Assembly: GCF_017921895.1 (NCBI RefSeq)
Contig: NZ_JAFIDN010000010.1
Coordinates: 1-64,000 of the forward strand
Direction of reading: 5' to 3'
Source of the DNA: Natronogracilivirga saccharolytica
GTDB taxonomy: Bacteria > Bacteroidota > Rhodothermia > Balneolales > Natronogracilivirgulaceae
Length of the DNA stretch: 64,000 nt
Positions 1-64,000 of this stretch are shown piece after piece (positions within the stretch are counted from its first letter, which is position 1; every line of letters starts with the position of its first letter). Made by a program: the position numbers and the translations under genes. The notes beneath the pieces are model-generated. The model had not been told where the DNA came from, did no database searches, and saw nothing but the letters and a program-made list of their open reading frames with translations.

Positions 1-75
1 CCGTTGTCAACTCCTTTCGAAAAAAAACCGACAACGCCCGCCCGCTTCCCTTCCTGCTCAGCCGGCGGAACTCAC

Positions 76-105
76 AATATACCACCACCCCGCTGACCTT
101 GTCAA
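76..105 (-). promoter_or_regulatory. Putative promoter for a gene beyond the left edge
   Basis: Read on the minus strand, TTGACA is followed 18 bases later by TATATT. Further left, at about 11-17, lies AAAGGAG, a good Shine-Dalgarno sequence. Together they suggest a minus-strand gene that begins just outside the window. The inverted repeat CGTTGTC/GACAACG lies around the ribosome binding site. No start codon can be confirmed inside the window. Confidence 0.35.
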
Positions 106-121
106 TATCTATTTATACAAA

Positions 122-1447
122 TCAGCGCACTCCGAGCTTCTTCAGCTTGCTCTGAAGTGTGGTGGGCTTCATACCCAATAAACGGGCGGCCCCATCCTTC
201 CCGTATATCTTTCCTTCGGTTTTTTCGAGTACCATTTCAAGGTAACGGCGGTTCATCTCGTCGAACGATACTATTTGCTGCAGCTCATCAGGCAGCCGGC
301 CTGTCGGCATATCTCTGCCCGCTGGTTTCGGGGTCTCCATGGACAAGCGGAGGATGCCTTTTTCCGATGCCGGCAAAGACCGGCGCATCACCCGGTAGAG
401 TTCATGGAAGTTTTCCGGCCAGTGATGATTCAGCATTTGCTCCATGACCTCATCTGTAACGGCAGGCGGCTCCATTCCCAGGGCACGGGCTGCAGACGGA
501 ATCCAGTTGGTGACCATGTAACGGACATCCTCCGGACGCTGGGACAGGGGCGGAAGCAGTACGGTATCAAATCCCAGTAGGTAATAGAGCTCAGGCAGCA
601 ATTTGCCGCTTGTCATCCGCTCCTCCAGCGAAACCCTGCTCGTGGCCAGCACCCGTACCTTCCTGCCCGCTCCGAGACACCCCTTAAGCCACTCCAGCAG
701 CACTTTCTGCGCATCCGTCGTCAACTTGTCCATTCCGACAATCAGCAGGGAGACCGGCTGGCCGGCATCCGTTGCGGCGCCGCTCTCCTGCCCGGCGGCA
801 AACTCCGCAACACAGCGGCCCTGCTCTTTAACCGGCATCGCCGTCAGGTCCCACTCCTCACAATACGCTCCTGCCAGCTGTGCGGTCTGCTGGACCTGAC
901 GGGCCAGCGTCCGCTTGCCCGTACCTGCATCACCGCGAAACAGGATGTGCACATATTGATCGGCCAGCATATCCACTTTCTGCATCAATGCCTTCATCAG
1001 AGGCGATTCCGCTGCAAAGAGCGGCTCTGCCTGCGCCGGCGGTCCGGCTGCCGCACGTTCGCCGGATCCTTCGCGATGCTCGCTCTCCGGAGTCAGTGAC
1101 ACCGCGATGAAAGGAAGCGGACCGGACTTGACACTGAATATCCTGAAATCAAAATAGAACGAATATTCGGCGGCACGCTTTGAATGAAAGCGACATATCG
1201 GTTCGCCCTGTCCGCCGTCGTTACGGCTCAGTTCGGCAATTTTCTCGACCAGATCACCAATTTCCGACGACACGGGGGAACTACTGGACTCAGATGCCAG
1301 AACAAACTCCTCAGGCTTGTACCCGAGAATTTGCTGCACGCGGGAATTGACAAAAATGAGATGGGCATCTTCTTTATCATCCACCCTGAAAATCATGAAA
1401 AAACCGGGAAGATGATCGAGCACTTCCCTCCAGAATGCGTTGGTCAT
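122..1447 (-). CDS. PAS / degenerate sigma-54-activator-like AAA+ / Fis-type HTH regulator
   Basis: This 441-residue protein has the layout of a bacterial enhancer-binding protein. A PAS-like sensor occupies about residues 8-120, an AAA+ domain 140-350, and a Fis-type helix-turn-helix the last 30 residues (AARLLGMKPTTLQSKLKKLG). Walker A is intact (GDAGTGKRT, 172-180), and the stretch ending in LPPLSQRPEDV matches the family. Two hallmarks are missing. There is no GAFTGA sigma-54 contact loop after Walker A, and the Walker B acidic pair is replaced (LLIVGMDKL, 233-241, where GTLFLDE is usual). It probably binds DNA and senses a signal, but is unlikely to remodel sigma-54 polymerase. It is transcribed alone. 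The family is clear; the function is inferred. Confidence 0.85.
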   Translation of the reverse strand: MTNAFWREVLDHLPGFFMIFRVDDKEDAHLIFVNSRVQQILGYKPEEFVLASESSSSPVSSEIGDLVEKIAELSRNDGGQGEPICRFHSKRAAEYSFYFDFRIFSVKSGPLPFIAVSLTPESEHREGSGERAAAGPPAQAEPLFAAESPLMKALMQKVDMLADQYVHILFRGDAGTGKRTLARQVQQTAQLAGAYCEEWDLTAMPVKEQGRCVAEFAAGQESGAATDAGQPVSLLIVGMDKLTTDAQKVLLEWLKGCLGAGRKVRVLATSRVSLEERMTSGKLLPELYYLLGFDTVLLPPLSQRPEDVRYMVTNWIPSAARALGMEPPAVTDEVMEQMLNHHWPENFHELYRVMRRSLPASEKGILRLSMETPKPAGRDMPTGRLPDELQQIVSFDEMNRRYLEMVLEKTEGKIYGKDGAARLLGMKPTTLQSKLKKLGVR

Positions 1448-1617
1448 ATAATATCCTTTTCTGTTTGTTACACCGAAATTTCGTCAGACCAACAATAGGG
1501 TTTTCGCTGCAATGATTCAATGCCGTTTTTGGGACAAATCCGGCCGGCTACGCGGCCCGGCTGCCTGACCCACCGTACCAGCTTGTTCCGGATCCGGCAC
1601 CGCAGCCAATTGTCCGG

Positions 1618-2424
1618 TCACCCGTCGGCCGCAGCATCCGCCCGGCGGGGAAGTTCGTATCCTTCGGGATCTTCGTAATAATTTCTCAGCTTGTAAACAG
1701 CCGCATAGATAACAGGTGTATCAAAAAGTGCCGATAAAAACTTGAAGACATAGGAGTTGAGAATGAGTATGATCAGTGCGGCGAGGCCCGTGACCTCATC
1801 CCCCAGGTTGCCTGTAAAGTAAAGCAGGCTCAGAATGGCAGTTGAATCGACGAGCTGGCTCACCATGGTAGATCCGTTGTTCCTGAGCCACAAATGCCGG
1901 CCTTTGGTAAACCGTTTCCAGAAATGGAACAGCTGCACATCAACTGTCTGTGCAACAAGATAGGCGATCATGCTTCCGATGGTGTTGGCCACCATGAAAC
2001 CGTAGACGCCGTCAAACAGAGTGGTACCTGCGCTGACACCCGGGGCATCGGGCAGGTAGTAGTTTGCCGTCATGATCCCGAGCATGAAAAGGTTCATCAC
2101 GAAGCCGGTCAAAACCAGCATTTGCGCTTTTTTTCGCCCGAAAAGCTCTGAAATCAGATCGGTTGCAAAAAAGGTGAAAGGAAATGCCAGCAATCCGACG
2201 GGAATGACCATGCTGTACGTGCTGCCGTCCCGCACCTGCACCGGAACCAAAGGCAGCATCCAGCCGGGCAGGTCGAGCGAAAGCAGCTGTATAAATTTCG
2301 TGGTGCCAATGATGTTGCCCATCACCAGGGCTGTCAGAAAAATAGCGCAAAGACCCAGAAACAGGGCATCGCGCCGGTATCCCGGAACCGGATTTTTGTT
2401 TTCGATAGGACCAGACTGGTTCAT
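1618..2424 (-). CDS. yhhQ: Queuosine precursor transporter (YhhQ/VUT family)
   Basis: A 268-residue integral membrane protein with about six hydrophobic segments. It carries the family signature of an acidic, strongly conserved stretch (FATDLISELFGRKKAQ, about residues 87-102) and the later region around MIAYLVAQTVDVQLFHFWKR. E. coli YhhQ imports the queuosine precursors preQ0/preQ1 for tRNA modification, and that role is transferred here by family. The length matches bacterial VUT proteins allowing for an extended hydrophilic N-terminus. The neighbours do not belong to queuosine synthesis. Confidence 0.85.
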   Translation of the reverse strand: MNQSGPIENKNPVPGYRRDALFLGLCAIFLTALVMGNIIGTTKFIQLLSLDLPGWMLPLVPVQVRDGSTYSMVIPVGLLAFPFTFFATDLISELFGRKKAQMLVLTGFVMNLFMLGIMTANYYLPDAPGVSAGTTLFDGVYGFMVANTIGSMIAYLVAQTVDVQLFHFWKRFTKGRHLWLRNNGSTMVSQLVDSTAILSLLYFTGNLGDEVTGLAALIILILNSYVFKFLSALFDTPVIYAAVYKLRNYYEDPEGYELPRRADAAADG

Positions 2425-2552
2425 ATTTCGAGATTCAGTAAGATGACACCCTCAGCCGGAGCGTTACTGCTGGCGGAATCATTTGTTTGAAAACGCCGTT
2501 TTAATGTCAGGATAAACTGACAACAGAGTTAGCGGCTCAAATCATTCACCAT

Positions 2553-3284
2553 ATGATGGATTCTCCTGCTGCATCCAGATCACATTCCGGCAATGGCCCG
2601 GCTCCGCCGGCAGCCGAAGACGAACGGCTGGAATTAACCGACAAACTCATCCTGGCCGGTCCGAGAGATTACACCAGACTTGACCTGGATGAACTGGCCC
2701 GTATCACGGAAACGCCGCCTGATAAAGTTCATCGCAATTTTGATGATGTGGATGAGTGGATTGATGCGTTTTACTGCCGCATCGTCGATGAGTACCGCCT
2801 GATGGCAGCGCAGATTCCCGACCTGCATGAGTATACGGTTGGTGAAAAACTGAGCAATTTCTGCCTGGCATCGATGGATATGATGCGTGATCATGAAAAC
2901 CTGATACGCAGCACCTATCATCCGTTTATACTTGAGCGGTTCACTGCAACCAGATTTGAAAAAGAGGTTGAGCTTCTTTTCCGCGAGTTTACTGAAAAAG
3001 ACGGCCGCGTGGCATTGTCCAACCAGTTGCTGCTGACCGGACCGGTTTACATGTTCTGGAGCCGCGAATATCTTCACATGATTGGCTACTGGCTGGAGAA
3101 TCCGGGGTCAGAAGATCAGGTGATGGCTCTTATGGAAAAAACCACTTCGCTGCTGAACGAGATACTCTACAACGGCGTTGTCGACAAGGCAGCAGATCTG
3201 GGCAAGTATATCATCAATAATGGCCTGTTTTCAGCGTTTACCCCGGCAAAGCTTGCCAGAAGAATCTTCCGGCTACCGTTTTGA
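2553..3284 (+). CDS. TetR-like transcriptional regulator
   Basis: A 243-residue protein. The N-terminal part, from about residue 27, reads like a TetR helix-turn-helix: a helix with LTDKLILAGPRDYTRLDLDE, then LARITETPPDKVHRNFDDVDEWIDAFY, where the usual signature is 'IA...GVS.GTLY.YF..KE.L'. The rest is an all-helical ligand/dimer domain with no recognisable ligand signature. The ABC1-type kinase gene starts 68 bases downstream on the same strand, so the two are probably co-transcribed. The start could be either of two adjacent ATG codons (2553 or 2556). The family call is by fold pattern only. Confidence 0.65.
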   Translation: MMDSPAASRSHSGNGPAPPAAEDERLELTDKLILAGPRDYTRLDLDELARITETPPDKVHRNFDDVDEWIDAFYCRIVDEYRLMAAQIPDLHEYTVGEKLSNFCLASMDMMRDHENLIRSTYHPFILERFTATRFEKEVELLFREFTEKDGRVALSNQLLLTGPVYMFWSREYLHMIGYWLENPGSEDQVMALMEKTTSLLNEILYNGVVDKAADLGKYIINNGLFSAFTPAKLARRIFRLPF

Positions 3285-3351
3285 CGCAGACGCACATGCA
3301 GGAAGCAGTCGCGGCTCGTCCGCATCCCGAAACAATATCACCATATATATA

Positions 3352-4674
3352 ATGAGCAAATTCCCTTCATCACGGCTTGAACGCAGTGCCCGCATTGCCC
3401 GGACCGGTTTCCGGGTGGGCAAGAACTATGCGATGCATCATTTCAAACATTCGCTTACACGCAATGGTGCGGCTGAGGAAGCCAAAAAGAAAATGCACAC
3501 TGCAAATGCCACCTATCTTTATGAAGAATTCTCTCAGCTTCGGGGAACAGCTCTGAAACTTGCCCAGACACTGAGTCTCGACCACGGGATCCTGCCTGAT
3601 GAGTTTGCCGATATCATGGCTCAGGCGCAATACCGGGTCCCGCCGATCAGCAAGTCAGTTGTCCGGCAGGTCATAAAAAAAGAGCTTGGTGAATACCCCG
3701 AGACTCTGTTCGCTTCCTTTGAGGCTGATGCCTCGGCGGCGGCCTCCATCGGGCAGGTTCACCGGGCGCGGCTTCACGACGGACGTGATGTCATGGTGAA
3801 GGTGCAGTATCCGGATATCAGGGCCAGTATCGGGTCAGACCTGAGTATGGCGAAAATGGTATTCAAACGTATGGTGAGCAGCAGCCGCACCGATGACTAT
3901 TTTGCCGAGGTTCAGGAGCGGATGATGGAGGAAACCGACTACCGGCATGAAGGACAACAGATTGCCGCCTTCAGAGAACGTTATCACGGAAACGAATTTG
4001 AAATTCCCGAGTATGTTGAAGAATACTCTACGGCGCATGTGCTTACCATGACACGGGTAACCGGCCGGCACCTTGGCGAGTTTCTGGAAAAAAATCCGGG
4101 GCAAGAGGAAAAGGACCGGTACGGCCAGCTGCTGTGGGATTTTTTCAATATCCAGATCAATGACTCACGGACTCTGCATGCCGATGCCCATCCCGGCAAT
4201 TTCATGCTTACCGGTGACGGCCGTCTCGGAGTGCTTGACTTCGGATGCGTCAAGGTTTGTCCGCCGGACTTTTTCCATGATTATGTGCGGCTTCTGCCCG
4301 CTCATCTTGAAAATGATGAGGAGACACTGTGGCCTCTGTATGCCCGGCTTGGACTGGTGCGGGAAGATTCCGCTGACCGCGAGTACGAAAAATACTTTTT
4401 TGAACTGTGCCGGTCCTTCGGTGACCTGGTTGTGATGCCCTACACCAGGGATACCTTTGACTTCGGCGATGAAGCGTTCAGCGGTAAGTACAAATCGCTG
4501 ATCAAGGAAGCAACATCACAGCCCGAGCCGCGGGGAACACATCATTTTATATACGTCACCCGTGCGCATGTCGGTCTCTACCGTATGCTGATGCAGCTCG
4601 AAGCCAATGTCCGGACCCGGCCGGCAAGGGACCGGATTATGAACTGGTGGGCAGGCCGGGCAGAAGAAGCGTAA
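3352..4674 (+). CDS. ABC1/UbiB (AarF/ADCK) family atypical kinase
   Basis: A 440-residue protein from ATG 3352. A longer reading frame from 3178 would run into the upstream regulator and adds nothing conserved. UbiB-family motifs are present: the alanine-rich loop (SAAASIGQVHRA), the ATP-site lysine (VMVKVQYPD), the family Glu (MEETDYRHEGQQ), the catalytic loop (LHADAHPGNFML) and DFG (LDFGCVK). The KxGQ motif reads KLAQ (GTALKLAQTLSLD), an unusual Gly-to-Ala change. Relatives support ubiquinone or isoprenoid-lipid metabolism. The substrate here is unknown; menaquinone or another prenyl lipid is plausible. Confidence 0.88.
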   Translation: MSKFPSSRLERSARIARTGFRVGKNYAMHHFKHSLTRNGAAEEAKKKMHTANATYLYEEFSQLRGTALKLAQTLSLDHGILPDEFADIMAQAQYRVPPISKSVVRQVIKKELGEYPETLFASFEADASAAASIGQVHRARLHDGRDVMVKVQYPDIRASIGSDLSMAKMVFKRMVSSSRTDDYFAEVQERMMEETDYRHEGQQIAAFRERYHGNEFEIPEYVEEYSTAHVLTMTRVTGRHLGEFLEKNPGQEEKDRYGQLLWDFFNIQINDSRTLHADAHPGNFMLTGDGRLGVLDFGCVKVCPPDFFHDYVRLLPAHLENDEETLWPLYARLGLVREDSADREYEKYFFELCRSFGDLVVMPYTRDTFDFGDEAFSGKYKSLIKEATSQPEPRGTHHFIYVTRAHVGLYRMLMQLEANVRTRPARDRIMNWWAGRAEEA

Positions 4675-4736
4675 GAAACCGCGAGCAGACCGGGTGATTT
4701 GCAAAGCAAAAGACCCGCAACTCAGCTTCAGGAGTC

Positions 4737-5174
4737 TCAAGCTTCCTGCTTGCAGAACGAATCGAAAATCATCACCAGATCATCGGAAACCTCCTGGGCT
4801 GTTCTGCCTTCGATACGGTGTCTGGGGATCATCGCCTTGATTTCCCCGTCAACAAAAAAGGCAAAGGCAGGAGATGATGGCGGAAATTCGCTGAAGTACT
4901 CTCTGGCGCGAGCAGTGGCATCCTTGTCCTGTCCGGCAAAAACCGTGTAGACAGAATCCGGTTTTTTGGGGTGCTCCATGGCAAGTTTGAGACCGGGCCG
5001 TGCATTTCCGGCGGCACAGCCGCAGACAGAGTTAATCACAAGCAGCATGGTTCCTTCGGGCGAGCCGAATACGTTGTCAACATCCTCAGGCGCTTTCAGT
5101 TCTTGCACACCCAAATCGGTAAGTTCTTTTCGCATCCAGGACGTATCAGGTCCCATTCCATATCCAAATTGCAT
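4737..5174 (-). CDS. Bacilliredoxin (BrxA/BrxB, YphP/YqiW family)
   Basis: A 145-residue thioredoxin-fold protein with the family CGC active site (NSVCGCAAGNARPG, about residues 48-61) in place of CXXC. Bacilliredoxins remove bacillithiol from oxidised protein thiols, and many Bacteroidota make bacillithiol, so this role is plausible. Conserved flanks include YTVFAGQDKDATARAREYF and the C-terminal stretch around MIPRHRIEGR. The length is typical. It converges with the ABC1 kinase gene and is apparently monocistronic. Confidence 0.9.
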   Translation of the reverse strand: MQFGYGMGPDTSWMRKELTDLGVQELKAPEDVDNVFGSPEGTMLLVINSVCGCAAGNARPGLKLAMEHPKKPDSVYTVFAGQDKDATARAREYFSEFPPSSPAFAFFVDGEIKAMIPRHRIEGRTAQEVSDDLVMIFDSFCKQEA

Positions 5175-5311
5175 AATGTATTCTTTTTTTCGTTAAATGT
5201 AACCGGGTTGTATTTTTACGTAATCATATGTGAATGCCGTACCCGCAGAGAAGAACGTTTCAATACAGCAACGGCACACACCAAAGCTTTATTTTTTCAC
5301 AACTTATTACG

Positions 5312-6157
5312 ATGACACTTCAACGACTTGCCTTTACAGCCATCTTATTATTTGTCATACAGTCTTGCTCATCAACACCGAAACTGGTCAGTCAGTTCAG
5401 TGCTGATGAATCATCCGCATCACGTTCAGCCAATCTTGAGTCAAAGATGGATACTGTTGAGCGGCAGTCGCTGGATGAGATTGCCGTTTTTGCAGCTAAT
5501 GATGAGGAGTATCTTTATCTGATGGTGGATTTTGTCAGCTCACGCGCTTTTGACAATGCCAGGGAGTTCGGATTCACCTTGTATATTGACGGTGAGGATG
5601 CCGTCAAACGATCTTTCGGAGTCACCTATCCTACAGGAATTTTTTATGAGCTGCGCAGCTATCCCGGCGCTCAAAAAGGATATCTGGAAGAACCCAACTG
5701 GGGTAATATGCCGCAAAATCAGAGTATTCTTGAATCAGCGGAGCGGTCCGGAAAGCGCAATGCCCTCCTGGTGCAGCGCCGGTCACGCCGTGACAATATC
5801 CAGCCATTTTCACTGCCATTGAATCAGCTGGAGGCCCAGAACCTGCTCGTTCATTTTGATGAAGAGGGCAGAAACGGCAGAATTTCATTTACCATCCCGC
5901 TTCAAACCCGGTCAACTAGCCAGTTTTCACCCGATATCAAACCCGGTCAGACCGTTGATGTCGGATTTGAGATTGACCCGGTCAGGCTTCATGATATGAG
6001 AGAAGGGAGCTCTGCACCTTTGATCAGCAGTGAAACGGCAAGCGGCCGGACCGATTCCGATTCTGAAGACCGCCAGCAGGAGCGCATCAACCAGTTGATG
6101 CGGCGCATGGGAGAACCCCTTGAAAAATGGGTGAAACTGGAACTCTCAGAACCGTGA
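5312..6157 (+). CDS. Lipoprotein with a DOMON/CBM9-like beta-sandwich
   Basis: The start is set at ATG 5312, giving 281 residues that begin with a clean signal peptide and an acceptable lipobox (LLFVIQSC, Cys around residue 19). The upstream extension to 5234 lacks a signal peptide. The mature part contains DEEYLYLMVDF followed by a stretch (FTLYIDGED) typical of DOMON/CBM9-like sugar- or haem-binding sandwiches. An acidic C-terminal tail follows (DRQQERINQLMRRMGEP). A terminator lies just downstream. The lipoprotein call is well supported; the ligand is unknown. Confidence 0.7.
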   Translation: MTLQRLAFTAILLFVIQSCSSTPKLVSQFSADESSASRSANLESKMDTVERQSLDEIAVFAANDEEYLYLMVDFVSSRAFDNAREFGFTLYIDGEDAVKRSFGVTYPTGIFYELRSYPGAQKGYLEEPNWGNMPQNQSILESAERSGKRNALLVQRRSRRDNIQPFSLPLNQLEAQNLLVHFDEEGRNGRISFTIPLQTRSTSQFSPDIKPGQTVDVGFEIDPVRLHDMREGSSAPLISSETASGRTDSDSEDRQQERINQLMRRMGEPLEKWVKLELSEP

Positions 6158-6169
6158 GCCGGATACAAG

Positions 6170-6212
6170 AAACCCGGCGGCGGAACTGATCAATCCACCT
6201 GACCGGGTTTTT
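6170..6212 (+). terminator. Rho-independent terminator
   Basis: The stem AAACCCGG ... CCGGGTTT, followed by a T run, lies 13 bases after the lipoprotein stop codon. Confidence 0.7.
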
Positions 6213-6299
6213 AAAAGAGTTATCCACACAGCCGAGGCTCATTGTGCTTCTGCCAATCGCATTTGCCTCATCCTGAACGGATACAGACAGTGTGAGTTA

Positions 6300-6911
6300 T
6301 CAGGATGTTGCGTTGCGGAAATTTTCCTCAACTTTATCCCAGTTCACTACATTCCAGAACGCGGCAATGTAGTCGGGACGGCGGTTCTGATATTTCAGGT
6401 AGTATGCATGCTCCCAGACATCCAGTCCCAGTATGGGAAGCTGGCCGTCCATCAGAGGGCTGTCCTGATTCAGCGTTGATTTGACCTCAATTTTTCCGTT
6501 CCTGTTCACAACGAGCCACGCCCAGCCGGAACCGAACCGTGTGAGTCCGGCGTTGGTAAATTTCTCTTTGAAATCATCAAAAGAGCCGAATGTGCTGTTG
6601 ATGGCATCGGCCACAGAGCCTTTTGGCTGGCCGCCGCCGTTGGGGCTCAGTATCTGCCAGAACAGCGAATGGTTGGCATGTCCGCCCGCGTTGTTGATCA
6701 CGGCCTGTTTGATGTCAGCTCCGATACTATCAATATTTTTCAACACTTCTTCTACCGGACGGTCAGCCATGGGATGCCCCTTGAGAGCGTCATTTGCCTT
6801 GGTCACATAGGTCTGATGGTGTTTGCTGTGATGAATTTCCATGGTTTTAGCGTCTATATGCGGCTCCAGCGCATCATAGGCATAAGGAAGATCAGGAAGT
6901 GTAAAAGCCAT
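6300..6911 (-). CDS. sod: Superoxide dismutase (Fe/Mn family)
   Basis: A 203-residue enzyme of standard length that converts superoxide to peroxide and oxygen, probably in the cytoplasm as no signal peptide is visible. Metal ligands are evident: His in [10 protein letters not shown], His in [10 protein letters not shown], and Asp and His in [10 protein letters not shown]. The substrate-gateway Tyr lies in [11 protein letters not shown]. Fe or Mn preference cannot be set confidently from this reading. It faces the transhydrogenase gene divergently across about 165 bases, which fits a shared link to redox balance but does not prove one. Confidence 0.97.
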
Positions 6912-7075
6912 ATATTTACCTCTTTATTTTATTGGTAGTAAGTATCTTGCGTTTCTTTCACAGTTACGTATCTATGTAACAGCATCACACTCCAAATAAT
7001 TTCTCTGTTGAAAACTGTTTTAACTGCTATCTTTAGTGACAGAAACAGATATCCGGAACAAACGGCTTATTACTT

Positions 7076-8524
7076 ATGAGCAAAGATTATGATGTCATCA
7101 TTCTGGGAAGCGGACCCTCCGGCTTCTCGTGTGCCATGCAGACGGCCAAGTTCGACAAGAAGGCCCTGATTGTAGAATCCAATGAGGAATACCTGGGGGG
7201 TGCATGGATAAACGCCGGCACAGTACCGAGCAAGGCTTTGCGGGAAACCGCCACCAACATTTACAAATACAATGCCCAGTTTGGCGATGCGGACGAAAAA
7301 AAGCCCTATGAGCAATTCCGCATGCGCGATGTACTGAAATACAAGGACCGCGTACTGGCTTCCGAAAACAGCGAGATCAAGGATAATCTGATAAAGAACG
7401 AGGTTGATACCGCACTGGGTTTCGGCCGGATCATTGATCCGCACACGGTAGAGATAAAAAGTGAAGACGGAACGGTAAAGACCTGCACCGCAGACTATAT
7501 CCTTGTGTCGACCGGTGCCCGTTCAACACAGCCTGAAGAGTTTCATGTGGACCATTCCAGGGTTCTGGACAACCGCTCTATTCTGGATATCCACTACATC
7601 CCGAAACGGCTGGTCATTGTAGGCACCAACGTGCAGGCCATCGAGTTTGCCACCATTTTTTCCGCTTTGGGAACCAGGGTTACCATTCTCAACGGCCAGG
7701 ATGACTACCTTGTATTTCTGGACCGTGAAGTGAAGAACGAATTTGCCGGCATCCTCGAAGATTTCAGGATCAATATCTTTAACCGCACGCGGGTGTTGCA
7801 GGTCGGCGAAAACCCGCTGAGAAACTGCACCGAAGTAAAGTTTGAAGAGAAGGATACCGGCAAGATGCATGTCGTAGAGACCGAGCAGGTACTCTATTTC
7901 GGTGAACGCATACCCAATTCGGCGAACATCGGGCTTGAGGATGTCGGAATTGAAACTGATGAAAAGGGCTTTGTAAATGTCGATCAGAATTACCGCACCA
8001 ACGTACCCTCCATTTTTGCCGCGGGCGATGTCATCGGTTATCCCGGACTGGCTTCGGCATCCTTTTCACAGGGAAGAATAGCGTCCTGCAACATGTTTGA
8101 AGCCTCAAGCCTCGAGATCGAAAGTGTCATTCCGTATGGCATATACAGCATACCCGAAATAGCCAGTATCGGCCTGACTGAAGCGGAAGCTCGCCAGCAG
8201 GACCATGATGTTACGATCGGGCGGGCATATTACCGCAACCTAACCAAGGCGAATATTGCAAAAAACCAGCGGGGAATGTTCAAGCTCGTATTTGACACGA
8301 AAACCCTTCGTCTGCTGGGCGTTCATATCGTGGGGGAAGGGGCCTGCGACCTGATACACATCGGTCAGGCGGTCATCCGGTTCCAGGGCAGCGTCAGGTA
8401 TTTTCTGGATACCGTTCACAATTACCCGACCTACTCGGAGGCATACAGGATTGCCGCATTCAACGGTATCAACCGGGTGTACAAATCCGGAGTCAAATAC
8501 AAGAATATTCTCGAAAACAGGTAA
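7076..8524 (+). CDS. sthA: Soluble pyridine nucleotide transhydrogenase
   Basis: A 482-residue flavoprotein of the disulfide-reductase superfamily. The FAD-binding GxGxxG is at the N-terminus (ILGSGPSGFSCAMQ). The redox-disulfide region reads GGAWINAGTVPSKALRE, so the CXXXXC pair is absent, as in SthA rather than lipoamide dehydrogenase. A second Rossmann motif (LVIVGTNVQAIEFATIF) and the FAD site (IFAAGDVIGYP) follow. The C-terminal stretch (VHNYPTYSEAYRIAAFNGIN) is characteristic of SthA. It transfers hydride between NADPH and NADH in the cytosol. The gene converges on aspS. Confidence 0.93.
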   Translation: MSKDYDVIILGSGPSGFSCAMQTAKFDKKALIVESNEEYLGGAWINAGTVPSKALRETATNIYKYNAQFGDADEKKPYEQFRMRDVLKYKDRVLASENSEIKDNLIKNEVDTALGFGRIIDPHTVEIKSEDGTVKTCTADYILVSTGARSTQPEEFHVDHSRVLDNRSILDIHYIPKRLVIVGTNVQAIEFATIFSALGTRVTILNGQDDYLVFLDREVKNEFAGILEDFRINIFNRTRVLQVGENPLRNCTEVKFEEKDTGKMHVVETEQVLYFGERIPNSANIGLEDVGIETDEKGFVNVDQNYRTNVPSIFAAGDVIGYPGLASASFSQGRIASCNMFEASSLEIESVIPYGIYSIPEIASIGLTEAEARQQDHDVTIGRAYYRNLTKANIAKNQRGMFKLVFDTKTLRLLGVHIVGEGACDLIHIGQAVIRFQGSVRYFLDTVHNYPTYSEAYRIAAFNGINRVYKSGVKYKNILENR

Positions 8525-8546
8525 CCGGACTCTTACCGGTCACCTG
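8518..8546. terminator. Convergent-gene inverted repeat (putative bidirectional terminator)
   Basis: The arms CAGGTAACCGG and CCGGTCACCTG (one mismatch) span the sthA and aspS stop codons. There is no T run on either strand, so it may block converging polymerases rather than act as a classic intrinsic terminator. Confidence 0.45.
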
Positions 8547-10314
8547 TGCCGGGAGCAAGCCGAATGTGCAGCTCCTCAAGCTGGCCTTCGTCAACAACAT
8601 CCGGACAATTGTCCATCAGGCTGACTGCCCGCTGATTTTTCGGGAATGCGATGACTTCTCTCAGGCTTTTTGCTCCGGCGAGCAGCATGGCTACCCGGTC
8701 CAGACCAAGGGCGATGCCGCCGTGCGGAGGAGCGCCGTACCGGAACGCATCCAGCAGAAAACCGAATTTTTGCTGTGCTTCTTCCGGGCCGATGCCGAGT
8801 GCCTTGAACATCCGCGACTGCACTTCCGAATTGTGGATACGAATCGATCCGCCTCCGATTTCGCTTCCGTTCATGACGAGATCGTATGCACGCGCCCGCA
8901 CTTTTGAAGGGTCCGACTCGAGCTTGTCCATATCGTCCTGGTGAGGCGAGGTAAACGGATGGTGCATGGCATAATACCGTCCGTCCTCCTCATCGTATTC
9001 GAGCAGCGGGAAATCGGTCACCCAAAGAAGGCGATACCGGGATGTGTCGATCATATCATACTCCTCTGCTATCATCAGACGAAGGTCGCCAAGCTGTTTG
9101 TACACCGTCTTCGTGGGTCCGGCAAGAATAAGAATGAGATCACCCTTGTCCGCGCCGCTGTGGCTGACCATATCTGCGGTCATCTCATCGGATACAAATT
9201 TACTGACGCTGGAATAAACCTCTTCTTCATTATTTTTGATGTAGATGAGTCCGCCTGCCCCGATTTCGTCACGGGTGCGTTTGGTGAGCCGGTCCAGAAC
9301 GCCCCGTCCGAGATCCCCTTTGCCCGGCACAACAAAACCGATGACAGCGCCGCCCTCGGCGACGGTTTTGGAAAAGACGCGGAACTCAGAAAAGCGGACG
9401 ATTTCCGAAAAATCGACAAATTTCATGTCGAAGCGTGTATCCGGCTTGTCGGTTCCGTAGGTTTTCATTGCCTCTTCGTAGGTCATTCTGGGAAACGGTG
9501 CTTCTACGTCGGCACCCATGACTCCGCTCAGAATGCTTTGCATGAGCCCCTCGCCCATGCTGTAGATTCCCTCTTCATCCACAAACGACATTTCCACGTC
9601 GATCTGGGTGAACTCCGGCTGCCGGTCGGCTCTGAGGTCTTCATCGCGGAAACACTTGACAATCTGGAAGTAGCGATCCATTCCCGAAACCATCAGAATC
9701 TGCTTGTATGTCTGGGGACTCTGGGGAAGGGCATAGAATTTACCGGGGTTGACGCGGCTGGGCACCAGATAGTCACGCGCGCCTTCCGGAGTGCTTCTCA
9801 TCAGAAACGGTGTCTCAACCTCGGCAAAATCATGTTTGTGGAAATAGTCTCTGGTCTGCCGGTAAATGGCCGAACGAAGAAGCATATTTCTCTGCATTAC
9901 CGGCCGGCGAAGATCCAGATAGCGGTGCTTCAGGCGCAGATCTTCATTGGTTTTTACGTCGTCAACAATTTCAAATGGCGGTGTGTCTGCTTTGGAGTAG
10001 ATCTGAAGACTGGTAACCCGGAGTTCTATCTGCCCGGTCGACATATTCGGGTTGACGTTTTCCGGATCCCTTTCTTTCACTTTGCCTTCAACCCCGATCA
10101 CATACTCTGAGCGCAGCTGGTCGGCAAGCTGATGAGCCTGTTTGTCATCCTGGGGTGAAAAAACCACCTGGGTTTTTCCGTACCGGTCGCGCAAGTCGAT
10201 GAAAATTACACCTCCAAGATCGCGGCGGGTGTCAACCCATCCGTTCAGAATTGCCGTTTCCCCTGTATTGTCGCGGTTCAGTTCTCCGCATGTATGTGTT
10301 CTGATCAATGTCAT
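8533..10314 (-). CDS. aspS: Aspartate--tRNA ligase
   Basis: A 593-residue class II synthetase of bacterial length. It has an N-terminal OB-fold anticodon domain, a catalytic core, and an inserted GAD domain in the middle. Motif 2 is FRDEDLRADRQPEFTQIDVE and motif 3 is GIALGLDRVAMLLAG. The conserved GGGSIRIHN precedes motif 3. It charges tRNA-Asp, and an asparagine-related non-discriminating role cannot be judged here. The start ATG begins MTLIRTHTCGELN, typical of AspS. Confidence 0.98.
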   Translation of the reverse strand: MTLIRTHTCGELNRDNTGETAILNGWVDTRRDLGGVIFIDLRDRYGKTQVVFSPQDDKQAHQLADQLRSEYVIGVEGKVKERDPENVNPNMSTGQIELRVTSLQIYSKADTPPFEIVDDVKTNEDLRLKHRYLDLRRPVMQRNMLLRSAIYRQTRDYFHKHDFAEVETPFLMRSTPEGARDYLVPSRVNPGKFYALPQSPQTYKQILMVSGMDRYFQIVKCFRDEDLRADRQPEFTQIDVEMSFVDEEGIYSMGEGLMQSILSGVMGADVEAPFPRMTYEEAMKTYGTDKPDTRFDMKFVDFSEIVRFSEFRVFSKTVAEGGAVIGFVVPGKGDLGRGVLDRLTKRTRDEIGAGGLIYIKNNEEEVYSSVSKFVSDEMTADMVSHSGADKGDLILILAGPTKTVYKQLGDLRLMIAEEYDMIDTSRYRLLWVTDFPLLEYDEEDGRYYAMHHPFTSPHQDDMDKLESDPSKVRARAYDLVMNGSEIGGGSIRIHNSEVQSRMFKALGIGPEEAQQKFGFLLDAFRYGAPPHGGIALGLDRVAMLLAGAKSLREVIAFPKNQRAVSLMDNCPDVVDEGQLEELHIRLAPGTGDR

Positions 10315-10603
10315 GTCGTTAAGTTACTGAAAATATTCCGGCGGAATCCGGTCAGCCGGAAGCCGCTCATTTCGGTCTTTTCGTTCAAAGGAGGTAAAAG
10401 GTAAGAATATTGAAAATCAATCGCTTCATTGAGTTGCTGTTTCCGGTATTAAGCTTTCTTGATAAACAGGCAGCCGGGAATAAAACTATCATGTTTTTTT
10501 TGCCATCTAACATTTTTTCATAATTTGCAATACATTACATTCAGGTAATTCTGATAATATTATGAGGAAGTACAAGGGGTGATTAGCGAGGTTGTGTTCT
10601 GCA

Positions 10604-11437
10604 ATGAAAAATCATGATTCATCACATAAACGACTGGACAAGAAGCAAATAAAAGTTACTGAACCTGCCGGTCTTCTTTTTAAAAGCAACACCCGCAACC
10701 AGCCCGTACTTCAGAACCTGCCGGCACCTGAACTGCCTGCTGAAAAGATGAAGAATTACCATCCGGCAACCAAAACGAAAGATCAGGGCCAGGGTCTGTC
10801 ATCAAAAATTGAAACTATTGAAGAAGAGCGCCGGAAAATTTCAAGGGAGTTGCATGACGGGGTCGGACAAATGCTGACAGCCGCTTTTCTGAATCTTGAA
10901 GTGCTTGAGTCTGCCATTGAAAACGGGGATGATAATGCCCTTTCAGTACTGCACAAGATCAGAAAACTTCTGGATACCACCATTCAGGAGACCCGGAATA
11001 TTTCCCACAGCCTGCGTCCATCCATTCTCGACGATTTCGGACTTATTCCCGGGTTACGCATGCTGGCCGAAGAGTTCTCTGATGCCACCGGTATTAGCAC
11101 CATCTTCCAGCATTTCAATTTTGATGCCCGGCTGGATCCCAAACTGGAAACCACGTTGTATCGAATTTGTCAGGAAGCACTGAACAACATAGCCAGACAT
11201 TCCGGAGCAACCGAGGCAACCATTGAAATTTTCAAACGAAGCGGCAATATTCTCGTCAGCATTAACGACAATGGAAAAGGTATTCCAAAAAACTACCATA
11301 AAAGCCAGAATTTCCGGGCAGGCACCGGACTGAATAACATCAAGGAGCGTATTGAACTGCACAACGGAAAACTAAGTATTAACACCATGAACAAATCCGG
11401 TACAGAATTACTGATTGAATTTCCGGCCGGGGATTGA
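10604..11437 (+). CDS. Cytosolic sensor histidine kinase (HisKA_3, NarX/DegS-like)
   Basis: The start is set at ATG 10604, 277 residues; a TTG twelve bases upstream is less likely. About 65 polar, poorly ordered residues lead into the dimerisation domain with the phospho-acceptor His (SRELHDGVGQMLTAAF). An HATPase domain follows, with the N box (CQEALNNIARHS), G1 (NDNGKGIP) and G2 (GTGLNNIKERI). No transmembrane segment or recognised sensor domain is present, so it probably senses an internal signal or partner. The response regulator gene starts about 55 bases downstream, so the two form a pair. Confidence 0.9.
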   Translation: MKNHDSSHKRLDKKQIKVTEPAGLLFKSNTRNQPVLQNLPAPELPAEKMKNYHPATKTKDQGQGLSSKIETIEEERRKISRELHDGVGQMLTAAFLNLEVLESAIENGDDNALSVLHKIRKLLDTTIQETRNISHSLRPSILDDFGLIPGLRMLAEEFSDATGISTIFQHFNFDARLDPKLETTLYRICQEALNNIARHSGATEATIEIFKRSGNILVSINDNGKGIPKNYHKSQNFRAGTGLNNIKERIELHNGKLSINTMNKSGTELLIEFPAGD

Positions 11438-11492
11438 TCATGCAAGACCCTGTACATCATATGAGAGCACTATTTTCAGACAATATTACATC

Positions 11493-12164
11493 ATGAACTC
11501 TATTGCGGAAAAAATCAGGGTTCTGGTTGCCGATGACCACGACATCGTACGCTACGGAATTTGCAGTGTTATTGGTGCATCCGACGACATCGAAGTTGTC
11601 AGTGAGGCGGCAAGCGGCAAAGAGGCTATTGATCAATACAAAAAGGTGCAGCCGGATGTCTGCATGCTGGATATTTCCATGCCGGAACTTAACGGCATAG
11701 AGACAACCCGTTCCCTGCTTGAACTGGACAAGGACGCGCGTATACTGATACTGACCATGCATATTAATGAGGAGTATCTGAACCAGGTTCTCAACGCCGG
11801 GGCCAGCGGTTACATCCTCAAAAACAGTGACCGGGATGAGCTGCTCAGAAGCATCCGGTCGGTCTACAATGGTGATCAGGCCTTCAGCCGGTCAATATCA
11901 CGGCTCATGACCGATCGATACGTAAAAAATGTCCGGAATCCGGATACCACCCCGCAGGATAAAGTCCATCAGCTTACCCGACGAGAACTTGAAGTGATCA
12001 GGCTGATTGCCGAAGGGTATACCAGCCATGAAATATCTGAAATGCTCTACATAAGTCCCAGGACGGTCGACACGCACCGGTCGAATGTCATGAACAAGCT
12101 TGAAATCAAGAACACGGCCGGACTGGTTCGCTTCGCTCTTGAAAATGACATCATTGAGGGCTGA
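11493..12164 (+). CDS. NarL/FixJ-family response regulator
   Basis: The start is ATG 11493 (MNSIAEKIRVLVADDHD), 223 residues; the longer frame from 11415 overlaps the kinase. The receiver domain has the acidic pair (ADDHD), the phospho-acceptor Asp (CMLDISMPELNG), Thr (ILTMH) and Lys (YILKNS). The LuxR-type helix-turn-helix lies at about 150-210 (LTRRELEVIRLIAEGYTSHE, ISPRTVDTHRSNVMNKL). It is the likely partner of the HisKA_3 kinase upstream. Target genes are unknown. Confidence 0.93.
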   Translation: MNSIAEKIRVLVADDHDIVRYGICSVIGASDDIEVVSEAASGKEAIDQYKKVQPDVCMLDISMPELNGIETTRSLLELDKDARILILTMHINEEYLNQVLNAGASGYILKNSDRDELLRSIRSVYNGDQAFSRSISRLMTDRYVKNVRNPDTTPQDKVHQLTRRELEVIRLIAEGYTSHEISEMLYISPRTVDTHRSNVMNKLEIKNTAGLVRFALENDIIEG

Positions 12165-12362
12165 CCGGCTCCGGCTTTTCAGTCAGCCCGGGATATTGTC
12201 CCCACCTTTGTTCCTTAGCCTGTAACTCCGCTGAACTGGAGAACGCAAAATATACGTAATTATACGTATTACATATACCGGATTTTCCTGATTGCGCAGT
12301 GTCTTGATCTGCAATAATTTGTAAGCGCAAATGGGGTAATAGCCGTCTGTAGATGATAAACT

Positions 12363-12399
12363 AGCGCTTTGTCTTTGGTAGGACAGAGCGCTTTTTTTT
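12363..12399 (+). terminator. Rho-independent terminator
   Basis: The stem AGCGCTTTGTC / GACAGAGCGCT, with an 8-base loop, is followed by nine T on the plus strand. It lies 200 bases after the response-regulator stop, so it ends either that transcript or a small RNA between 12165 and 12399. No gene is visible in the 200 bases before it. Confidence 0.75.
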
Positions 12400-12568
12400 T
12401 ATCCCGGATGCGGGATGTTATCAGCACTTGCAATTTGCGGCGGTTCAGCGACGTCAGGAGGCATTTGTGAGATTCCGGCACGTGATCGGGCGAAAGTAAA
12501 GACGTACGTGTCCGGCACTCTGAGAGCCTTTCTTGAGGGAAGCCGGGAAACAAGAGGAAAGAAGGGAG

Positions 12569-12642
12569 TAGCGTGGGGCGGAATTGAACCGCCGACCTCC
12601 GGGTTATGAATCCGACGCTCTAACCATCTGAGCTACCACGCC
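12569..12642 (-). tRNA. tRNA-Met (CAT), elongator type
   Basis: A complete cloverleaf reads on the minus strand. The acceptor stem is GGCGTGG/CCACGCT, the D arm contains AGCTCAGATGGTTAGAGC, the anticodon loop is TTCATAA, and the T arm is GGCGGTTCAATTCCGCC. The anticodon stem lacks the three G-C pairs of initiator tRNA and base pair 1-72 is present, so it is an elongator (or a lysidine-modified Ile2, which sequence alone does not exclude). CCA is not encoded. Confidence 0.93.
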
Positions 12643-13035
12643 ATTTGCACCTGAAATTTACAAGACATCAAATATAATAAATTTTCTCCGCAGACAAAAC
12701 GCACCGGCCGGATTTTGTCGTATATTTACAGGGTAAAAAAGAAAAAAAAGATCATTTAACGCTTAACAGCCGTTTTTGCCCGTTTGCAATATCAAAGAAC
12801 AATGAGGAACTGCCGCGACCGGCCTTCCGGCTTGTGCAAACAAGCGCATGTGTACACACTCTCACGGCATCGCCCAGGCCCTGCATTACATGTGACGACA
12901 TAAATCCATACATTTAAACCCATGCAACTGGAGCAGGAAACCATTATTTTCTGAAACGCATAAAAGCAGCAACAACAGCAGCAACAGTACAAATCCGTAT
13001 CATTCAAAACAGTTATTATATCCGGACGCAGCACT
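12643..13035. other. Intergenic region between tRNA-Met and proS
   Basis: No gene is supported in these 393 bases. They should contain the minus-strand tRNA promoter and the proS leader. TATATTTAC at about 12721-12729 resembles a Bacteroidetes -7 element pointing towards proS. A short CAG/CAA-rich low-complexity tract lies at about 12964-12990. No T-box or other riboswitch was recognised. Confidence 0.4.
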
Positions 13036-14505
13036 ATGGCAAAAAAAATCACGGCAAGAAGCAAGGACTATTCACAGTGGTATCTCGATGTGGTGCGCGA
13101 AGCTCAGCTGGCTTCCCACTCTCCCGTTCGCGGATGCATGGTTATCAAGCCCAACGGCTATGAACTGTGGGAAAACATGCAGCGCGGACTCGACGGGATG
13201 TTCAAAGAGACCGGCCACCGCAATGCTTACTTCCCGTTATTCATACCCAAGTCGTTTCTTTCAAAGGAAGCGCAGCATGTGGAGGGATTTGCCAAAGAAT
13301 GCGCCGTTATCACCCACAGCCGCCTGGTCAATACGGATGATGGCGTCGGCGTAGACCCCGCATCCAAACTGGAAGAAGAGCTGATCGTGCGTCCCACATC
13401 GGAAACCATCATCTGGGATACCTACCGGGACTGGATCCAGTCCTACCGCGACCTGCCCGTGCTGATCAATCAGTGGGCCAATGTCGTCCGGTGGGAAATG
13501 CGCACAAGGCTGTTTCTGAGAACTATGGAATTTCTGTGGCAGGAAGGACATACCGCTCATGCTACCGAGGAAGATGCCCTCGAAGAAGCACACCGGATGC
13601 TCGAAGTCTACCGTACTTTTGCCGAAGACTACATGGCCATGCCGGTAGAAACCGGCGTCAAGACCGCTTCGGAGCGGTTCGCTGGTGCTGTCGAAACATT
13701 TTGCATCGAAGCGATGATGCAGGACGGCAAGGCGCTTCAGGCAGGAACATCCCACTTCCTGGGCCAGAACTTCGCAAAAGCGTTTGATGTCCGCTTCCAG
13801 GATCAGGACGGAAAAGAAAAATACGTATGGGCAACCAGCTGGGGGGTCTCTACCCGGCTGATCGGCGGCCTGATCATGACCCATTCCGATGACAACGGAC
13901 TGGTACTGCCCCCGCGGCTTGCTCCGGTTCAGGTAGTCATTGTCCCGATCTGGCGCAACGATGATGAAAAATCCCGTGTCATGGAGTACGGAAACAGCCT
14001 GCTTGCCCCGCTGCGTGATGCCGGCATACGGGTCCGGTTCGACGACCGCGAGCAGTACAAGCCGGGGTGGAAATTTGCCCAGCACGAAGTGGAAGGCACA
14101 CCCCTGAGACTGGCCGTCGGTCCGCGGGATGTCGAAAACGACAAGGTTGAAATTGCCCGGCGTGACACCATGGAAAAAGAGCTTACCGACAGGCAAAACA
14201 TTGAAAAAAAAGTCCGCGAACTTCTTGACACCATTCAGTCAGACCTGCTGAGTGCCGCCAGGACACGCACCCGGGAACAGACCCGCACCGCAGAAACATA
14301 CGACGAATTCAAGCAGATTCTGGACAGCGAGGGCGGTTTTATATATGCCCACTGGGACGGCACCGCCGAAACCGAAGAACAGATCAAGAACGACACAAAG
14401 GCAACTATCCGGTGCCTGCCGCTCAAACCCGAAAAAAATCCGGGGAAATGCATGGTGACCGGCAAGGATTCACCGTATCCCGTGCTATTTGCCCGGTCTT
14501 ACTGA
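13036..14505 (+). CDS. proS: Proline--tRNA ligase (archaeal/eukaryotic-type, type 3)
   Basis: A 489-residue class II synthetase of the short ProS type without the bacterial editing insertion. The N-terminus [18 protein letters not shown] is typical. Motif 1 contains [18 protein letters not shown], motif 2 lies in [20 protein letters not shown], and motif 3 in [20 protein letters not shown]. The protein ends in Tyr (VLFARSY), as type 3 enzymes do. It charges tRNA-Pro in the cytosol. The NAD(P)HX repair gene follows within about 20 bases. Confidence 0.97.
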
Positions 14506-14524
14506 TCACACACGTTACACTTCG

Positions 14525-16063
14525 ATGCAGAATTCCGGCATAAATCATTACGACTTGCTCCTGGCAACGGCCGCGCAAAGCCGGGAAATTGACCGTCTGA
14601 CCATCGAGGAGCTCGGACTGCCCGGTGAGACCCTGATGGAAATTGCAGGCAGCAGAGCTGCCGATCTGCTGAAGGAGAAACTGATCCCCGGCGATTCCGT
14701 ACTGTTTGTCTGCGGCAAAGGCAATAATGCCGGTGATGCATTTGTAATTGCACGGCTGCTCACTGACTACGGAATTCACGCGGCGATATATCCGGTGATG
14801 GGAACGGACGGATTCTCCGATGACGCACAAAAAAACTACGACCGTCTTCTGAAACTGGCCGGAATCAGCGGGAAAAAGATTGCGGTTTGGCAGGACTGGC
14901 AGGATCCTTCCGGCTTCGACCTGATCGTTGACGGCATTTTCGGTACGGGGATTGACAAAGAGGTGCGGCAACCGGTTTCAGATATTATCGGCAAGATGAA
15001 CCGGTCCGGTATCCCCGTATGTGCTCTTGACATCCCTTCCGGGATTCACTGCGACACCGGCCGCACACTTGGTACAGCCGTGCGGGCAGAAACCACCATT
15101 CAGTTCGGACTAAACAAGCTCGGATGCTATTTGGGGGATGGTCCCGACTGCGCAGGAACCAGGGTTCTTGCCTCCCTGCCCTTTCCGAACCGCTACAAAC
15201 ATTCTGTTTCGGTCAGGCTGGCAGAGATGAACCGGGAGGCAACCGAAGCCCTTCTTCACACCCCGCCCTCCCGCAGAAGCCACAAATATAATAACGGTGT
15301 GGTGCATGTCATCGGCGGGTCGCCCGGACTCACAGGGGCTCCGGCATACACGGCGCGGGCCGCCTGGACTCTGGGACTGGGCGCGGTATCCCTGATTCAT
15401 CCGGCCGGATGGCAAACCGCCGCCACTCTAGAAACTCCGTCCATTATCCGGTATCCCGCCGGTGGTGATACGGATCATCACTTCACTCCGGATCACATCG
15501 AACAGGTACTGAACACTCTGAGAGAAAAACCGGGTGTAGCCGTCATAGGGCCGGGTATAGGCCGGAATGAGGGAACAATGGCGTTCTGCCGGGAAATTAT
15601 CCGGCGCAGCGAGGGCCCGCTGGTCATCGATGCGGATGCCTTGAGATGTCTTGCTGGTGCGGGTGCCCTGCTGAAAGAACGGAGCGAAAAAGGACCGGTT
15701 GTTCTGACTCCACATCCGGGAGAGCTGAAAGCACTGACCGATACCGGCTCCGGCGATGATTCTGACAGGCTCCGGGCGGCTATTTCATATTCAGAGTCAA
15801 CCGGCGCCACTGTGCTTGCGAAGGGCAATCCGGTGATTGTCCATTCTGCTGAGGAGAAGAAAACCATTTTGACACCTTATGATTCCACCATTTTTGCCCG
15901 TGCGGGATTCGGTGACATACTTGCAGGAAACCTCGCTGCGTTTCTGAGCAGAACGAGTCAGCCATCAAGAGGGAGCGAGGCTGCGCTTGTATACGGATAT
16001 CACAAATGGAACGAGATTGTCTCGAGGGGCAAACCGTTTCCGGAACCATCAGATTTTACATGA
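14525..16063 (+). CDS. nnr: Bifunctional NAD(P)HX epimerase / ADP-dependent dehydratase
   Basis: A two-domain YjeF-type enzyme that repairs hydrated NADH and NADPH. The start ATG 14525 gives 512 residues; a start at 14489 would overlap proS. The N-terminal epimerase has CGKGNNAGDAFVIARLL and DLIVDGIFGTG. The C-terminal kinase-like dehydratase has VHVIGGSPGLTGAPAYTA, VLTPHPGE, AKGNPVIV and the active-site stretch AGFGDILAGNLAAFLSR, where GTGDVLAG is more usual. The stop overlaps the VanZ start, indicating coupled translation. Confidence 0.92.
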   Translation: MQNSGINHYDLLLATAAQSREIDRLTIEELGLPGETLMEIAGSRAADLLKEKLIPGDSVLFVCGKGNNAGDAFVIARLLTDYGIHAAIYPVMGTDGFSDDAQKNYDRLLKLAGISGKKIAVWQDWQDPSGFDLIVDGIFGTGIDKEVRQPVSDIIGKMNRSGIPVCALDIPSGIHCDTGRTLGTAVRAETTIQFGLNKLGCYLGDGPDCAGTRVLASLPFPNRYKHSVSVRLAEMNREATEALLHTPPSRRSHKYNNGVVHVIGGSPGLTGAPAYTARAAWTLGLGAVSLIHPAGWQTAATLETPSIIRYPAGGDTDHHFTPDHIEQVLNTLREKPGVAVIGPGIGRNEGTMAFCREIIRRSEGPLVIDADALRCLAGAGALLKERSEKGPVVLTPHPGELKALTDTGSGDDSDRLRAAISYSESTGATVLAKGNPVIVHSAEEKKTILTPYDSTIFARAGFGDILAGNLAAFLSRTSQPSRGSEAALVYGYHKWNEIVSRGKPFPEPSDFT

Positions 16064-16461
16064 CAGACTTACTTCAGCGCTACCGGATTTTACGAATTGT
16101 CATCCCGCCTGTCTTTGTTCTCTGGACACTGACCATGCTGGCGCTGACACTGATGCCGTCGGACGCTATACCCGATGCACGTCTATTTTCCTATGACAAA
16201 GCCGGTCATTTCGGCATGTTTGGCGGCTGGACTTTTTTCCTTGGTCTATATATGATTGTTTACAAGGAAAAATTGAACATCAATCTTTTTCTGTTAATGG
16301 TAGCCGGCATTGCATTCGGTGCACTGATTGAGGGAATGCAATATCTGCTTCCGGGAGGGCGAACGGCCAGCTGGGGTGATATTGCTGCAAATTCGCTGGG
16401 ATGTTTTACTGCTTATTTGCTTCTGCATCCCGTTCGGAATTACCTGAGAAGGAAAAAGTAA
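16060..16461 (+). CDS. VanZ-like membrane protein
   Basis: A 133-residue protein starting at an ATGA overlap with the upstream stop. There are about four hydrophobic segments. VanZ-family signatures are present: the early LTLMPSDAIPD, then DKAGHFGMFGGWTFFLGL, the AFGALIEGMQYLLPGGRTAS stretch, and WGDIAANSLG. VanZ proteins are poorly understood; one gives low-level teicoplanin resistance. The length and motifs fit the short VanZ group. No specific function is claimed. Confidence 0.88.
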   Translation: MTDLLQRYRILRIVIPPVFVLWTLTMLALTLMPSDAIPDARLFSYDKAGHFGMFGGWTFFLGLYMIVYKEKLNINLFLLMVAGIAFGALIEGMQYLLPGGRTASWGDIAANSLGCFTAYLLLHPVRNYLRRKK

Positions 16462-16593
16462 ACAAACACCTTGATTAGTTAACCGGAAATAAGAAGGGAG
16501 TATGTTACGTTAAGCGAAAGTGTGGTTTGCATTAAACTGGCATTTTCCTTTTATTTGAACTTGCTTAAAATCGGAATGAGATTTTCATAAACC

Positions 16594-17262
16594 ATGTCTG
16601 CCTTAGAAAGAAAAAAACCGCGCGTTGATCTTCGCAGAAGCTACATTATAAATATGCAGGTCGGCCTGATACTCACGCTCATTGTGTTCATTGTGATGTT
16701 CAAGGCCAATCTGGATTTTCGTTCTGACCTGTCTTTTACCGAGGAAGAGCAGGAGATCATCGAAATGGAGGAAATAATCCAGACGGAACAGGAAACGACT
16801 CCTCCGCCTCCGCCACGGCCGCCTTCACCAGAGCCGGTGCCTGATGATGAGATAATGGAAGACCAGTACTTTGACCTGGATACCGAAATGGATCTGGATG
16901 CGCCGATGGACATGCCTCCCCCGCCTCCGCCCGATGATGATGAAGAAGATGAAGAGCCGGAAGTATTTCAGGTTGTTGAAGACATGCCGGAACCTGCAGG
17001 AGGAATGCAGGCCATATACGATGCTCTCCAATACCCCGACGCGGCTCGCCGGGCCGGAATCGAAGGACGGGTTGTCATCCAGTTCATCGTCGATGAAGAG
17101 GGCCGGGTTACCGATCCACAAGTCGTAAGAGGTATCGGCGGCGGTGCTGATGAAGCGGCTATTGAAGCCATTCAGGCTGTTGAATGGACTCCCGGAAGGC
17201 AGCGCGGACGCCCGGTCAGGGTACAGTTTCAGTTGCCTGTCATGTTCCGTCTGCAAAACTAG
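16594..17262 (+). CDS. tonB: TonB-family energy transducer
   Basis: A 222-residue protein with the classic TonB order. A short cytoplasmic N-terminus (RKKPRVDLRR) is followed by one membrane segment (about 22-42). A long acidic/proline-rich linker comes next (TPPPPPRPPSPEPVPDDE and further Pro-rich and Asp/Glu runs). The C-terminal TonB domain spans about 140-222 (YPDAARRAGIEGRVVIQFIV, VQFQLPVMFRLQN). It couples the proton-motive force to outer-membrane receptors. No exbB/exbD or receptor gene is adjacent. Confidence 0.93.
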   Translation: MSALERKKPRVDLRRSYIINMQVGLILTLIVFIVMFKANLDFRSDLSFTEEEQEIIEMEEIIQTEQETTPPPPPRPPSPEPVPDDEIMEDQYFDLDTEMDLDAPMDMPPPPPPDDDEEDEEPEVFQVVEDMPEPAGGMQAIYDALQYPDAARRAGIEGRVVIQFIVDEEGRVTDPQVVRGIGGGADEAAIEAIQAVEWTPGRQRGRPVRVQFQLPVMFRLQN

Positions 17263-17352
17263 TCAGAAAAATAAGCAGCAAATATTTGTCTGAATCAGTT
17301 CGGCACATGCTCAGAGAGCGGCGCGTGCTCAGGTTTTGCCGTTTCAGCCGTT

Positions 17353-17817
17353 TCAGACTGCTCCGTTGATTTCTGCAAGTGCAAACCGCGAAAGCACCTC
17401 TTTCAGATTATCAAAATAGAGCAGCTGAAACGCTTCGTCGAGTTCCTTCCACTCCAGCAGCTCAATCTGCTCCCCCTCTTCCGGCTGCAATTCGGGTCTG
17501 CCGGACTGCATGGCATACCACCATGTCGTTTTGGTTATATTGACCCCGTTCTCCCGGTAGCTGTGCACTGTCGGGCCCAGAGCATACGTTATCTTCAAGT
17601 CGCTGCACCCGGTCTCCTCTTCAACCTCCCTGAGGGCGGCATCTTCTACAGACTCACCGCTGTCCACTTTGCCCTTCGGCAGGTCCCACACACCCCGCCG
17701 AACCATGGCAAGTATTTCCACAGAGCTGCCATTACGCCGGTAGACAACACCTCCGCCGGCCGTTATTTCCCCGGTGACTCCTTCGTGCGGCATCTGATCC
17801 GACATCTGATCCCTCAC
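17353..17817 (-). CDS. NUDIX hydrolase
   Basis: The NUDIX box is complete (GKVDSGESVEDAALREVEEE, then TGC). Substrates are nucleotide diphosphates linked to another group; the exact one is not predictable. The start is set at GTG 17817, because GGAGGG sits eight bases upstream and overlaps the stop of the preceding gene. An ATG at 17844 would overlap that gene and has no ribosome binding site, and ATG 17805 is also possible. It forms an operon with the upstream DUF1844 gene. Confidence 0.9.
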   Translation of the reverse strand: MRDQMSDQMPHEGVTGEITAGGGVVYRRNGSSVEILAMVRRGVWDLPKGKVDSGESVEDAALREVEEETGCSDLKITYALGPTVHSYRENGVNITKTTWWYAMQSGRPELQPEEGEQIELLEWKELDEAFQLLYFDNLKEVLSRFALAEINGAV

Positions 17818-17821
17818 CCGT

Positions 17822-18127
17822 TTATCCCTCCTGTTTTGAAGCATCTACATACTTCAGCCTGAGTTTCTTAAGTGTGTCGGAGAGATAAGCCGTCATTTCA
17901 TCCGTCAGATTACCGGACGTGTACTTTTCCAGCATGGTCAGTGTATCCACGGCATATTTGACAGCTTTGATATCCTTTTCCTTTTTTCCCGTAGTGGGAT
18001 TTTCCATTTCGCCCAGGCCCATCATGGCGATTTGCTCGTGCTGCTGGACCAGCATCATGAACAGGACCTGATCCTGCTGTTCCGGAGTTACTTGTTGTTC
18101 TTTGTTTTCAGCAGACTTGTCAGACAT
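17822..18127 (-). CDS. DUF1844 family protein
   Basis: A 101-residue acidic helical protein whose core matches DUF1844: VLFMMLVQQHEQIAMMGLG, then a region rich in AVKYAVDTLTMLEKYTSGNL, and a C-terminal helix ending in LRLKYVD. The function of the family is unknown. It is translationally adjacent to the NUDIX gene, whose ribosome binding site overlaps its stop codon. Confidence 0.88.
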   Translation of the reverse strand: MSDKSAENKEQQVTPEQQDQVLFMMLVQQHEQIAMMGLGEMENPTTGKKEKDIKAVKYAVDTLTMLEKYTSGNLTDEMTAYLSDTLKKLRLKYVDASKQEG

Positions 18128-18280
18128 ACTATTACCTCGTTGTTACGTTCAAAAAATTATTAAAAATAAAAGCGCTATCACCCGGTCAGGCCGGGTTCAC
18201 ATTGACAATCAAATTCGTATTTTTAACGCCAGCAACCATAAGCTTCATGCCGATTTCAATACCTCACCATTAAAACTGAT

Positions 18281-19483
18281 ATGATTCACATACACCCGTT
18301 CAAAGCCTGGCGCCCCAAACCCGAACTGGTCGAGCAGGCAGCCTGTGTTCCCTATGACGTCATCGATACCGAAGAAGCCCGTCAGCTTGCCGAAGGTCGT
18401 CCGGACAGCTTTCTGCACGTCATACGTCCCGAAATCGATCTCCCTGAAGAGACTGATCTGTATGACGATCAGGTGTATCAGACCGGAGCCGCAAATTTGA
18501 AAAAAATGCAGGACAGCGGCGTGCTGGTTCAGGAAGATACGCCACAGCTGTACCTCTATCAACAACAAATGGGCACTCATACCCAGACCGGACTGTACAG
18601 CTGCGTTTCTGTCAGAGATTATGACGAAGAACGCATCCTGAAGCACGAACTGACCCGCCCCGACAAAGAGGACGACCGTACCCGCCATATTCTCACCCAG
18701 CGCGCGCACGCTGAACCTGTCATGCTCACTTACGAACCTGATGATGACATTACCAGACTGACCAACAAGGTACTTTCGACTACCGATCCGGTCTACTCTT
18801 TTACCGCCGTTGACGGGGTCATTCACCGGGTCTGGCAGGTCCGTGATCCACGGGCATTCGTGGATGCATTCCGGAATGTGGAAAAACTGTATGTGGCCGA
18901 CGGACACCATCGCTGCAAAAGCGCCTCCCGTGTTGCCGAAAAACTCCGGGACGGAGACTACGGTGATGAAGAATTCGAGTTTTTTCCGGCAGTGATCATT
19001 CCGATGGATGAAATGCGGATTCTCTCCTACAACCGCATCATACATAACATACCGCAGGATTTCCTTGAAAAACTGGGAGCGTCATTTGAGCTGACCGCGG
19101 ATGTGCATCCTGCTCCGCAAGAGCCCGGAAACATCAGCCTGTACACCGGCGGACGCTGGTACGGCTTGCAGCTGCCCGGAGCTTCTGATGACGATGCTGT
19201 AGCAAAACTCGATGTTTCGAGGCTTCACAAACACATCCTGCTGCCCCTGCTTGGCATAGAAAATCAGCGCACCGACCCCAACATTTCATTTGTGGGCGGC
19301 ATCCGCGGGACAGAGGAGCTGGAACGGCTTGTGGATGAAGGGAAAGCCGGCCTCGCCATCAGTATGTATCCGACCAGCATAGAAGAGTTGACGGCGGTTG
19401 CTGACAACGGGCAGCTTATGCCTCCAAAATCAACATGGTTCGAACCAAAATTGCGTTCCGGACTTCTTGTGCATACCTTTTAG
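18281..19483 (+). CDS. DUF1015 family protein
   Basis: A 400-residue protein with the DUF1015 N-terminus (IHPFKAWRPKPELVEQAACV, then PYDVIDTEEAR). Typical inner motifs are FLHVIRPEIDLP, LYLYQQQMG, the central LYVADGHHRCKSA and C-terminal GGIRGTEELERLVDEGKAGL. The DGHHR stretch is the best-conserved part and looks catalytic, but no activity is established for the family. Members often sit near serine-synthesis genes, as here (serC 73 bases downstream on the same strand), so a link to phosphoserine metabolism is a fair guess only. Confidence 0.9.
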   Translation: MIHIHPFKAWRPKPELVEQAACVPYDVIDTEEARQLAEGRPDSFLHVIRPEIDLPEETDLYDDQVYQTGAANLKKMQDSGVLVQEDTPQLYLYQQQMGTHTQTGLYSCVSVRDYDEERILKHELTRPDKEDDRTRHILTQRAHAEPVMLTYEPDDDITRLTNKVLSTTDPVYSFTAVDGVIHRVWQVRDPRAFVDAFRNVEKLYVADGHHRCKSASRVAEKLRDGDYGDEEFEFFPAVIIPMDEMRILSYNRIIHNIPQDFLEKLGASFELTADVHPAPQEPGNISLYTGGRWYGLQLPGASDDDAVAKLDVSRLHKHILLPLLGIENQRTDPNISFVGGIRGTEELERLVDEGKAGLAISMYPTSIEELTAVADNGQLMPPKSTWFEPKLRSGLLVHTF

Positions 19484-19556
19484 GTAACGGAAAGCAGGCG
19501 GCAGCCTGCTCCGGATCGCATTCCACCATTTACTTCGACTCTAAACCATTACGATC

Positions 19557-20639
19557 ATGAAACAGAAGAGAGCCCATAATTTCAGTGCCGGTCCGGCCGC
19601 ACTTCCGCTTGAAGTATTGCAAAAAGCTCAGGAAGAACTTGTTGACTACCAGGGTGCCGGAGCTTCCATTATTGAAATGAGCCATCGCGGGCCGGAATAC
19701 ACCGAGGTGGACCGCCAGGCCCGGGAACGTTTATCCAGGCTTCTCGGACTGGGTGATGACTATGAGATCCTGTTTTATCAGGGCGGCGCCAGTCTGCAGT
19801 TTCTGATGGTGCCCTATAACTTCAATACCGGCAAGACTGCTGATTACATCAATACGGGTACCTGGTCAAAAAAGGCGATCAAGGAAGCCAAAGTATTTGG
19901 CGATGTTCACATAGCGTTTTCATCCGAGGACAGCAATTTCAACAGGGTTCCGGGGGATGAGGAACTGAACTTTTCCGGCAAAGGAGAATATGTCCATTTC
20001 ACATCGAACAATACCATTTTCGGGACGCAGTTTCGCAACGAACCGGCCTCCGACGGGTTGCCGCTGGCTTGTGACGCCTCGTCAGACTTTCTCTCCCGTC
20101 CGGTCGATATAAATCGTTATGGCGTGCTTTATGCCGGCGCGCAGAAAAATGCGGGACCGGCGGGACTGACTATTGTCATCCTGCGCAAAGATATGCTGGA
20201 AAAAGCCCGGAGCGAGAATGTCTCCAGCATGCTCTCCTATCCGACACAGGTCGGAACGCTTTTCAACACTCCGCCGGTGTTCGGTGTCTACATCTTCAAT
20301 TATGTACTGGAGTGGATTGAAAGCAAAGGAGGTCTCGAGGCAATGGACCGGCTGAATCAGCAAAAAGCGGGTATACTGTATGATGAAATCGACCGGGATG
20401 ATTTTTATGCGGGTACGGCTGACAAAGCCTCGCGGTCACTGATGAACGTTACCTTCCGGCTCAAAGATGAGGCACTGGAAAAAACATTTATTGAAGAATC
20501 CAAAAAAGCCGGAATGAGCGGATTGAAAGGTCACCGAAGTGTCGGTGGCATGCGCGCCAGTATTTATAATGCGTGTCCTCAGGCCAGCGTTGAGGCCCTG
20601 GTCGAGTTCATGCAGGAGTTCCGCAGAACACACGGCTGA
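19557..20639 (+). CDS. serC: Phosphoserine aminotransferase
   Basis: A 360-residue PLP enzyme of standard length. It makes 3-phosphoserine from 3-phosphohydroxypyruvate, and the same enzyme also serves PLP synthesis in organisms with pdxJ (present at 60.9 kb). Signatures are the N-terminus (HNFSAGPAALPLEVLQKAQE), SHRGPEY, FYQGGASLQF, the PLP-lysine stretch (YAGAQKNAGPAGLTIVI) and the C-terminal GHRSVGGMRASIYNA. No serA or serB is adjacent. Confidence 0.97.
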   Translation: MKQKRAHNFSAGPAALPLEVLQKAQEELVDYQGAGASIIEMSHRGPEYTEVDRQARERLSRLLGLGDDYEILFYQGGASLQFLMVPYNFNTGKTADYINTGTWSKKAIKEAKVFGDVHIAFSSEDSNFNRVPGDEELNFSGKGEYVHFTSNNTIFGTQFRNEPASDGLPLACDASSDFLSRPVDINRYGVLYAGAQKNAGPAGLTIVILRKDMLEKARSENVSSMLSYPTQVGTLFNTPPVFGVYIFNYVLEWIESKGGLEAMDRLNQQKAGILYDEIDRDDFYAGTADKASRSLMNVTFRLKDEALEKTFIEESKKAGMSGLKGHRSVGGMRASIYNACPQASVEALVEFMQEFRRTHG

Positions 20640-20643
20640 TAAT

Positions 20644-20789
20644 ACTGCTGCCGTCAGGTGAGCTCAAAGATGACGAAGCTGCGGTTCTCCGCAGGATACT
20701 CAGCGTCCAATGATGCAGCCCTTCATTGAACACTCAGCTGACAATACTGCAGTCCTCCGCTGAACGCTCAGCTGACAAAACTACAGCCC
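20644..20789. repeat. Degenerate tandem repeat, about 34-bp period
   Basis: About four imperfect units begin at about 20644, 20677, 20712 and 20746, and a fifth partial unit at 20780 runs into the rhomboid stop codon. The shared core resembles CTGCAG..CTCCGCTGAACGCT followed by CAGCTGACAA. The first unit is the most diverged. It fills the serC-rhomboid gap. Confidence 0.6.
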
Positions 20790-21371
20790 GAAGTTTTCCA
20801 GAAATCGCGAAAATGCGCCGGGTACAAAAAGCAGTGTGTAGACAACGCCGTAGAGTGCTCCGGCAATGTGGGCGACATGATTGACATTGTCGCGGCGTTG
20901 CCGGGCTTCATAATAGCTGTAGGCCAGGAAAAGTCCGCCAAATACGATGGCCGGTATTCCGACAGGAATAAATATGAAGTAGATATTGTTGAGCGGAAAC
21001 ATGACGATATAGCCAAAAAGAACGGCCTCTACGGCTCCTGAGGCTCCGAGGCTGGCATATCGCGGATTGTTTCGCTCCTGGATGAGGGTAGGAAGGCTGG
21101 ATGCCACAAGTGCCGTAAAATAGAGGATCAGAAACGACGACATTCCGATCTCCTGCTCCAGTACCGGTCCGAAGAAGAAGAACACAAACATGTTCAGAAG
21201 CAGGTGCGTGCCGTCGGCGTGCAGAAATCCGGAGGTTATGAGCTGATGCCACTTCCCTTCCCGCCAGGCTTCGTAGGGCTTGAGCATGCCCTGGTATTGC
21301 CACTGTGGCACAACAAACCAGGCGACCATGGTCACAATAACGGTACATACAAGAAGGGCAAGTGCAATCAT
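20781..21371 (-). CDS. Rhomboid-family intramembrane serine protease
   Basis: A 196-residue membrane protein with about six hydrophobic segments. The catalytic Ser is in the GASG motif (SLGASGAVEAVLFGY), the catalytic His in HVAHIAGALYGVVY, and the family HLLLNMFVFFFFG stretch lies in the second segment. It cleaves membrane-spanning substrates within the bilayer; the target is unknown. Its last codon lies within the terminal unit of the 34-bp repeat array. Confidence 0.93.
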   Translation of the reverse strand: MIALALLVCTVIVTMVAWFVVPQWQYQGMLKPYEAWREGKWHQLITSGFLHADGTHLLLNMFVFFFFGPVLEQEIGMSSFLILYFTALVASSLPTLIQERNNPRYASLGASGAVEAVLFGYIVMFPLNNIYFIFIPVGIPAIVFGGLFLAYSYYEARQRRDNVNHVAHIAGALYGVVYTLLFVPGAFSRFLENFGL

Positions 21372-21469
21372 AGGGAAGTTTATTTCGTTTTATTTCGTTG
21401 AAGAGATTTCAAAACAGCCGTAAGATACATTGCCTTATAGACAAATTTCTGTGTATTTTTGTCATTCAA

Positions 21470-21542
21470 GCCGAAGTAGCTCAGTTGGTAGAGCGACGCT
21501 CTCGTAAAGCGTAGGTCGTCGGTTCGAGTCCGATCTTCGGCT
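21470..21542 (+). tRNA. tRNA-Thr (CGT)
   Basis: A 73-base cloverleaf with acceptor GCCGAAG/CTTCGGC, D arm GCTCAGTTGGTAGAGC, anticodon loop CTCGTAA on stem ACGCT/AGCGT, and T arm GTCGG TTCGAGT CCGAT. The anticodon CGT reads ACG (Thr). CCA is not encoded. The AT-rich accessory block begins right after it, so it may mark an island border. Confidence 0.95.
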
Positions 21543-21551
21543 CTCATACAG

Positions 21552-21593
21552 AGCCATATAGTGCTGTCTATCAGTGCTATATGGCTTTTTTTG
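21552..21593 (+). terminator. Rho-independent terminator of tRNA-Thr
   Basis: The strong stem AGCCATATAG/CTATATGGCT is followed by seven T, ten bases after the tRNA. Confidence 0.85.
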
Positions 21594-21753
21594 TTGGTGT
21601 GGCCAAGGTGTAACATTTTTTTAACACACTATACCTGGTTATACAACAATCCCTGACACCCATGCTGCTTTAGTCCCAACCCCGTTTACCAACTTTGAAA
21701 TTTTGATGTTTTTGGCTACGTTAATACAACAAATCACCTCATACCAGTATATT

Positions 21754-22056
21754 ATGAACATTGCTAACCTTAAAACATCAAAGCTGGAACAGGCCTGTAA
21801 AGAATTCCAGGTCAAGAAACTATATGTTTTCGGGTCAGCAGTCAGAGGTGCAATGTCTGATAAAAGCGATCTTGATTTTTTAGTTGAATTTGATCGCAAG
21901 GGGTATCAGGGTGCATTTGAGCAGTATATGGGGTTCAAGCAACGACTTGAAGAAATTTACCAGAGACCTGTTGACCTGGTTACTATTAAAAAAATCAGGA
22001 ACCCAATTTTCCAGAAAGAGGTAGATTCATCCAAAACTCTGATTTATGCCGCGTGA
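21754..22056 (+). CDS. Minimal nucleotidyltransferase (MntA-like antitoxin)
   Basis: A 100-residue protein from ATG 21754; the longer frame from 21703 is upstream non-coding. It has the nucleotidyltransferase signature FGSAVRGAMSDKSDLDFLVE, with the GSx10DxD catalytic core. Small proteins of this type pair with HEPN-domain HepT toxins and inactivate them by AMP transfer. A partner begins in the overlapping frame at 22046 but is truncated, so this may be an orphan antitoxin. It is the only plus-strand coding gene of the accessory block besides the transposase. Confidence 0.85.
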   Translation: MNIANLKTSKLEQACKEFQVKKLYVFGSAVRGAMSDKSDLDFLVEFDRKGYQGAFEQYMGFKQRLEEIYQRPVDLVTIKKIRNPIFQKEVDSSKTLIYAA

Positions 22057-22138
22057 TGCTCAAAAATTTATAAAATCACCATATAATTGCAGGGCCGTTA
22101 CATTGCTGCAAGATTATAGCCACTGGCCTCTCATGTGA
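22046..22138 (+). pseudogene. Possible truncated HepT (HEPN) partner
   Basis: An ATG inside the end of the nucleotidyltransferase gene opens a 30-codon frame starting MPRDAQKFI. That resembles the usual HepT start (M-x-RD-x-x-x-[FY]), and the overlap is the arrangement normal for mntA-hepT. The frame ends early at 22136-22138. No RX4-6H HEPN motif remains. The call rests on position and nine residues, so it is tentative. Confidence 0.35.
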
Positions 22139-22409
22139 GTTTAATCACGACAAACTCAACAGGTGGTTGGTAATACCCGGATGAACAGACTTTAGGCATC
22201 GCTTTTTTGCTGAAACCTGGATATAAATGGATCGAGTATGTGAGTTTTGAGCATGAAACAGAGAGCCGGATATCTGAGTATTACCGGGTGCTTAGAAGTT
22301 CTCAGGTGAATCGACCGGGTTACAAATCAGGTCAAACAAGAGAAAAACCCGGCTATCCGGCACCGCAGAGATCCTGGCCTGTGGCATGCCGGTTGTGGTG
22401 GAGGGGTTA

Positions 22410-23330
22410 TCAGTCTGCATAGGCCATCAACTTGTACATCATGTGGTGGATACGGTCGCGCATCAGGTCGCTTACCAGTACCAATTCCCGCCACAGGGGA
22501 TCCTCGCAGCCGACTATCTGTTGCGCATAATTCGGCCAGGCAGCACTTCGTAGCGACTCATTACCGTCAGCCGGACTGCAGTCCGGATCCGAATGTTCCT
22601 CACCATACTCAAGCCACTGGGTCAGCATGTCGTCAAGCATGTGGGCGAAAACCGCCATTTTCTGCACCGAACTGTGGAATTCCGGGGTGCCGGCATCGTA
22701 GCGCCAGGCCCACTCGCGGAACTCGTCCAGCGAGGCTGTATTAATCGAACGCTCATCCGGGTCCGGGATGCCCTCGCCGAAATCCAGGATGTCTCCGCGC
22801 AGATAGTCTTCAGGGTCGGCGTCACGGCTGTGCACATGGTGATCATACAGAAGGGATCTGGCCATGGCATGATGGACGCGGTCGTGCATGATTTCAGTGA
22901 TTCTAACGAGCTCATACCATGGCGAATCATCCCCTGCATCCTCCAGAGTCTGCCGGTAGTCACTCCATTGTCCACCCGAAATCCGATTTGAAAAATCCGG
23001 AGTCTCTCCGCGCTCAAGATGCTCGTTCTCCCCGTGGCGGACCATTTGCGTCATGAGTTCGTGCATGAAATTGTGGAAGCTGCCAAAGGTCCTCATAGAC
23101 AGGGCCCAGCGGTCCTTTTCGGTGATGTGGGTTGATACATAATCGCTGAAATTTCCACCGGATATGGAATCCATGATGTAATCCGATCTGTGATCAAGGC
23201 GGCCTTGCCGGTCAAGGTGTTCTTTCCGGTCCTGATGATCGAAACCGGCAGGCAGCGCGCCTATCAGGAACATCAGCATGGTCAGAATAGTGTAATGAAC
23301 GATGCGGGGTAACGGCATGGTAATCTTCAT
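22410..23330 (-). CDS. Exported His/Asp-rich protein with four internal repeats (unknown family)
   Basis: A 306-residue protein with an N-terminal hydrophobic segment (about 10-28) that looks like a signal peptide ending near LPAGFDH. I do not recognise the family. The mature part holds four degenerate helical units at about 57-93, 118-156, 200-236 and 261-298. The second and fourth are clearest: W(Y/R)ELV at 138-142 and 280-284, then M-x-D-R-x-H-H-x-M at 148-156 and 290-298, exactly 142 residues apart. The conserved HH pairs with nearby Asp/Glu suggest metal binding, which is inference. It is compositionally less AT-rich than the cassettes to its right. Confidence 0.7.
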   Translation of the reverse strand: MKITMPLPRIVHYTILTMLMFLIGALPAGFDHQDRKEHLDRQGRLDHRSDYIMDSISGGNFSDYVSTHITEKDRWALSMRTFGSFHNFMHELMTQMVRHGENEHLERGETPDFSNRISGGQWSDYRQTLEDAGDDSPWYELVRITEIMHDRVHHAMARSLLYDHHVHSRDADPEDYLRGDILDFGEGIPDPDERSINTASLDEFREWAWRYDAGTPEFHSSVQKMAVFAHMLDDMLTQWLEYGEEHSDPDCSPADGNESLRSAAWPNYAQQIVGCEDPLWRELVLVSDLMRDRIHHMMYKLMAYAD

Positions 23331-23466
23331 TTTTTTTCGCTGTTATAATTACTGCAACAAACCCTGCCGCCCAATCATGATGGACCGGTTAATACACACT
23401 TCGCACCGAATTGAATTAAAAGGTGAAAGCATGAGAAAAAAACTGTAATATTGTCATAGCCTTGAG

Positions 23467-23784
23467 CTAATCACTGCCATGCCCATGGGGGGTCACTTTG
23501 CTCCGGAACAGGGGGTCAGCTTGTCCGGAATAACCTGTCCATTCATCCTCGTCTTTTTGTTCTATAATATAAGTCATATTTGATCCACAGAACTCAAGAT
23601 ACAACATGCTATTCGTCCTATTGTGAAGGATAAACTCGATTTTCTCTTCAATAGAGAGTTCTTGATTTTGACTTTTGATTTCAATTGATATGCCTTCTTG
23701 TTCAGGGGAAACGGTGTTTGAACAGAAGCTCAATAAGAACAAAAACAAGACCAAGAGTGGGCGAGTTGACAAGTTTGTTTTCAT
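23467..23784 (-). CDS. Small lipoprotein, C-terminus probably altered
   Basis: A 105-residue protein with a lipoprotein signal (PLLVLFLFLLSFCSN, lipobox LSFC). The remaining 80 residues look like one small beta domain (ISIEIKSQNQELSIEEKIEF). It is the first gene after an attC-like site, as in a cassette. Its last residues (from about PLFRSKVT) are encoded by a two-unit tandem repeat at 23487-23532, so the original end was probably replaced by foreign DNA. Function unknown. Confidence 0.55.
   Translation of the reverse strand: MKTNLSTRPLLVLFLFLLSFCSNTVSPEQEGISIEIKSQNQELSIEEKIEFILHNRTNSMLYLEFCGSNMTYIIEQKDEDEWTGYSGQADPLFRSKVTPHGHGSD
23487..23532. repeat. Two tandem 22-24-bp units, possible insertion-sequence end remnant
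   Basis: Two adjacent units share GGGGGTCA, then CTTTG or GCTTG, then TCCGGAA. Arrays of this GGTCA...CCGGAAT type are seen at the ends of IS21-like elements (recalled, not checked). No transposase is nearby. Confidence 0.4.
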
Positions 23785-23880
23785 AGTATCCGCCTGTTTT
23801 AATATGAAGTTATCACAATAAAGTGCAAAGGGAATTAGTCATTTGGCTTATAGGTGTTTTCTTTATTAAAAGGTGCTGAT

Positions 23881-23970
23881 TTATAACGCTCAACGCACAG
23901 CCGGCGCGGACAGCCGGCTATAATGAGGCGGAAACCTCCCAAAAACCAGATTGATGCGCATGCTTTATTG
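23881..23970 (-). repeat. attC-like site 1
   Basis: An imperfect inverted repeat lies just after the lipoprotein stop. The 3' arm, read in reverse complement, is TTATAACGCTCAACGCACAG and pairs loosely with the 5' arm (CAATAAAGCATGCGCATCAA). The core ends with CGTTATAA. It is the weakest-paired but correctly placed member of the series. Confidence 0.4.
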
Positions 23971-23981
23971 CAATCTTTGAA

Positions 23982-24914
23982 TTAATCGAATAGCGGGAGG
24001 CCGAAGCTCCCGTTTTTCAGGGATATTGACAATTCAGAGTCTTCATTACTGTCTCCCATAAAAGCTGTGAATTCGAAATTACCGGTGACAGTGGCATTGT
24101 CCGGATCGATGTTTTCAATTGTAACATATCCGGATGAATCAGAAACTGTTACAAAGGAAGGAGAAAGTGTGTCAAAACCCCTTGGAGTCACAGATGCTTG
24201 TTCTTTTCCTAAAATATACGTGCCAGGACCGTGAAATCCTGGAATGTCAATAGCAATGTTGTTCCAGCCCATTCGGGAGATAATCCGAAAATCATTTTCG
24301 GAAAATTTGCTGATGTAAGCTGATGGCACAGTCTCAGAGATTCTCAGGTTTTCGTGCACATCGCCATTGATTGAGACCGTAAACTCAGACCCTGCCGGAT
24401 CGGAAAGCTTGTTTCCAAGTGCAGTTCGATTATAAGTACCCTTGTAATAGCGGCCATCAAGGATTAGCTGCGTCTCGGTAAGTTTATATGCGACAGTATC
24501 TATTTCCAGAACAAGATCACTCACAGCATCAGGATGATCCGTTTTATGCATGCCCATCGACGAGGCAAGATTACTGTGGACTATATACTCAACTATGATT
24601 TTGTCCGAAGTGATTTCATGTATTTGCAGTTCATGAGAAGGGGTATACCGGGAGTCAATCAATGCGGCCTGTCCGGAGTTACCATTAATCCCAACAGGAT
24701 GGACGGACCCGGCTGACAGCCCTTCGGTTTGACTTTCATCAGAAATGTACCAGCCGGTGATCCGCAGTTCAGGCGACGGACCTTCATGCCCGGTAGATTC
24801 AATATTGTACCAGGCACCAAATATATCAGAATCAGGTTCATCTGAGCTGTTGATGAAATCGCAAGCAGCTGCAGTTACCAAAATTGCCATAATGAGAATA
24901 GTTTTAGAACTCAT
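23982..24914 (-). CDS. Lipoprotein of unknown family
   Basis: A 310-residue protein with a lipoprotein signal (ILIMAILVTAAACDF, lipobox AAAC, Cys about 18). The mature part is beta-rich with no motif I recognise. A lipocalin-like first half (IFGAWYNIES ... ELRITGWYIS) may be followed by an Ig-like domain (about 195-310). It is probably a surface or periplasmic-facing cassette product. An attC-like site follows it, and dispersed repeat copy A precedes it. Confidence 0.7.
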   Translation of the reverse strand: MSSKTILIMAILVTAAACDFINSSDEPDSDIFGAWYNIESTGHEGPSPELRITGWYISDESQTEGLSAGSVHPVGINGNSGQAALIDSRYTPSHELQIHEITSDKIIVEYIVHSNLASSMGMHKTDHPDAVSDLVLEIDTVAYKLTETQLILDGRYYKGTYNRTALGNKLSDPAGSEFTVSINGDVHENLRISETVPSAYISKFSENDFRIISRMGWNNIAIDIPGFHGPGTYILGKEQASVTPRGFDTLSPSFVTVSDSSGYVTIENIDPDNATVTGNFEFTAFMGDSNEDSELSISLKNGSFGLPLFD

Positions 24915-24961
24915 GGTGTTCAGCCTGTAGTTTGTAGTACGTTACTGCAAGATAATGGTAA

Positions 24962-25137
24962 GGCGGTCTGGCTATGCCCTCTTTTATCGATGATCGCAAT
25001 CAATGACTGGTATTTGTCGGCCGGCCCCATGATGCGCCCAGTATCCCTGCGTAGCCGGCTATCATTTTGCCCGGCGCAGCATGTGCAAAAAACGTATTTA
25101 CAAAATATTACTCCGCCCCCCATCAACGTCAAATTAA
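24962..25137. repeat. Dispersed repeat, copy A
   Basis: About 175 bases closely matching 33558-33735 (copy C) and partly 32649-32716 (copy B). Shared strings include CAATGACTGGTATTTGTC, CCGGCCCCATGATGCGCCC and TATCCCTGCGT. Short internal GCCGGC inverted segments are present. It precedes the lipoprotein gene start. Confidence 0.75.
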
Positions 25138-25140
25138 TTT

Positions 25141-25236
25141 TTACTTTTTTAAAAGTGCTGCTTTGAAATCATCAGGTTCAAGGACAGGAAGTTCTTCAAG
25201 TACTTGATCTTGTGTACGTCCTGCGGTAAGAATCAT
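25141..25236 (-). pseudogene. C-terminal remnant resembling a DUF433 antitoxin
   Basis: The frame reads MILTAGRTQDQVLEELPVLE, then PDDFKAALLKK and a stop. That resembles the DUF433 C-terminus (ILxxGxTxExILExxPxLxxEDIxAAL). Only about 31 codons remain and the N-terminal domain is gone. It overlaps the truncated ParE frame, pointing to a recombination scar between two former toxin-antitoxin modules. Confidence 0.5.
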
Positions 25237-25282
25237 CTAAATCTACTTCTGCCTTTTCAGTAAGTATTAGCGATACAGGCAC
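25196..25282 (-). pseudogene. Truncated ParE-type toxin
   Basis: A GTG start seven bases after the antitoxin stop opens a frame reading VPVSLILTEKAEVDLDDSY, the normal start of a RelE/ParE toxin, then stops after 28 residues. The toxin partner of the addiction-module antitoxin is therefore broken, and the downstream bases instead encode a DUF433-like end. Confidence 0.55.
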
Positions 25283-25288
25283 AGTAGC

Positions 25289-25507
25289 TTATAAATATTT
25301 TGGACGGATTTTCTCCCAGCTTGATCCCGTTTTTTTGTCCTTTTCAAGCGTTTTAAGCCGTTCTTCAATAATTGCTTTATGATGATCCGGAACTTCCACA
25401 TCCGATGGGTCTGATGCAATTGAGTCCCACAAAGCTTCAACCAAAATCAGTTTTTCGCTTTTTTTGAGCTGAGAAAGCTCGCCTATTAATGCCCTATCCA
25501 CCGTCAT
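25289..25507 (-). CDS. Addiction-module antitoxin (putative addiction module component family)
   Basis: A 72-residue helical protein from ATG 25507; the longer frame to 25648 is not conserved and runs through an attC-like site. It has the family stretch LKKSEKLILVEALWDSI and the C-terminal acidic helix VPDHHKAIIEERLKTLEKDK, ending W-E-x-I-(R/K). Family members neutralise a downstream ParE toxin; here that toxin is truncated, so this antitoxin is probably an orphan. Confidence 0.8.
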   Translation of the reverse strand: MTVDRALIGELSQLKKSEKLILVEALWDSIASDPSDVEVPDHHKAIIEERLKTLEKDKKTGSSWEKIRPKYL

Positions 25508-25596
25508 GACGTTTATTAGTTGTTTTTGTCCAAGTTGATTGAAAACGTCGTGTAAAGCAATTGATTGAGCCGAAAAATTATGGAAAGCATGAGGAA

Positions 25597-25684
25597 ACGT
25601 AACAGCCTGGCAAAGCGGCACGGCTAAGTATTTGAAGTAAAAAAACAAAGCCCAGACGCGACAGCTTGATTTGCTGTGTTAGCC
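25597..25684 (-). repeat. attC-like site 2
   Basis: On the minus strand it opens with GGCTAACACAGCAAATCAAG and closes with GCTTTGCCAGGCTGTTACG. The ends CTAAC and GTTACG sit about 75 bases apart, and the inner boxes pair imperfectly with extra unpaired bases, as in integron attC hairpins. It separates the Phd/ParE cassette from the addiction-module cassette. Confidence 0.6.
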
Positions 25685-25745
25685 GCATGAATGATTTAAA
25701 TGTTCAGCAGCGAGATTTCCTTAACTGAGTTGAAATCCTTCGTAT

Positions 25746-26048
25746 TTAACGCTTCCTGAGAATATCAAGATGAAGTAATTGTTCATCTCTAATTATGTGG
25801 ATGATGTAGATCCGGTTATTTTCTTCTCTGTAAAAAATCTGGCAAGGCGAAACCAATAACCTGCGATAAGTGGACTCTTCCAGATCTTCTACAGGTTTTC
25901 CTGATTTTGGATATTCACGTAGTTGAACGACACGTTTGAAAACACTGCGAACAAGATTCCTGGCAACTTTCGGATTGTCCAGTGAGATGTAATCAGCAAT
26001 ATCATCGAGTTCTTGAAGTGCCGGTTCCGTCCAGATTATTTGAGCCAT
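25746..26048 (-). CDS. RelE/ParE-family toxin
   Basis: A 100-residue toxin of standard length. It has the N-terminal helix hairpin (IIWTEPALQELDDIADYISL), the YPKSGKPVEDL loop region and the C-terminal beta strand IYIIHIIRDEQLLHLDIL. ParE poisons gyrase while RelE cleaves mRNA; the target cannot be told from sequence. It overlaps the Phd antitoxin gene by 13 bases, the usual coupling. Confidence 0.88.
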   Translation of the reverse strand: MAQIIWTEPALQELDDIADYISLDNPKVARNLVRSVFKRVVQLREYPKSGKPVEDLEESTYRRLLVSPCQIFYREENNRIYIIHIIRDEQLLHLDILRKR

Positions 26049-26293
26049 CGACTCATTTTCTTTTGGGCCTCTTCATGTGTCACTACGCGATCTTCAAGGA
26101 TAGCTTTTTCGCCTCTCGCAAGACCTTCCAGGAGTTTCATCCTGCGAAGTAAGTTTTCAAATGATTCCACATCAATAAGATAAGCAGAAGGCTTGCCATG
26201 CTCTGTGATCAAAACAGGCTCCTTCTCCCGTTTGAGTTCGTCCAGAAGCTTTGTGGCTTGACGTTTCAGTGTGGTGACAAGTTCTGTTTTCAT
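26036..26293 (-). CDS. Phd/YefM-family antitoxin
   Basis: An 85-residue protein. The N-terminal DNA-binding fold has LVTTLKRQATKLLDELKREK and the typical VLITEHGKPSAYLIDVESFE. The C-terminal tail (TRGEKAILEDRVVTHEEAQK in outline) wraps the toxin. It is translated just before the ParE toxin and normally represses the pair. Confidence 0.9.
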   Translation of the reverse strand: MKTELVTTLKRQATKLLDELKREKEPVLITEHGKPSAYLIDVESFENLLRRMKLLEGLARGEKAILEDRVVTHEEAQKKMSRWLK

Positions 26294-26347
26294 AGTATCA
26301 CTAAAGTATCATTTTAAGCGAATTATTACAAGCATGGACTTTAAATG

Positions 26348-26435
26348 CTCTAACGGCCCCGCGTTTAACCGGCGGGGAGATGGATGTTGTGGACGGGCGA
26401 AGTCCGTCCACCCGTACGGTTAACGCCTTGTTAAA
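26348..26435 (-). repeat. attC-like site 3
   Basis: The clearest site. On the minus strand it opens TTTAACAAGGCGTTAACCG and closes CGGTTAAACGCGGGGCC followed by GTTAGAG. Reverse-complementing the 3' arm gives TCTAACGGCCCCGCGTTTAA, then CCGGCGGGG. This pairs with the 5' arm (TAAC, GCGTT, AACCG, CGGG) with bulges. An inner perfect hairpin GTGGACGGACTTCGCCCGTCCAC forms the tip. It starts in the stop codon of the HigA gene. Confidence 0.7.
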
Positions 26436-26721
26436 CCTCTGAAGAGTCCTGTAATTCAAGCTTCAAGGTTTTGCCAAAGGCCCTTGCGTATTTTTCCAGC
26501 GTAGAGAGCCTGATATCCTCGGCATGATTTTCAATTCTGGAAATTGCAGACTTCTTGGTGTTCAGTTTTTGTGCGACTTCTTCCTGTGTTAATCCGGCAT
26601 CTTCTCTGGCAAGTTTGAGCATGACGCCGATTTTAAACTTTTGATAGCCGGATTCAAAATTTTTGGCAAATTCGGGATCTGCCTTTTTCCGTTCCTGGAT
26701 ATAAGCTTCTAAATCGCTCAT
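26431..26721 (-). CDS. higA: XRE-family HTH antitoxin (HigA-like)
   Basis: A 96-residue protein with a helix-turn-helix at about 38-88 ([20 protein letters not shown], then KSAISRIEN). This is the HigA type that follows a HigB toxin. It overlaps the toxin stop by four bases. It probably represses the operon and neutralises the toxin. Its stop lies in the first bases of an attC-like site, tight cassette packing. Confidence 0.88.
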
Positions 26722-27074
26722 AATGATTCTCCTTTCCTAAGTAAGTAATCCGATTTTCGTTGTTCAGCAATCTGGATTTCGTTCTTCGGTGTTTTCTGTG
26801 ACTTTTTTTGGAATCCGTTGGTAAGTATAACTAGCCGCCCGTTGTGCATAAAACCGAGTAGACGAAAAATGTTTGATCCAGATTGAACCCGGACTTCCCA
26901 AATGCCAGAGGTACCGGTTAGTTTTTTGAAATATTCTTTAGGGACGCGTTTAGAGTTTTCAATCAGGCTAAGCACCCAGGCGACTTTTTGGGCTTGTTTG
27001 GCATTTAGCGAGTCTAAAAAATCAGCGATAGGTGATTTGCCAGATTGTGTTTTATAGAATATGACTTCTCTCAT
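26718..27074 (-). CDS. higB: HigB-like toxin (phage Gp49/RelE superfamily)
   Basis: A 118-residue toxin with the family start [20 protein letters not shown], the middle stretch [19 protein letters not shown], and [18 protein letters not shown], which is near-diagnostic for the Gp49-like HigB group. Family members cleave mRNA on the ribosome. The toxin gene precedes the antitoxin, as usual for higBA. Confidence 0.92.
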
Positions 27075-27184
27075 CTGCCCAAGTTAACAAAAACGTGAAC
27101 ACCGAAAAATAATTATTCGAAATAGAAAGGGGTGGGGCAGAGGTTTAACTATTTATTATATGTCAAAATTACTGCTGTGTCTCC

Positions 27185-27461
27185 TCACTGCACAAACATC
27201 ATCTTCCAGGAGATCACATATGCGCCCGCCTCGAGACGATAAATGAATACACCGCTGGGCAGGCCGCTTGCGTCGAAAGTCACATCATGCCAGCCGGCTC
27301 AGCGGGTTTCATCGACCAGTGTAGCTGCCTTCTGACCGAGAACATCGTAAACCGTCTGCGTTACGTGTGCCTGTTCAGGTATGGCGAACCGGATTTAGTT
27401 GGATGGATTGAAGGGGTTCGGATAGTTCTGATCCAATGCCAGTTCACCGGGCAGGCTAATG
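27185..27461 (-). pseudogene. T9SS C-terminal sorting domain remnant
   Basis: The minus-strand translation resembles a type A sorting domain: LDQNYPNPFNPSN, IRFAIPEQAHVTQTVYDVLG, a DETR..AGWHDV stretch, then DASGLPSGVFIYRLEAGAY and a final KMMFVQ. Two in-frame stops interrupt it (after NPSN and after DETR) and no passenger domain remains. It is the fossil end of a protein once exported by type IX secretion. The last 100 bases nearly repeat at 32131-32230. Confidence 0.8.
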
Positions 27462-27536
27462 GCCAGCATTTAACCGGCTCGGTGAGGATGTAGTGGGCGG
27501 GCGAAAGTCTGTCCAACCGTATGGTTGGTTATTCAC
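27454..27536 (-). repeat. attC-like site 4
   Basis: It opens GTGAATAACCAACCATACGG and closes GAGCCGGTTAAATGCTGG, then CCATTAGCC. AACC..CGG pairs with CCGGTT. It follows the stop of the IS-truncated cassette gene and runs into the T9SS remnant. Confidence 0.5.
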
Positions 27537-27768
27537 TTAGTAATCGAAACGTTGGTGTAATACGATTTTTCTCAGATAAGAAAGAGGCCAGGTCTGGTTC
27601 ACTGCACAACCCCAGATGATATCTAAACTTATTTTGACCAGACTCGTCATAACGTGCTCCTTTTGGCATGGCAGGATATTTTACAACAATCTTTTCTCCT
27701 TTTCTAACCTTTAGGTCGAATCTTGGAGGCCCGGTATCAGCAATTGGGGTATAAATTGATCTTTTAAA
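27529..27768 (-). pseudogene. Cassette gene truncated by the IS110-family element
   Basis: An open frame of about 80 codons runs from the IS boundary to a stop at 27529 inside an attC-like site, with no start codon near its beginning. It reads in part YTPIADTGPPRFDLKVRKGE and KNRITPTFRLLSE. I do not recognise the family. The beta-rich pattern resembles the small lipoproteins nearby. The missing N-terminal part was not found on the far side of the IS in a matching frame. Confidence 0.55.
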
Positions 27769-28960
27769 AAAGGACGTCCCCCTTTGTTACATTTCAGTAC
27801 TCAGTATAACCGAAATGAAACATAATGGAGGACGCCATGATACACATCGGAATAGACCTACATACTCGCAATATGACGCTTGCCGCGGTAAATGACAACG
27901 GTGATTTGTTGAAACTGGAAAGCATTCGTTGCTGTTCCTTGGCATTAGATCGTTTTTTTTCAAAGATCAGTCATCCGGCACAAGCCGTTGTTGAAAGTAC
28001 AAGCAGCTGGTATTGGCTTGACGACTGGTTTCGCCATAAGGGCATAACCTTGAAACTGGCCCATGCCAAAATGCTCAAGGCCATCTCTTATGCTAAGGTT
28101 AAAACCGACTCTGTGGATGCGCATATGCTCGCCGAGCTGTTGCGCACTGGACTGGTTCCGGAAAGCTGGAAATCCGAAAAGCGGCAACGAGAACTTCGTG
28201 AATTGACCCGGGCTCGACTTCGGTGGATTCTTAAACGAAATCAGTTCCAAAACTTTACTTACAGTATTGCTACACGTTACAACCTGACGGTAAAATCCTC
28301 CGACTGGCGAAATGTCAGAAATTTACGCATGTCTCTCAGGAATCATCTTCCGGATGAAGCATGGCTGGAGGCAAGTCTGAGCATCGACCAGGTCATAGAG
28401 ATGCAGAATTCCATAGATCGGATTGAAAAAGCCATTGACCGGCAACTCTGGTACCGTGAAGAAGTTAAACGATTGATGGAAATTCCGGGTATCGGACCAG
28501 TAAGTGCCTGGTCCATTTTGTCTGAAGTCGGTGATATTACCCGTTTTCCTTCCGACAAGCAGTTTGCCAGTTACTGCCGTCTGGTACCGGGCAGCAATGA
28601 CAGTGGAGGAAAGCAACGCCATAAAACCGGTTCCAAAGATGGCAACAAGTATCTGAAAATTGCCTTTGGCCAAGCGGCAATTGGGGCTTATACGAATTAC
28701 GGTGAGGTGAAGAAGTTTTATAACAAGCTCAGGCGCCGCAAGGGTCCCAAAGTTGCCCGCACCATCGTAGCCAAAGAACTCTCGCGCATTGTGTGGTACG
28801 TTCTAGCGAAAAATCAGCCGTATAAAGGTTTTAAAGGCCAGATGACGAAGAAAAGCAAAAGTTATTCATGGCCCCATCCTGTAAGCCCGTAATGTAAAAC
28901 AGGGGTAGTTCCAACCCGTCAAATTGATTGGGAAACAGGGTGGCAGGCCGTTAAAAGATC
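27758..28960 (+). mobile_element. IS110-family insertion sequence
   Basis: The element encloses one transposase gene. Ends are proposed from two inverted repeats. The outer pair is GATCTTTTAA at 27758-27767 and TTAAAAGATC at 28951-28960. The inner imperfect pair is GGACGTCCCCCTTTGTTACA at 27772 and TAATGTAAAACAGGGG.. at 28890-28912. Subterminal inverted repeats are a trait of the IS1111 subgroup. No target duplication is expected. It truncates a cassette gene on its left. Confidence 0.75.
27837..28892 (+). CDS. IS110-family transposase (DEDD recombinase)
   Basis: A 351-residue transposase. The start is ATG 27837, preceded by GGAGG at an ideal distance (ATG 27825 contains the ribosome binding site). 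The RuvC-like DEDD domain has GIDLHTRNMTLAAV, VVESTSSWYWLDDW and KTDSVDAHMLAELLR. The C-terminal Tnp_20 domain has MEIPGIGPVSAWSILSEVGD and the Ser region GSNDSGGKQRHKTGSKDGNK. It appears intact. IS110 elements are guided by an element-encoded bridge RNA, to be sought in the flanking non-coding ends. Confidence 0.95.
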   Translation: MIHIGIDLHTRNMTLAAVNDNGDLLKLESIRCCSLALDRFFSKISHPAQAVVESTSSWYWLDDWFRHKGITLKLAHAKMLKAISYAKVKTDSVDAHMLAELLRTGLVPESWKSEKRQRELRELTRARLRWILKRNQFQNFTYSIATRYNLTVKSSDWRNVRNLRMSLRNHLPDEAWLEASLSIDQVIEMQNSIDRIEKAIDRQLWYREEVKRLMEIPGIGPVSAWSILSEVGDITRFPSDKQFASYCRLVPGSNDSGGKQRHKTGSKDGNKYLKIAFGQAAIGAYTNYGEVKKFYNKLRRRKGPKVARTIVAKELSRIVWYVLAKNQPYKGFKGQMTKKSKSYSWPHPVSP

Positions 28961-29334
28961 TGGGATAGTTCACACTTTAGTGAACAGTTACAGAACAGAG
29001 TTTTGTAAAAAAGCCCGAAAAGCTGTTTGGACGCCATAATCAAGCGTCTGTCAGGATGGACAGGCCTCCATTTTTAATGGATTTAGAAACTCATAAATTA
29101 AACTGCTGGTAGCAGAGGGGAATTGGAATATGTTACTTGACAATGTCCTTTCTAAAGCTGGGTATAACGCAAAAGTTTTAACCTGAAGCAGTAACGCAAC
29201 CCTCAGAGAATGGGGCAAGCATTCTCTACAGAATTGCATTTGACAACAGCAAGGGCCCCGTCAGTTTGATTCAATCAGAAACTATCACTTTGTAAAACAG
29301 AGTACTCTAATCGTCTGGAAAACACTTTTCCAGC
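28961..29334. other. Gene-free flank of the IS element
   Basis: No intact gene is supported. GTTCAC/GTGAAC forms a small palindrome at 28968-28985. A 28-codon minus frame starting at 29037 shows no family resemblance. The region reads as decayed cassette or IS-derived DNA. Confidence 0.4.
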
Positions 29335-29504
29335 TTAACTTCTGGCAGCTTGCGGGTTTTCCGGAGAAACTTGCAAGGCGATATCGTCGGCACTGAGGCA
29401 GATTACGTTTTTATCTTCAAGGGTTTCTGAAGCAATAGTGATTTTGCTGACCCATCAGGACCAGCTACGACAATAAGGTGTCTATCATCTTTGGATTTGG
29501 ACAT
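29335..29504 (-). pseudogene. Frameshifted, truncated zeta-toxin-like P-loop kinase
   Basis: From ATG 29504 the frame reads MSKSKDDRHLIVVAGPDGSA, a zeta-toxin-like Walker A (usual GPNGSGKST), and then is frameshifted. The next frame continues ITIASETLEDKNVICLSADD, then IALQVSPENPQAARS and a stop. ADDIA..SPENP matches the zeta signature (NADEIA..LSPxNP). The frameshift at the Walker A and the early stop make it non-functional. Zeta toxins phosphorylate UDP-sugars of peptidoglycan synthesis. Confidence 0.65.
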
Positions 29505-29562
29505 GACTGAATATAAGAGCCTCAGTCATGATCAGGAAGCTGCAAGTTGGGATCAGATGTAT

Positions 29563-29650
29563 TTACGGTTCCGCGTTTAACCGGCAGGGAGAAGGATGTG
29601 GTGAACAGGCGAAGTACATCCGCCCCTCTTTTTCAAACCCTTGATATAGA
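29563..29650 (-). repeat. attC-like site 5 (weak)
   Basis: The 3' arm (CTGCCGGTTAAACGCGGAAC, then CGTAAATAC) is nearly the same as in sites 3 and 6. The 5' arm (around ATATCAAGGGTTTGAAAAAG) pairs poorly. It follows the lipoprotein cassette. Confidence 0.4.
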
Positions 29651-29704
29651 ACATTATATAGTATTAATGATTGTCTAAACGTAGTTTAAAAAAGAGCAGA
29701 AAAA

Positions 29705-30316
29705 TCAATCACGCAAAATGATTCTTTCATTTACCGGGTTAAGCAATACAAGATTTTGAGCATTCATTAATTCTTGAGGAATTTTAAAAGCTCTGGTATC
29801 TCTGATAATTGCACGGCAAGGTTCATCGGGTGTTTTTTTGAATAGCCATAAATCAAAAGATGAAGCCCCCCTGGCTTCATACTCCAATGAATATTCGTGG
29901 CCGGGGCCGCATCCGCCATAAGTGATCTCCACTTTAAGTGAATCATCTTCAATAATTGGAAAATTTCCGGATTCGGATGCTATAATTGAATAGGAATAGC
30001 CGAATCGATTAAGCTGCGCATTATGAATTACTTCCTCCTCTTCCAATTTTTGAACCCATCGTTTCTCCCGGGTTTCTCGAACTTGAATTACATGTCCATC
30101 AGCCAATGACCTGTTCCACTCAGCCTCGAGATTTTCTAATACTGTTCTTAAATCTTGCACATTAAATTCTTCTTCCAACGTGACTAAAACCTCACCAGGC
30201 ATGTATTGATAATCCACAGAATGTCGGTTTTCATCGTTAGCCTGAAATATATCACAGCTTGCCAAGGCGAAGCTTAAAATGCTTACTAAAGTAATTTTAA
30301 ACAGAAAGTTGTTCAT
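29705..30316 (-). CDS. Lipoprotein of unknown family (cassette gene)
   Basis: A 203-residue protein with a lipoprotein signal (ITLVSILSFALASCDI, lipobox LASC). Residues 35-110 form an alpha/beta region (PGEVLVTLEEEFNVQDLRTV) that resembles the N-terminal inhibitor-like domain seen before secreted proteases. Residues 125-180 are beta-rich (VEITYGGCGPGHEYSLEYEA). The function is unknown. It sits between two attC-like sites in the same orientation as its neighbours. Confidence 0.7.
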   Translation of the reverse strand: MNNFLFKITLVSILSFALASCDIFQANDENRHSVDYQYMPGEVLVTLEEEFNVQDLRTVLENLEAEWNRSLADGHVIQVRETREKRWVQKLEEEEVIHNAQLNRFGYSYSIIASESGNFPIIEDDSLKVEITYGGCGPGHEYSLEYEARGASSFDLWLFKKTPDEPCRAIIRDTRAFKIPQELMNAQNLVLLNPVNERIILRD

Positions 30317-30371
30317 TTTAGCCTCCTTTGGGAATGTGTCTTTGTAGAATCACATTTAGCTTGGGGTAACT

Positions 30372-30464
30372 GTTTTATCACGGCAAACGCATGACCAGCG
30401 TGGACAGCCGGTTATCCTGGGGCGGAAATGCCCCACACGCCCGGTTGTTTCGTATGTTAGCGCG
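30372..30464 (-). repeat. attC-like site 6
   Basis: It opens GCTAACATACGAAACAACCG and closes GTCATGCGTTTGCCGTGATA. Inner arms GGGGCATTTCCGCCCC form a hairpin tip. It lies about 120 bases after the second ParE gene and before the lipoprotein cassette. Confidence 0.45.
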
Positions 30465-30586
30465 CTTGGATTCATTGAGAAGCATTTAGTTCACCTACTC
30501 GGATTTTGTAGGCTTGTTTGATGCTCTCGATAAATTCGTCGAAAGGTTCTTTCTTCATTTCTGGAGTATCTGAGTGATATGGTAAC

Positions 30587-30892
30587 TTATCGAAATAACT
30601 TGCCGGGTTGGGTCGGTTTTTGCCGGACATGGAGAACCGTTGTGATGTATATTACTCGCTTCGGTTTTCGAATTCGGTATATGATTCTGTAATTTCCTTC
30701 AATGATTTCTCTTAGATCGGGATGGTTGTATTCAGGTACAATTCTACCTGATTCAGGATATTCAATGAGCTGATCTGTTCTCTCAAAAATAAGCTCAGAC
30801 CACTTTTTTGCCGCCTGGAAATTATACTGATCGATATAGTTTACGTTTGAATTAACTCTTTGGATCGCAAGTTTGGTCCAGATTACTTCCAC
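30587..30892 (-). CDS. RelE/ParE-family toxin (second copy)
   Basis: A 101-residue toxin with VIWTKLAIQRVNSNVNYID at the start, the AAKKWSELIFERTDQLIEYP helix, ESGRIVPEYNHPDLREIIEG and the strand YRIIYRIRKPKRVIYITTVL. It is only distantly similar to the ParE at 25.7 kb, so it was acquired independently. It overlaps its antitoxin by ten bases. Confidence 0.88.
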   Translation of the reverse strand: MEVIWTKLAIQRVNSNVNYIDQYNFQAAKKWSELIFERTDQLIEYPESGRIVPEYNHPDLREIIEGNYRIIYRIRKPKRVIYITTVLHVRQKPTQPGKLFR

Positions 30893-31176
30893 TTGGCCAG
30901 ATTTTCACGGATTAGTTGTTTAGCATCTTCATGAGCAATCACTTCACCACGAGCAATTTGGCCGTCTGCTTCCATGAGTTCTTCCATGAGAGTAATTTTA
31001 TCAATCATTTGTTGGTATTCGGAAACATCAACAAGAACAGCGGCACTTTTACCATGCTGAGTCAGCACTATTGATCGCTTTTCACGCTTTAGACGCCCAA
31101 TAAAATCAGCAGCATTTTTTCTGAAATCCGAAAGAGGTTGAATATCTTGCTCTAAAGAAAAATTGGATATAGCCAT
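30883..31176 (-). CDS. Phd/YefM-family antitoxin (second copy)
   Basis: A 97-residue antitoxin from ATG 31176; an upstream ATG at 31209 adds non-conserved residues. The DNA-binding region has LSDFRKNAADFIGRLKREKR and SIVLTQHGKSAAVLVDVSEY. The C-terminal tail has MEADGQIARGEVIAHEDAKQ, the toxin-binding type. It is coupled to the ParE toxin that follows. Confidence 0.9.
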   Translation of the reverse strand: MAISNFSLEQDIQPLSDFRKNAADFIGRLKREKRSIVLTQHGKSAAVLVDVSEYQQMIDKITLMEELMEADGQIARGEVIAHEDAKQLIRENLAKWK

Positions 31177-31267
31177 TGTTTTGCAATTAGGGGACAATAT
31201 GTCGTACAATTAAAGTACTAAATAATTACTTAACGTGAAAAAATGATAAGTTGGTATTGAGAAAGAG

Positions 31268-31358
31268 CGTTAACGGCCCGCAATTTAACCGGCGGGGTAA
31301 TCCCTCAGGGAAAGGCAAGAGACTTTCAACCCGTCCGCTTGAAATTGCCTGTTATATC
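31268..31358 (-). repeat. attC-like site 7
   Basis: It opens GATATAACAGGCAATTTCAA, then GCGGACGGG, and closes CCGGTTAAATTGCGGGCC, then GTTAACG. Reverse-complementing the 3' arm gives AACGGCCCGCAATTTAACCG, then GCGGG. This pairs with AAC..GC.AATTT.AA.CGG.CGGG of the 5' arm with extrahelical bases. With site 3 it is the best attC candidate. It follows the VapC stop by about 18 bases. Confidence 0.7.
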
Positions 31359-31375
31359 GCAGAAAAAATACCAGG

Positions 31376-31780
31376 CTAACCAGCTACGAAATCATCAGGA
31401 TGAATCGCAATTGCAGAAAATTCAGAAAGAATTTTTTTATCAAAAGTGACGAGTTGAATGTCAAAATCAGATGCAAGGGCTACAAATTCGCAATCATAGG
31501 CCGAGCAAGTGGACTCGGACATCAAAGTTAAAACCTGCTTTGAATTGATTGAACATTCTCTGGTACCCATGAGCTCTTCGGCTTCATCAATGGCCTGATA
31601 AATGGAAGATAAATCAAGGATCTTTTTGCGATAATACAGGGAAAGAACATTTCTGAACTCAGAAACCCACAGCAGAGGTGCAATCCACTCGGGATCCTTT
31701 TTGAGGCTTTGATAGGCCAATTGCTCCATATTATTGGGTACCCAAAAACTGGCAATCAGGTTTGTGTCGGCAACAATCAT
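31376..31780 (-). CDS. vapC: PIN-domain ribonuclease toxin (VapC family)
   Basis: A 134-residue PIN protein. Acidic active-site residues lie in IVADTNLIASFWV (Asp5), in EFRNVLSLYY (Glu), and in the later SAYDCEFVALASDFDIQLVT (paired Asp). The standard length fits VapC. Such toxins cleave tRNA or rRNA. It overlaps the RHH antitoxin stop by four bases. Confidence 0.92.
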   Translation of the reverse strand: MIVADTNLIASFWVPNNMEQLAYQSLKKDPEWIAPLLWVSEFRNVLSLYYRKKILDLSSIYQAIDEAEELMGTRECSINSKQVLTLMSESTCSAYDCEFVALASDFDIQLVTFDKKILSEFSAIAIHPDDFVAG

Positions 31781-32019
31781 GGACGACCCTGATCAATCGC
31801 TTGTTGAATTTCTTCAATGGATAAAGAACCCTTAGCTCTTTTTTTTAGTTTTCGGGCTCTGTCAATAAGGATGTCCGGATCATGTATTCTACTTTGAAGA
31901 GATTTTTTCAGGGTCATAATGACCTCACTGTTCACACTGCGATGATGTTTATCCGCTTGCAGCTTAAGCTTTTGATAAACCTCGTCGGGAATTCCCTTAA
32001 TGGTAATATTCGTTGGCAT
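31777..32019 (-). CDS. vapB: Ribbon-helix-helix antitoxin (FitA/Arc-like)
   Basis: An 80-residue protein from ATG 32019; the extension to 32046 is not conserved. The N-terminus reads TNITIKGIPDEVYQKLKLQA, a FitA-type ribbon-helix-helix, followed by DKHHRSVNSEVIMTLKKSL. The C-terminal tail binds the toxin. It precedes VapC and probably represses the pair. Confidence 0.88.
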   Translation of the reverse strand: MPTNITIKGIPDEVYQKLKLQADKHHRSVNSEVIMTLKKSLQSRIHDPDILIDRARKLKKRAKGSLSIEEIQQAIDQGRP

Positions 32020-32133
32020 AATGAAATAAGTAAGTTGTGGTTTCATTATGAAACTAAAAAGGTTCTTGATTTATTGCAAGAGCTATGCGATATAACTACT
32101 TATTATGTGTCAGCATTGTTAATGTGTCCCCCC

Positions 32134-32472
32134 TCACTTCACAAACATCATTTTCCTGGAGATCACATAAGCGCCTGCCTCGATGCGATAAATGAATACG
32201 CCGCTGGACAGGCCGCTTGCATCGAAGGAACCACCAAAGCAGGTGGAGCAAAAATTTTCGCCGTACGTCCCAATCGGTTCAAAACCTTTGCTTTCGTTCC
32301 AGTTTCCGGTATCCGAAGCATCGATATCGGCGATATGGATGAAGTGTCTGTCCAGATTGGCGGAGTCAGCCATAGCCTGGAGCTGATCCCGTGTTTCAAT
32401 TTGATACGGATCCTGCTCTGTACCCGATCCGCCGGCAAACCGGGCGATTGAGATGGCCGGCAGCAGAACCAT
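32134..32472 (-). pseudogene. T9SS cargo protein with an internal deletion
   Basis: An open 112-codon frame joins two ends of a much larger protein. The start ARFAGGSGTEQDPYQIETRD, then DIDASDTGNWNES..GFEPIG, is the beginning of a repeat-type adhesin domain. The end SSGVFIYRIEAGAYVISRKM, then MFVK, is the tail of a type IX sorting domain. The join falls at FGGSFDASGL. It is most simply a deletion remnant, since nothing mature lies between. Its last 100 bases nearly repeat those at 27185. Confidence 0.7.
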
Positions 32473-32648
32473 TACAGCTATGATGATGAAGCTGTCAATT
32501 TTCGGAACTTTTCCACTCTTTGAATTAATCAGAATAAATATCCTGGTATCTTTTTATGATGTGATTGCGATTTTCCCGGGTCACGTTTTGCCCTTGAATG
32601 TGCTCGCTGTTGGAAAAAGCCATGGACGTGCTCTCTTTTTTTGCGTTT

Positions 32649-32716
32649 GGCGGTTTGGCTATGCTCTCATCGATCGATGATCACAATCAATGACTGGTAT
32701 TTGTCGGCCAAACCCT
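32649..32716. repeat. Dispersed repeat, copy B (partial)
   Basis: It matches the first 65 bases of copies A and C (GGCTATGCTCTC, CAATGACTGGTATTTGTCGG) and then diverges just before the end of the neighbouring outer-membrane gene. Confidence 0.7.
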
Positions 32717-32730
32717 ATCGTATTATCGCA

Positions 32731-33351
32731 CTAAAAACCCAGGCCAAAGTGGAAGCCCATTGAAAAAATAAATCTTTCATTTATCAGAAATGGGAAATCA
32801 TTCTTCATCTCGGCACCCTCCTCGTCAAACAAAATGGCTCCAAAGTTCAATGAAAAACCATAGGTGATGATCTCCTCTCCATATGCCCTTCGATTCAGAT
32901 GAAGGGAAACTCCTGTGTCGTAGTTCTCCATTTCAGTTCTGTCGTCTCTGTAGTTGTATCCAACTCCGTACCCTGCAAAATAGCGCCAGAAAAGCGGGTA
33001 TTCGATCAAGGCAGCTATATTGATGGTTTGGTAATTATCAACAAAGGCTCCGCCTCCACTTCCAACTGTGACAGAGCTATTGCCTCCCAGAAAGGAACCC
33101 AGATACCGCTGGTACTGTATCGACATGGGAAAACTATGTCCGTAGAAGCGAATAAAAACGTGATTATTCCGGAAGTCCCGTGAACTTTCAGCATCAGACT
33201 CGGATGCGCGAACATCATGCTGAACTCTTGCGCCTGATCCCCCGGCAAACTGAGCGACGGTTACAGACGGTATCAGCAAGAGTAACACTACTAAGGCCGA
33301 TCCGAAGATATTGAAGGCTTTATTACTTAGTGTAAAACGTTGCGTACTCAT
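32731..33351 (-). CDS. Predicted outer-membrane beta-barrel protein
   Basis: A 206-residue protein from ATG 33351 with a signal peptide (about 14-33, cleaved near TVAQ). The mature part alternates beta strands typical of small barrels (IEYPLFWRYFAGYGVGYNYR, then EIITYGFSLNFGAIL) and ends in Phe (MGFHFGLGF), as outer-membrane proteins do. The first mature residues AQFAGGSG match the start of the T9SS remnant next door, so the signal region may have been swapped. Repeat copies B and C flank the gene. Confidence 0.7.
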   Translation of the reverse strand: MSTQRFTLSNKAFNIFGSALVVLLLLIPSVTVAQFAGGSGARVQHDVRASESDAESSRDFRNNHVFIRFYGHSFPMSIQYQRYLGSFLGGNSSVTVGSGGGAFVDNYQTINIAALIEYPLFWRYFAGYGVGYNYRDDRTEMENYDTGVSLHLNRRAYGEEIITYGFSLNFGAILFDEEGAEMKNDFPFLINERFIFSMGFHFGLGF

Positions 33352-33557
33352 TTTTTTTTCCTTCCAATAAATATTGAAATCAACCGGGTAATCACGGTAG
33401 GCATCCGGAACCATAACGATATACCGAGCCTGATCAGGTTGCGTGGTAACTAGTCTGCCAATTTTTACATTATAAATAAGTATATCATTTTTCCAGTTTT
33501 AACTGCTGATTTTCTAAAAATATGCCATGAGGCGCCCTCTCTGTGGTTTGCCTCTTG

Positions 33558-33735
33558 CGGTTGGGCTATGCTCTCGTCAGTCGATAATCGCAGTCAATGA
33601 CTGGTATTTGTCAGCCGGCCCCATGATGCGCCCTGTATCCCTGCGTGGCCGGCTATCATTTTGTCCGGCGCAACATGTGCGTGAAAACCTGTTAACAACA
33701 TATTACCCCCCATGTAATGTCAAGTTATATTTTAA
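33558..33735. repeat. Dispersed repeat, copy C
   Basis: Full-length partner of copy A. An open 72-codon plus frame (33527-33745) runs through it. Compared with copy A, most base differences in the best-conserved 30 codons (NDWYLSAGPMMRPVSL onward) fall in third positions. Confidence 0.75.
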
Positions 33736-33821
33736 AATATTTTAATAATCATTGTAAAACCTTCATCTACTTAAAATAGAAGTCGTTTTTAACACAACAT
33801 TTTGCACTATTATTACAATTA

Positions 33822-34604
33822 TTAAAATCGCATTCGTTTGAAAACCGGCTCCGGAATGTGCCTGATCACACTCATGATCACCCGCCAAACCGGTCTGGTA
33901 TAGATCACGTCTTTTTTTTTGCGGATTCCTTTCAGAATGGCACCGGCCACTGTCTCCGGATCAGCGGTCAAATGTTTGGGAAGAGGTTTGCCGGCAGTCA
34001 TTTTGGTCGCTACAAAACCGGGTTTGACGGTGAGCACCTGCACTCCGTGCGGATGCAGACGCTGTCTCAAACCGGATAACAGCGAGGTAAATCCCGCCTT
34101 CGCGCTGCCGTATGTGTAGTTGTCGGCCCGGCCACGGTCGCCGGCCACCGAAGATATGCCGACGATAAACCGGTTTGCTGCCGCAGTTCCTGCGATTTCT
34201 TCATCGTTTTCTGCCGTCTTTTTCCTCTTTTCAAAATCGGCAGCAACGAGCTCGAGAATCCGGGCCGCACCTGTGTAGTTGGTTTCCATGACAGCACGGG
34301 CCTGACCGAAATCTTCACCGCAGGCTTTTTGATCAGCAAGCAGCCCGAATGCAAGTACCACCCCGTCGGGTGCCGGATCAAGATCCGCATAAAAATCCGG
34401 ATGGCTTTCGTAATCGGTGGCATCAAACCGTATTGTCGTGACATCGGCATCATACCGGGTGCGCAAATTGGCCGCTTCTCTTTCAAGTTCGTCGATATTT
34501 CGTGATGCGAGATACAGTGAGGTCCCCAGCTGCGCCATCTGACGCGCCAGCGCCACGGCAATATCACTGTTTGCTCCTAAAATCAGAACCCGTGATTGTT
34601 TCAT
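33822..34604 (-). CDS. Short-chain dehydrogenase, DprE2-like
   Basis: A 260-residue SDR. The NAD(P) motif is LILGANSDIAVALARQMAQL and the catalytic Tyr/Lys lie in YTYGSAKAG, with Ser in VGISSVAGDRGRADN. The C-terminus (IYTRPVWRVIMSVIRHIPEP, then VFKRMRF) matches the DprE2 type, which reduces the 2'-keto sugar intermediate to decaprenylphosphoryl-arabinose. It is the last gene of the operon, 83 bases after the DprE1-like gene. Confidence 0.85.
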   Translation of the reverse strand: MKQSRVLILGANSDIAVALARQMAQLGTSLYLASRNIDELEREAANLRTRYDADVTTIRFDATDYESHPDFYADLDPAPDGVVLAFGLLADQKACGEDFGQARAVMETNYTGAARILELVAADFEKRKKTAENDEEIAGTAAANRFIVGISSVAGDRGRADNYTYGSAKAGFTSLLSGLRQRLHPHGVQVLTVKPGFVATKMTAGKPLPKHLTADPETVAGAILKGIRKKKDVIYTRPVWRVIMSVIRHIPEPVFKRMRF

Positions 34605-34687
34605 AATGCTGCCTCGGTAAATCAGTGTATGTTTTCTGATGGAACGGACTGCCGGCGAAGATCATCTGCTGTCCATTTTCGTCACAT

Positions 34688-36100
34688 TCACAGCCCCAGT
34701 CTGAGTGACTGCATTGACTGAAATTTTTTGTCCAGCCCCAGCGCTTTCCTGAGCTTGCGAAACCGGTCCGCACGGGGATAGCCCCGATCAAACATCCTGC
34801 GGCTCATTCGTGCATCTTTGGCCAGGTAGACCCGTCCGTTGTATTTTATGACCAGCCGATCGAGCCGATCAAACAGATCCTGCAGGCCATTTTGTATCTT
34901 GAAATCCAGCGCCAGACTGTATCCTTCCATGGGAAAGGAGAGGTAGTGATCATTTTCAGGGCCATACAGCTTCAGCACGGCAAGGAAGCTGCCCATCCTG
35001 CTTTTTGTAATTTCAGCAAGTATTTCCTCCATCCCGTTGAAACTGGTCTCTTTGGGAAGGATAAACTGATACTGCATCATCCCGCTGCGGCCGTAAATCC
35101 GGTTCCAGTTCCGGAGACGATCCAGCGGATAAAAAAATGAATCCAGGCCGACATTGCCGGAACTTTGCCCCCGCGGCGCTTTTCGGTAGTAAAGAGCGTT
35201 AAAAAGGGATATGGTATGGCGGTTCAGCAGCGATCCGGGAAAAGCATCCGGAATGCGCACACCCTGTCCGGGCGGAGTGTAGTCAATTGTGCGTTTTCGC
35301 TGCGATGGTGCCCGGCGGGTTTCGGTTTGCCCGGATTCGCCGGCGGCGTCACCCGGACCGGCAAAATCGCCCAGCATGATAAGCGATCTTCCAAGGTTGC
35401 TTCCGCCGGAAATACAGTCGATCCATGCGACAGAATAGGGTGCATCGTGGTGGGTTTCGAAGGCTTCAAATGTCCCGGCCAGGTCCCGCGTTTTGACGGT
35501 CGTCTGCCGGATGCTCGCCGAGGGGACGGGCTGCAGGAGTATCCCGGCCTGAATGATGATGCCGGTTAGGCCCATCCCGCCGCATGTCGCATGAAAGAGT
35601 TCGGTTTCCTGTCCGGTCGAACATCTGACGACAGATCCGTCCGCAAGCATGAGATCAATCCACTTCACCCACGTGCCGAAGCAGCCGGCTTTATGATGAT
35701 TTTTCCCATGGACATCCGCTGCGATGGCTCCGCCGATGGTGGTATATTTTGTGCCGGGGGTCACGCGCAGAAACCATCCGCGCGGCAGAAATGTGCCGAT
35801 GACATCGGCCAGCAGCACGCCCGCTTCGCAGACAAGCAGCCCGTCGGACGCATCAAAGCTGAGCATACGATCGAGCGGACGCATATCCGCCACCCGGTCT
35901 GAGAGCGCACTGTCTCCGTAACTGCGTCCCTGACCGAAGGCAATCAGCTGTCCTTCGGCCTGAAGGCTCTGCTTCAGGGTTTGCCGGTCAAATGCCGGCT
36001 CCACCCGGGACCGGACCACAGGATGACGTCCCCATCCCGAAAGGGTTGTTTCGTACCCGCTGACAGGATGTTTGTGATCAGGGGGGCGGTCTTCACTCAT
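34688..36100 (-). CDS. FAD-dependent oxidoreductase, DprE1-like
   Basis: A 470-residue VAO-family flavoenzyme. FAD-binding signatures are FGQGRSYGDSALSD, VTPGTKYTTIGGAIAADVHG and GKNHHKAGCFGTWV. The catalytic Lys lies in YLAKDAR (Lys428, matching Lys418 of M. tuberculosis DprE1). DprE1 oxidises decaprenylphosphoryl-ribose at C2'. The residue aligned with the benzothiazinone-reactive Cys387 is Ala397 (YSLALDF). The gene lies 16 bases after the membrane-protein gene. The paralogous group includes other sugar oxidases, but the DprE2-like and UbiA neighbours favour this call. Confidence 0.88.
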   Translation of the reverse strand: MSEDRPPDHKHPVSGYETTLSGWGRHPVVRSRVEPAFDRQTLKQSLQAEGQLIAFGQGRSYGDSALSDRVADMRPLDRMLSFDASDGLLVCEAGVLLADVIGTFLPRGWFLRVTPGTKYTTIGGAIAADVHGKNHHKAGCFGTWVKWIDLMLADGSVVRCSTGQETELFHATCGGMGLTGIIIQAGILLQPVPSASIRQTTVKTRDLAGTFEAFETHHDAPYSVAWIDCISGGSNLGRSLIMLGDFAGPGDAAGESGQTETRRAPSQRKRTIDYTPPGQGVRIPDAFPGSLLNRHTISLFNALYYRKAPRGQSSGNVGLDSFFYPLDRLRNWNRIYGRSGMMQYQFILPKETSFNGMEEILAEITKSRMGSFLAVLKLYGPENDHYLSFPMEGYSLALDFKIQNGLQDLFDRLDRLVIKYNGRVYLAKDARMSRRMFDRGYPRADRFRKLRKALGLDKKFQSMQSLRLGL

Positions 36101-36116
36101 ACGTCAGATTTTGGGT

Positions 36117-37748
36117 TCACAGTTTACAGATATGATGATATTTGAGTGTGATGTGCTCGCTGCAGCTCACATCGGGGTACTCCCCGGCAATGTATCCGTC
36201 AGTAAGGTAAACAATATAATGTATCCCGTTGTTGTCAAAATCCCGCTGCCTGAACATGGTGTTGGGCTGAAAATCGCGGAACGCGGGATGCTTGTTGAGC
36301 CATCCCTGAAAATTGTTGACCTGCAGCGTGTTGTAATTGCGGAACCAGATATTGTAGTCATCGCTCATAATGCGGTTGGCATCCGTGGCTCCGAGCTGTT
36401 TGAGTGCCGGCTCGAGCTCCTGCTCCATATAGCGGTTCTGCTCCCTGAGGTGCACTTCTTCGCGGATCAGGTGAAGCAGTGAGAGTCCGCCGGCAATCAG
36501 CACTATCGCGGCAAGAGCGGCCGGCATCCGGGGATGCTTCCGGAAGGCGCAGATCAGAAAGCCAAAAGAGAGCGAGGCGGCAAGCATTGCAGGATAGAGT
36601 CCCCGCTCGAGCCCGGGAAGAATCAGCGGGATGTAGATTATGGCCGTGATACATGCGGCTGCATGGAACCAATGCCGGGTCAGAAACCATCCGCCGGCGG
36701 GTATGGCCAGCACCAGCACAAGCGGCAGCCACAACGGTCTCACCGCTGCAGCGGCGGCGCGAAACGGCCTGGCGGGATCATCGGCGAGAACGGAAAGCAG
36801 GCTGAATTCCTGATAGCCGGCGGATGCAAGCAGCAGGTCGACGCGGTACCAGTCCATTCCGTAAAGAAATTGATAGACATTGAATTTCTGCCAGCTGACG
36901 GGTCGGATTTCCGGATGGATGACGGTGATGGCCAGAAATCCCGCCAGCGGAATCAGAATCAATCCCCATGAATACGCAAGCAAGGGTGCCGCAGAGCGAA
37001 CCGTTTTTGTCATCCTCCCGGGCAATCCGTCGGAAGGATGGTCAGCGGAATGTCCGGGGTCTGCTGCGGATGCGGCTGCCCGGTCCGCAAATCGGGACTG
37101 GTACGCTGAAGAAAGAACCGCGGCTGTGAGGAATATCAGCAGAAACGGCAGTGCGTGCTGCCGGAACAGCACAGAAAATCCGGCTGCGAGCAGACCTGCG
37201 GATGCGGCCGCACCAATGCGGGAGTCCGACATCACGCACCTGAGAAATAGCATAAGTCCGATCGATAAAAGAAACAGGAAAACCCCGTCCGAGTAGTTCA
37301 GTTTGAGAACGGCGAACAGCACCAGATGAATCAGGAACGCGGCGATGGCGGGAATACTTCCGGCAAGCGGTGTTTCGCCGGTGGCGGATAAAACGGTACC
37401 GGTGCCTGAAGCCTCCTCGGACAGGGCCGCCGGAAACCGTACCGTTGCAAAAAGTCCGGACATCAGCCAGAAAGAAACGGCCGTCAGCAGCAGAAATATT
37501 GCGGCCGTGAGCGCCATCGATCCCCCGGTCAGCAGATATAACAGCGTATAACCCGGACCGAAAAATCCATTCACCCAGCGATCCGGTCCCTCAAGAGAAG
37601 CAATTTTGAATATGCTTATGATGTCGTTCAATGTGGGCACGAAATCCACAGCGATCATGAATCTTCCGACGATAAGGATCATCAGAAACATGGTCAGGAT
37701 TCGCACGATGAATCCCGCAGACATCCTATATAAACCTGGTTCAGACAT
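36117..37748 (-). CDS. Polytopic membrane protein, possible GT-C glycosyltransferase
   Basis: A 543-residue protein with about 11-12 hydrophobic segments and a soluble C-terminal domain of about 120 residues (from about LREEVHLREQNRYM). The layout resembles GT-C enzymes that use polyprenyl-phosphate sugars, with an acidic first loop (VDFVPTLNDI). No specific family signature was recognised. It sits between the UbiA and DprE1-like genes and overlaps the UbiA stop by eight bases, so it is a good candidate for the user (or flippase) of the polyprenyl sugar. This is inference from context. Confidence 0.65.
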   Translation of the reverse strand: MSEPGLYRMSAGFIVRILTMFLMILIVGRFMIAVDFVPTLNDIISIFKIASLEGPDRWVNGFFGPGYTLLYLLTGGSMALTAAIFLLLTAVSFWLMSGLFATVRFPAALSEEASGTGTVLSATGETPLAGSIPAIAAFLIHLVLFAVLKLNYSDGVFLFLLSIGLMLFLRCVMSDSRIGAAASAGLLAAGFSVLFRQHALPFLLIFLTAAVLSSAYQSRFADRAAASAADPGHSADHPSDGLPGRMTKTVRSAAPLLAYSWGLILIPLAGFLAITVIHPEIRPVSWQKFNVYQFLYGMDWYRVDLLLASAGYQEFSLLSVLADDPARPFRAAAAAVRPLWLPLVLVLAIPAGGWFLTRHWFHAAACITAIIYIPLILPGLERGLYPAMLAASLSFGFLICAFRKHPRMPAALAAIVLIAGGLSLLHLIREEVHLREQNRYMEQELEPALKQLGATDANRIMSDDYNIWFRNYNTLQVNNFQGWLNKHPAFRDFQPNTMFRQRDFDNNGIHYIVYLTDGYIAGEYPDVSCSEHITLKYHHICKL

Positions 37749-38679
37749 ACAAAATCCAGATCAGACTTGCCATCCATCCCGCCAGTACGATCTGCAGAAA
37801 ACGGTCGCGCAGCAGAATGAGCGAGGGGTTTCCGCTTTTCTCTTCAACAAAAGTAATATACATGTACCGGAGGATGCCGAGTATCACAAAAAGGGACGTC
37901 ATGTAAAGCGACTCCTGCTCCAGCCGGTCCGCAATTTCCGTGGAAAAGGTCCAGAGTATATAGGCCAGCACCACAACCGAGGCGGTCATAACCATCGAGG
38001 AGTCAATGAATTTGAGGTTGTAACCGATGGGTTTGCGGATGGGTTTGCCGGCGGTTTGGGGCGCGTCCTTTTGAACAATGATATCATCCCGGCGTTTGGC
38101 AAACGAGAGAAACAGGGCAAGCAAAAAGGTCAGCACGATAATCCACGGGGAGAGGGTTACACCGGCGGCATCCGCACCGACCAGCAGGCGGATGACAAAT
38201 CCCAGTCCGATCACCGTAACATCCAGAAGCGGAATGTGTTTCAGCTGCCGGGAATACCATCCGTTCATCAGTATGTAGCCGGATATGAGCAGGGCGATAA
38301 CGGAGGATAGCAATGCAGAAATGAGCAGCGCCCCTGCAATCAGAACGCCCATAAGAACAAACGCATGGCTCGCCGAAATGGCGCCGGAAGCAAACGGCCT
38401 GTGCTTTTTCCCGGGATGCCGGGCATCTTCGGCGCGATCCATCCAGTCATTGAATATGTAAACGGCACCGGCGGCCATGCAAAACGCAGCAAAGGCGATG
38501 AAGGTGCGCTCCGCAATATGGGGGTCATCCATCCGGAAATCGAAAAACGCCGGCAGAAAAATGAACAGATTTTTTGTGTACTGATAGGGCCGTATCAGCC
38601 GCATCAGATTTTGCAGCGTTCCCCGGACCGATTGTGGCGGAGCGCTTTTGCCGAGATGCTTTCTGTCGTTTTTTTCCAT
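37741..38679 (-). CDS. UbiA-family prenyltransferase, DPPR-synthase-like
   Basis: The start is ATG 38679 (MEKNDRKHLGKSA), 312 residues; a start at 38754 would lie upstream of the ftsZ terminator. About nine membrane segments are present. The first Asp-rich motif is YIFNDWMDRAEDARHPGKKH, with NDxxDxxxD and the basic HPxKxxRP stretch of decaprenyl-phosphate phosphoribosyltransferases. Conserved YTKNLFIFLP and NGWYSRQLKHIPLLDVTVIG also fit. It should transfer 5-phosphoribose from PRPP to a polyprenyl phosphate. First gene of the operon. Confidence 0.85.
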   Translation of the reverse strand: MEKNDRKHLGKSAPPQSVRGTLQNLMRLIRPYQYTKNLFIFLPAFFDFRMDDPHIAERTFIAFAAFCMAAGAVYIFNDWMDRAEDARHPGKKHRPFASGAISASHAFVLMGVLIAGALLISALLSSVIALLISGYILMNGWYSRQLKHIPLLDVTVIGLGFVIRLLVGADAAGVTLSPWIIVLTFLLALFLSFAKRRDDIIVQKDAPQTAGKPIRKPIGYNLKFIDSSMVMTASVVVLAYILWTFSTEIADRLEQESLYMTSLFVILGILRYMYITFVEEKSGNPSLILLRDRFLQIVLAGWMASLIWILYV

Positions 38680-38702
38680 TCCCCCGAATATAGCACTCCC
38701 AG

Positions 38703-38742
38703 GAAAAATAAAAAGGGCTGCCCCGGTCAAAGAACAGCCCTT
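38703..38742 (-). terminator. Rho-independent terminator after ftsZ
   Basis: On the minus strand the stem AAGGGCTG/CAGCCCTT is followed by TTTATTTTT. It lies about 20 bases past the ftsZ stop, ends the dcw cluster, and separates it from the UbiA operon. Confidence 0.85.
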
Positions 38743-38761
38743 ACTAGCAATCAAAAAAAGA

Positions 38762-40120
38762 TCAATCCATGATTTTCCGGAGGAATGCCGGCTGGTCGGT
38801 GTTATTCTTGTCTATTTTTTCATCCCTGTTGTTCAGAAGCCTGCTCTGGGGACTGCGGAAAGAGTGCCCACGTTTGGGTTCTTCCTCGTTATCGTCCTTC
38901 TTGTTTTCATCTGAAACAGGTTTCATGTCCGACCTTCGCTCGATCGCGGGAGAATCGAGGTGTTTGAGATTCTTTTCCCCTTTGTAGTAATCATCCGGGG
39001 TTTTACGCCTGTACTTGTCCGGAATTTTATCGGCATCCGGAAGACTGACCGGCGTATCGGGCTGAGGCTCCGGTTTCCGGGTTTCCGTCCGGGATGTTTT
39101 TTCCTCCTCTTTCTGCATTTCGTCGGCTTTTCTCGCCTCGTCTGCAGAATCGAATCCGGTTGCAATTACCGTGATGCGCAGATCTTCGCCAAACTCTTCA
39201 TCCAGTACGGTACCCCAGATGATTTCAGCATCTTCACCGGCCTCCTGCTGGATGATGCTGGTGGCCGTGGTCGCCTCGCGCATTCCGAGTGTAGAGCCGG
39301 CCGATATGTTGACAAGCACATTGCGCGCGCCGCGAATGCTGATGCCATCGAGCAGCGGTGAACTGATCGCTTCTCTGGCTGCGATTTCGGCGCGGTCTGA
39401 ACCGGTGGATGAAGCCGAGCCCATGATGGCGGCACCTCCGTCGATCATCGTGGTGCGCACATCGGCAAAATCCAGGTTGATCAGACCCGGCATGAGAATC
39501 AGGTCGGAGATCCCGCGCGTGGCGTTGTAGAGCACCTCGTTGGCCATTTCAAATGCGGCCATCAGACTGGTGTCTTCATCGCAGATGTCCAGCAGCCGCT
39601 CATTGGGAATGACAATCACCGTGTCACAGTTCTTTTTGAGCTCATTGATACCGTCCACGGCATATCTCATCCGGATTTTCCCTTCGCAGACAAACGGCAG
39701 CGTAACGATGCCGACGGTGAGGATGCCCTTGCGTTTGGCAATGGCCGATATCACAGGGGCGCCGCCCGTTCCGGTGCCGCCACCCATGCCCGCGGTAACG
39801 AAAACCATATCGGCACCCTCGATGGATTCCTCGATTTCGTGGCGGTTTTCCTCCACCGCCTCACGGCCGATTTCCGGACGTGCACCGGCTCCGAGTCCGC
39901 TGGTCAGGTTTTTACCGACCTGGATGTTCACATCGGCCTGATTTTGCCTGAGCGCCTGCGCATCAGTGTTTAATGCAATATACTCCACATTGCTCAAGCC
40001 TTTTGCTATCATGTTGTTGATGGCATTTCCACCGCCACCACCCACGCCAACGACCTTGATCTTGGCGCTTTCCTGGCTTTGTTCGTCAAAGCTGAAACGT
40101 GTGTTATTGAGGTTAGACAT
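38762..40120 (-). CDS. ftsZ: Cell division protein FtsZ
   Basis: A 452-residue tubulin homologue. Nucleotide-binding parts are VVGVGGGGGNAINNMI and the tubulin signature GMGGGTGTGGAPVISAIAKR. The T7 loop is NLDFADVRT. A long polar linker (about 325-440) precedes the C-terminal peptide DQPAFLRKIMD, which binds FtsA and other partners. It forms the cytoplasmic Z ring. It is the last gene of the cluster, with a terminator downstream. Confidence 0.98.
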   Translation of the reverse strand: MSNLNNTRFSFDEQSQESAKIKVVGVGGGGGNAINNMIAKGLSNVEYIALNTDAQALRQNQADVNIQVGKNLTSGLGAGARPEIGREAVEENRHEIEESIEGADMVFVTAGMGGGTGTGGAPVISAIAKRKGILTVGIVTLPFVCEGKIRMRYAVDGINELKKNCDTVIVIPNERLLDICDEDTSLMAAFEMANEVLYNATRGISDLILMPGLINLDFADVRTTMIDGGAAIMGSASSTGSDRAEIAAREAISSPLLDGISIRGARNVLVNISAGSTLGMREATTATSIIQQEAGEDAEIIWGTVLDEEFGEDLRITVIATGFDSADEARKADEMQKEEEKTSRTETRKPEPQPDTPVSLPDADKIPDKYRRKTPDDYYKGEKNLKHLDSPAIERRSDMKPVSDENKKDDNEEEPKRGHSFRSPQSRLLNNRDEKIDKNNTDQPAFLRKIMD

Positions 40121-40152
40121 AGTCGTCTCCTTGTTTTGATTGCTATATTATT

Positions 40153-41421
40153 CTAAAGTTCTTTAAACCAGCTCTTCATCCTGGCTGCAATTCCGTTCAT
40201 GACTTTTTCCACGCTGGATCCCTGAGTGGAATTGGGAATCATCACCTGTCCGCCGGATTGCTTATTGTGCTGGAGCGCATGCAGAACCAGTCCGACGCCG
40301 GTAGCGTATATGGGATTTTTGACCTCGTTCACCAGGCCGCCGGTCAGTCCGCGGGGCATGCCCACTTTGGCATCCATCCCGAGCACATCGTTGGCGAGCG
40401 GGCAGATTCCGTCGAGCAGTGAGCCGCCGCCGGTAAGTACCACGCCGGCGCTCATTTCGCTTCCGTAACCGCTGCGTTTCACTTCGATGGCAACGATTTC
40501 CAGGATTTCCTCTACTCTTGCCTGGATGATTTTGGAAAGTATACTCTTTTTGATCTCTTTGGGCGGACGTCCGGCAATGCCGGGCACTGTGATAATTTCA
40601 TCATCCTGGATCAGGTCCACATAGGCCAGTCCGTGCTCGCGCTTGAGCCTCTCGGCCTGATCTTCCAGCACGCTCAGCCCGATCCGGATATCATCGGTCA
40701 CTTTTTGTCCGGCAATGGCCACCACGGCCGTATGGCGGATGGTGTTGTCCTGGAACACGGCAACGTCGGTCGTGCCGCCGCCGACATCCACCAGTACCAC
40801 TCCGGCCTCTTTCTCTTCATGATCCAGCACGGCATAGGATGAGGCCAGGGGTTCCAGGATCAGATCCGCCACCTGATACCCGGCGCGCTCCACACAGCGG
40901 AACATGTTTTTGGCTGCCGAGACAAGTCCGGTAATGATGTGCACCTCGGCTTCCATCCGCATGCCGCTCATGCCGACAGGGTCGCCGATCCCATCCTGCC
41001 CGTCCACGATAAATTCCTGCGGGATGACGTGGATGATCTGCTGATCGGTGGGGAGCATGATCCGCTGGCAGTCTTCCAGCAGCCGCTCGACATCCTTCAT
41101 GGTAATTTCATTGTCGCGGTTGTTGATGGTGATCACGCCCTTGCTGCGCATGCTGCGTATGTGGTCACCGGCAATGCCGACGTTCACCGATTTGACTTCG
41201 ATGCCGGAAGCCAGCTGCGCCTGTTCGATGGCGGTGCGAATGGCGTTGACGGTTTTTTCAATATTGACCACCACTCCGCGGTTGAGACCGTCGCTCGGGG
41301 CCTTGCCCACACCCAGGATGTTGATTTTCTGCATCTCATCAATGGATGCGACCACCGCGCACACTTTGGTGGTTCCGATGTCCAATCCTACTACGATCCG
41401 ATCTTCCATAGCCTTGCTCAA
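40153..41421 (-). CDS. ftsA: Cell division protein FtsA
   Basis: A 422-residue actin-fold ATPase that anchors FtsZ to the membrane. Phosphate motifs are VGLDIGTTKVCAVVA and DVGGGTTDVAVF, and the adenosine motif VVLTGGGSLLDGI. The SHS2/1c domain lies at about 90-170. An amphipathic C-terminal membrane helix ends the protein (IAARMKSWFKEL). It is 32 bases upstream of ftsZ, and ftsQ precedes it. Confidence 0.98.
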   Translation of the reverse strand: MSKAMEDRIVVGLDIGTTKVCAVVASIDEMQKINILGVGKAPSDGLNRGVVVNIEKTVNAIRTAIEQAQLASGIEVKSVNVGIAGDHIRSMRSKGVITINNRDNEITMKDVERLLEDCQRIMLPTDQQIIHVIPQEFIVDGQDGIGDPVGMSGMRMEAEVHIITGLVSAAKNMFRCVERAGYQVADLILEPLASSYAVLDHEEKEAGVVLVDVGGGTTDVAVFQDNTIRHTAVVAIAGQKVTDDIRIGLSVLEDQAERLKREHGLAYVDLIQDDEIITVPGIAGRPPKEIKKSILSKIIQARVEEILEIVAIEVKRSGYGSEMSAGVVLTGGGSLLDGICPLANDVLGMDAKVGMPRGLTGGLVNEVKNPIYATGVGLVLHALQHNKQSGGQVMIPNSTQGSSVEKVMNGIAARMKSWFKEL

Positions 41422-41483
41422 TATGTTAAATGGTATTTTGTCATAATCTTATGCTGCACAGTATCGCATTCTTTTCTGCGGGA

Positions 41484-42209
41484 TCATTCCCGCGCAACTA
41501 TCTGCCCGCGAAACCGGAAGTCCAGGCTCCGTACGCTCTGCATTCCTTTTTCCGGGATAACCTGGGACTGAAACGCCTGCCACTTGCGGATGCGGTCGTC
41601 AAAATTGCCGGTTCCGAATGTCAGCCTGACCGTATTTTCGTCGCTCAGGGCCACCACGCCGTCGGAGTCGGTCACCATCACTTCGCTGATCATGGCATAG
41701 AGTCCGGGATACTCACGGACGCTGGTCAGGAAATCGCGTGCCTGTTCAAAGTGACTTCCCGACAGCGTGTCGGGCTGCCCGGTAACGTCAAAACCATACA
41801 AAATGGGCACATCAACCACTTTGCCGAGAATCACCGGCAGCTGCACACCCGAATCCGTCACGAGTGCATTCCGCGGGCCATCCACAAGCAGCGCAATAGG
41901 ATCTTCCTCTTCTACCCGGATGCGCACGTTCCCGGAAGGGGACATATTCATGTGCGCGGATGCCACCCAGGGGATGCGCTCCACGTTTTCGATCACATCC
42001 AGAAACACGACGCTGTCCCTGTGCTCACCCTCCTGCAGGCCGCTTTCGGCAAGCACATCATCATCAGCGATCATGTAATTTCCCTGTACCGAGATACCGG
42101 TGATCACCGATGACTGCGTGAGATACCATCCTGCCACTACCGCTCCTATGACCAGAAACAGGGCAGCGAACAGGTACTCGACACCGTATGCCTTCTTTTT
42201 CTTGCTCAT
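41484..42209 (-). CDS. ftsQ: Cell division protein FtsQ/DivIB
   Basis: A 241-residue single-pass protein. A short basic N-terminus (SKKKKAYG) is followed by one membrane segment (about 11-30), then a POTRA domain starting ITGISVQGNYMIADDDVLAE and the beta domain. The call rests on topology and its place between murC and ftsA, since FtsQ diverges quickly. It links FtsB/FtsL to the divisome in the periplasm. It overlaps the murC stop by four bases. Confidence 0.9.
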   Translation of the reverse strand: MSKKKKAYGVEYLFAALFLVIGAVVAGWYLTQSSVITGISVQGNYMIADDDVLAESGLQEGEHRDSVVFLDVIENVERIPWVASAHMNMSPSGNVRIRVEEEDPIALLVDGPRNALVTDSGVQLPVILGKVVDVPILYGFDVTGQPDTLSGSHFEQARDFLTSVREYPGLYAMISEVMVTDSDGVVALSDENTVRLTFGTGNFDDRIRKWQAFQSQVIPEKGMQSVRSLDFRFRGQIVARE

Positions 42210-43630
42210 GAGGTTTCGGTTTTGGTGGATGTGAGGGAGCGGACGAACGCTTCGCCGTATTTGTAGATATCGCCGGCGCCCATTGTTATGATCATGTCGC
42301 CCGGCTCTGCCACGCGCCCGAGCTCGCCGGCCAGATCTGCGGTGTCGGGGACATACCGGACATCGCGGTGGCCGTATGCGCGTGCGGTATCGGCAATCAG
42401 CTTGCCGCTGACACCTTCAATGGGGGCTTCCCTTGCAGGATAAACATCCGTGAGGATCAGCTTTTCCGCATCGAAGAAGGAGGAGCCGAACTCCTTGTGC
42501 TGCTGCAGGGTGCGCGAATAGAGATGCGGCTGGAAAACGGCAATGATGCGCCGCTCGGGCCACCCTTTCCTGGCCGCAGCGAGGGTGGCTTTTACTTCGG
42601 TTGGATGATGCGCGTAGTCATCGACAACCAGGATATCGTTGCTGTCGTACTTGACCTGGAAGCGGCGGAACACGCCGGAGTACCGGGCGAGTCCCTTGCG
42701 GATATCGTCGAACGACATACCCAGCTCCAGACCGATCCCGATGGCAGACAGTGCATTCCGGATGTTGTGATCGCCCGGGGCATCGATATCAATGTGGCCG
42801 AGATGTTCGTCATCGAAAAGCACATCGAATGAACTTTTGATATGGCTCGATGTGATGCTGGCGGGACGCAGCCTGGCCTGCGGGGTGAATCCGTACGTGA
42901 TAATGCGCCGTTCGATGTCGGGAATGATGCTCTGCAGTCTCTGATCGTCCAGGCAGAGTACCACAGCACCATAAAACGGCACCTTGTTGGCAAATTCGAC
43001 AAACGCATTCTTGATATCATCCTCATCCTGATAGATATCCATGTGCTCTATGTCGATGTTGGTGATCACCGCCAGCGAGGGGCTCAGCCGCAGGAACGTG
43101 CGGTCAAACTCATCTGCTTCCACAATGACGATATCCCCCTTGCCGACCACCGCATTGGTCTTGTCAAAACTGTGAACACGTCCGCCGACAATAATGGTGG
43201 GATCAAAGCTGCCGGCCTGCACGACGAGTCCGGTCATGGTTGTGGCCGTCGTTTTGCCATGCGTACCGGCAATTCCGATGCCGTACTTCATTCGCATCAG
43301 CTCGGCCAGCATTTCGGCCCGTTTGATAACCGGAACTCCCTTTTCCAGGGCGGCGGCGGTTTCTTCGTTCTCTTCAGCGGTAACCGCACTTGTATAGACA
43401 ACCACATCCGCGCCTTCGATATGTGCCGGATCATGCCCGATATGCACCCTGGCGCCGAGTTTTTCCAGCCGCCTGGTGGTTTCACTCTTGCTGCCATCCG
43501 ACCCGGACACCGTAAAGCCGCGATGCAGCAGGATTTCCGCCATCCCGCTCATACCTATCCCGCCGATACCCACCATGTGGATATGTTTTGTGTTGCCGAA
43601 AACGGGTTGTGTCTGGACAGGTCGGGTCAT
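42206..43630 (-). CDS. murC: UDP-N-acetylmuramate--L-alanine ligase
   Basis: A 474-residue Mur ligase that adds the first L-Ala of the stem peptide. The Rossmann start is IHMVGIGGIGMSGMAEILL, ATP loop GIAGTHGKTTATTM, middle motif ITNIDIEHMD and C-terminal VVDDYAHHPTEVKATL. It overlaps murG by four bases and ftsQ by four, consistent with a tightly coupled operon. Confidence 0.98.
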   Translation of the reverse strand: MTRPVQTQPVFGNTKHIHMVGIGGIGMSGMAEILLHRGFTVSGSDGSKSETTRRLEKLGARVHIGHDPAHIEGADVVVYTSAVTAEENEETAAALEKGVPVIKRAEMLAELMRMKYGIGIAGTHGKTTATTMTGLVVQAGSFDPTIIVGGRVHSFDKTNAVVGKGDIVIVEADEFDRTFLRLSPSLAVITNIDIEHMDIYQDEDDIKNAFVEFANKVPFYGAVVLCLDDQRLQSIIPDIERRIITYGFTPQARLRPASITSSHIKSSFDVLFDDEHLGHIDIDAPGDHNIRNALSAIGIGLELGMSFDDIRKGLARYSGVFRRFQVKYDSNDILVVDDYAHHPTEVKATLAAARKGWPERRIIAVFQPHLYSRTLQQHKEFGSSFFDAEKLILTDVYPAREAPIEGVSGKLIADTARAYGHRDVRYVPDTADLAGELGRVAEPGDMIITMGAGDIYKYGEAFVRSLTSTKTETS

Positions 43631-44817
43631 GCTGTTGTGGTCCGGGTTTGGTTGTGATTGCCGGGCTTTTTTTTCCGGGCGGATGCTTTTGTGATATGAT
43701 CCAGGATCTGCCGTGCTATGGATGCGGCCGCGTCGGGCCGGGCCATGGCGGCTGCTTTTTTTTCAATCTCGTTTCGCCGTGACGAATCGCCGATCAATTC
43801 CGATAAGGTATCTGCAAGCTGTTCGTCCAGGTCTTCATCTTTAATCAGTACGGCTGCCCCGCGGTCGGAGAGCGCCCTGGCGTTGTGCGTCTGGTGGTCA
43901 CCGGCCACCCACGGGGACGGCACCAGTATGCCGGCCTTGCCGGTGGCCATAAGTTCCGCACAGGTTGTCGCACCGGCCCTTGAAACAACAAGGTCGGCAG
44001 CCGCCCAGGCTTTGGACACGTCATCCATAAAATCGTAAAGGCGCAAATCGGGGTAATCAGCCGGAGTATTTCCGGAGCTGTTTCGTCGTTCTTTTACATC
44101 TGCCAGGTAATGTTTGCCGCATTGCCATATAATCTGAAATCCCAGACTATCATGCAATGTCTCAAGGTGCCTGAACATGGCCTCATTGATGCTTTTGGCC
44201 CCGCCGCTGCCACCCATCACAAGCAGTACGGGCCGGCCGGGATCAAATCCGAAGTGGTTGAACGCTTCGGAGCGGACTTCCGGGTCACGGACATCCGATA
44301 CCAGCGATTTTCTGACCGGATTGCCTTCATGCCGGACCTTCTGCTCCGGGAACCACTTTGCGGCATCCTCAAACGCGGTGAATATCAGCTGCGCTGATGA
44401 AGCCAGTTTGCGGTTGGTCACCCCCGGATAGCTGTTCTGTTCCTGAAGGAAAAGCGGGATGCCGTAGCGGGCGGCCACCCATCCGGCCGGACCGGAAGCA
44501 AATCCACCGCAGCTAATCATGGCATCGGGGCGGAATGAGCGCACCAGGTGCCGGCTTTGCCACATGCTGACGAGCAGCTTCAGCGGGAACAGCAGGTTTT
44601 TCAGTGTCAGCCTGCGATGAAAGCCGCTGATCCAGATGGCGGCAATTTCGTATCCGGCCTGCGGAACGGCCTTCCATTCCATGCGGTCACGGGTGCCGAC
44701 GAACAAAATGGCTGCCCCCGGCTGCTCCTCCCGTATGGCATCTGCAATGGCAATTGCCGGGAAGACGTGTCCGCCGGTGCCTCCGGCTGCGATCATTATG
44801 CGAATCGGATCAGCCAT
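43627..44817 (-). CDS. murG: UDP-GlcNAc:lipid I GlcNAc transferase MurG
   Basis: A 396-residue GT28 enzyme that makes lipid II on the inner membrane face. It has the N-terminal glycine loop IAAGGTGGHVFPAIAIAD, EQNSYPGVTNR, the second glycine loop LLVMGGSGGAKSINE and the nucleotide-sugar region VVSRAGATTCAELMATGKA. A basic C-terminal tail follows (ARKKKPGNHNQ). It overlaps ftsW by eight bases. Confidence 0.98.
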   Translation of the reverse strand: MADPIRIMIAAGGTGGHVFPAIAIADAIREEQPGAAILFVGTRDRMEWKAVPQAGYEIAAIWISGFHRRLTLKNLLFPLKLLVSMWQSRHLVRSFRPDAMISCGGFASGPAGWVAARYGIPLFLQEQNSYPGVTNRKLASSAQLIFTAFEDAAKWFPEQKVRHEGNPVRKSLVSDVRDPEVRSEAFNHFGFDPGRPVLLVMGGSGGAKSINEAMFRHLETLHDSLGFQIIWQCGKHYLADVKERRNSSGNTPADYPDLRLYDFMDDVSKAWAAADLVVSRAGATTCAELMATGKAGILVPSPWVAGDHQTHNARALSDRGAAVLIKDEDLDEQLADTLSELIGDSSRRNEIEKKAAAMARPDAAASIARQILDHITKASARKKKPGNHNQTRTTTA

Positions 44818-45988
44818 ATTGCTCCTCCCTGAATTTGGAAATGCGCAGCAGGATACCGATCAGCACTCCGGAAAAGAGCATGCTGGTTCCGCCGTAGCTG
44901 ATGAAAGGCATCGGCAGTCCGGTCACCGGAAGCAGTCCGACCGCCACTCCGGCATTGACAAAAGCAAACATCGTCACCCCGAGGGTGCATGCCACAGCCA
45001 GAAGCATGCCGAGCGTATCGGGTGCCCGTTTGGCGATGACACCAATCCCCCGGAACAAAATGAGCACATAAAGCAGCAGAACAACTCCGGCGCCGACCAG
45101 TCCGTACTCTTCGGTGATGATGGCATATATATAGTCATTGTAAGGTGCCGGGAGGAAGTCCCGCTGTGTGCTTTTGCCTATTCCGACACCAAAAACGCCG
45201 CCCTGTGCAATGGCGATCTGCGCCTGCTGAGCCTGATAGCCGCTGGAAAGCTGAAATTCGCTGCTTTCGATATGGCGGACCTGATCGACGTAGTTGGTGA
45301 GCCGGCTTTGGCGTTCGGCGGACTGGGCCAGGATCGCTCCTGCGCCGATCAGACCGGCCAGAAGCAGCGCTGATATGTGCAGGGCACTGACGCGTCCCAC
45401 AAACATCACAACCAGACACATTGCGAGCAGCAGTGCCGCACTGCTGAAATCTTCGAGGGCGATGAGCGCGCAGGTAACCAGCACCCAGATCATGATCGGT
45501 ATGAAAGCCCGCTTGAAATCACGGATATACGCCTGTTTACTGCAGACCAGATGCGAAACATAGACCAGCAGTGATACGGTTGCAAGAGATGACGGCTGAA
45601 ATGAAAAAGCACCGATGGACAGGGCCCGCCGTGCGCCGAAAACCTCGGTGCCGTACAAGGTTACAATGATCAGGAAGAACCAGCTCAACAGCAGGGCATA
45701 CCTGCTTAACCGGGCCAGGATATCGTAATCCACCTTGGAGACAAAAATAATTACCAGCAGCGAAATCAGCATCTTCGCGGCATGTGCGCCCACCAGTGTT
45801 CCGGCGGTAGTATTTCTGGTTTCGGCAAAAAAGGCGATCGAGGAGTAGACCGCCACCAGTCCGGCCATCATGAGCATGATCACACCCACAAGCAGCCACC
45901 GGTCGCTGGGCACACCCCGCGCCGATGCCGATCCGTTCGCCGGCTGCTCGAACAGATATTGCTTTTTGAATGTATCGGATACGATCAT
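44810..45988 (-). CDS. ftsW: Lipid II polymerase FtsW (SEDS family)
   Basis: A 392-residue protein with about ten membrane segments. SEDS signatures are LSIGAFSFQPSSLATVSLLV, LSSGYQAQQAQIAIAQGGVF, then GVGIGKSTQRDFLPAPYNDY and the terminal GLPMPFISYGGTSMLFSG. It polymerises glycan strands at the septum with FtsI. Its place between murD and murG is the usual one. Confidence 0.97.
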   Translation of the reverse strand: MIVSDTFKKQYLFEQPANGSASARGVPSDRWLLVGVIMLMMAGLVAVYSSIAFFAETRNTTAGTLVGAHAAKMLISLLVIIFVSKVDYDILARLSRYALLLSWFFLIIVTLYGTEVFGARRALSIGAFSFQPSSLATVSLLVYVSHLVCSKQAYIRDFKRAFIPIMIWVLVTCALIALEDFSSAALLLAMCLVVMFVGRVSALHISALLLAGLIGAGAILAQSAERQSRLTNYVDQVRHIESSEFQLSSGYQAQQAQIAIAQGGVFGVGIGKSTQRDFLPAPYNDYIYAIITEEYGLVGAGVVLLLYVLILFRGIGVIAKRAPDTLGMLLAVACTLGVTMFAFVNAGVAVGLLPVTGLPMPFISYGGTSMLFSGVLIGILLRISKFREEQYG

Positions 45989-46023
45989 AATGGGTATTTC
46001 AGTTGCTTCTTATCACTTTTACG

Positions 46024-47391
46024 TTACTCTTCCTGCAGGGTCATGACCACCTGAATAAACTTGTGCCCGCGCTCCTCATAACTTTCAAACATATCAAACG
46101 AGGCGCATGCCGGACTCAGCAGGACGATGTCGCCTTTTTCGGCTTTGAGATAGCTTTTGTACACCGCATCCTGCATTGAATCGGCCAGCCAGATGACCGG
46201 CGCCACGCCGCGGAGCTGCTCCTGAATGGCATCCCGCCCTTCACCGATGGCGATCACCGCCTTGACTTTTTCCCGGACCTCATCATACAACTCGCGGTAA
46301 TCATTGCCTTTGTCCCGCCCGCCCATGATGAGAATTACCGGGCGCCTGAAACTGGTCAGAGCATACCACACCGCGTTCACATTGGTCGCCTTGCTGTCAT
46401 TGTAATAGGTCACACCGCCAAGCTCGCGCACTTTCTGAAGCCTGTGCGGCACACCCTCGAATCCGGTCAGACTGTCACGGATCGGGCCTTTGTCAATTTC
46501 ACACACTCTGGCCGCAAGGGCCACGGCAAGGCCGTTTCGCAGATTATGTTTGCCGGGAAGTGCCAGCTGATCCATGGGCAAAACCTCCTCGTTGTGCGTT
46601 TTGGTCTGAATGCGCATGATGCCGTCCCTCAGACAGGCGCCGGGCACCTCAATTTCCGAGGAAAACGGCAGCAGTTCGGGATGCGCCGTTTGCAATGCCA
46701 TTTTTTCAACCTGCTCCCTGACCACAAGGTCATCGTATCCGTAAATCAGCGTGTCTTCTTCGGTCTGATGGCCGGGGAGCTGCATTTTGGATGCGATGTA
46801 GTGTTCGAACCTGTTCTGATACCGGTTGAGATGATCGGGTGTGATGTTCAGCAAAATGGCCACTCTTGCACGGAACCGGTCGATGTGATCCAGCTGAAAA
46901 CTGCTGACCTCCAGAATGACATCGGTTTCGGCAGAAGACTTTTCCACGACCTCTGAAAATGCCGTTCCCACATTTCCGGCCAGCAGGAAGGACCGGCCCG
47001 CCCGTTTCCAGATATCGGCCAGCCAGTTGACCACCGTCGTTTTCCCGTTCGATCCGGTAACCGCCACAATGCGGCTCTCGCAGAACCAGGACGCGACCTC
47101 GATTTCGGCCAGAACCTGCTTGCCTGCATCTTCATAGGCCCTGACAATCGGAGCGTCGCCCGGCACGCCCGGACTCAGCACCAGAAAATCGCCTTCCAGC
47201 GACCTGTCGCTGTGCCCGCCCTGCTCATACGGTATGCCGGAGCTTTCGAGCCGCTCGCGGAATACTTCGCCGATGGTACCGGCGTCAGAGACAAACACAC
47301 CGGCCCCCTTGCGCTGCATCAGTTCGGCAACGGCCACACCGCTTCGGGCGGCTCCGGCTACGACGATATGTTGATTATAGAGTCGGGTCAT
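46024..47391 (-). CDS. murD: UDP-MurNAc-L-Ala:D-Glu ligase
   Basis: A 455-residue Mur ligase. The ATP loop is VAVTGSNGKTTVVNWL, the middle motif is LNITPDHLNRY, and the C-terminal region contains YYNDSKATNVNAVWYALTSF and ILIMGGRDKGNDY, specific for MurD. A gap of 94 bases separates it from mraY, the largest in the cluster, and holds a short direct repeat. Confidence 0.98.
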   Translation of the reverse strand: MTRLYNQHIVVAGAARSGVAVAELMQRKGAGVFVSDAGTIGEVFRERLESSGIPYEQGGHSDRSLEGDFLVLSPGVPGDAPIVRAYEDAGKQVLAEIEVASWFCESRIVAVTGSNGKTTVVNWLADIWKRAGRSFLLAGNVGTAFSEVVEKSSAETDVILEVSSFQLDHIDRFRARVAILLNITPDHLNRYQNRFEHYIASKMQLPGHQTEEDTLIYGYDDLVVREQVEKMALQTAHPELLPFSSEIEVPGACLRDGIMRIQTKTHNEEVLPMDQLALPGKHNLRNGLAVALAARVCEIDKGPIRDSLTGFEGVPHRLQKVRELGGVTYYNDSKATNVNAVWYALTSFRRPVILIMGGRDKGNDYRELYDEVREKVKAVIAIGEGRDAIQEQLRGVAPVIWLADSMQDAVYKSYLKAEKGDIVLLSPACASFDMFESYEERGHKFIQVVMTLQEE

Positions 47392-47485
47392 TATTTGCTT
47401 TTGCAGGTCGTTTTGTGATAAACTTCAGGCGATTTTGATTTTTGGTTTCAGGTGCCGGTTTGTCCGGAACCAGGTCATTTTGTGA

Positions 47486-48622
47486 TTATCTGAGTTTGAG
47501 TGTGATGATGGTGAAAATGGCCAGGAGGATCGCGATGATCCAGAACCGCACCACGATCTTGGGTTCGGCCCAGCCTTTCTTTTCAAAATGGTGGTGCAGC
47601 GGAGCGATTTTGAAGAAGCGCCGCCCGACACCGTACTTCCGTTTGGTATACTTGAAATAACTGGTCTGGATGATGACCGACAGGGCCTCGACGAAGAATA
47701 TCCCGCACAAAATGGGCAGCAGCAGCTCCTTGTGGATCATCAGGGCAACCGCACCGATGCCGCCGCCGAGCGCCAGCGAGCCGGTATCACCCATGAAAAC
47801 TTCGGCCGGATACGTGTTGTACCATAAAAACCCGAAACAGGCGCCCACCATGGCGGCACAGTAAATGGTCAGCTCACCGGTTCCCGGCAGATAGAGAATG
47901 TCGAGAAAACCGGAGTAGTCGACGCGGCCGGATACATATGCCAGGATGCCGAGTGCCAGTCCGGCAATGGCCGATGTTCCGCTGGCAAGACCATCCAGTC
48001 CGTCGGTCAGATTCACCGAATTGCTGACCGCCGTGAGAATGAAAATGCAGACGGGAATGTAGATGGCCCATCCGAGTGCCTCACCGAGGAACGCGTAGTC
48101 GATATTGGCATCTTTGACAAAAGGAATGGTGCTCAGAGTGTTGTATTCCTGAAAATCGGGATAGAAATAGAGCACCGCCCCCACCAATGCCCCGACGGCC
48201 ACCTGCCCGATGATCTTGAACTTGCCGAGCAGGCCTTCCTTGTTTTTGCGAATGATCTTTATGTAATCATCCACAAATCCCACGCCGCCCAGAACAATCG
48301 TCACAACCAGAATCAGCCAGATGTAAATATTTCCGGGATGGGCCCACATCACCGTTGAAAAAATGATGGCCAGCAGGATGATCAGTCCGCCCATGCTGGG
48401 GGTTCCGGCTTTGTCGTAGTGGTTGTCGAGCCCGACATCATCCCTGAATGTCTCTTCAATCTGCATCCGCTTGAGCAGCCGGATTATCTTCTTGCCGATG
48501 AACACGCAGATAAAGAACGAGGTCACGGCGGCAAGGGCGCTTCGGACCGTAATAAAGGTAAAAACGCCGAATCCCGGCGGACTCGCAACATCCTGTATCC
48601 AATCCAAAAGGAGATATAGCAT
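47486..48622 (-). CDS. mraY: Phospho-MurNAc-pentapeptide transferase MraY
   Basis: A 378-residue membrane enzyme with about ten segments that makes lipid I. Signatures: GTPSMGGLIILLAI, VGFVDDYIK (Asp pair), NLTDGLDGLASG, FMGDTGSLALGGGIGAVALM and APLHHHFEKKGWAEPKIVVR. It directly follows murE; no murF lies between them, unlike in Proteobacteria and Firmicutes. Confidence 0.98.
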   Translation of the reverse strand: MLYLLLDWIQDVASPPGFGVFTFITVRSALAAVTSFFICVFIGKKIIRLLKRMQIEETFRDDVGLDNHYDKAGTPSMGGLIILLAIIFSTVMWAHPGNIYIWLILVVTIVLGGVGFVDDYIKIIRKNKEGLLGKFKIIGQVAVGALVGAVLYFYPDFQEYNTLSTIPFVKDANIDYAFLGEALGWAIYIPVCIFILTAVSNSVNLTDGLDGLASGTSAIAGLALGILAYVSGRVDYSGFLDILYLPGTGELTIYCAAMVGACFGFLWYNTYPAEVFMGDTGSLALGGGIGAVALMIHKELLLPILCGIFFVEALSVIIQTSYFKYTKRKYGVGRRFFKIAPLHHHFEKKGWAEPKIVVRFWIIAILLAIFTIITLKLR

Positions 48623-50217
48623 CAGCGCACCTCCTTTTTTGATTCGTTGTCATTCCGGCCGTTCCGCTGTTTCTGCCTGCGCTTTTTGGAATCGCGTCTT
48701 TCGATCCACTCGGCGATGGCTTTGCCGGCCACCTTGCGGTCATCAAATTTTCGTCTTCTTCCGTGTACTTCCTGATAGGTCTCGTGCCCCTTGCCGGCCA
48801 CCAGCACGACGGTACTGGTATCCGCATCCAGCACGGCGGAGCGGATTGCCTTGCGGCGGTCGGGCTGAATGTAGAGCCGGTCACCGCGAACGATACCCTG
48901 CCTGATGTCGCGAATGATCGCATCCGGATCTTCGGTCCTGGGATTATCCGAAGTCAGCGTTATGACATCGGCATACTGATCGGCGATCTGTCCCATTTCC
49001 GGACGTTTGGTGGTATCCCTGTCACCGCCGCATCCAAAAACCACATGCAGCGTCACCCCTTCGGTGCGGACCGCAGTAAGTGCCTGAAGTACATTCTCAA
49101 GCGCGTCCGGGGTGTGGGCGTAATCCACAAAAACAGACGGCGCCGATTCCAGCACGGCGGGAGTAAGATCGTCGTCATCATACCCTTCGGGCTTGACTCT
49201 TTCAAGCCGGCCGGCTGCTCCCCGGGCTTCACCGAGCGCCGAGGCCACACTGCCTTTGGTACAGCCGAGCGCCAGACAGATCAGATAGGCCTGCGCTACG
49301 TTGTAGGCGTTATATCTTCCGGCCAGAGGGGTGCTGACAATGGTACCGTCCAGATCAAGCACCATTCCTTCGGGACTTTCATCGAGGATGCGGAAGTCCT
49401 TATTGTTTTCAAATCCGAAATCCCAGATGCGGGCCTGGCACTCTTCGATGACCTTGTGTGCAGAGGGATCATCACGATTGATGACCGCAATGGCATCGGA
49501 GTCGAGCGAGAGGAAGAGACGCTGTTTTGCCTCAACATAGGCATCCATATCGCGATGATAATCGAGGTGGTCCCGGCTCAGATTGGTAAAGGCGCCGACA
49601 TCAAACCGGATTCCGCCGACTCTCTGCTGCTCCAGGGCATGCGAAGAGACCTCCATTACGGCAAATGCCGTATCCTTGCTGACCATCTTTTTCAGTGTGC
49701 CGGCAAGGCTGACCGGATCCGGGGTGGTAAGGTGGCTTTCCATGACCCTGTCGCCTATGCGCGTCTCCACGGTTCCAAGCAGGCCAGTGTTGTACCCAAG
49801 CGTTTGCAGCACCTGATAGACCAGTGTGGAAACGGTCGTTTTGCCGTTGGTTCCGGTGATGCCGGTCATTTTCAGCCGGCGGGCAGGGTATCCGGCAAAG
49901 GCCTGGGCCAGTTCTCCAGCGATATGCCGTGTATCGGCCACCTGGATGTAGAGCGGTCCGTTTTCGGCGTCTGTGTCGTGATGCGGGGTTTTGCTGTGCT
50001 CATCGGGTATGTGCTCTGCGATGATGACGGCCGCCCCCCTGCGGATGGCTTCACTGATGAAATGATGGCCGTCTGAACGGGTACCTCTCAGTGCAATGAA
50101 CACATCGTCCTTTTTCACATGCCGGGAGTCAAGCACAAGCTTGCCGGGCTTGCCGTCGAAATGTCCGTTCGTCTGGAGGGGATGGATGATATGGAGCAGA
50201 TCGGCAATGTTCATCAT
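48622..50217 (-). CDS. murE: UDP-MurNAc-L-Ala-D-Glu:meso-DAP ligase
   Basis: A 531-residue Mur ligase. The ATP loop is ITGTNGKTTVSTLVY, and FTNLSRDHLDYH and VFVDYAHTPDALENVL follow. The specificity motif DNPR (TLTSDNPRTEDPD) points to meso-diaminopimelate rather than lysine. The C-terminal 30 residues are a basic tail (RRDSKKRRQKQRNGRND). The first codons are two adjacent ATG codons overlapping the ftsI stop. Confidence 0.97.
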   Translation of the reverse strand: MMNIADLLHIIHPLQTNGHFDGKPGKLVLDSRHVKKDDVFIALRGTRSDGHHFISEAIRRGAAVIIAEHIPDEHSKTPHHDTDAENGPLYIQVADTRHIAGELAQAFAGYPARRLKMTGITGTNGKTTVSTLVYQVLQTLGYNTGLLGTVETRIGDRVMESHLTTPDPVSLAGTLKKMVSKDTAFAVMEVSSHALEQQRVGGIRFDVGAFTNLSRDHLDYHRDMDAYVEAKQRLFLSLDSDAIAVINRDDPSAHKVIEECQARIWDFGFENNKDFRILDESPEGMVLDLDGTIVSTPLAGRYNAYNVAQAYLICLALGCTKGSVASALGEARGAAGRLERVKPEGYDDDDLTPAVLESAPSVFVDYAHTPDALENVLQALTAVRTEGVTLHVVFGCGGDRDTTKRPEMGQIADQYADVITLTSDNPRTEDPDAIIRDIRQGIVRGDRLYIQPDRRKAIRSAVLDADTSTVVLVAGKGHETYQEVHGRRRKFDDRKVAGKAIAEWIERRDSKKRRQKQRNGRNDNESKKEVR

Positions 50218-52364
50218 GTCCCCTTTTGAGTTAAAATGGTTGGCAGATCCCGGGCGCGGCCGCGGATGGTAACCTGCCGGCCGGTACGATAGTTTTCCCC
50301 GGCAAGCGGAAACTGGGCGTATACGGTTCCGGAACCGATCATTTCAACTTCAAACCCGTACTTGCGGAGCCAGGCGGATGCTTTGCGCATACTCATTCCC
50401 CTGACATCCGGAACGCTTGCATGGTGTTCGCTGGTCCGCGAGCTCTCTTCGGCGATGGAATCCCCGAGGGTAACCTGCAGCGGGTCGGTGCGTATGATCT
50501 GTTCACCGGCGGCGGTGCTCTGGCCGGTCACATAACTGCCCCGGCCATCGAACCGATGCCGGATATTATAGTCTTTCAGTACGGCTTCGGCTTCACTGCG
50601 GCTCATGCCCCTCAGATCCGGCACAACAGCCCACATGCCCCTGATTTCATCTTCATCCGGGGCAAGGTGCAGCCCGTCATCCAGCCCGATCAGGCGCAGG
50701 GCGATGTTCCGGAACACCGGTCCGGCAATGAATCCGCCGTAGAAACTCAGCCGCGGTTCGTCGATCATCACCAGAGCCACGTATTTGGGATCTTCTGCGG
50801 GGAAGTATCCCGCAAATGTGGCCATGTAACGCGCCTGGTACCTGCCCTCCAGAAACTTCTGGGCCGTACCCGTCTTGCCGGCGATCCGAAGCCCGTCAAT
50901 GCGCGCATAACCGGCTGTGCCGGAGTCGGTTACCACGCTTTCGAATACGGGCTCAAGCTGCTTCACCGTCTCCGGCCTTATGGCACGGCGGACCGTCTCC
51001 GGCCGTTGCTTCTTCACTACCCGGCCCGATTCATCCACCACCCTGTCCACAACATACGGCCGCATGATGACACCGTCGTTTGCAAACGCCGCGTAGGCCT
51101 GTGCCAGCTGCAGCAGATTGACCTGCACTTCGTAACCGATGGAGAGCCATGGCTTTGTGACCCCGGACCATTCATACGGCTTGCGCAGCCTTCCGGACTC
51201 TTCGCCGGGCAGATCGACAAAGGTCCGTGATCCGAATCCCAGGTTCCGGGCATATTGGTACAATGTTTCAGAGGGAATTCTTCCAGCCACTTCCGACGTC
51301 ACAATGTTCGATGATTTGCGGATGGCCTCGTCAAATGTGATGGTGCCGAGCGGATCATGGTCGCGCATCACCTGTCCGCTGATCAGCCGCCGCCCGTCCC
51401 CGGTATCGAAACTTTCGTCAAGCCGCACCGCATTATTTTCCATTGCGGCCACTGCCGTCACCAGCTTGAATGTAGATCCCGGTTCCACCATATCGGAAAT
51501 CACCGCATTCCTTCTGTTTTCGGATGGCGACTCCGACGGATTATTGGGATCGAAATCGGGATAGGATGCCATTGCCTTGACGGCGCCCGTTTTCGGTTCA
51601 AGGATCACGACGGCACCGCCGCTTGCCATCCCCCTTTCAATGCCGCTTTTCAGTTCCGCCTCGGCGATGGCCTGGATATGGGAATCGATGGTGGAAATGA
51701 TAGTATGGCCCTGCTCGGGCTGCCTGCGCGGAGCACCGACAAAAGAGCGGATGCGCCCGCTGCGGTCCCTTCTGACCTGGCGTTCACCGTCCTTGCCCCG
51801 CAGATATTCATCGTAAGAGGCCTCAAGTCCGGACATCCCGGCCAGCTGATGATTGACATATCCCACAACATGGGAGGCAAGCCGGTTGTGGCTGTATCTG
51901 CGACGGTACTGCTCCTCGAGAATCACCGCTCTTGAACGGGATTCACGAAGCTGCTCTGCCGCTTCCGCGGAGATATTGCGCTCCAGCACGACATATCTCG
52001 AACCCGGCGAGGCCCGATTGATGCGCTGACGGTAATATTGTGCGCTGCGGGTTCCCACTGATGCCAGCTCTTCGGTAAACTCACGGATCTCATCGCTTGA
52101 AACGCCGGGAAAATGCGGGTCTACGGCAACCCGGTAGGTGACGGTGTTGCCCACCAGCTCCCGGCCCTCACTGTCAAGTATGGCCCCGCGCTGTGCAGGG
52201 ATGGATATGGCATCTATGGTCTGGGCACTCCACAATGCGCGCAGCTCGCCCCCCTCCAGCCACTGCACCCGCAGTATCTGCAGCCCTATCAGAACCGGTA
52301 TCAGGAGCAAAAACCCGAACACCAGAAACATACGATGCAATATGTTTTCTTTCTGATCTGCCAT
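50214..52364 (-). CDS. ftsI: Septal peptidoglycan transpeptidase (FtsI/PBP3) with PASTA domains
   Basis: A 716-residue class B penicillin-binding protein. One N-terminal membrane segment (about 12-30) is followed by the pedestal domain (QRGAILDSEGRELVGNTVTY). The transpeptidase has the active-site Ser in EPGSTFKLVTAVAAM, the SxN motif (SSNIVTSEVAG) and KTGTAQKF. Two PASTA modules follow (about 580-640, 650-710, PDLRGMSRSEAEAVLKDYNI and PDVRGMSMRKASAWLRKYGF). It crosslinks septal wall in the periplasm with FtsW. Confidence 0.97.
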   Translation of the reverse strand: MADQKENILHRMFLVFGFLLLIPVLIGLQILRVQWLEGGELRALWSAQTIDAISIPAQRGAILDSEGRELVGNTVTYRVAVDPHFPGVSSDEIREFTEELASVGTRSAQYYRQRINRASPGSRYVVLERNISAEAAEQLRESRSRAVILEEQYRRRYSHNRLASHVVGYVNHQLAGMSGLEASYDEYLRGKDGERQVRRDRSGRIRSFVGAPRRQPEQGHTIISTIDSHIQAIAEAELKSGIERGMASGGAVVILEPKTGAVKAMASYPDFDPNNPSESPSENRRNAVISDMVEPGSTFKLVTAVAAMENNAVRLDESFDTGDGRRLISGQVMRDHDPLGTITFDEAIRKSSNIVTSEVAGRIPSETLYQYARNLGFGSRTFVDLPGEESGRLRKPYEWSGVTKPWLSIGYEVQVNLLQLAQAYAAFANDGVIMRPYVVDRVVDESGRVVKKQRPETVRRAIRPETVKQLEPVFESVVTDSGTAGYARIDGLRIAGKTGTAQKFLEGRYQARYMATFAGYFPAEDPKYVALVMIDEPRLSFYGGFIAGPVFRNIALRLIGLDDGLHLAPDEDEIRGMWAVVPDLRGMSRSEAEAVLKDYNIRHRFDGRGSYVTGQSTAAGEQIIRTDPLQVTLGDSIAEESSRTSEHHASVPDVRGMSMRKASAWLRKYGFEVEMIGSGTVYAQFPLAGENYRTGRQVTIRGRARDLPTILTQKGT

Positions 52365-52366
52365 GT

Positions 52367-52765
52367 TCAGTTATCAATTACAATTACCGGGTCCGTGGCC
52401 CCGCCCGATATCATTCCGAGGGACTGGGCGCGGCTGTAGATTTCAGCCGGACCTGTCATCTGTTCGTAGTTCCGGCGGGCTTCCGTGTGGATCCGCTGGG
52501 CCCGTTCATGTTCCATACGCAGCTGCTGAACCTCCTGAAGCGTATTTTGTGTCTGAAACACATGCGTCAGATACAGTGTACCGGCAAGACCCAGCGCTAC
52601 AGACCACAGGATCAGTTTACCGGGTGACAACAGCTTCTTTTTCTTGCGGCTGCCTCCGGAACTCCGCTTGCCGTTTGACCCGCTGAGCGGCCCGGTCTTT
52701 GGTGTATTTGATGCCGGACGATTTCTAAGCACCGGGGAAGGGCGGGGTGGTGATTTTACGATCAT
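52367..52765 (-). CDS. ftsL: FtsL-like cell division protein
   Basis: A 132-residue small bitopic protein. A basic N-terminus (GSRKKKKLLSPGK) precedes one membrane segment (about 50-70), then a periplasmic coiled coil (TLQEVQQLRMEHERAQRIHT) and a C-terminal AQSLGMISGG. It was identified by topology and by its position between rsmH and ftsI, since FtsL is poorly conserved. It overlaps the rsmH stop by four bases. Confidence 0.85.
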   Translation of the reverse strand: MIVKSPPRPSPVLRNRPASNTPKTGPLSGSNGKRSSGGSRKKKKLLSPGKLILWSVALGLAGTLYLTHVFQTQNTLQEVQQLRMEHERAQRIHTEARRNYEQMTGPAEIYSRAQSLGMISGGATDPVIVIDN

Positions 52766-53751
52766 ACGCTCCCTCCTTTTTTAGTCTCTGACCTTTTTCC
52801 GGATGCGGATTCTCCGGTTTCGCCGGCTGCTCCGCTTGCGGGTATCTTCCGGGCAACCCTCAGTTTGGCACTTCTTGCCCTGGGATTTTCAGCCTGCTCT
52901 TTCTCCGACGGACTTATCACTTTTTTATTCACCACACTGAGCGGACGGATATCGTTGCCGTAGAAATCCTTGACCGGCCTGCCTTCAAAATTTCCTGTAC
53001 GGAAATAGTTTTTGCACAGGCGGTCCTCAAGTGAATGGTATGTAATCACCACAAAGCGGCCGTCATCCGCGAGCAGGGCCGTGCCTTTTTCAAGAACCTG
53101 CTTCAGCATGCGCAGCTCGCTGTTTACTGCAATGCGCAGGGCCTGAAATATTCTTGCCAGGGATTTGTTCAAAAACCGGTCGGGCACCACCGATGCCACA
53201 ACATCACGCAATTCGGCAGTTGTCTCAAGCGGACGGGAGCGGATGACCTCTCTGGCTATGCGCCCGCTGTGACGCTCTTCACCGTATTCATAGAGCAGGT
53301 TGCGCAGATCTTCATATTCATAGGTGTTGACAATCTCCGATGCCGTGGAAGCCTGCAGCCTGCCCATCCGCATATCCAGCGGGCCGTCCTTCTGAAAACT
53401 GAAACCGCGCTCCGGCACATCTATCTGATAGGAGGATACCCCCAGGTCAAGCAGCATGCCGCTGATACGGCCATGCACACGTTTGGGAAGCAGCGTATCG
53501 ATGTATCCAAAATTGCCGCGGATGATGGTCATGCGCTCTTCGTCCTGGAACCTTTCACCCGCATACGCCAGTGCATCTTCATCCTGATCACAAGCGTAGA
53601 GATGTCCGTCACCAGAAAGCTCCTGCAAAATGCGCGCACTGTGCCCTCCGCCACCAAGCGTGCCGTCTACATAGACTCCGTTCGGGTCGGTAACCAGATA
53701 CTGTATCGCTTCATTGAGCAATACTGGTTTGTGATATGAAACATCGGTCAT
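52762..53751 (-). CDS. rsmH: 16S rRNA (cytosine1402-N4)-methyltransferase RsmH
   Basis: A 329-residue SAM-dependent methyltransferase (MraW). Signatures are HKPVLLNEAIQYL, the SAM loop YVDGTLGGGGHSARIL, LLDLGVSSYQID and FVVITYHSLEDRLCKNYF. It methylates C1402 of 16S rRNA. The C-terminus is a basic tail. It overlaps the mraZ stop by four bases. Confidence 0.97.
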   Translation of the reverse strand: MTDVSYHKPVLLNEAIQYLVTDPNGVYVDGTLGGGGHSARILQELSGDGHLYACDQDEDALAYAGERFQDEERMTIIRGNFGYIDTLLPKRVHGRISGMLLDLGVSSYQIDVPERGFSFQKDGPLDMRMGRLQASTASEIVNTYEYEDLRNLLYEYGEERHSGRIAREVIRSRPLETTAELRDVVASVVPDRFLNKSLARIFQALRIAVNSELRMLKQVLEKGTALLADDGRFVVITYHSLEDRLCKNYFRTGNFEGRPVKDFYGNDIRPLSVVNKKVISPSEKEQAENPRARSAKLRVARKIPASGAAGETGESASGKRSETKKGGSV

Positions 53752-54206
53752 TGCTCGAGGCCATCTCCCATTACATGTTCAAAAAGTTCACGGTAGGTAT
53801 CCGTATCCAGCTCCTCATCGGCTTTGTCAAGCATATCAGGCGACCACAGCTCAATGCTTTCACCCATTCCGATGAAAATGACACGATTTGAAATATTAGC
53901 CCATTCCATGAGCTTCGGCGGAATGGCAATGCGGTTGTGCTTGTCCAGAGTTATATCATCTGCAGACCGGAGAAAATTCCGGAGAACCTTCCGGCCTTTT
54001 TGCTGAAATTCGTTGATGCGGGACAGACGCTCTTCCACTCCGATCCAGTACTCCTCAGGATACAGCAGCAGACACCGGTCCAGACCTTTCAGGATGGTGA
54101 AACTGTCCTGATTTTGCGGAGGCAGATATTTACGCAACTTCGCCGGGAAGCTCACGCGACCTTTGCTGTCGATGGAATGATCGTATTCACCTTTGAAGCT
54201 TGCCAC
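53748..54206 (-). CDS. mraZ: Transcriptional regulator MraZ
   Basis: The start is set at GTG 54206 (VASFKGEYDHSIDSKGRVSF), giving 152 residues, the normal MraZ length. A start at ATG 54293 would add 29 unrelated residues and place the TGGGA boxes inside the gene. Two SpoVT/AbrB-like halves are visible (SFKGEYDHSIDSKGRVSFPA and ITLDKHNRIAIPPKLMEWAN). MraZ binds TGGGN repeats in its own promoter and represses the dcw cluster in several bacteria. Such boxes lie at 54266-54290. Confidence 0.93.
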   Translation of the reverse strand: MASFKGEYDHSIDSKGRVSFPAKLRKYLPPQNQDSFTILKGLDRCLLLYPEEYWIGVEERLSRINEFQQKGRKVLRNFLRSADDITLDKHNRIAIPPKLMEWANISNRVIFIGMGESIELWSPDMLDKADEELDTDTYRELFEHVMGDGLEQ

Positions 54207-54265
54207 TGGTCTGCTCTTTTGGATGCGGTCTGCTTTGATTGCTTTTGGAGGAAAGTTACACTTTT

Positions 54266-54290
54266 TCCCACAACTTCCCACCATTTCCCA
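54266..54290 (-). promoter_or_regulatory. MraZ operator (three TGGGA boxes)
   Basis: On the minus strand TGGGA occurs three times with a 10-bp period (complements TCCCA at 54266, 54276 and 54286), each in the context GTGGGAA. This is the box arrangement known for MraZ binding. It sits right after the promoter and about 60 bases before the mraZ start. Confidence 0.85.
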
Positions 54291-54321
54291 CAAAGTAGGT
54301 GTTTTTATATTTAGAAGTCAA
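54291..54321 (-). promoter_or_regulatory. Putative dcw promoter
   Basis: TTGACTT is followed 19 bases later by TACTTTG on the minus strand. This is close to the Bacteroidetes -33 TTG / -7 TAnnTTTG pattern, with one base fewer in the -7 element. The operator boxes begin directly at the -7 end, so bound MraZ would block the start site. Confidence 0.6.
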
Positions 54322-54452
54322 GTAAAAAGAGGATATTTCCCGGGAAAAATCGAACAGAGTTGTGGACAGTAAGAGTGATGTTACCTTTTTGAATGAATGG
54401 AAGGTCGTTTGGATCAATACAAATATATGTATAATATATGTCCATTCAGGGG

Positions 54453-54467
54453 TGGGAAGTTTTCCCA
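54453..54467. promoter_or_regulatory. Inverted TGGGA/TCCCA palindrome
   Basis: TGGGAAGTTTTCCCA, an inverted pair of the same boxes that make up the mraZ operator, between the thrA stop and the dcw promoter. It could be an extra MraZ contact or a weak hairpin at the end of thrA. There is no T run after it. Confidence 0.4.
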
Positions 54468-54526
54468 CACAAAATCATGTGCGCTGCATACACAGATGCA
54501 GACACTGACCGGATGGCAGTCGAAAA

Positions 54527-56962
54527 CTACTTCAACAGTCTTCGGCTGATTTTTTGGATGTCGGCAAGCACTCCGGCAGCGGTGACTTCCCTTCCGGCAC
54601 CCGGACCCTGAATAATGAGTGGCTGGTCGCTGTAGCGCCTGGTTTTGAACAGAAGCAGATTGTTCGTTCCCTGCAGCGTTCCCAAAGATGACTTTTTGGG
54701 AACCGATTCGATGCCGACCCGGATGGCTCCGTTTTCCAGATGTCCCGTATACCGCAGCACTTCTCCGCGGGCGGATGCCTCGGCGACCCGGTCCGCCCAA
54801 CTGGCATTTTCTTCCGGAAGTTTTTCAAAAAAAGCATCAAGCGAAAGTGATTTCATTCCGGCAGGAATCACATCTTCCACGGAAACATCCTCGCGCTCAA
54901 CACGGAACCCGGAAGTCCGGGCCAGAATCAAAAATTTTCTGGCGACATCTTCCCCGGACAGATCGTCGCGCGGATCCGGCTCGGATATGCCCTCGCGCAG
55001 CACCGACCTGATGATCTGATCAAACGGTATACCCTGTTCAAGTCCGGCAAACAGATAGGTCATGGTTCCGGATACCACGCCCGAAACAGCCCTGACCTCA
55101 TCGCCGCTGCGCCGCAGGTCCTTGATGGTCTGGATGACCGGCATGCCGGCCCCGACAGTGGCCTCGTACAGATAATGTGTATTTTTGTTGACCGTGTAGC
55201 TCATCAGCGTATCGAAATACTCCTGCTCAAAACTGTTGGCTCTCTTGCTGGGAGTCACAATGTGGATGCCGGCACTGAGCAGCTGCGGATATTTCCTGGC
55301 AACTTCAGCATCCCCGGTGGCATCAACAAAAACGGTCCGGTATGGATATTCCTTGATGAGATGGTCGACAATAAACCCCCAGTCCGTTTTCTGGCCTTGC
55401 CGGATCCGCTCTTTCACCTTTGCAGCCGGTATTCCGGAGGGATGCCATGCCATTTTGTCGGTGTCACAGGCTCCGATAATACTGAGATCCACTTTGGGAT
55501 CCTCGAGCTCCCCGAGCAGTTCAAGAAGCTTGCTTCCGATGGCACCTGTCCCGGCAACAAACAGGCGAACACGATGGGTATGGATGCAGAAGTGGTCATT
55601 CAGCAGACGAACCGCCATTTCCGCTTCGCGATTATACAAAAGCAGGCTGAGATGCCGGTTTGCCAGGCCTTTGGCCATGGCCAGGGGTGCAATGCCGTTT
55701 TCACCCAGTACCGAAAGAACGGCTCCGCTGATACCCAGGTCGCGTTCAAGCTTCTCGCCGATCACAGTCACCATGGATACCTGATCCAGTAACTGCGGCG
55801 TGTCGATCAGACCATTTTCATGCTCGGTTTCAAACTCTTCCAGCAACGCCTCCCTGGTCGATTCGGCTTCATCGGCGGGAACCACCACCGTAATGCCGTA
55901 ATCCGAGGAGGCCGCCGCCTGAAAGTGCACCTGAACTCCATGCCGGTCAAGAGCTTTCAGCGTGCGGAGACTCAGCTCATGGATGCGGTCCAGCCCGCGG
56001 CTTCGCAGCGCAATCACCATGATGTTCTTTTTGACCGATACCGACCGCAAACGGCCGGATGTCGCCTGATAATCCCGGGTAATGACGGTGCCCCTTGCCT
56101 CCGGGCTCATGGTGTTTTTAATGAGGATCGGGATGTTGCGCGCCTGCAGCGGCAGCACGGTGCGCGGGTGGAGCACCTTGGCTCCAAAATGTGACATCTC
56201 CGCGATTTCGGAGTAATGCAGCTGGGGTATGGTCACCGCAGTCGGAACAATATCGGGATCAGCTGTGAGCACGCCATTGACATCCGTCCAGATCTGGACT
56301 TCATGCGCGTCAAGCGCCTCGCCAAGAAGGCTGGCGGTATAATCGGAGCCCGAACGCCCCAGGGTGGTAATTTCATTGTCGGACGTTGACCCGATAAAAC
56401 CGGTCACCACGGGCACCAGATTGTTCAGCGGATGGAGGGCCTGACGAATCTGGCGGATGGTAGTGATCGTATCCACATCGGCATCGCCGAATCTGTTGTT
56501 GGTGCGTACCAGTTTGTGCGATTCATATGCCCCGGATTCGGCGCCGGTGGCCTTCAAGGCAGCAGCAAAAATATTGGATGAAAGCCGCTCTCCGTAGGAC
56601 ACCACGCGGTCACTTTGTCTCGGGGAAATTTTGCCCTGACCCTGAAGAGCGGACAGTTCGGCTTCGAGCGCGGTTAAAAGGTGTGCGATGCGCTCCTTTT
56701 GTTCATCAGCGTCAACGGGCTCCAGAGCCGCAAGGGTGGACTCATGACGCTTTTTCAGAAGGTCAAAGCGCTCCTGCCAGGCAGCGTCTGCATCCGATGC
56801 CAGAGACATCAGGGCAATAAGTTCATCAGTTACGCCACCGAGAGCAGAGACCACAACGGCGACTTCAGCGTCCTTGCGCTGCTGGTTGACGATATCAACG
56901 GCATTGCGAATCCGGTTGATATCATAGAGGGATGACCCTCCGAATTTTAAAATTCGCAGCAT
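54527..56962 (-). CDS. thrA: Bifunctional aspartokinase / homoserine dehydrogenase
   Basis: An 811-residue fusion. The N-terminal aspartokinase (about 1-290) starts LRILKFGGSSLYD and has GRSGSDYTASLLGEAL. Two ACT-like regulatory regions follow (about 310-460), and the C-terminal homoserine dehydrogenase starts near 465 (LFVAGTGAIGSKLLELL), with VDATGD, TPSKRANSFEQEY and GAGMPVIQTIKDL. It catalyses the first and third steps from aspartate to homoserine. As the third gene behind a SAM riboswitch, it is set to feed methionine. Confidence 0.97.
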   Translation of the reverse strand: MLRILKFGGSSLYDINRIRNAVDIVNQQRKDAEVAVVVSALGGVTDELIALMSLASDADAAWQERFDLLKKRHESTLAALEPVDADEQKERIAHLLTALEAELSALQGQGKISPRQSDRVVSYGERLSSNIFAAALKATGAESGAYESHKLVRTNNRFGDADVDTITTIRQIRQALHPLNNLVPVVTGFIGSTSDNEITTLGRSGSDYTASLLGEALDAHEVQIWTDVNGVLTADPDIVPTAVTIPQLHYSEIAEMSHFGAKVLHPRTVLPLQARNIPILIKNTMSPEARGTVITRDYQATSGRLRSVSVKKNIMVIALRSRGLDRIHELSLRTLKALDRHGVQVHFQAAASSDYGITVVVPADEAESTREALLEEFETEHENGLIDTPQLLDQVSMVTVIGEKLERDLGISGAVLSVLGENGIAPLAMAKGLANRHLSLLLYNREAEMAVRLLNDHFCIHTHRVRLFVAGTGAIGSKLLELLGELEDPKVDLSIIGACDTDKMAWHPSGIPAAKVKERIRQGQKTDWGFIVDHLIKEYPYRTVFVDATGDAEVARKYPQLLSAGIHIVTPSKRANSFEQEYFDTLMSYTVNKNTHYLYEATVGAGMPVIQTIKDLRRSGDEVRAVSGVVSGTMTYLFAGLEQGIPFDQIIRSVLREGISEPDPRDDLSGEDVARKFLILARTSGFRVEREDVSVEDVIPAGMKSLSLDAFFEKLPEENASWADRVAEASARGEVLRYTGHLENGAIRVGIESVPKKSSLGTLQGTNNLLLFKTRRYSDQPLIIQGPGAGREVTAAGVLADIQKISRRLLK

Positions 56963-56965
56963 GTT

Positions 56966-58048
56966 TCAGGTTACAGATAAATGATATTTTCTTGAAATTT
57001 CGGGGAAATGATGTTTTACAAGCGACTGTATAGCGTCAAATTCTATCAAAAATGCGTCATGGCCGTTATCTGATGTGAGTTCTGCATAGCGGCCGTTTCC
57101 AAGAAGCGATACAAGCTCCTTTTGTTCATGCACCGGGTACAATACATCCGAGCTGATGCCGACAACCAGTACCGGTATGGTGATGCTGCCCAGAACGTCT
57201 TCATACGAACCGCGACCCCGCGACACGTCATGGGTATCCATGGCACTGGTCAGCCGCACATAGGTAACAGCGTCAAAGCGCTCCACCAGTTTGTCTCCCT
57301 GGTAGTTCAGGTATGACTCAACCTGAAAGCACGATTTGCCCTCCTGCGGTTTTCGGCCGAACCGGCGCTCGAAGGATTCCGCACTGCGGTAGGTTATCAT
57401 GCCCATCATCCGCGCAGCCGAGAGTCCGTCAGCGGGGGGATCATCCGCCGGGTAGTAGCCGTTGCGCCATTTGGGATCAGCAAAAATGGCTTTACGCTGG
57501 GCTTCACCGACGCCGATGGCCCATGCCGAGTGAGCCTTGCCCATGGCAATAAGCAGAACCTGCTCCGCGCGGTCATCCATTACGGCAAACTCGAGCGCCT
57601 GCATGCCTCCCATCGATGCTCCGATGGCAAACCGCACGCGGTTGACCTTAAGATGGTCCAGCAGCCGCTGCTGTACCCGGACCATATCCCTGATGGTTAT
57701 TTCCGGAAAATCTCCGCCGTATCTGTTTCCGGTTTCGGGATTCACGGAAAGCGGGCCTGTGGTACCGTAACAACTGCCCAGCACATTGCTGCAAATAATG
57801 TAGTGCTCTTCCGGATCAAGCAGTTTGCCTTCGCCAAAGAAACCCTGCAGCCATTCGTCAGCCGAGGCATGACCCGTCAGAGCATGAAATACGACCACAA
57901 CATTGCTCATCTCCGGGTTTGGTTTTCCCCAGGTTTTGTAGGCAATTTCCAGTTCCGGAAAGGCAAATCCCGATTCGGTCACAAAGGGATCGGGATCACG
58001 ATAAATCAGAGTACCGGTATTTTTTGACATGGTTTCAATGGACTTCAT
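56966..58048 (-). CDS. metX: Homoserine O-acetyltransferase
   Basis: An alpha/beta-hydrolase enzyme that acetylates homoserine. The catalytic Ser is in GASMGGMQALEFAVMD and the Asp/His in LTSDNGHDAFLIE. LTGHASADEWLQGFFGEGKL, then CSNVLGSCYGTTGPLSVNPE, are MetX signatures. The start is uncertain: GTG 58063 falls inside a 14-bp hairpin, so ATG 58048 or ATG 58030 is preferred. It sits three bases before thrA and is the second gene of the riboswitch operon. Confidence 0.95.
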   Translation of the reverse strand: MKSIETMSKNTGTLIYRDPDPFVTESGFAFPELEIAYKTWGKPNPEMSNVVVVFHALTGHASADEWLQGFFGEGKLLDPEEHYIICSNVLGSCYGTTGPLSVNPETGNRYGGDFPEITIRDMVRVQQRLLDHLKVNRVRFAIGASMGGMQALEFAVMDDRAEQVLLIAMGKAHSAWAIGVGEAQRKAIFADPKWRNGYYPADDPPADGLSAARMMGMITYRSAESFERRFGRKPQEGKSCFQVESYLNYQGDKLVERFDAVTYVRLTSAMDTHDVSRGRGSYEDVLGSITIPVLVVGISSDVLYPVHEQKELVSLLGNGRYAELTSDNGHDAFLIEFDAIQSLVKHHFPEISRKYHLSVT

Positions 58049-58060
58049 TTCAGTTGGCGG

Positions 58061-58093
58061 CACATCCTCCGGCGATGACCGCCGGAGGATGTG
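58061..58093 (-). other. Strong intergenic hairpin between metY and metX
   Basis: Arms CACATCCTCCGGCG and CGCCGGAGGATGTG are perfect complements of 14 bp around a 5-base loop. There is no T run after it, so it is probably an mRNA-stabilising or translation-masking hairpin rather than a terminator. The arm nearest metX contains GGAGG. Confidence 0.65.
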
Positions 58094-58105
58094 TCCGTTA
58101 TTGCG

Positions 58106-59476
<1,371 letters not shown>

Positions 59477-59535
59477 TTATCCAACTGTATTGCTTTCCGG
59501 CAGGTTCCACCCGATGATTACTTTTCAATCCGGGT

Positions 59536-59580
59536 AAAAAAAAAGCCTCTGCCGGGGTTTCGATTCCGGAAGAGGCTTTT
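59536..59580 (-). terminator. SAM-riboswitch expression-platform terminator
   Basis: On the minus strand AAGCCTCTTCCGG...CCCCGGCAGAGGCTT is followed by eight or more T. It lies about 20 bases after the riboswitch aptamer and about 110 before the metY start, the arrangement of transcription attenuation when SAM is bound. Confidence 0.88.
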
Positions 59581-59599
59581 AAAACGACAACCATCTTCC

Positions 59600-59733
59600 C
59601 TCATCTTTCCCACGGGACGGTTTCACCATCCCGGAGCAGGATTTAGCACCTGACCTTCCCGATTACACAGGTAATCCGGAAGCGGTTGCTAAGGTTTCAC
59701 AGGGCCTGATCCCTCCACCTTTCTCGATAAGAG
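59600..59733 (-). promoter_or_regulatory. SAM-I (S-box) riboswitch
   Basis: The minus strand reads CTCTTATCGAGAAAGGTGGA, then GGGATCAGGCCCTGTGAAAC and CTTAGCAACC, later GGTGCTAAATCCTGC and closing GATGAG. These are the conserved blocks of the S-box aptamer. The P1 stem CTCTTATC/GATGAG closes it. It controls metY-metX-thrA. The attenuator lies just downstream. Confidence 0.95.
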
Positions 59734-59754
59734 ACTTTTCAAAAAATCAAGGAA

Positions 59755-59792
59755 CAAAAAAGCCCTTCACGAGAAATCGGGAAGGGCTCAAA
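59755..59792 (-). terminator. Rho-independent terminator after era
   Basis: On the minus strand GAGCCCTTCCCG...CGTGAAGGGCTTTTTT forms a stem followed by T. It ends the pdxJ-era transcript just before the riboswitch. The roughly 230 bases between it and era (59793-60024) hold no gene that I can support. Confidence 0.8.
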
Positions 59793-60024
59793 TTTTCTGT
59801 CAACACACATCAGCCCCTCACCTGCAGCAGCAGGACATACAACAGAGGGACATCTTTTTAAATAAACCGTTCATTAGCTGATTTATATCAAGCTTATTCG
59901 AAGTAAAGTGTGTTATTCCGACTCAACGGTCAAGTCTACCACTTTATTTTTTTCCTGTCAACATTAAAAATAATATTTTTCGTCAGTTACATCAACAAAG
60001 CCGGACACACTGCCCGGAAAAGCG

Positions 60025-60921
60025 CTACCGGTAACCATAGCTTTTGAGAAAGTTTTCTTTCTCCCGCCATTTCTCGCGCACCTTAACGAACAGTTCCAGG
60101 TGCACCTTTTTTCCTACCAGTTCTTCAACGGATTTCCGGGAACGTATTCCGAGCTCCTTGAGCATTTTACCTTTTTTACCGATAAGAATGCCTTTTTGAG
60201 ATTCACGGTTAACAACAATTTCAGCGTGGATCCGGTCCATCTCGTCTCCTTCCTTGTATTCGATCACATTCACGGCGCAGGAATAGGGAATTTCCTGCTG
60301 GTAGAGAATGAACAGCTGCTCGCGGATAAGTTCGGATACAAAAAATCGCAGAGGCAGATCACTGACCTCTTCTTTGGAGTAGAATTCCGGTCCTTCCGGC
60401 AGCCGCTGCTTCAGCCGCCGCACCAGTTCGTCCACACCCACTCCGTGAAGAGCAGAAACAGGGATGACTTCAATGTAGTCACGCATTTCCGTACACTGCT
60501 GCTGCACTTCCAGCAGCCGCTCCTGGCTGATCAGATCCACCTTGTTCACCACGAGCATTACCGGAAGATTCAGTTCGTCAAGTGTCTCCCAGACCACATC
60601 ATCTTTCCCGGGCGGTCGTTCACCGTCGACGATATGAATGAGCAGATCGGCATCCGTTCGCAGCCGCGCAACCTGGTCCATCATCTTTTCCTGCAGCAGA
60701 TAACGGGGCTGAATGATTCCGGGCGTATCCAGAAAAATTATCTGGGACTCCTCATCGGAATATATGCCCTGAATGCGGTGCCTGGTGGTCTGCGCCTTAT
60801 GCGTTATGATGGACAGCTTTTGTCCGAGCAGATAGTTGAATAGTGTCGATTTGCCGGCATTGGGCTGGCCGATGATGCCTGCGTAACCCGAAGTGTGTGT
60901 TTTTTCCTGATTTTGTGCCAT
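60025..60921 (-). CDS. era: GTPase Era
   Basis: A 298-residue GTPase of standard length for 30S ribosome assembly. GTPase motifs are GQPNAGKSTLFNYLLG, FLDTPGIIQ, and NKVDL. The KH domain at about 210-285 has GKKGKMLKELGIRSRKSVEE, followed by a C-terminal basic end. It overlaps little with pdxJ (five bases apart) and shares its transcript. Confidence 0.97.
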   Translation of the reverse strand: MAQNQEKTHTSGYAGIIGQPNAGKSTLFNYLLGQKLSIITHKAQTTRHRIQGIYSDEESQIIFLDTPGIIQPRYLLQEKMMDQVARLRTDADLLIHIVDGERPPGKDDVVWETLDELNLPVMLVVNKVDLISQERLLEVQQQCTEMRDYIEVIPVSALHGVGVDELVRRLKQRLPEGPEFYSKEEVSDLPLRFFVSELIREQLFILYQQEIPYSCAVNVIEYKEGDEMDRIHAEIVVNRESQKGILIGKKGKMLKELGIRSRKSVEELVGKKVHLELFVKVREKWREKENFLKSYGYR

Positions 60922-60926
60922 ATATC

Positions 60927-61649
60927 CTACCCCCTGATCAGGTCGGCCATGCGGCGAACGGTATTTTCCAGCCCGTTGAACAGGGCATCGGCAATCAATG
61001 CGTGTCCGATACTGATATCATTCAAATGGGGGACGTTGTCAAGAAGCGGCTGAATGTTGCTGAAATTCAGCCCATGACCGGCGTTCACTTTCAAACCCAG
61101 TTCATGAGCCATTTCGGCAGCATTCCGCAGGCGGTCCAGCTCTTTCTCCCGGGCGAAACCGGACGGAGCATTGGCATAGGTGCCGGTATGCAGCTCAACG
61201 GCCTCGGCGCCAAGCTCCGCTGATATCCGGATATCAGCCTCGGCCGGATCGACAAAAAGGCTGATCTGAATACCGTTTTCTTTCAGCGGCGGAAAAACTC
61301 TTTGTTCAAAATCCTCTTTTACCTTCCGCATGTTCAGTCCGCCTTCGGTGGTCAGCTCCTCCCGGCTTTCAGGAACAAGCGTTGCATAGTCTGCTTTCAT
61401 ACGCGAGCAGAAGCTGATCATTTCGTCGGTTGCCGCCATTTCAAAATCGAAAATCCCCTGCACCACATCCCGAAGCCGGATAACATCATCGTCACGAATA
61501 TGCCTGCGGTCTTCCCTCAGATGAAAGACAATCCCTGATGCGCCGGCCTTTTCGGCTACAACGGCAGCTTCCACCGGGTCGGGCACCGTTTCTCCTCTCG
61601 CGTTGCGAAGTGTGGCTACATGATCAATGTTTACCAGCAGTTTTCTCAT
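60927..61649 (-). CDS. pdxJ: Pyridoxine 5'-phosphate synthase
   Basis: The start is ATG 61649 (MRKLLVNIDHVATLRNARGE), 240 residues; the extension to 61703 lacks family homology. It is a TIM-barrel enzyme with signatures HLREDRRHIRDDDV, VPESREELTTEGGL and the C-terminal NISIGHALIADALFNGLE type stretch (here LNDISIGHALIADALF). It makes pyridoxine phosphate from deoxyxylulose phosphate and the SerC-derived intermediate. Confidence 0.97.
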   Translation of the reverse strand: MRKLLVNIDHVATLRNARGETVPDPVEAAVVAEKAGASGIVFHLREDRRHIRDDDVIRLRDVVQGIFDFEMAATDEMISFCSRMKADYATLVPESREELTTEGGLNMRKVKEDFEQRVFPPLKENGIQISLFVDPAEADIRISAELGAEAVELHTGTYANAPSGFAREKELDRLRNAAEMAHELGLKVNAGHGLNFSNIQPLLDNVPHLNDISIGHALIADALFNGLENTVRRMADLIRG

Positions 61650-61768
61650 AATTCGAATATATAATTTGATTTCCTTGTTGCGGCAAGCGGGGCTGACACG
61701 CACGGTATGTTTATTTCAGATAATAGTCGTAATTTACGAACTTGTGCATCCAAGTGAAGCTATAGATT

Positions 61769-62746
61769 ATGAAAGTCATTGAACATTACGAAAAGGCAAA
61801 AGATCCGTTAATCTCTTTTGAAATCATTCCTCCCAAACGTGGCGGCTCTGTAACAAAGGTGTTTGAGACACTGGACGGGGTGATGAAATACCATCCTCCT
61901 TTTATAGATGTAACATCACATGCCGCCGAGGCCTATTACGAAGAGTTGAAGGACGGTTCTGTAAAGCGGCATATCCGCAGAAAACGTCCGGGAACCATCG
62001 GCTTGTGCGCGGCAATCAAGCACCGGTACAACGTTGACCCTGTGCCTCATCTGATTTGCAAGGGGTTCACCAAAGAAGAGACTGAGGATGCACTGATCGA
62101 GTTGAATTACCTGGGCATTGAAAATGTACTTGCCATTCGTGGTGATGATCAGGGATACCAGAAGCCGGTCCAGAAGTCGCGCGGCATCAACGAATATGCC
62201 GTTGACCTGGTTCAGCAGATCAAGCGCATGAACAGCGGGGTTTATCTTGAGGATCTTATGGATGCCGAGTCAACCGATTTTTGCATCGGAGTGGGCGGAT
62301 ACCCCGAGAAGCACATCCAGGCTCCGAACATGGAGTATGATATTGCCCGCCTGAAGGAAAAGGTGGAAGCCGGTGCTGATTACATTGTCACCCAGATGTT
62401 TTTTGACAACACGGCTTATTTCCGGTTTGTGGAAATGTGCCGGGATGCCGGAATCACCGTTCCCATCGTACCCGGACTCAAAGTACTTACAACGCCCAGG
62501 CACCTGCAGTCGCTGCCCCAGTTTTTTCATCTTTCCATCCCCGCACCCCTGACCAGGGAAGTAAGCGAAAACCCTGACAGGGCACGTGACATCGGGGTTG
62601 AATGGGCAGTGAAGCAGTGTCGCGAATTGCTTGATTATGGTGTTCCCGGCCTGCATTTTTACGTGATGGGCAACCCCAAGCCGGCAACCAGAGTTATCGA
62701 TCAGCTTGATATTGTGCCGGTCAGCGCTGTATCATCAAAAAAATAA
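61769..62746 (+). CDS. metF: Methylenetetrahydrofolate reductase
   Basis: A 325-residue flavoprotein that makes 5-methyl-THF for methionine synthase. Conserved parts are ISFEIIPPKRGGS, DVTSHAAEAYYEE, NVLAIRGDD, VGGYPEKH and FFDNTAYFRF. No riboswitch is seen before it, and it faces pdxJ divergently. It complements the metY-metX-thrA operon. Confidence 0.97.
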   Translation: MKVIEHYEKAKDPLISFEIIPPKRGGSVTKVFETLDGVMKYHPPFIDVTSHAAEAYYEELKDGSVKRHIRRKRPGTIGLCAAIKHRYNVDPVPHLICKGFTKEETEDALIELNYLGIENVLAIRGDDQGYQKPVQKSRGINEYAVDLVQQIKRMNSGVYLEDLMDAESTDFCIGVGGYPEKHIQAPNMEYDIARLKEKVEAGADYIVTQMFFDNTAYFRFVEMCRDAGITVPIVPGLKVLTTPRHLQSLPQFFHLSIPAPLTREVSENPDRARDIGVEWAVKQCRELLDYGVPGLHFYVMGNPKPATRVIDQLDIVPVSAVSSKK

Positions 62747-62785
62747 ACTCCGGACGACGAATTTTTTACACATTTACCACTATTT

Positions 62786-63250
62786 GTGACGCCCCGGTTT
62801 TCAAGAATTGCATGCTTGCTGTTAGTAACGGGATGTGCATGGATCATGGCATCCTGCAGCACACCCCGGCACACAGCCAATCCGGAAGCCCGGCTCATTG
62901 AAGAGTTCAGGAAATGGGAAGGTACGCCGTATCGGCTGGGTGGTGATTCCAGAAGCGGCGTCGACTGCTCGGCATTTGTCCGCATTGTGATGCGGGATGC
63001 TTTCGGTATTTCCATTCCCCGGACGACCCGCGAACAGTTGCAGGCGGGACGAAGAGTCCAGCCAAGAGCCGCGCGGCTCGGCGATCTTGTTTTTTTCCGG
63101 ACCGGCCGCACCACATATCATGTCGGCATCATGATGCGCGGTGATTTTTTCATGCATGCCTCCACCACACGCGGAGTCACGATCGACCGTCTGCAGGAAT
63201 CCTACTGGCAGGAGCGGATGATTCAAATCCGCAGGTTCAGCGGCAGATGA
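62786..63250 (+). CDS. NlpC/P60-family cell-wall hydrolase lipoprotein
   Basis: A 154-residue protein starting with GTG 62786. The signal ends at an MASC lipobox (WIMASCSTP, Cys about 23). The NlpC/P60 catalytic Cys lies in GVDCSAFVRIVM, the His in YHVGIMM, and the third polar residue in HASTTRGV. It probably cleaves stem peptides of peptidoglycan between D-Glu and DAP, from the outer membrane. The short form has no extra binding domain. Confidence 0.9.
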   Translation: MTPRFSRIACLLLVTGCAWIMASCSTPRHTANPEARLIEEFRKWEGTPYRLGGDSRSGVDCSAFVRIVMRDAFGISIPRTTREQLQAGRRVQPRAARLGDLVFFRTGRTTYHVGIMMRGDFFMHASTTRGVTIDRLQESYWQERMIQIRRFSGR

Positions 63251-63273
63251 GTTGCCTATGGCATCACTCAGTA

Positions 63274-63711
63274 TCACTCATTGCTGTTATCATCACTGAA
63301 CTCAAGGAATCGCTCTTTGATACCCGGTTCGGGAACCCGGCATTCCGTCCTCTTTCCGAACCAACCGTAGCGGCGACGGGCGATGACATTGTAAATGAAA
63401 TCTCTTGCCGGACGTGGTATAACGACCATTACCCGAAGCAGCCTGATGCTTCCGCGCAGGTATCGCACAAGCTGCAGCACGGCATCCGATCGTTCATAAA
63501 CCTTGCCGTTGTCAATCAGGATAACGGTGTCCATCTTGTCAGGATGGTACCCGGCAGACTCCAGCAGTGACCTGCCGGCGCCGGACTGAAGCGGTGCGAA
63601 TCTGATTCCGGCATCAGGATCCCGGTCTATAATGATATTCACCCATTTGTTGCAAAGGTTGCAAAAACCATCAAAAAGTAATACCGGTTTTTCTTTTGCA
63701 GCTTGTAACAT
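63274..63711 (-). CDS. DCC-family thiol-disulfide oxidoreductase (DUF393)
   Basis: A 145-residue protein with the DCC motif LLFDGFCNLCNKWVN. The start is ATG 63711, preceded by GGGAG at seven bases; GTG 63729 is less likely. Later conserved stretches are FAPLQSGAGR and AVLQLVRYLRG. The N-terminal CxxC-like pair suggests a redox role, which is not proven for the family. It converges with the NlpC/P60 gene. Confidence 0.88.
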   Translation of the reverse strand: MLQAAKEKPVLLFDGFCNLCNKWVNIIIDRDPDAGIRFAPLQSGAGRSLLESAGYHPDKMDTVILIDNGKVYERSDAVLQLVRYLRGSIRLLRVMVVIPRPARDFIYNVIARRRYGWFGKRTECRVPEPGIKERFLEFSDDNSNE

Positions 63712-63891
63712 GGTTACACTCCCGGCCACCGGTTATGATATAAATACCAGTAAATTAGAAATTTGGATATTTTCTGTAAGAAAGTGGGGCGTCACTATTT
63801 TTCAAGAGCTTTCAAAATCGTAAATTAGTCAATTATCAACACACTATATGACTGCAATGAACCCTGATCAGGATTAAAAGGGCAAGGCAAC

Positions 63892-63925
63892 AAAAAAACC
63901 GGTTTATTGATGCAGCTCAATAAAC
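63892..63925 (-). terminator. Rho-independent terminator (minus strand)
   Basis: On the minus strand GTTTATTG/CAATAAAC form a stem with an 8-base loop, followed by CGG and seven T. It would end a gene entering from the right edge. Confidence 0.65.
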
Positions 63926-64000
63926 AGACTGTCTTGTTGGACTTGATTGTATGAGTTTTTCTTCAAGATCAACATCTTTTATCTCCGTGCCGTTGCATTG
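63917..64000 (-). CDS. C-terminal end of a gene running off the right edge
   Basis: A minus frame stays open from the edge to a stop at 63917 and reads CNGTEIKDVDLEEKLIQSSP, then TRQSVY. The stop overlaps the first arm of a good terminator, which supports a real gene end. It is too short for a family call. Confidence 0.35.
   Translation of the reverse strand, partial: QCNGTEIKDVDLEEKLIQSSPTRQSVY

What the first reader, a model, noticed from the sequence alone, without database searches (positions are those of the whole stretch)
27529..28960. IS110-family element inserted in a cassette gene next to an attC-like site
The left flank is an open 80-codon frame with no start that ends in attC-like site 4. 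IS110/IS1111 elements are known to target attC sites of integrons, so the location supports the integron reading. The short non-coding ends are where a bridge RNA should lie, though only about 70-80 bases remain on each side with my proposed ends.
Basis: partly seen in the sequence, partly recalled or inferred. Interest (0 to 1): 0.5.

Follow-up and report, generated by a model that had tools for sequence, protein, structure and literature searches.

The report
RNA-guided insertion sequence off its integron target
This is a bacterial jumping gene whose close relatives seem to use a built-in guide RNA to land in integron recombination sites, while this copy carries an altered guide and sits inside a neighbouring gene instead, at a place that its own guide partly spells out.

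Summary
Comparison with relatives puts the junctions at 27758 and 29157. The transposase is an intact IS110-family DEDD type. With 79 nt before the gene, 265 nt after it and subterminal repeats, the layout is IS1111. Of 23 copies with both junctions set, 21 have the GTT of an attC R' box at a fixed offset; this copy and L020 do not. Three guide words match each copy's own left target, right target and element end better than shuffled pairs in 19 copies (0 of 20,000); a fourth, for the element's start, is weaker. The window copy's left word matches its own non-attC flank (AAATT-G); its right words match only CTG. It interrupts a cassette gene whose other half is missing on the right, so that flank was probably rearranged. 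Verdict: a new member of a known kind (IS1111 with bridge/seekRNA, of an attC-targeting lineage), probably naturally retargeted. The finding is partly supported.

The parts
27529..27757 (-). C-terminal fragment of a cassette gene (lipoprotein-like by eye), interrupted by the element
   Evidence: 77-aa query with relatives at 43-52% in G116 and G113 whose frames go on upstream; no Pfam match
27455..27540 (-). attC-like site of that cassette (array runs on the minus strand)
   Evidence: repeat families D3 (61% to reference) and D6 (67%); weak single-strand fold, z -1.38
27752..27757 (+). left target word TAAATT
   Evidence: 5 of 6 match to the guide word at 28920-28925
27758..29157 (+). whole insertion sequence, with the junction base G at both ends
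   Evidence: aligned termini, 13 left and 12 right ends with the window included; junctions of 23 copies
27769..27777 (+). left subterminal inverted repeat AAAGGACGT
   Evidence: 8 of 9 match with the right one
27837..28892 (+). transposase, 351 aa from MIHIGIDL; D7, E53, D91 and S256 invariant in 18 aligned rows; D94 is present but not invariant there
28874..28943 (+). target-binding stem-loop of the predicted bridge/seekRNA; stem 28874-28882 with 28935-28943
   Evidence: 9-bp stem; each pair has at least one row changed on both sides (1 to 10 of 19 rows) and 1-3 rows broken or gapped; fold of the window strand, z -2.44
28893..28900 (+). right-target guide word S1, TGTAAAAC (reverse complement GTTTTACA)
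   Evidence: matches own right flank at only 2 of 6
28920..28925 (+). left-target guide word S2, CAAATT, followed by GATT
28953..28960 (+). right-donor guide word AAAAGATC, reverse complement of the element's first bases GATCTTTT
29018..29030 (+). second-loop word S3, AAAAG-CTGTTTGG: element end plus right-target bases
29143..29151 (-). right subterminal inverted repeat AAAGGACAT
29158..29167 (+). right flank CTGGGTATAA: not an R' box, matches the guide only at CTG
29162..29183 (-). attC-like 3' arm GGTTAAA-N8-GTTATAC, four bases from the right end of the element
   Evidence: pattern scan of the window: 2 matches in array orientation (here and 26348-26370), 0 in the other; no matching 5' arm was seen by eye

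Best explanation
It is an IS1111-type insertion sequence of an attC-targeting lineage found in Bacteroidota. A DEDD transposase uses an RNA from the 3' non-coding region. One stem-loop reads the right target (S1) and the left target (S2); a second region reads the element's own start (GATC...) and its end plus the first right-target bases (S3). The circular element recombines at LT-G-RT. Relatives read L'-NNGNN-R' of attC. In this copy the guide has changed, so it entered a cassette gene at ...AAATT-G rather than attC, in the orientation opposite to the array. The right flank was later replaced, probably by a deletion or rearrangement next to the element. Shown here by sequence: ends, guide words, co-variation, non-attC site, nesting in the attC clade. 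Inferred: RNA expression, binding, circle, and the order of events.
For: NF033542 (IS110 equivalog) at 217.2 bits, cut-off 140. Junctions: 21 of 23 copies have GTT of R' at the fixed offset; the window copy and L020 do not. Guide against flank, 19 of 20 copies extracted (L053 dropped, its S3 was not caught; L023, L026 and L028 left out beforehand for damaged words): S2/LT 92 matches, shuffled mean 58.0; S3/RT1-5 87, mean 67.5; S3/RT1-2 37 of 38, mean 18.6; S1/RT 93, mean 79.5; S3/RE 81, mean 54.6; each reached by 0 of 20,000 shuffles. In 10 distinct guides: 44 against 24.8, 45 against 34.6, 20 of 20 against 10.4, 42 against 26.3 (each 0 of 20,000) and S1 48 against 39.6 (6 of 20,000). Window S2 fits its own left flank at 5 of 6 and any other copy's flank at no more than 4. 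L020, the other copy off attC, matches its own site at 5/6, 5/5 and 5/6; its neighbours look like a two-component pair, a lipase and a RecD-like gene, by eye. A covarying 9-bp stem encloses S1 and S2. In the transposase tree the window row is inside a 12-row fork (99/99) that leaves L050, the Rhodothermia rows and the other Bacteroidota rows outside, and inside an 11-row fork (95/92) that also leaves the attC copy L021 outside.
Against: The window's right guide words fit badly: S3 3 of 5, S1 2 of 6, both worse than their best fit to other copies' flanks (4 and 5). Its left flank also fits the words of L021 and L050 at 4 of 6. Related genes do not continue into the right flank in either orientation. 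Single copy in the genome, so no second insertion shows the target. A 5-base match is weak on its own (4^-5, about 1 in 1000). The word for the element's start is weaker (7 of 20,000 shuffles for 19 rows, 474 of 20,000 for 11 distinct guides). The 5'-arm test for attC was clear (at most 3 of 60 shuffles) in only 4 of 23 copies, and several copies with an R' box do as badly as the window copy or worse (L052 60, L026 56, L032 54 of 60). In L050 the right junction base is A, not G. The window row has a long branch.
Confidence: 0.78

Rival explanations
1. The element landed by chance or by an off-target event, and its guide later drifted; no functional retargeting happened.
For: Right guide words match only at CTG; one copy only; the left flank also fits two other copies' words at 4 of 6.
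Against: Left word matches 5 of 6 plus the junction G; S1 and S3 agree with each other on GTTT; L020 is a clean independent retargeted case in the same clade.
Confidence: 0.2
2. The element's recombinase inverted the 143 bp next to its right end (29158-29300) between CTG and CAG; before that the right flank began CTGTTTTACA and matched the guide fully.
For: The guide-predicted right target CTGTTTTACA occurs in the window only once apart from the guide itself, inverted, at 29300-29291; 2 of 1000 shuffles of the 403-nt flank and 0 of 151 other window stretches reach 10 of 10. A 37-codon plus-strand open frame lies in this stretch, while the Pfam-recognised cassette genes nearby run minus.
Against: Neither orientation continues the interrupted gene; tested after the match was seen; the 37-aa frame has no clear relative in 244 genomes except the same locus (best other E 0.057), so no uninverted relative is known; L011 has the same arrangement.
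Confidence: 0.18
3. The copy does sit in an attC, a diverged one.
For: An attC-like 3' arm lies 4 bases to the right, and an attC-like site about 220 bp to the left.
Against: Orientation is opposite to the array; the bases after the element are CTGG, with no GTT at the fixed offset; the left flank is coding sequence of a conserved gene.
Confidence: 0.07

Closest known systems
IS1111 family with seekRNA (ISEc11, ISKpn4, ISPst6, ISPa11; PMC11187229: abstract, outline, sections 9, 10, 13 and found passages seen)
   Same: DEDD transposase, subterminal repeats, long 3' non-coding region, top-strand match before bottom-strand match, attC as target of ISKpn4 and ISPst6; natural redirection (ISEc11 and ISXne4) is already in print
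   Different: Different phylum (recalled for the known ones); this copy is off attC; a further word S3 spells element end plus right-target bases (whether known elements have it was not checked)
IS1111-attC group (Tetu and Holmes 2008, not held; Post and Hall 2009, not looked up; both known here only as cited in papers seen)
   Same: Relatives insert at one end of attC, with the element in the same orientation as the attC
   Different: Membership by phylogeny not tested; the 20 best plasmid matches listed, of at least 5000, are 31-33% identical
IS621 bridge RNA (PMC11208160, PMC11208158; found passages seen)
   Same: Target loop and donor loop with left and right guides; bases that pair after strand exchange (handshake guides)
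   Different: RNA at the 3' side; right-target bases in the second loop extend over up to about 5 nt, the handshake guides over 2

Membership tests
IS110/IS1111 superfamily | DEDD RuvC-like domain plus Tnp domain with serine | tested here: met
   PF01548 and PF02371 over cut-off; D7, E53, D91, S256 invariant in the 18 rows compared, of 27 (9 partial rows left out); D94 present in the window, not invariant
IS1111 group | subterminal inverted repeats | tested here: met
   AAAGGACGT and AAAGGACAT, 11 and 6 nt in, 8 of 9
IS1111 group | longer non-coding region downstream of the transposase | tested here: met
   265 nt downstream, 79 nt upstream
IS1111 group | target-matching words in the 3' non-coding region | tested here: met
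   co-variation with flanks over 19 copies and covarying stem; in the window copy the right half fits poorly
IS1111 group | RNA from this region made and bound by the transposase | not testable with these tools
   needs RNA sequencing
IS1111-attC group | insertion inside attC | tested here: not met
   no R' box, coding left flank; R' GTT present in 21 of 23 copies examined
IS1111-attC group | transposase clade of the known members | not tested
   no ISKpn4-type sequence was fetched
IS110/IS1111 | circular intermediate | not testable with these tools
   needs PCR or reads

The most novel reading that the evidence does not exclude
A whole Bacteroidota lineage of IS1111 elements is dedicated to attC, and members leave the integron by rewriting three guide words at once, including about five right-target bases held in the second (donor-side) loop, so that the RNA spells both product junctions. 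In the window copy the recombinase then inverted or removed DNA next to its right end.
Probability: 0.25. Interest if true: 0.55.

Novelty: new member of a known kind. Interest (0 to 1): 0.4.

Why it matters
It gives natural examples of guide change away from integron sites, and an alignment in which each guide position can be read against its target. The two right-target bases read by the second loop match in 20 of 20 positions among 10 distinct guides. That makes a testable prediction for re-aiming IS1111 tools: the second loop has to be changed too.

Tried and rejected
Bridge RNA upstream of the gene (27700-27836): z -1.66, 11 of 200 shuffles fold as well, and 58 of its 137 bases are host sequence; not pursued, because the guide words lie downstream. 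For comparison the downstream stretch gives z -2.44 (2 of 200) in the window and -1.64 (10 of 200) in L022. Right flank as the missing half of the interrupted gene, in either orientation: no match to three relatives. Repeated own-genome target for the guide AAATTGCTGTTTTAC: no exact site; 23 sites with 1 or 2 mismatches, 6 for the backward control; not interpreted. Viral contigs and plasmids with the gene fragment: no relative. Plus-strand frame 29182-29292: strong matches only at the same locus. Promoter across the circle junction: only looked at by eye, left open. Literature: the listings, and passages of PMC11089894 and PMC12444791, show no paper whose title or opening words name attC-targeting IS in Bacteroidota; most papers of subscription journals are not held.

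Full report
What is there. An intact IS110-family transposase gene lies at 27837-28892. It is single-copy in its genome at the DNA level; other IS110-family genes in the genome are distant. A near-identical copy with the same flanks is contig PWID01000095.1 of a Balneolia MAG, also seen as G113 (796 against 799.7 bits); it is the same locus, not a second insertion. Relatives at 39-61% identity came from genome contigs and from order, class and phylum searches: 27 loci, L012-L014, L019-L034 and L050-L057. Junctions were set on both sides in 22 of these 27 plus the window. L013, L014, L030, L055 and L056 were left out because an end was missing, truncated or misread.

Ends. The aligned termini read LT | GATCTTT..AAAAAGGA ... 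TTGAC..CCTTTTTAAA-G | RT, with small departures. For the window this gives 27758 and 29157. The upstream non-coding part is 79 nt and the downstream part 265 nt. Subterminal inverted repeats AAAGGACGT/AAAGGACAT lie 11 and 6 nt in. This is the IS1111 layout described in PMC11187229.

Where relatives sit. In 21 of 23 copies the bases after the element are NN-GTT, 10 of them with the strict R' consensus GTTRRRY; in many the left flank ends in an L'-like word such as AAACGC or AATGCGC. A test for the 5' arm of attC by alignment against shuffles was clear in only 4 of 23 copies (at most 3 of 60 shuffles); in nine copies the best arm nevertheless lies 94-105 nt from the junction. The window copy (33 of 60) and L020 (60 of 60) fail this test, but so do copies with a good R' box, for instance L052 (60 of 60) and L026 (56 of 60), so the arm test alone does not set the two apart; the missing R' box does. 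L020 lies among genes that look like a two-component pair, a lipase and a RecD-like protein (by eye).

The guide RNA. In the 3' region four words recur in fixed order. S1 is the reverse complement of the right target. S2 is the left target followed by GAT or GAA. A third word, ending ATC, is the reverse complement of the element's start. S3 is the element's last bases followed by right-target bases. A 9-bp stem in which each pair has rows changed on both sides encloses S1 and S2. Permuting flanks among 19 copies, own pairs win for every word tested: S2/LT 92 against 58.0; S3/RT1-5 87 against 67.5; S3/RE 81 against 54.6; S1/RT 93 against 79.5; each 0 of 20,000. With 10 distinct guides the result holds (0 of 20,000 for all but S1, 6 of 20,000). 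The two spacer bases of the right target, which attC does not fix (recalled), match S3 in 20 of 20 cases. Related rows are not independent; the 10-guide test lessens this but does not remove it. The word for the element's start is weaker (7 of 20,000 for 19 rows, 474 of 20,000 for 11 representatives). The order, top-strand complement before bottom-strand match, is what PMC11187229 reports for IS1111. The words that match product junctions recall the handshake guides of IS621 (PMC11208158), two bases long there.

The window copy. S2 CAAATT matches the left flank TAAATT at 5 of 6; other copies' left flanks fit it at 4 or less. The window's left flank in turn fits the words of L021 and L050 at 4 of 6. 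S3 CTGTT matches the right flank CTGGG at 3 of 5, and S1 (GTTTTACA) at 2 of 6. The left flank is the C-terminal half of a lipoprotein-like gene. Relatives of that gene continue upstream with WQT or WKT codons that are absent on the right. Four bases beyond the right end lies an attC-like 3' arm in array orientation. The simplest reading is insertion into the cassette gene, then loss or rearrangement of the right flank. A 143-bp inversion would restore a full right-target match (2 of 1000 shuffles), but it does not restore the gene, so it is kept as a rival.

Polarity. In the transposase tree (27 rows; two of them distant outgroup rows of unknown target) L021, which lies in attC, is outside the 95/92 fork that holds the window row and L020, and L050, the Rhodothermia rows and the other Bacteroidota rows are outside the 99/99 fork. 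So leaving attC is probably derived, once or twice. The window row and L050 have long branches, and their exact place is unsure.

Integron context. The genome has one integron integrase over the cut-off (423 bits, C5:250831) and a short, weak attC-like match near it (C5:253618, E 0.05). The window itself, on contig C10, has cassette-like minus-strand genes with attC-like sites; of six stretches folded as single-strand DNA only 26338-26433 is clear (z -2.36; the others -1.46 to 0.14). The link between C5 and C10 is not shown.

Novelty. IS1111 elements that target attC, and natural redirection by guide change, are both in print (PMC11187229). What is added is the Bacteroidota lineage, a copy and a relative off attC, and the second-loop match to the right target; the searches named under Tried and rejected listed nothing on these, in a library that lacks most subscription papers.

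Noticed in passing
window 25746-27074, 30587-32046 (-): Cassette-like toxin-antitoxin pairs: Phd/YefM plus ParE (25746-26293), HTH plus Gp49-like (26431-27074), a second ParE (30587-30892) with an unscanned partner, and a possible VapBC-like pair (31376-32046, by eye).
   Followed up: partly
window 29330-29508 (-): Broken frames that read like the start of a zeta-type P-loop protein (VAGPDGSAKS, recalled motif), next to the element.
   Followed up: no
window 24953-25086, 32640-32709, 33547-33680: A second repeat family of 70-124 nt at 83-89% identity among the cassettes, different from the attC-like sites.
   Followed up: no
window 27176-27277 and 32125-32226: 102-nt direct repeat at 87%, looking by eye like remnants of secretion-type C-terminal coding sequence.
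   Followed up: no
G000:C7:211403-216003 (L003, L004, L017): Two further, more distant IS110-family genes lie on either side of a short, weak attC-like match at C7:214671 (E 0.03) in the same genome.
   Followed up: no
L046 (G034:C1:725000-740000): Right ends of two copies of the relative lie about 2 kb apart, each before GTT; the second lacks the S1-S2 half of its guide RNA.
   Followed up: partly
L012 (JADEXJ010000215.1): Contig titled as a cyanobacterium carries a copy that groups with Balneolales ones at low coverage (2.4 in the title); perhaps a contaminant of that assembly.
   Followed up: no
right ends; window 29137-29142: TTGACA-like box recurs at the right end, perhaps half of a promoter formed in the circle.
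   Followed up: no
window 59598-59733 (-): SAM riboswitch (72.7 bits).
   Followed up: no

What the first reader, a model, noticed from the sequence alone, without database searches (positions are those of the whole stretch)
33822..38679. Four-gene polyprenylphosphoryl-arabinose-like operon outside Actinobacteria
A UbiA-type phosphoribosyltransferase, a DprE1-like oxidase, a DprE2-like reductase and a polytopic membrane protein form one operon right behind the division cluster. In mycobacteria the first three make decaprenylphosphoryl-arabinose, the only donor of cell-wall arabinofuranose. A pathway in a Balneolota-like organism implies an arabinofuranosyl surface glycan or glycolipid. No DPPR phosphatase is nearby, and the membrane protein is an unassigned candidate arabinosyltransferase.
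Basis: partly seen in the sequence, partly recalled or inferred. Interest (0 to 1): 0.65.

Follow-up and report, generated by a model that had tools for sequence, protein, structure and literature searches.

The report
Lipid-linked arabinofuranose operon in Balneolales
A bacterium related to soda-lake species carries a compact four-gene set that most likely makes a lipid-carried arabinose building block and attaches it to a surface molecule; this kind of pathway is already known in many bacteria, and only the family of its last enzyme appears to be new.

Summary
Four co-directional minus-strand genes (33822-38679) follow ftsZ: a UbiA-type polyprenyl-phosphate phosphoribosyltransferase, a 543-aa polytopic protein, a DprE1-like oxidase and a DprE2-like reductase. 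The best structural matches are Mycobacterium DPPRS and DprE1, and catalytic motifs are intact. An intrinsic terminator separates the operon from ftsZ. The same order behind ftsZ recurs in one related Balneolales MAG; the first three genes recur in a contig-truncated copy from a second.

The implied surprise does not hold. D-Araf pathways outside Actinobacteria are published (Pseudomonas pilin, Azorhizobium noeCHO, 2024 pentofuranose-systems paper). DprE1 homologues occur in 64 of 297 sampled genomes of this phylum; 22 of 29 loci inspected have both UbiA and DprE2 adjacent.

What is new is modest. The membrane protein belongs to a small family with no Pfam or NCBIfam hit, found in this genome and two Balneolales MAGs. 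A distant homologue scores as PMT_2, so it is very probably a GT-C transferase using polyprenyl-P-Araf. Some other clades carry HAD phosphatase or GtrA-type flippase genes beside the core; my searches found neither here, so those steps are unassigned. Acceptor and sugar identity are inferred. Verdict: new member of a known kind.

The parts
37741..38679 (-). UbiA-type polyprenyl-phosphate 5-phosphoribosyltransferase (DPPRS/PPPRS homologue), 312 aa from ATG
   Evidence: NCBIfam DPPRS models 218.7 and 204.1 bits; PDB 8j8j E 2.2e-29; N77-D78-D81-D85 motif intact and invariant in six Balneolales sequences
36117..37748 (-). 543-aa polytopic membrane protein, probable GT-C polyprenyl-P-arabinofuranose:acceptor transferase of an undescribed family; Asp42 follows TM1
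   Evidence: no Pfam/NCBIfam/PDB family hit itself; orthologues in two Balneolales MAGs; HMM hit E 1.3e-12 to a G183 protein that is itself PMT_2 at 9e-11; N41-D42, N60-G61-F62, G297-x-D299-W300 invariant in four sequences
34688..36100 (-). DprE1-like FAD oxidase of polyprenyl-P-ribose, 470 aa
   Evidence: NF053785 407 bits; PDB 4p8c/4fdn E 1.6e-83; His131 and Lys428 match Mtb His132 and Lys418; Ala397 replaces Mtb Cys387
33822..34604 (-). DprE2-like short-chain reductase, 260 aa
   Evidence: NF005489 309 bits (above cut-off), NF053786 DprE2 186 bits; S151, Y165, K169 triad
38713..38742 (-). intrinsic terminator-like hairpin with T-run between ftsZ and ubiA, separating the operon from the division cluster
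   Evidence: 12 bp stem, TTTATTTTTC tail

Best explanation
The operon makes a polyprenyl-phosphate-linked pentofuranose, most likely D-arabinofuranose, and uses it outside the cytoplasm. [quoted passage not shown] An unassigned phosphatase encoded elsewhere removes the 5-phosphate. DprE1 (FAD) oxidises C2 and DprE2 (NAD(P)H) reduces it, inverting ribose to arabinose. An unassigned flippase moves the lipid across the membrane, and the 543-aa GT-C protein transfers Araf to a surface glycan, lipid or protein. Shown here: the genes, motifs, conserved operon and GT-C superfamily link. Inferred: sugar identity, phosphatase, flippase, acceptor.
For: Homology and motifs of the three core enzymes. Same four-gene order behind ftsZ in G019, and the first three genes in the same order in the contig-truncated G013 copy. 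In the same taxonomic order the core recurs with other partner genes: UbiA-GtrA-DprE1 in G332; UbiA-DprE1-DprE2 beside a different polytopic protein in G308/G222. Membrane protein linked to PMT_2 GT-C by HMM through G183. Published precedents pair DprE1/E2 homologues with Araf-containing glycans and GT-C transferases (PMC11127046).
Against: No dedicated DPPR phosphatase: the HAD-IB type found beside the operon in other clades was not found in this genome or its closest operon-bearing relatives, and the one PAP2 protein resembles undecaprenyl-diphosphatases and was not matched in G019, G308 or G222. No GtrA flippase found. Equivalog cut-offs not reached for DPPRS, DprE1 and DprE2. Structure models of the membrane protein failed (pLDDT 40-44), so the GT-C fold is not seen directly.
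Confidence: 0.83

Rival explanations
1. The core makes a lipid-linked pentofuranose, but the DprE1/E2 pair acts on another polyprenyl-P-sugar or produces another epimer (e.g. xylofuranose or a modified ribose).
For: DprE1 and DprE2 scores are below curated equivalog cut-offs; donor promiscuity is documented for the Citrobacter GT-C ORF12.
Against: Xylf systems use a different single SDR epimerase, and DprE1/E2 homologues go with Araf-containing glycans; DprE1 catalytic residues and the UbiA motif are conserved and the three genes travel together.
Confidence: 0.1
2. The 543-aa membrane protein is the lipid-sugar flippase rather than the transferase, and the transferase is encoded elsewhere.
For: No GtrA-like flippase was found in the genome, and other loci carry a GtrA gene next to the core.
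Against: Homology to PMT_2 GT-C proteins through G183; conserved Asn-Asp after TM1 and a roughly 110-residue C-terminal non-membrane region with conserved Asp, Trp and Tyr residues.
Confidence: 0.06

Closest known systems
Mycobacterial DPA pathway (Rv3806c DPPRS, Rv3807c phosphatase, DprE1/DprE2, Emb/Aft transferases)
   Same: same three core enzyme families and predicted reaction order
   Different: no dedicated phosphatase or Rv3789-type flippase identified; the transferase candidate has no detectable similarity to solved Emb/Aft chains; Cys387 is Ala, so covalent benzothiazinone inhibition is not expected (own knowledge of that target); lipid probably undecaprenyl (inference)
Gram-negative three-component pentofuranose systems (Citrobacter ORF12/14/15, GT136; PMC11127046)
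   Same: PPPRS plus epimerase plus GT-C; DprE1/E2 variants are assigned to Araf-containing glycans in that paper
   Different: no PRP domain fused or adjacent, no MATE gene in the operon, GT-C candidate matches no Pfam or NCBIfam family directly
Pseudomonas aeruginosa group IV pilin arabinosylation (TfpW and D-Araf genes; cited in PMC11841053)
   Same: DPPRS/DprE homologues outside Actinobacteria feeding a GT-C arabinosyltransferase
   Different: acceptor here unknown; no direct comparison with TfpW was made
UbiA-DprE1-DprE2 clusters elsewhere in the same phylum
   Same: core trio adjacent in 22 of 29 inspected loci
   Different: some of these clusters carry HAD phosphatase (separate or fused to UbiA) or GtrA genes and other polytopic proteins

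Membership tests
DPPRS / polyprenyl-P phosphoribosyltransferase (UbiA superfamily) | UbiA homology with N-D-x-x-D-x-x-x-D in cytoplasmic loop II | tested here: met
DPPRS / polyprenyl-P phosphoribosyltransferase (UbiA superfamily) | score above NCBIfam equivalog cut-off | tested here: not met
   218.7 vs 234 bits and 204.1 vs 207 bits; so described as a homologue, not filed as the equivalog
DprE1 | full-length FAD oxidase homology with Mtb His132 and Lys418 equivalents | tested here: met
DprE1 | score above NCBIfam equivalog cut-off | tested here: not met
   407 vs 500 bits
DprE1 | oxidation of polyprenyl-P-ribose at C2 | not testable with these tools
   needs enzyme assay
DprE2 | SDR with Ser-Tyr-Lys triad, next to dprE1, matching the DprE2 model | tested here: met
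DprE2 | score above NCBIfam DprE2 equivalog cut-off | tested here: not met
   186 vs 250 bits
GT-C glycosyltransferase superfamily (543-aa protein) | sequence homology to an accepted GT-C family | tested here: met
   indirect only: HMM E 1.3e-12 to a G183 protein, which is PMT_2 at E 9e-11
GT-C glycosyltransferase superfamily (543-aa protein) | GT-C fold | tested here: inconclusive
   AlphaFold models of low confidence, Foldseek without significant hit
Complete DPA-type pathway | dedicated DPPR 5-phosphatase (Rv3807c-type PAP2 or HAD PRP) | tested here: inconclusive
   no HAD PRP homologue found; one general-looking PAP2 and HADs of other subfamilies; genome 97% complete
Complete DPA-type pathway | lipid-sugar flippase (GtrA/Rv3789 or MATE) | tested here: inconclusive
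   no PF04138 hit in the genome, but a GtrA-like protein in G332 scores below the cut-off, and MATE proteins were not searched

The most novel reading that the evidence does not exclude
The membrane protein founds a new GT-C arabinofuranosyltransferase family confined to a few haloalkaline Balneolales genera, working with an unrecognised DPPR phosphatase and flippase in place of the known HAD/PAP2 and GtrA/MATE enzymes.
Probability: 0.3. Interest if true: 0.4.

Novelty: new member of a known kind. Interest (0 to 1): 0.25.

Why it matters
It adds Balneolales to the bacteria predicted to carry lipid-linked arabinofuranose, offers an uncharacterised GT-C family to test, and points to lineages that seem to run the pathway without the usual phosphatase gene. 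It also corrects the idea that such operons are a mark of Actinobacteria.

Tried and rejected
Direct family, PDB and Foldseek searches of the membrane protein gave nothing; two AlphaFold runs with three sequences were too poor to use. hhalign of the membrane family against partner membrane proteins of other clusters found no significant similarity, so partner proteins seem to differ between clusters. Co-transcription with ftsZ was considered and not favoured because of the terminator-like site. Recent transfer from Actinobacteria was considered: the DprE1 tree puts the window inside a Balneolales group far from the single Mtb row, but only one actinobacterial sequence was used, so this is weak. 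The PAP2 protein was considered as DPPR phosphatase and not favoured: its best NCBIfam hit is undecaprenyl-diphosphatase SepP (below cut-off) and it has no match in G019, G308 or G222, while it does occur in G017, which lacks the operon.

Full report
What is there. The four minus-strand genes are at the stated coordinates. ubiA starts best at ATG 38679, because the upstream TTG start would place a terminator-like hairpin (38742-38713) inside the coding region. ubiA overlaps the next gene by 8 nt and the following gaps are 16 and 83 nt, so the set looks like one transcription unit, separate from the division cluster that ends with ftsZ.

Enzyme assignments. UbiA matches the DPPRS models (219 and 204 bits) and PDB 8j8j (E 2e-29), with the N-D-x-x-D-x-x-x-D motif intact; the equivalent residues were shown to matter in Citrobacter ORF15 (PMC11127046). 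DprE1 matches its model at 407 bits and PDB 4p8c at E 2e-83; Mtb His132 and Lys418 are kept, and Cys387, the benzothiazinone target (own knowledge), is Ala397. The SDR matches the DprE2 model at 186 bits and has the Ser-Tyr-Lys triad. All three scores are below NCBI's equivalog cut-offs, so I call them homologues with the same predicted role.

The membrane protein. It has no family, PDB or structural hit of its own and AlphaFold models were unusable. Orthologues were found in only two other genomes, both Balneolales MAGs labelled CSSed; that CSSed means soda-lake sediment is my reading of the sample name. A profile of the three finds a distant homologue in G183 (E 1.3e-12), and that protein is a PMT_2 member (E 9e-11). 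All four share Asn41-Asp42 after the first predicted TM segment, Asn60-Gly61-Phe62 and Asp299-Trp300. This makes it very probably a GT-C transferase, the class used by known extracytoplasmic pentofuranose systems.

How common it is. Operon-bearing genomes are rare near the window: DprE1 in 3 of 20 genomes of the family, UbiA homologues in 9 of 129 of the order, some of them weak matches. In the phylum sample 64 of 297 genomes have a DprE1 homologue. Of 29 non-own loci inspected (the best-scoring ones), 22 have both UbiA and DprE2 within the fetched flanks and the other 7 have one of them. Some carry a HAD-IB phosphatase gene, a HAD-UbiA fusion, or a GtrA gene. D-Araf pathways outside Actinobacteria are described in PMC11127046, in the TfpW work cited by PMC11841053, and predicted for noeC/noeH/noeO in PMC2443382.

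What is missing. The HAD-IB phosphatase found beside other clusters was not found in G000, G019, G013, G308 and G222 but is present in G332, G285, G118 and G026. G019 and G013 are incomplete (80% and 67%). G000 has one PAP2 protein, closest to undecaprenyl-diphosphatases and unmatched in G019, G308 and G222, and a MtnX-like HAD. No GtrA was found, though a GtrA-like protein in G332 scores below cut-off, so a divergent one could be missed. The genome is 97% complete. These two steps stay unassigned.

Mechanism and limits. The best reading is PRPP to polyprenyl-P-ribose-5-P, dephosphorylation, C2 epimerisation to arabinose, flipping, and GT-C transfer. Gene content, motifs and synteny are shown; sugar identity, lipid, flippase, phosphatase and acceptor are inferred.

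Evolution. The window DprE1 groups with G019, G013, G308, G222 and G336 in a supported set from the same order (97/97), and its UbiA with G019 and G013 (100/99). Because only one actinobacterial DprE1 and no proteobacterial row was included, origin by transfer is not tested.

Verdict. The operon is real and its reading as a lipid-linked arabinofuranose pathway is sound, but it is a new member of a known and widespread kind. The parts that could still surprise are the transferase family and the missing phosphatase and flippase.

Noticed in passing
window 30587-31780: ParE-type toxin and Phd/YefM antitoxin pair followed by a PIN-domain protein, just beyond the operon.
   Followed up: partly
window 27825-28892: IS110-family transposase.
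   Followed up: no
L027 (G285:C3), about 6473-11911: UbiA, DprE1 and DprE2 homologues broken across several frames, while G285 has a second copy at L025 with full-length frames: looks like a decaying duplicate or an assembly error.
   Followed up: no
L073 5466-7823 and L074 5607-7795: Divergent DprE2-DprE1 pairs in family f40 on a long branch, with no UbiA in the fetched stretch.
   Followed up: no
L020 12392-13123: Second DprE2-like SDR about 4 kb beyond the G019 operon.
   Followed up: no
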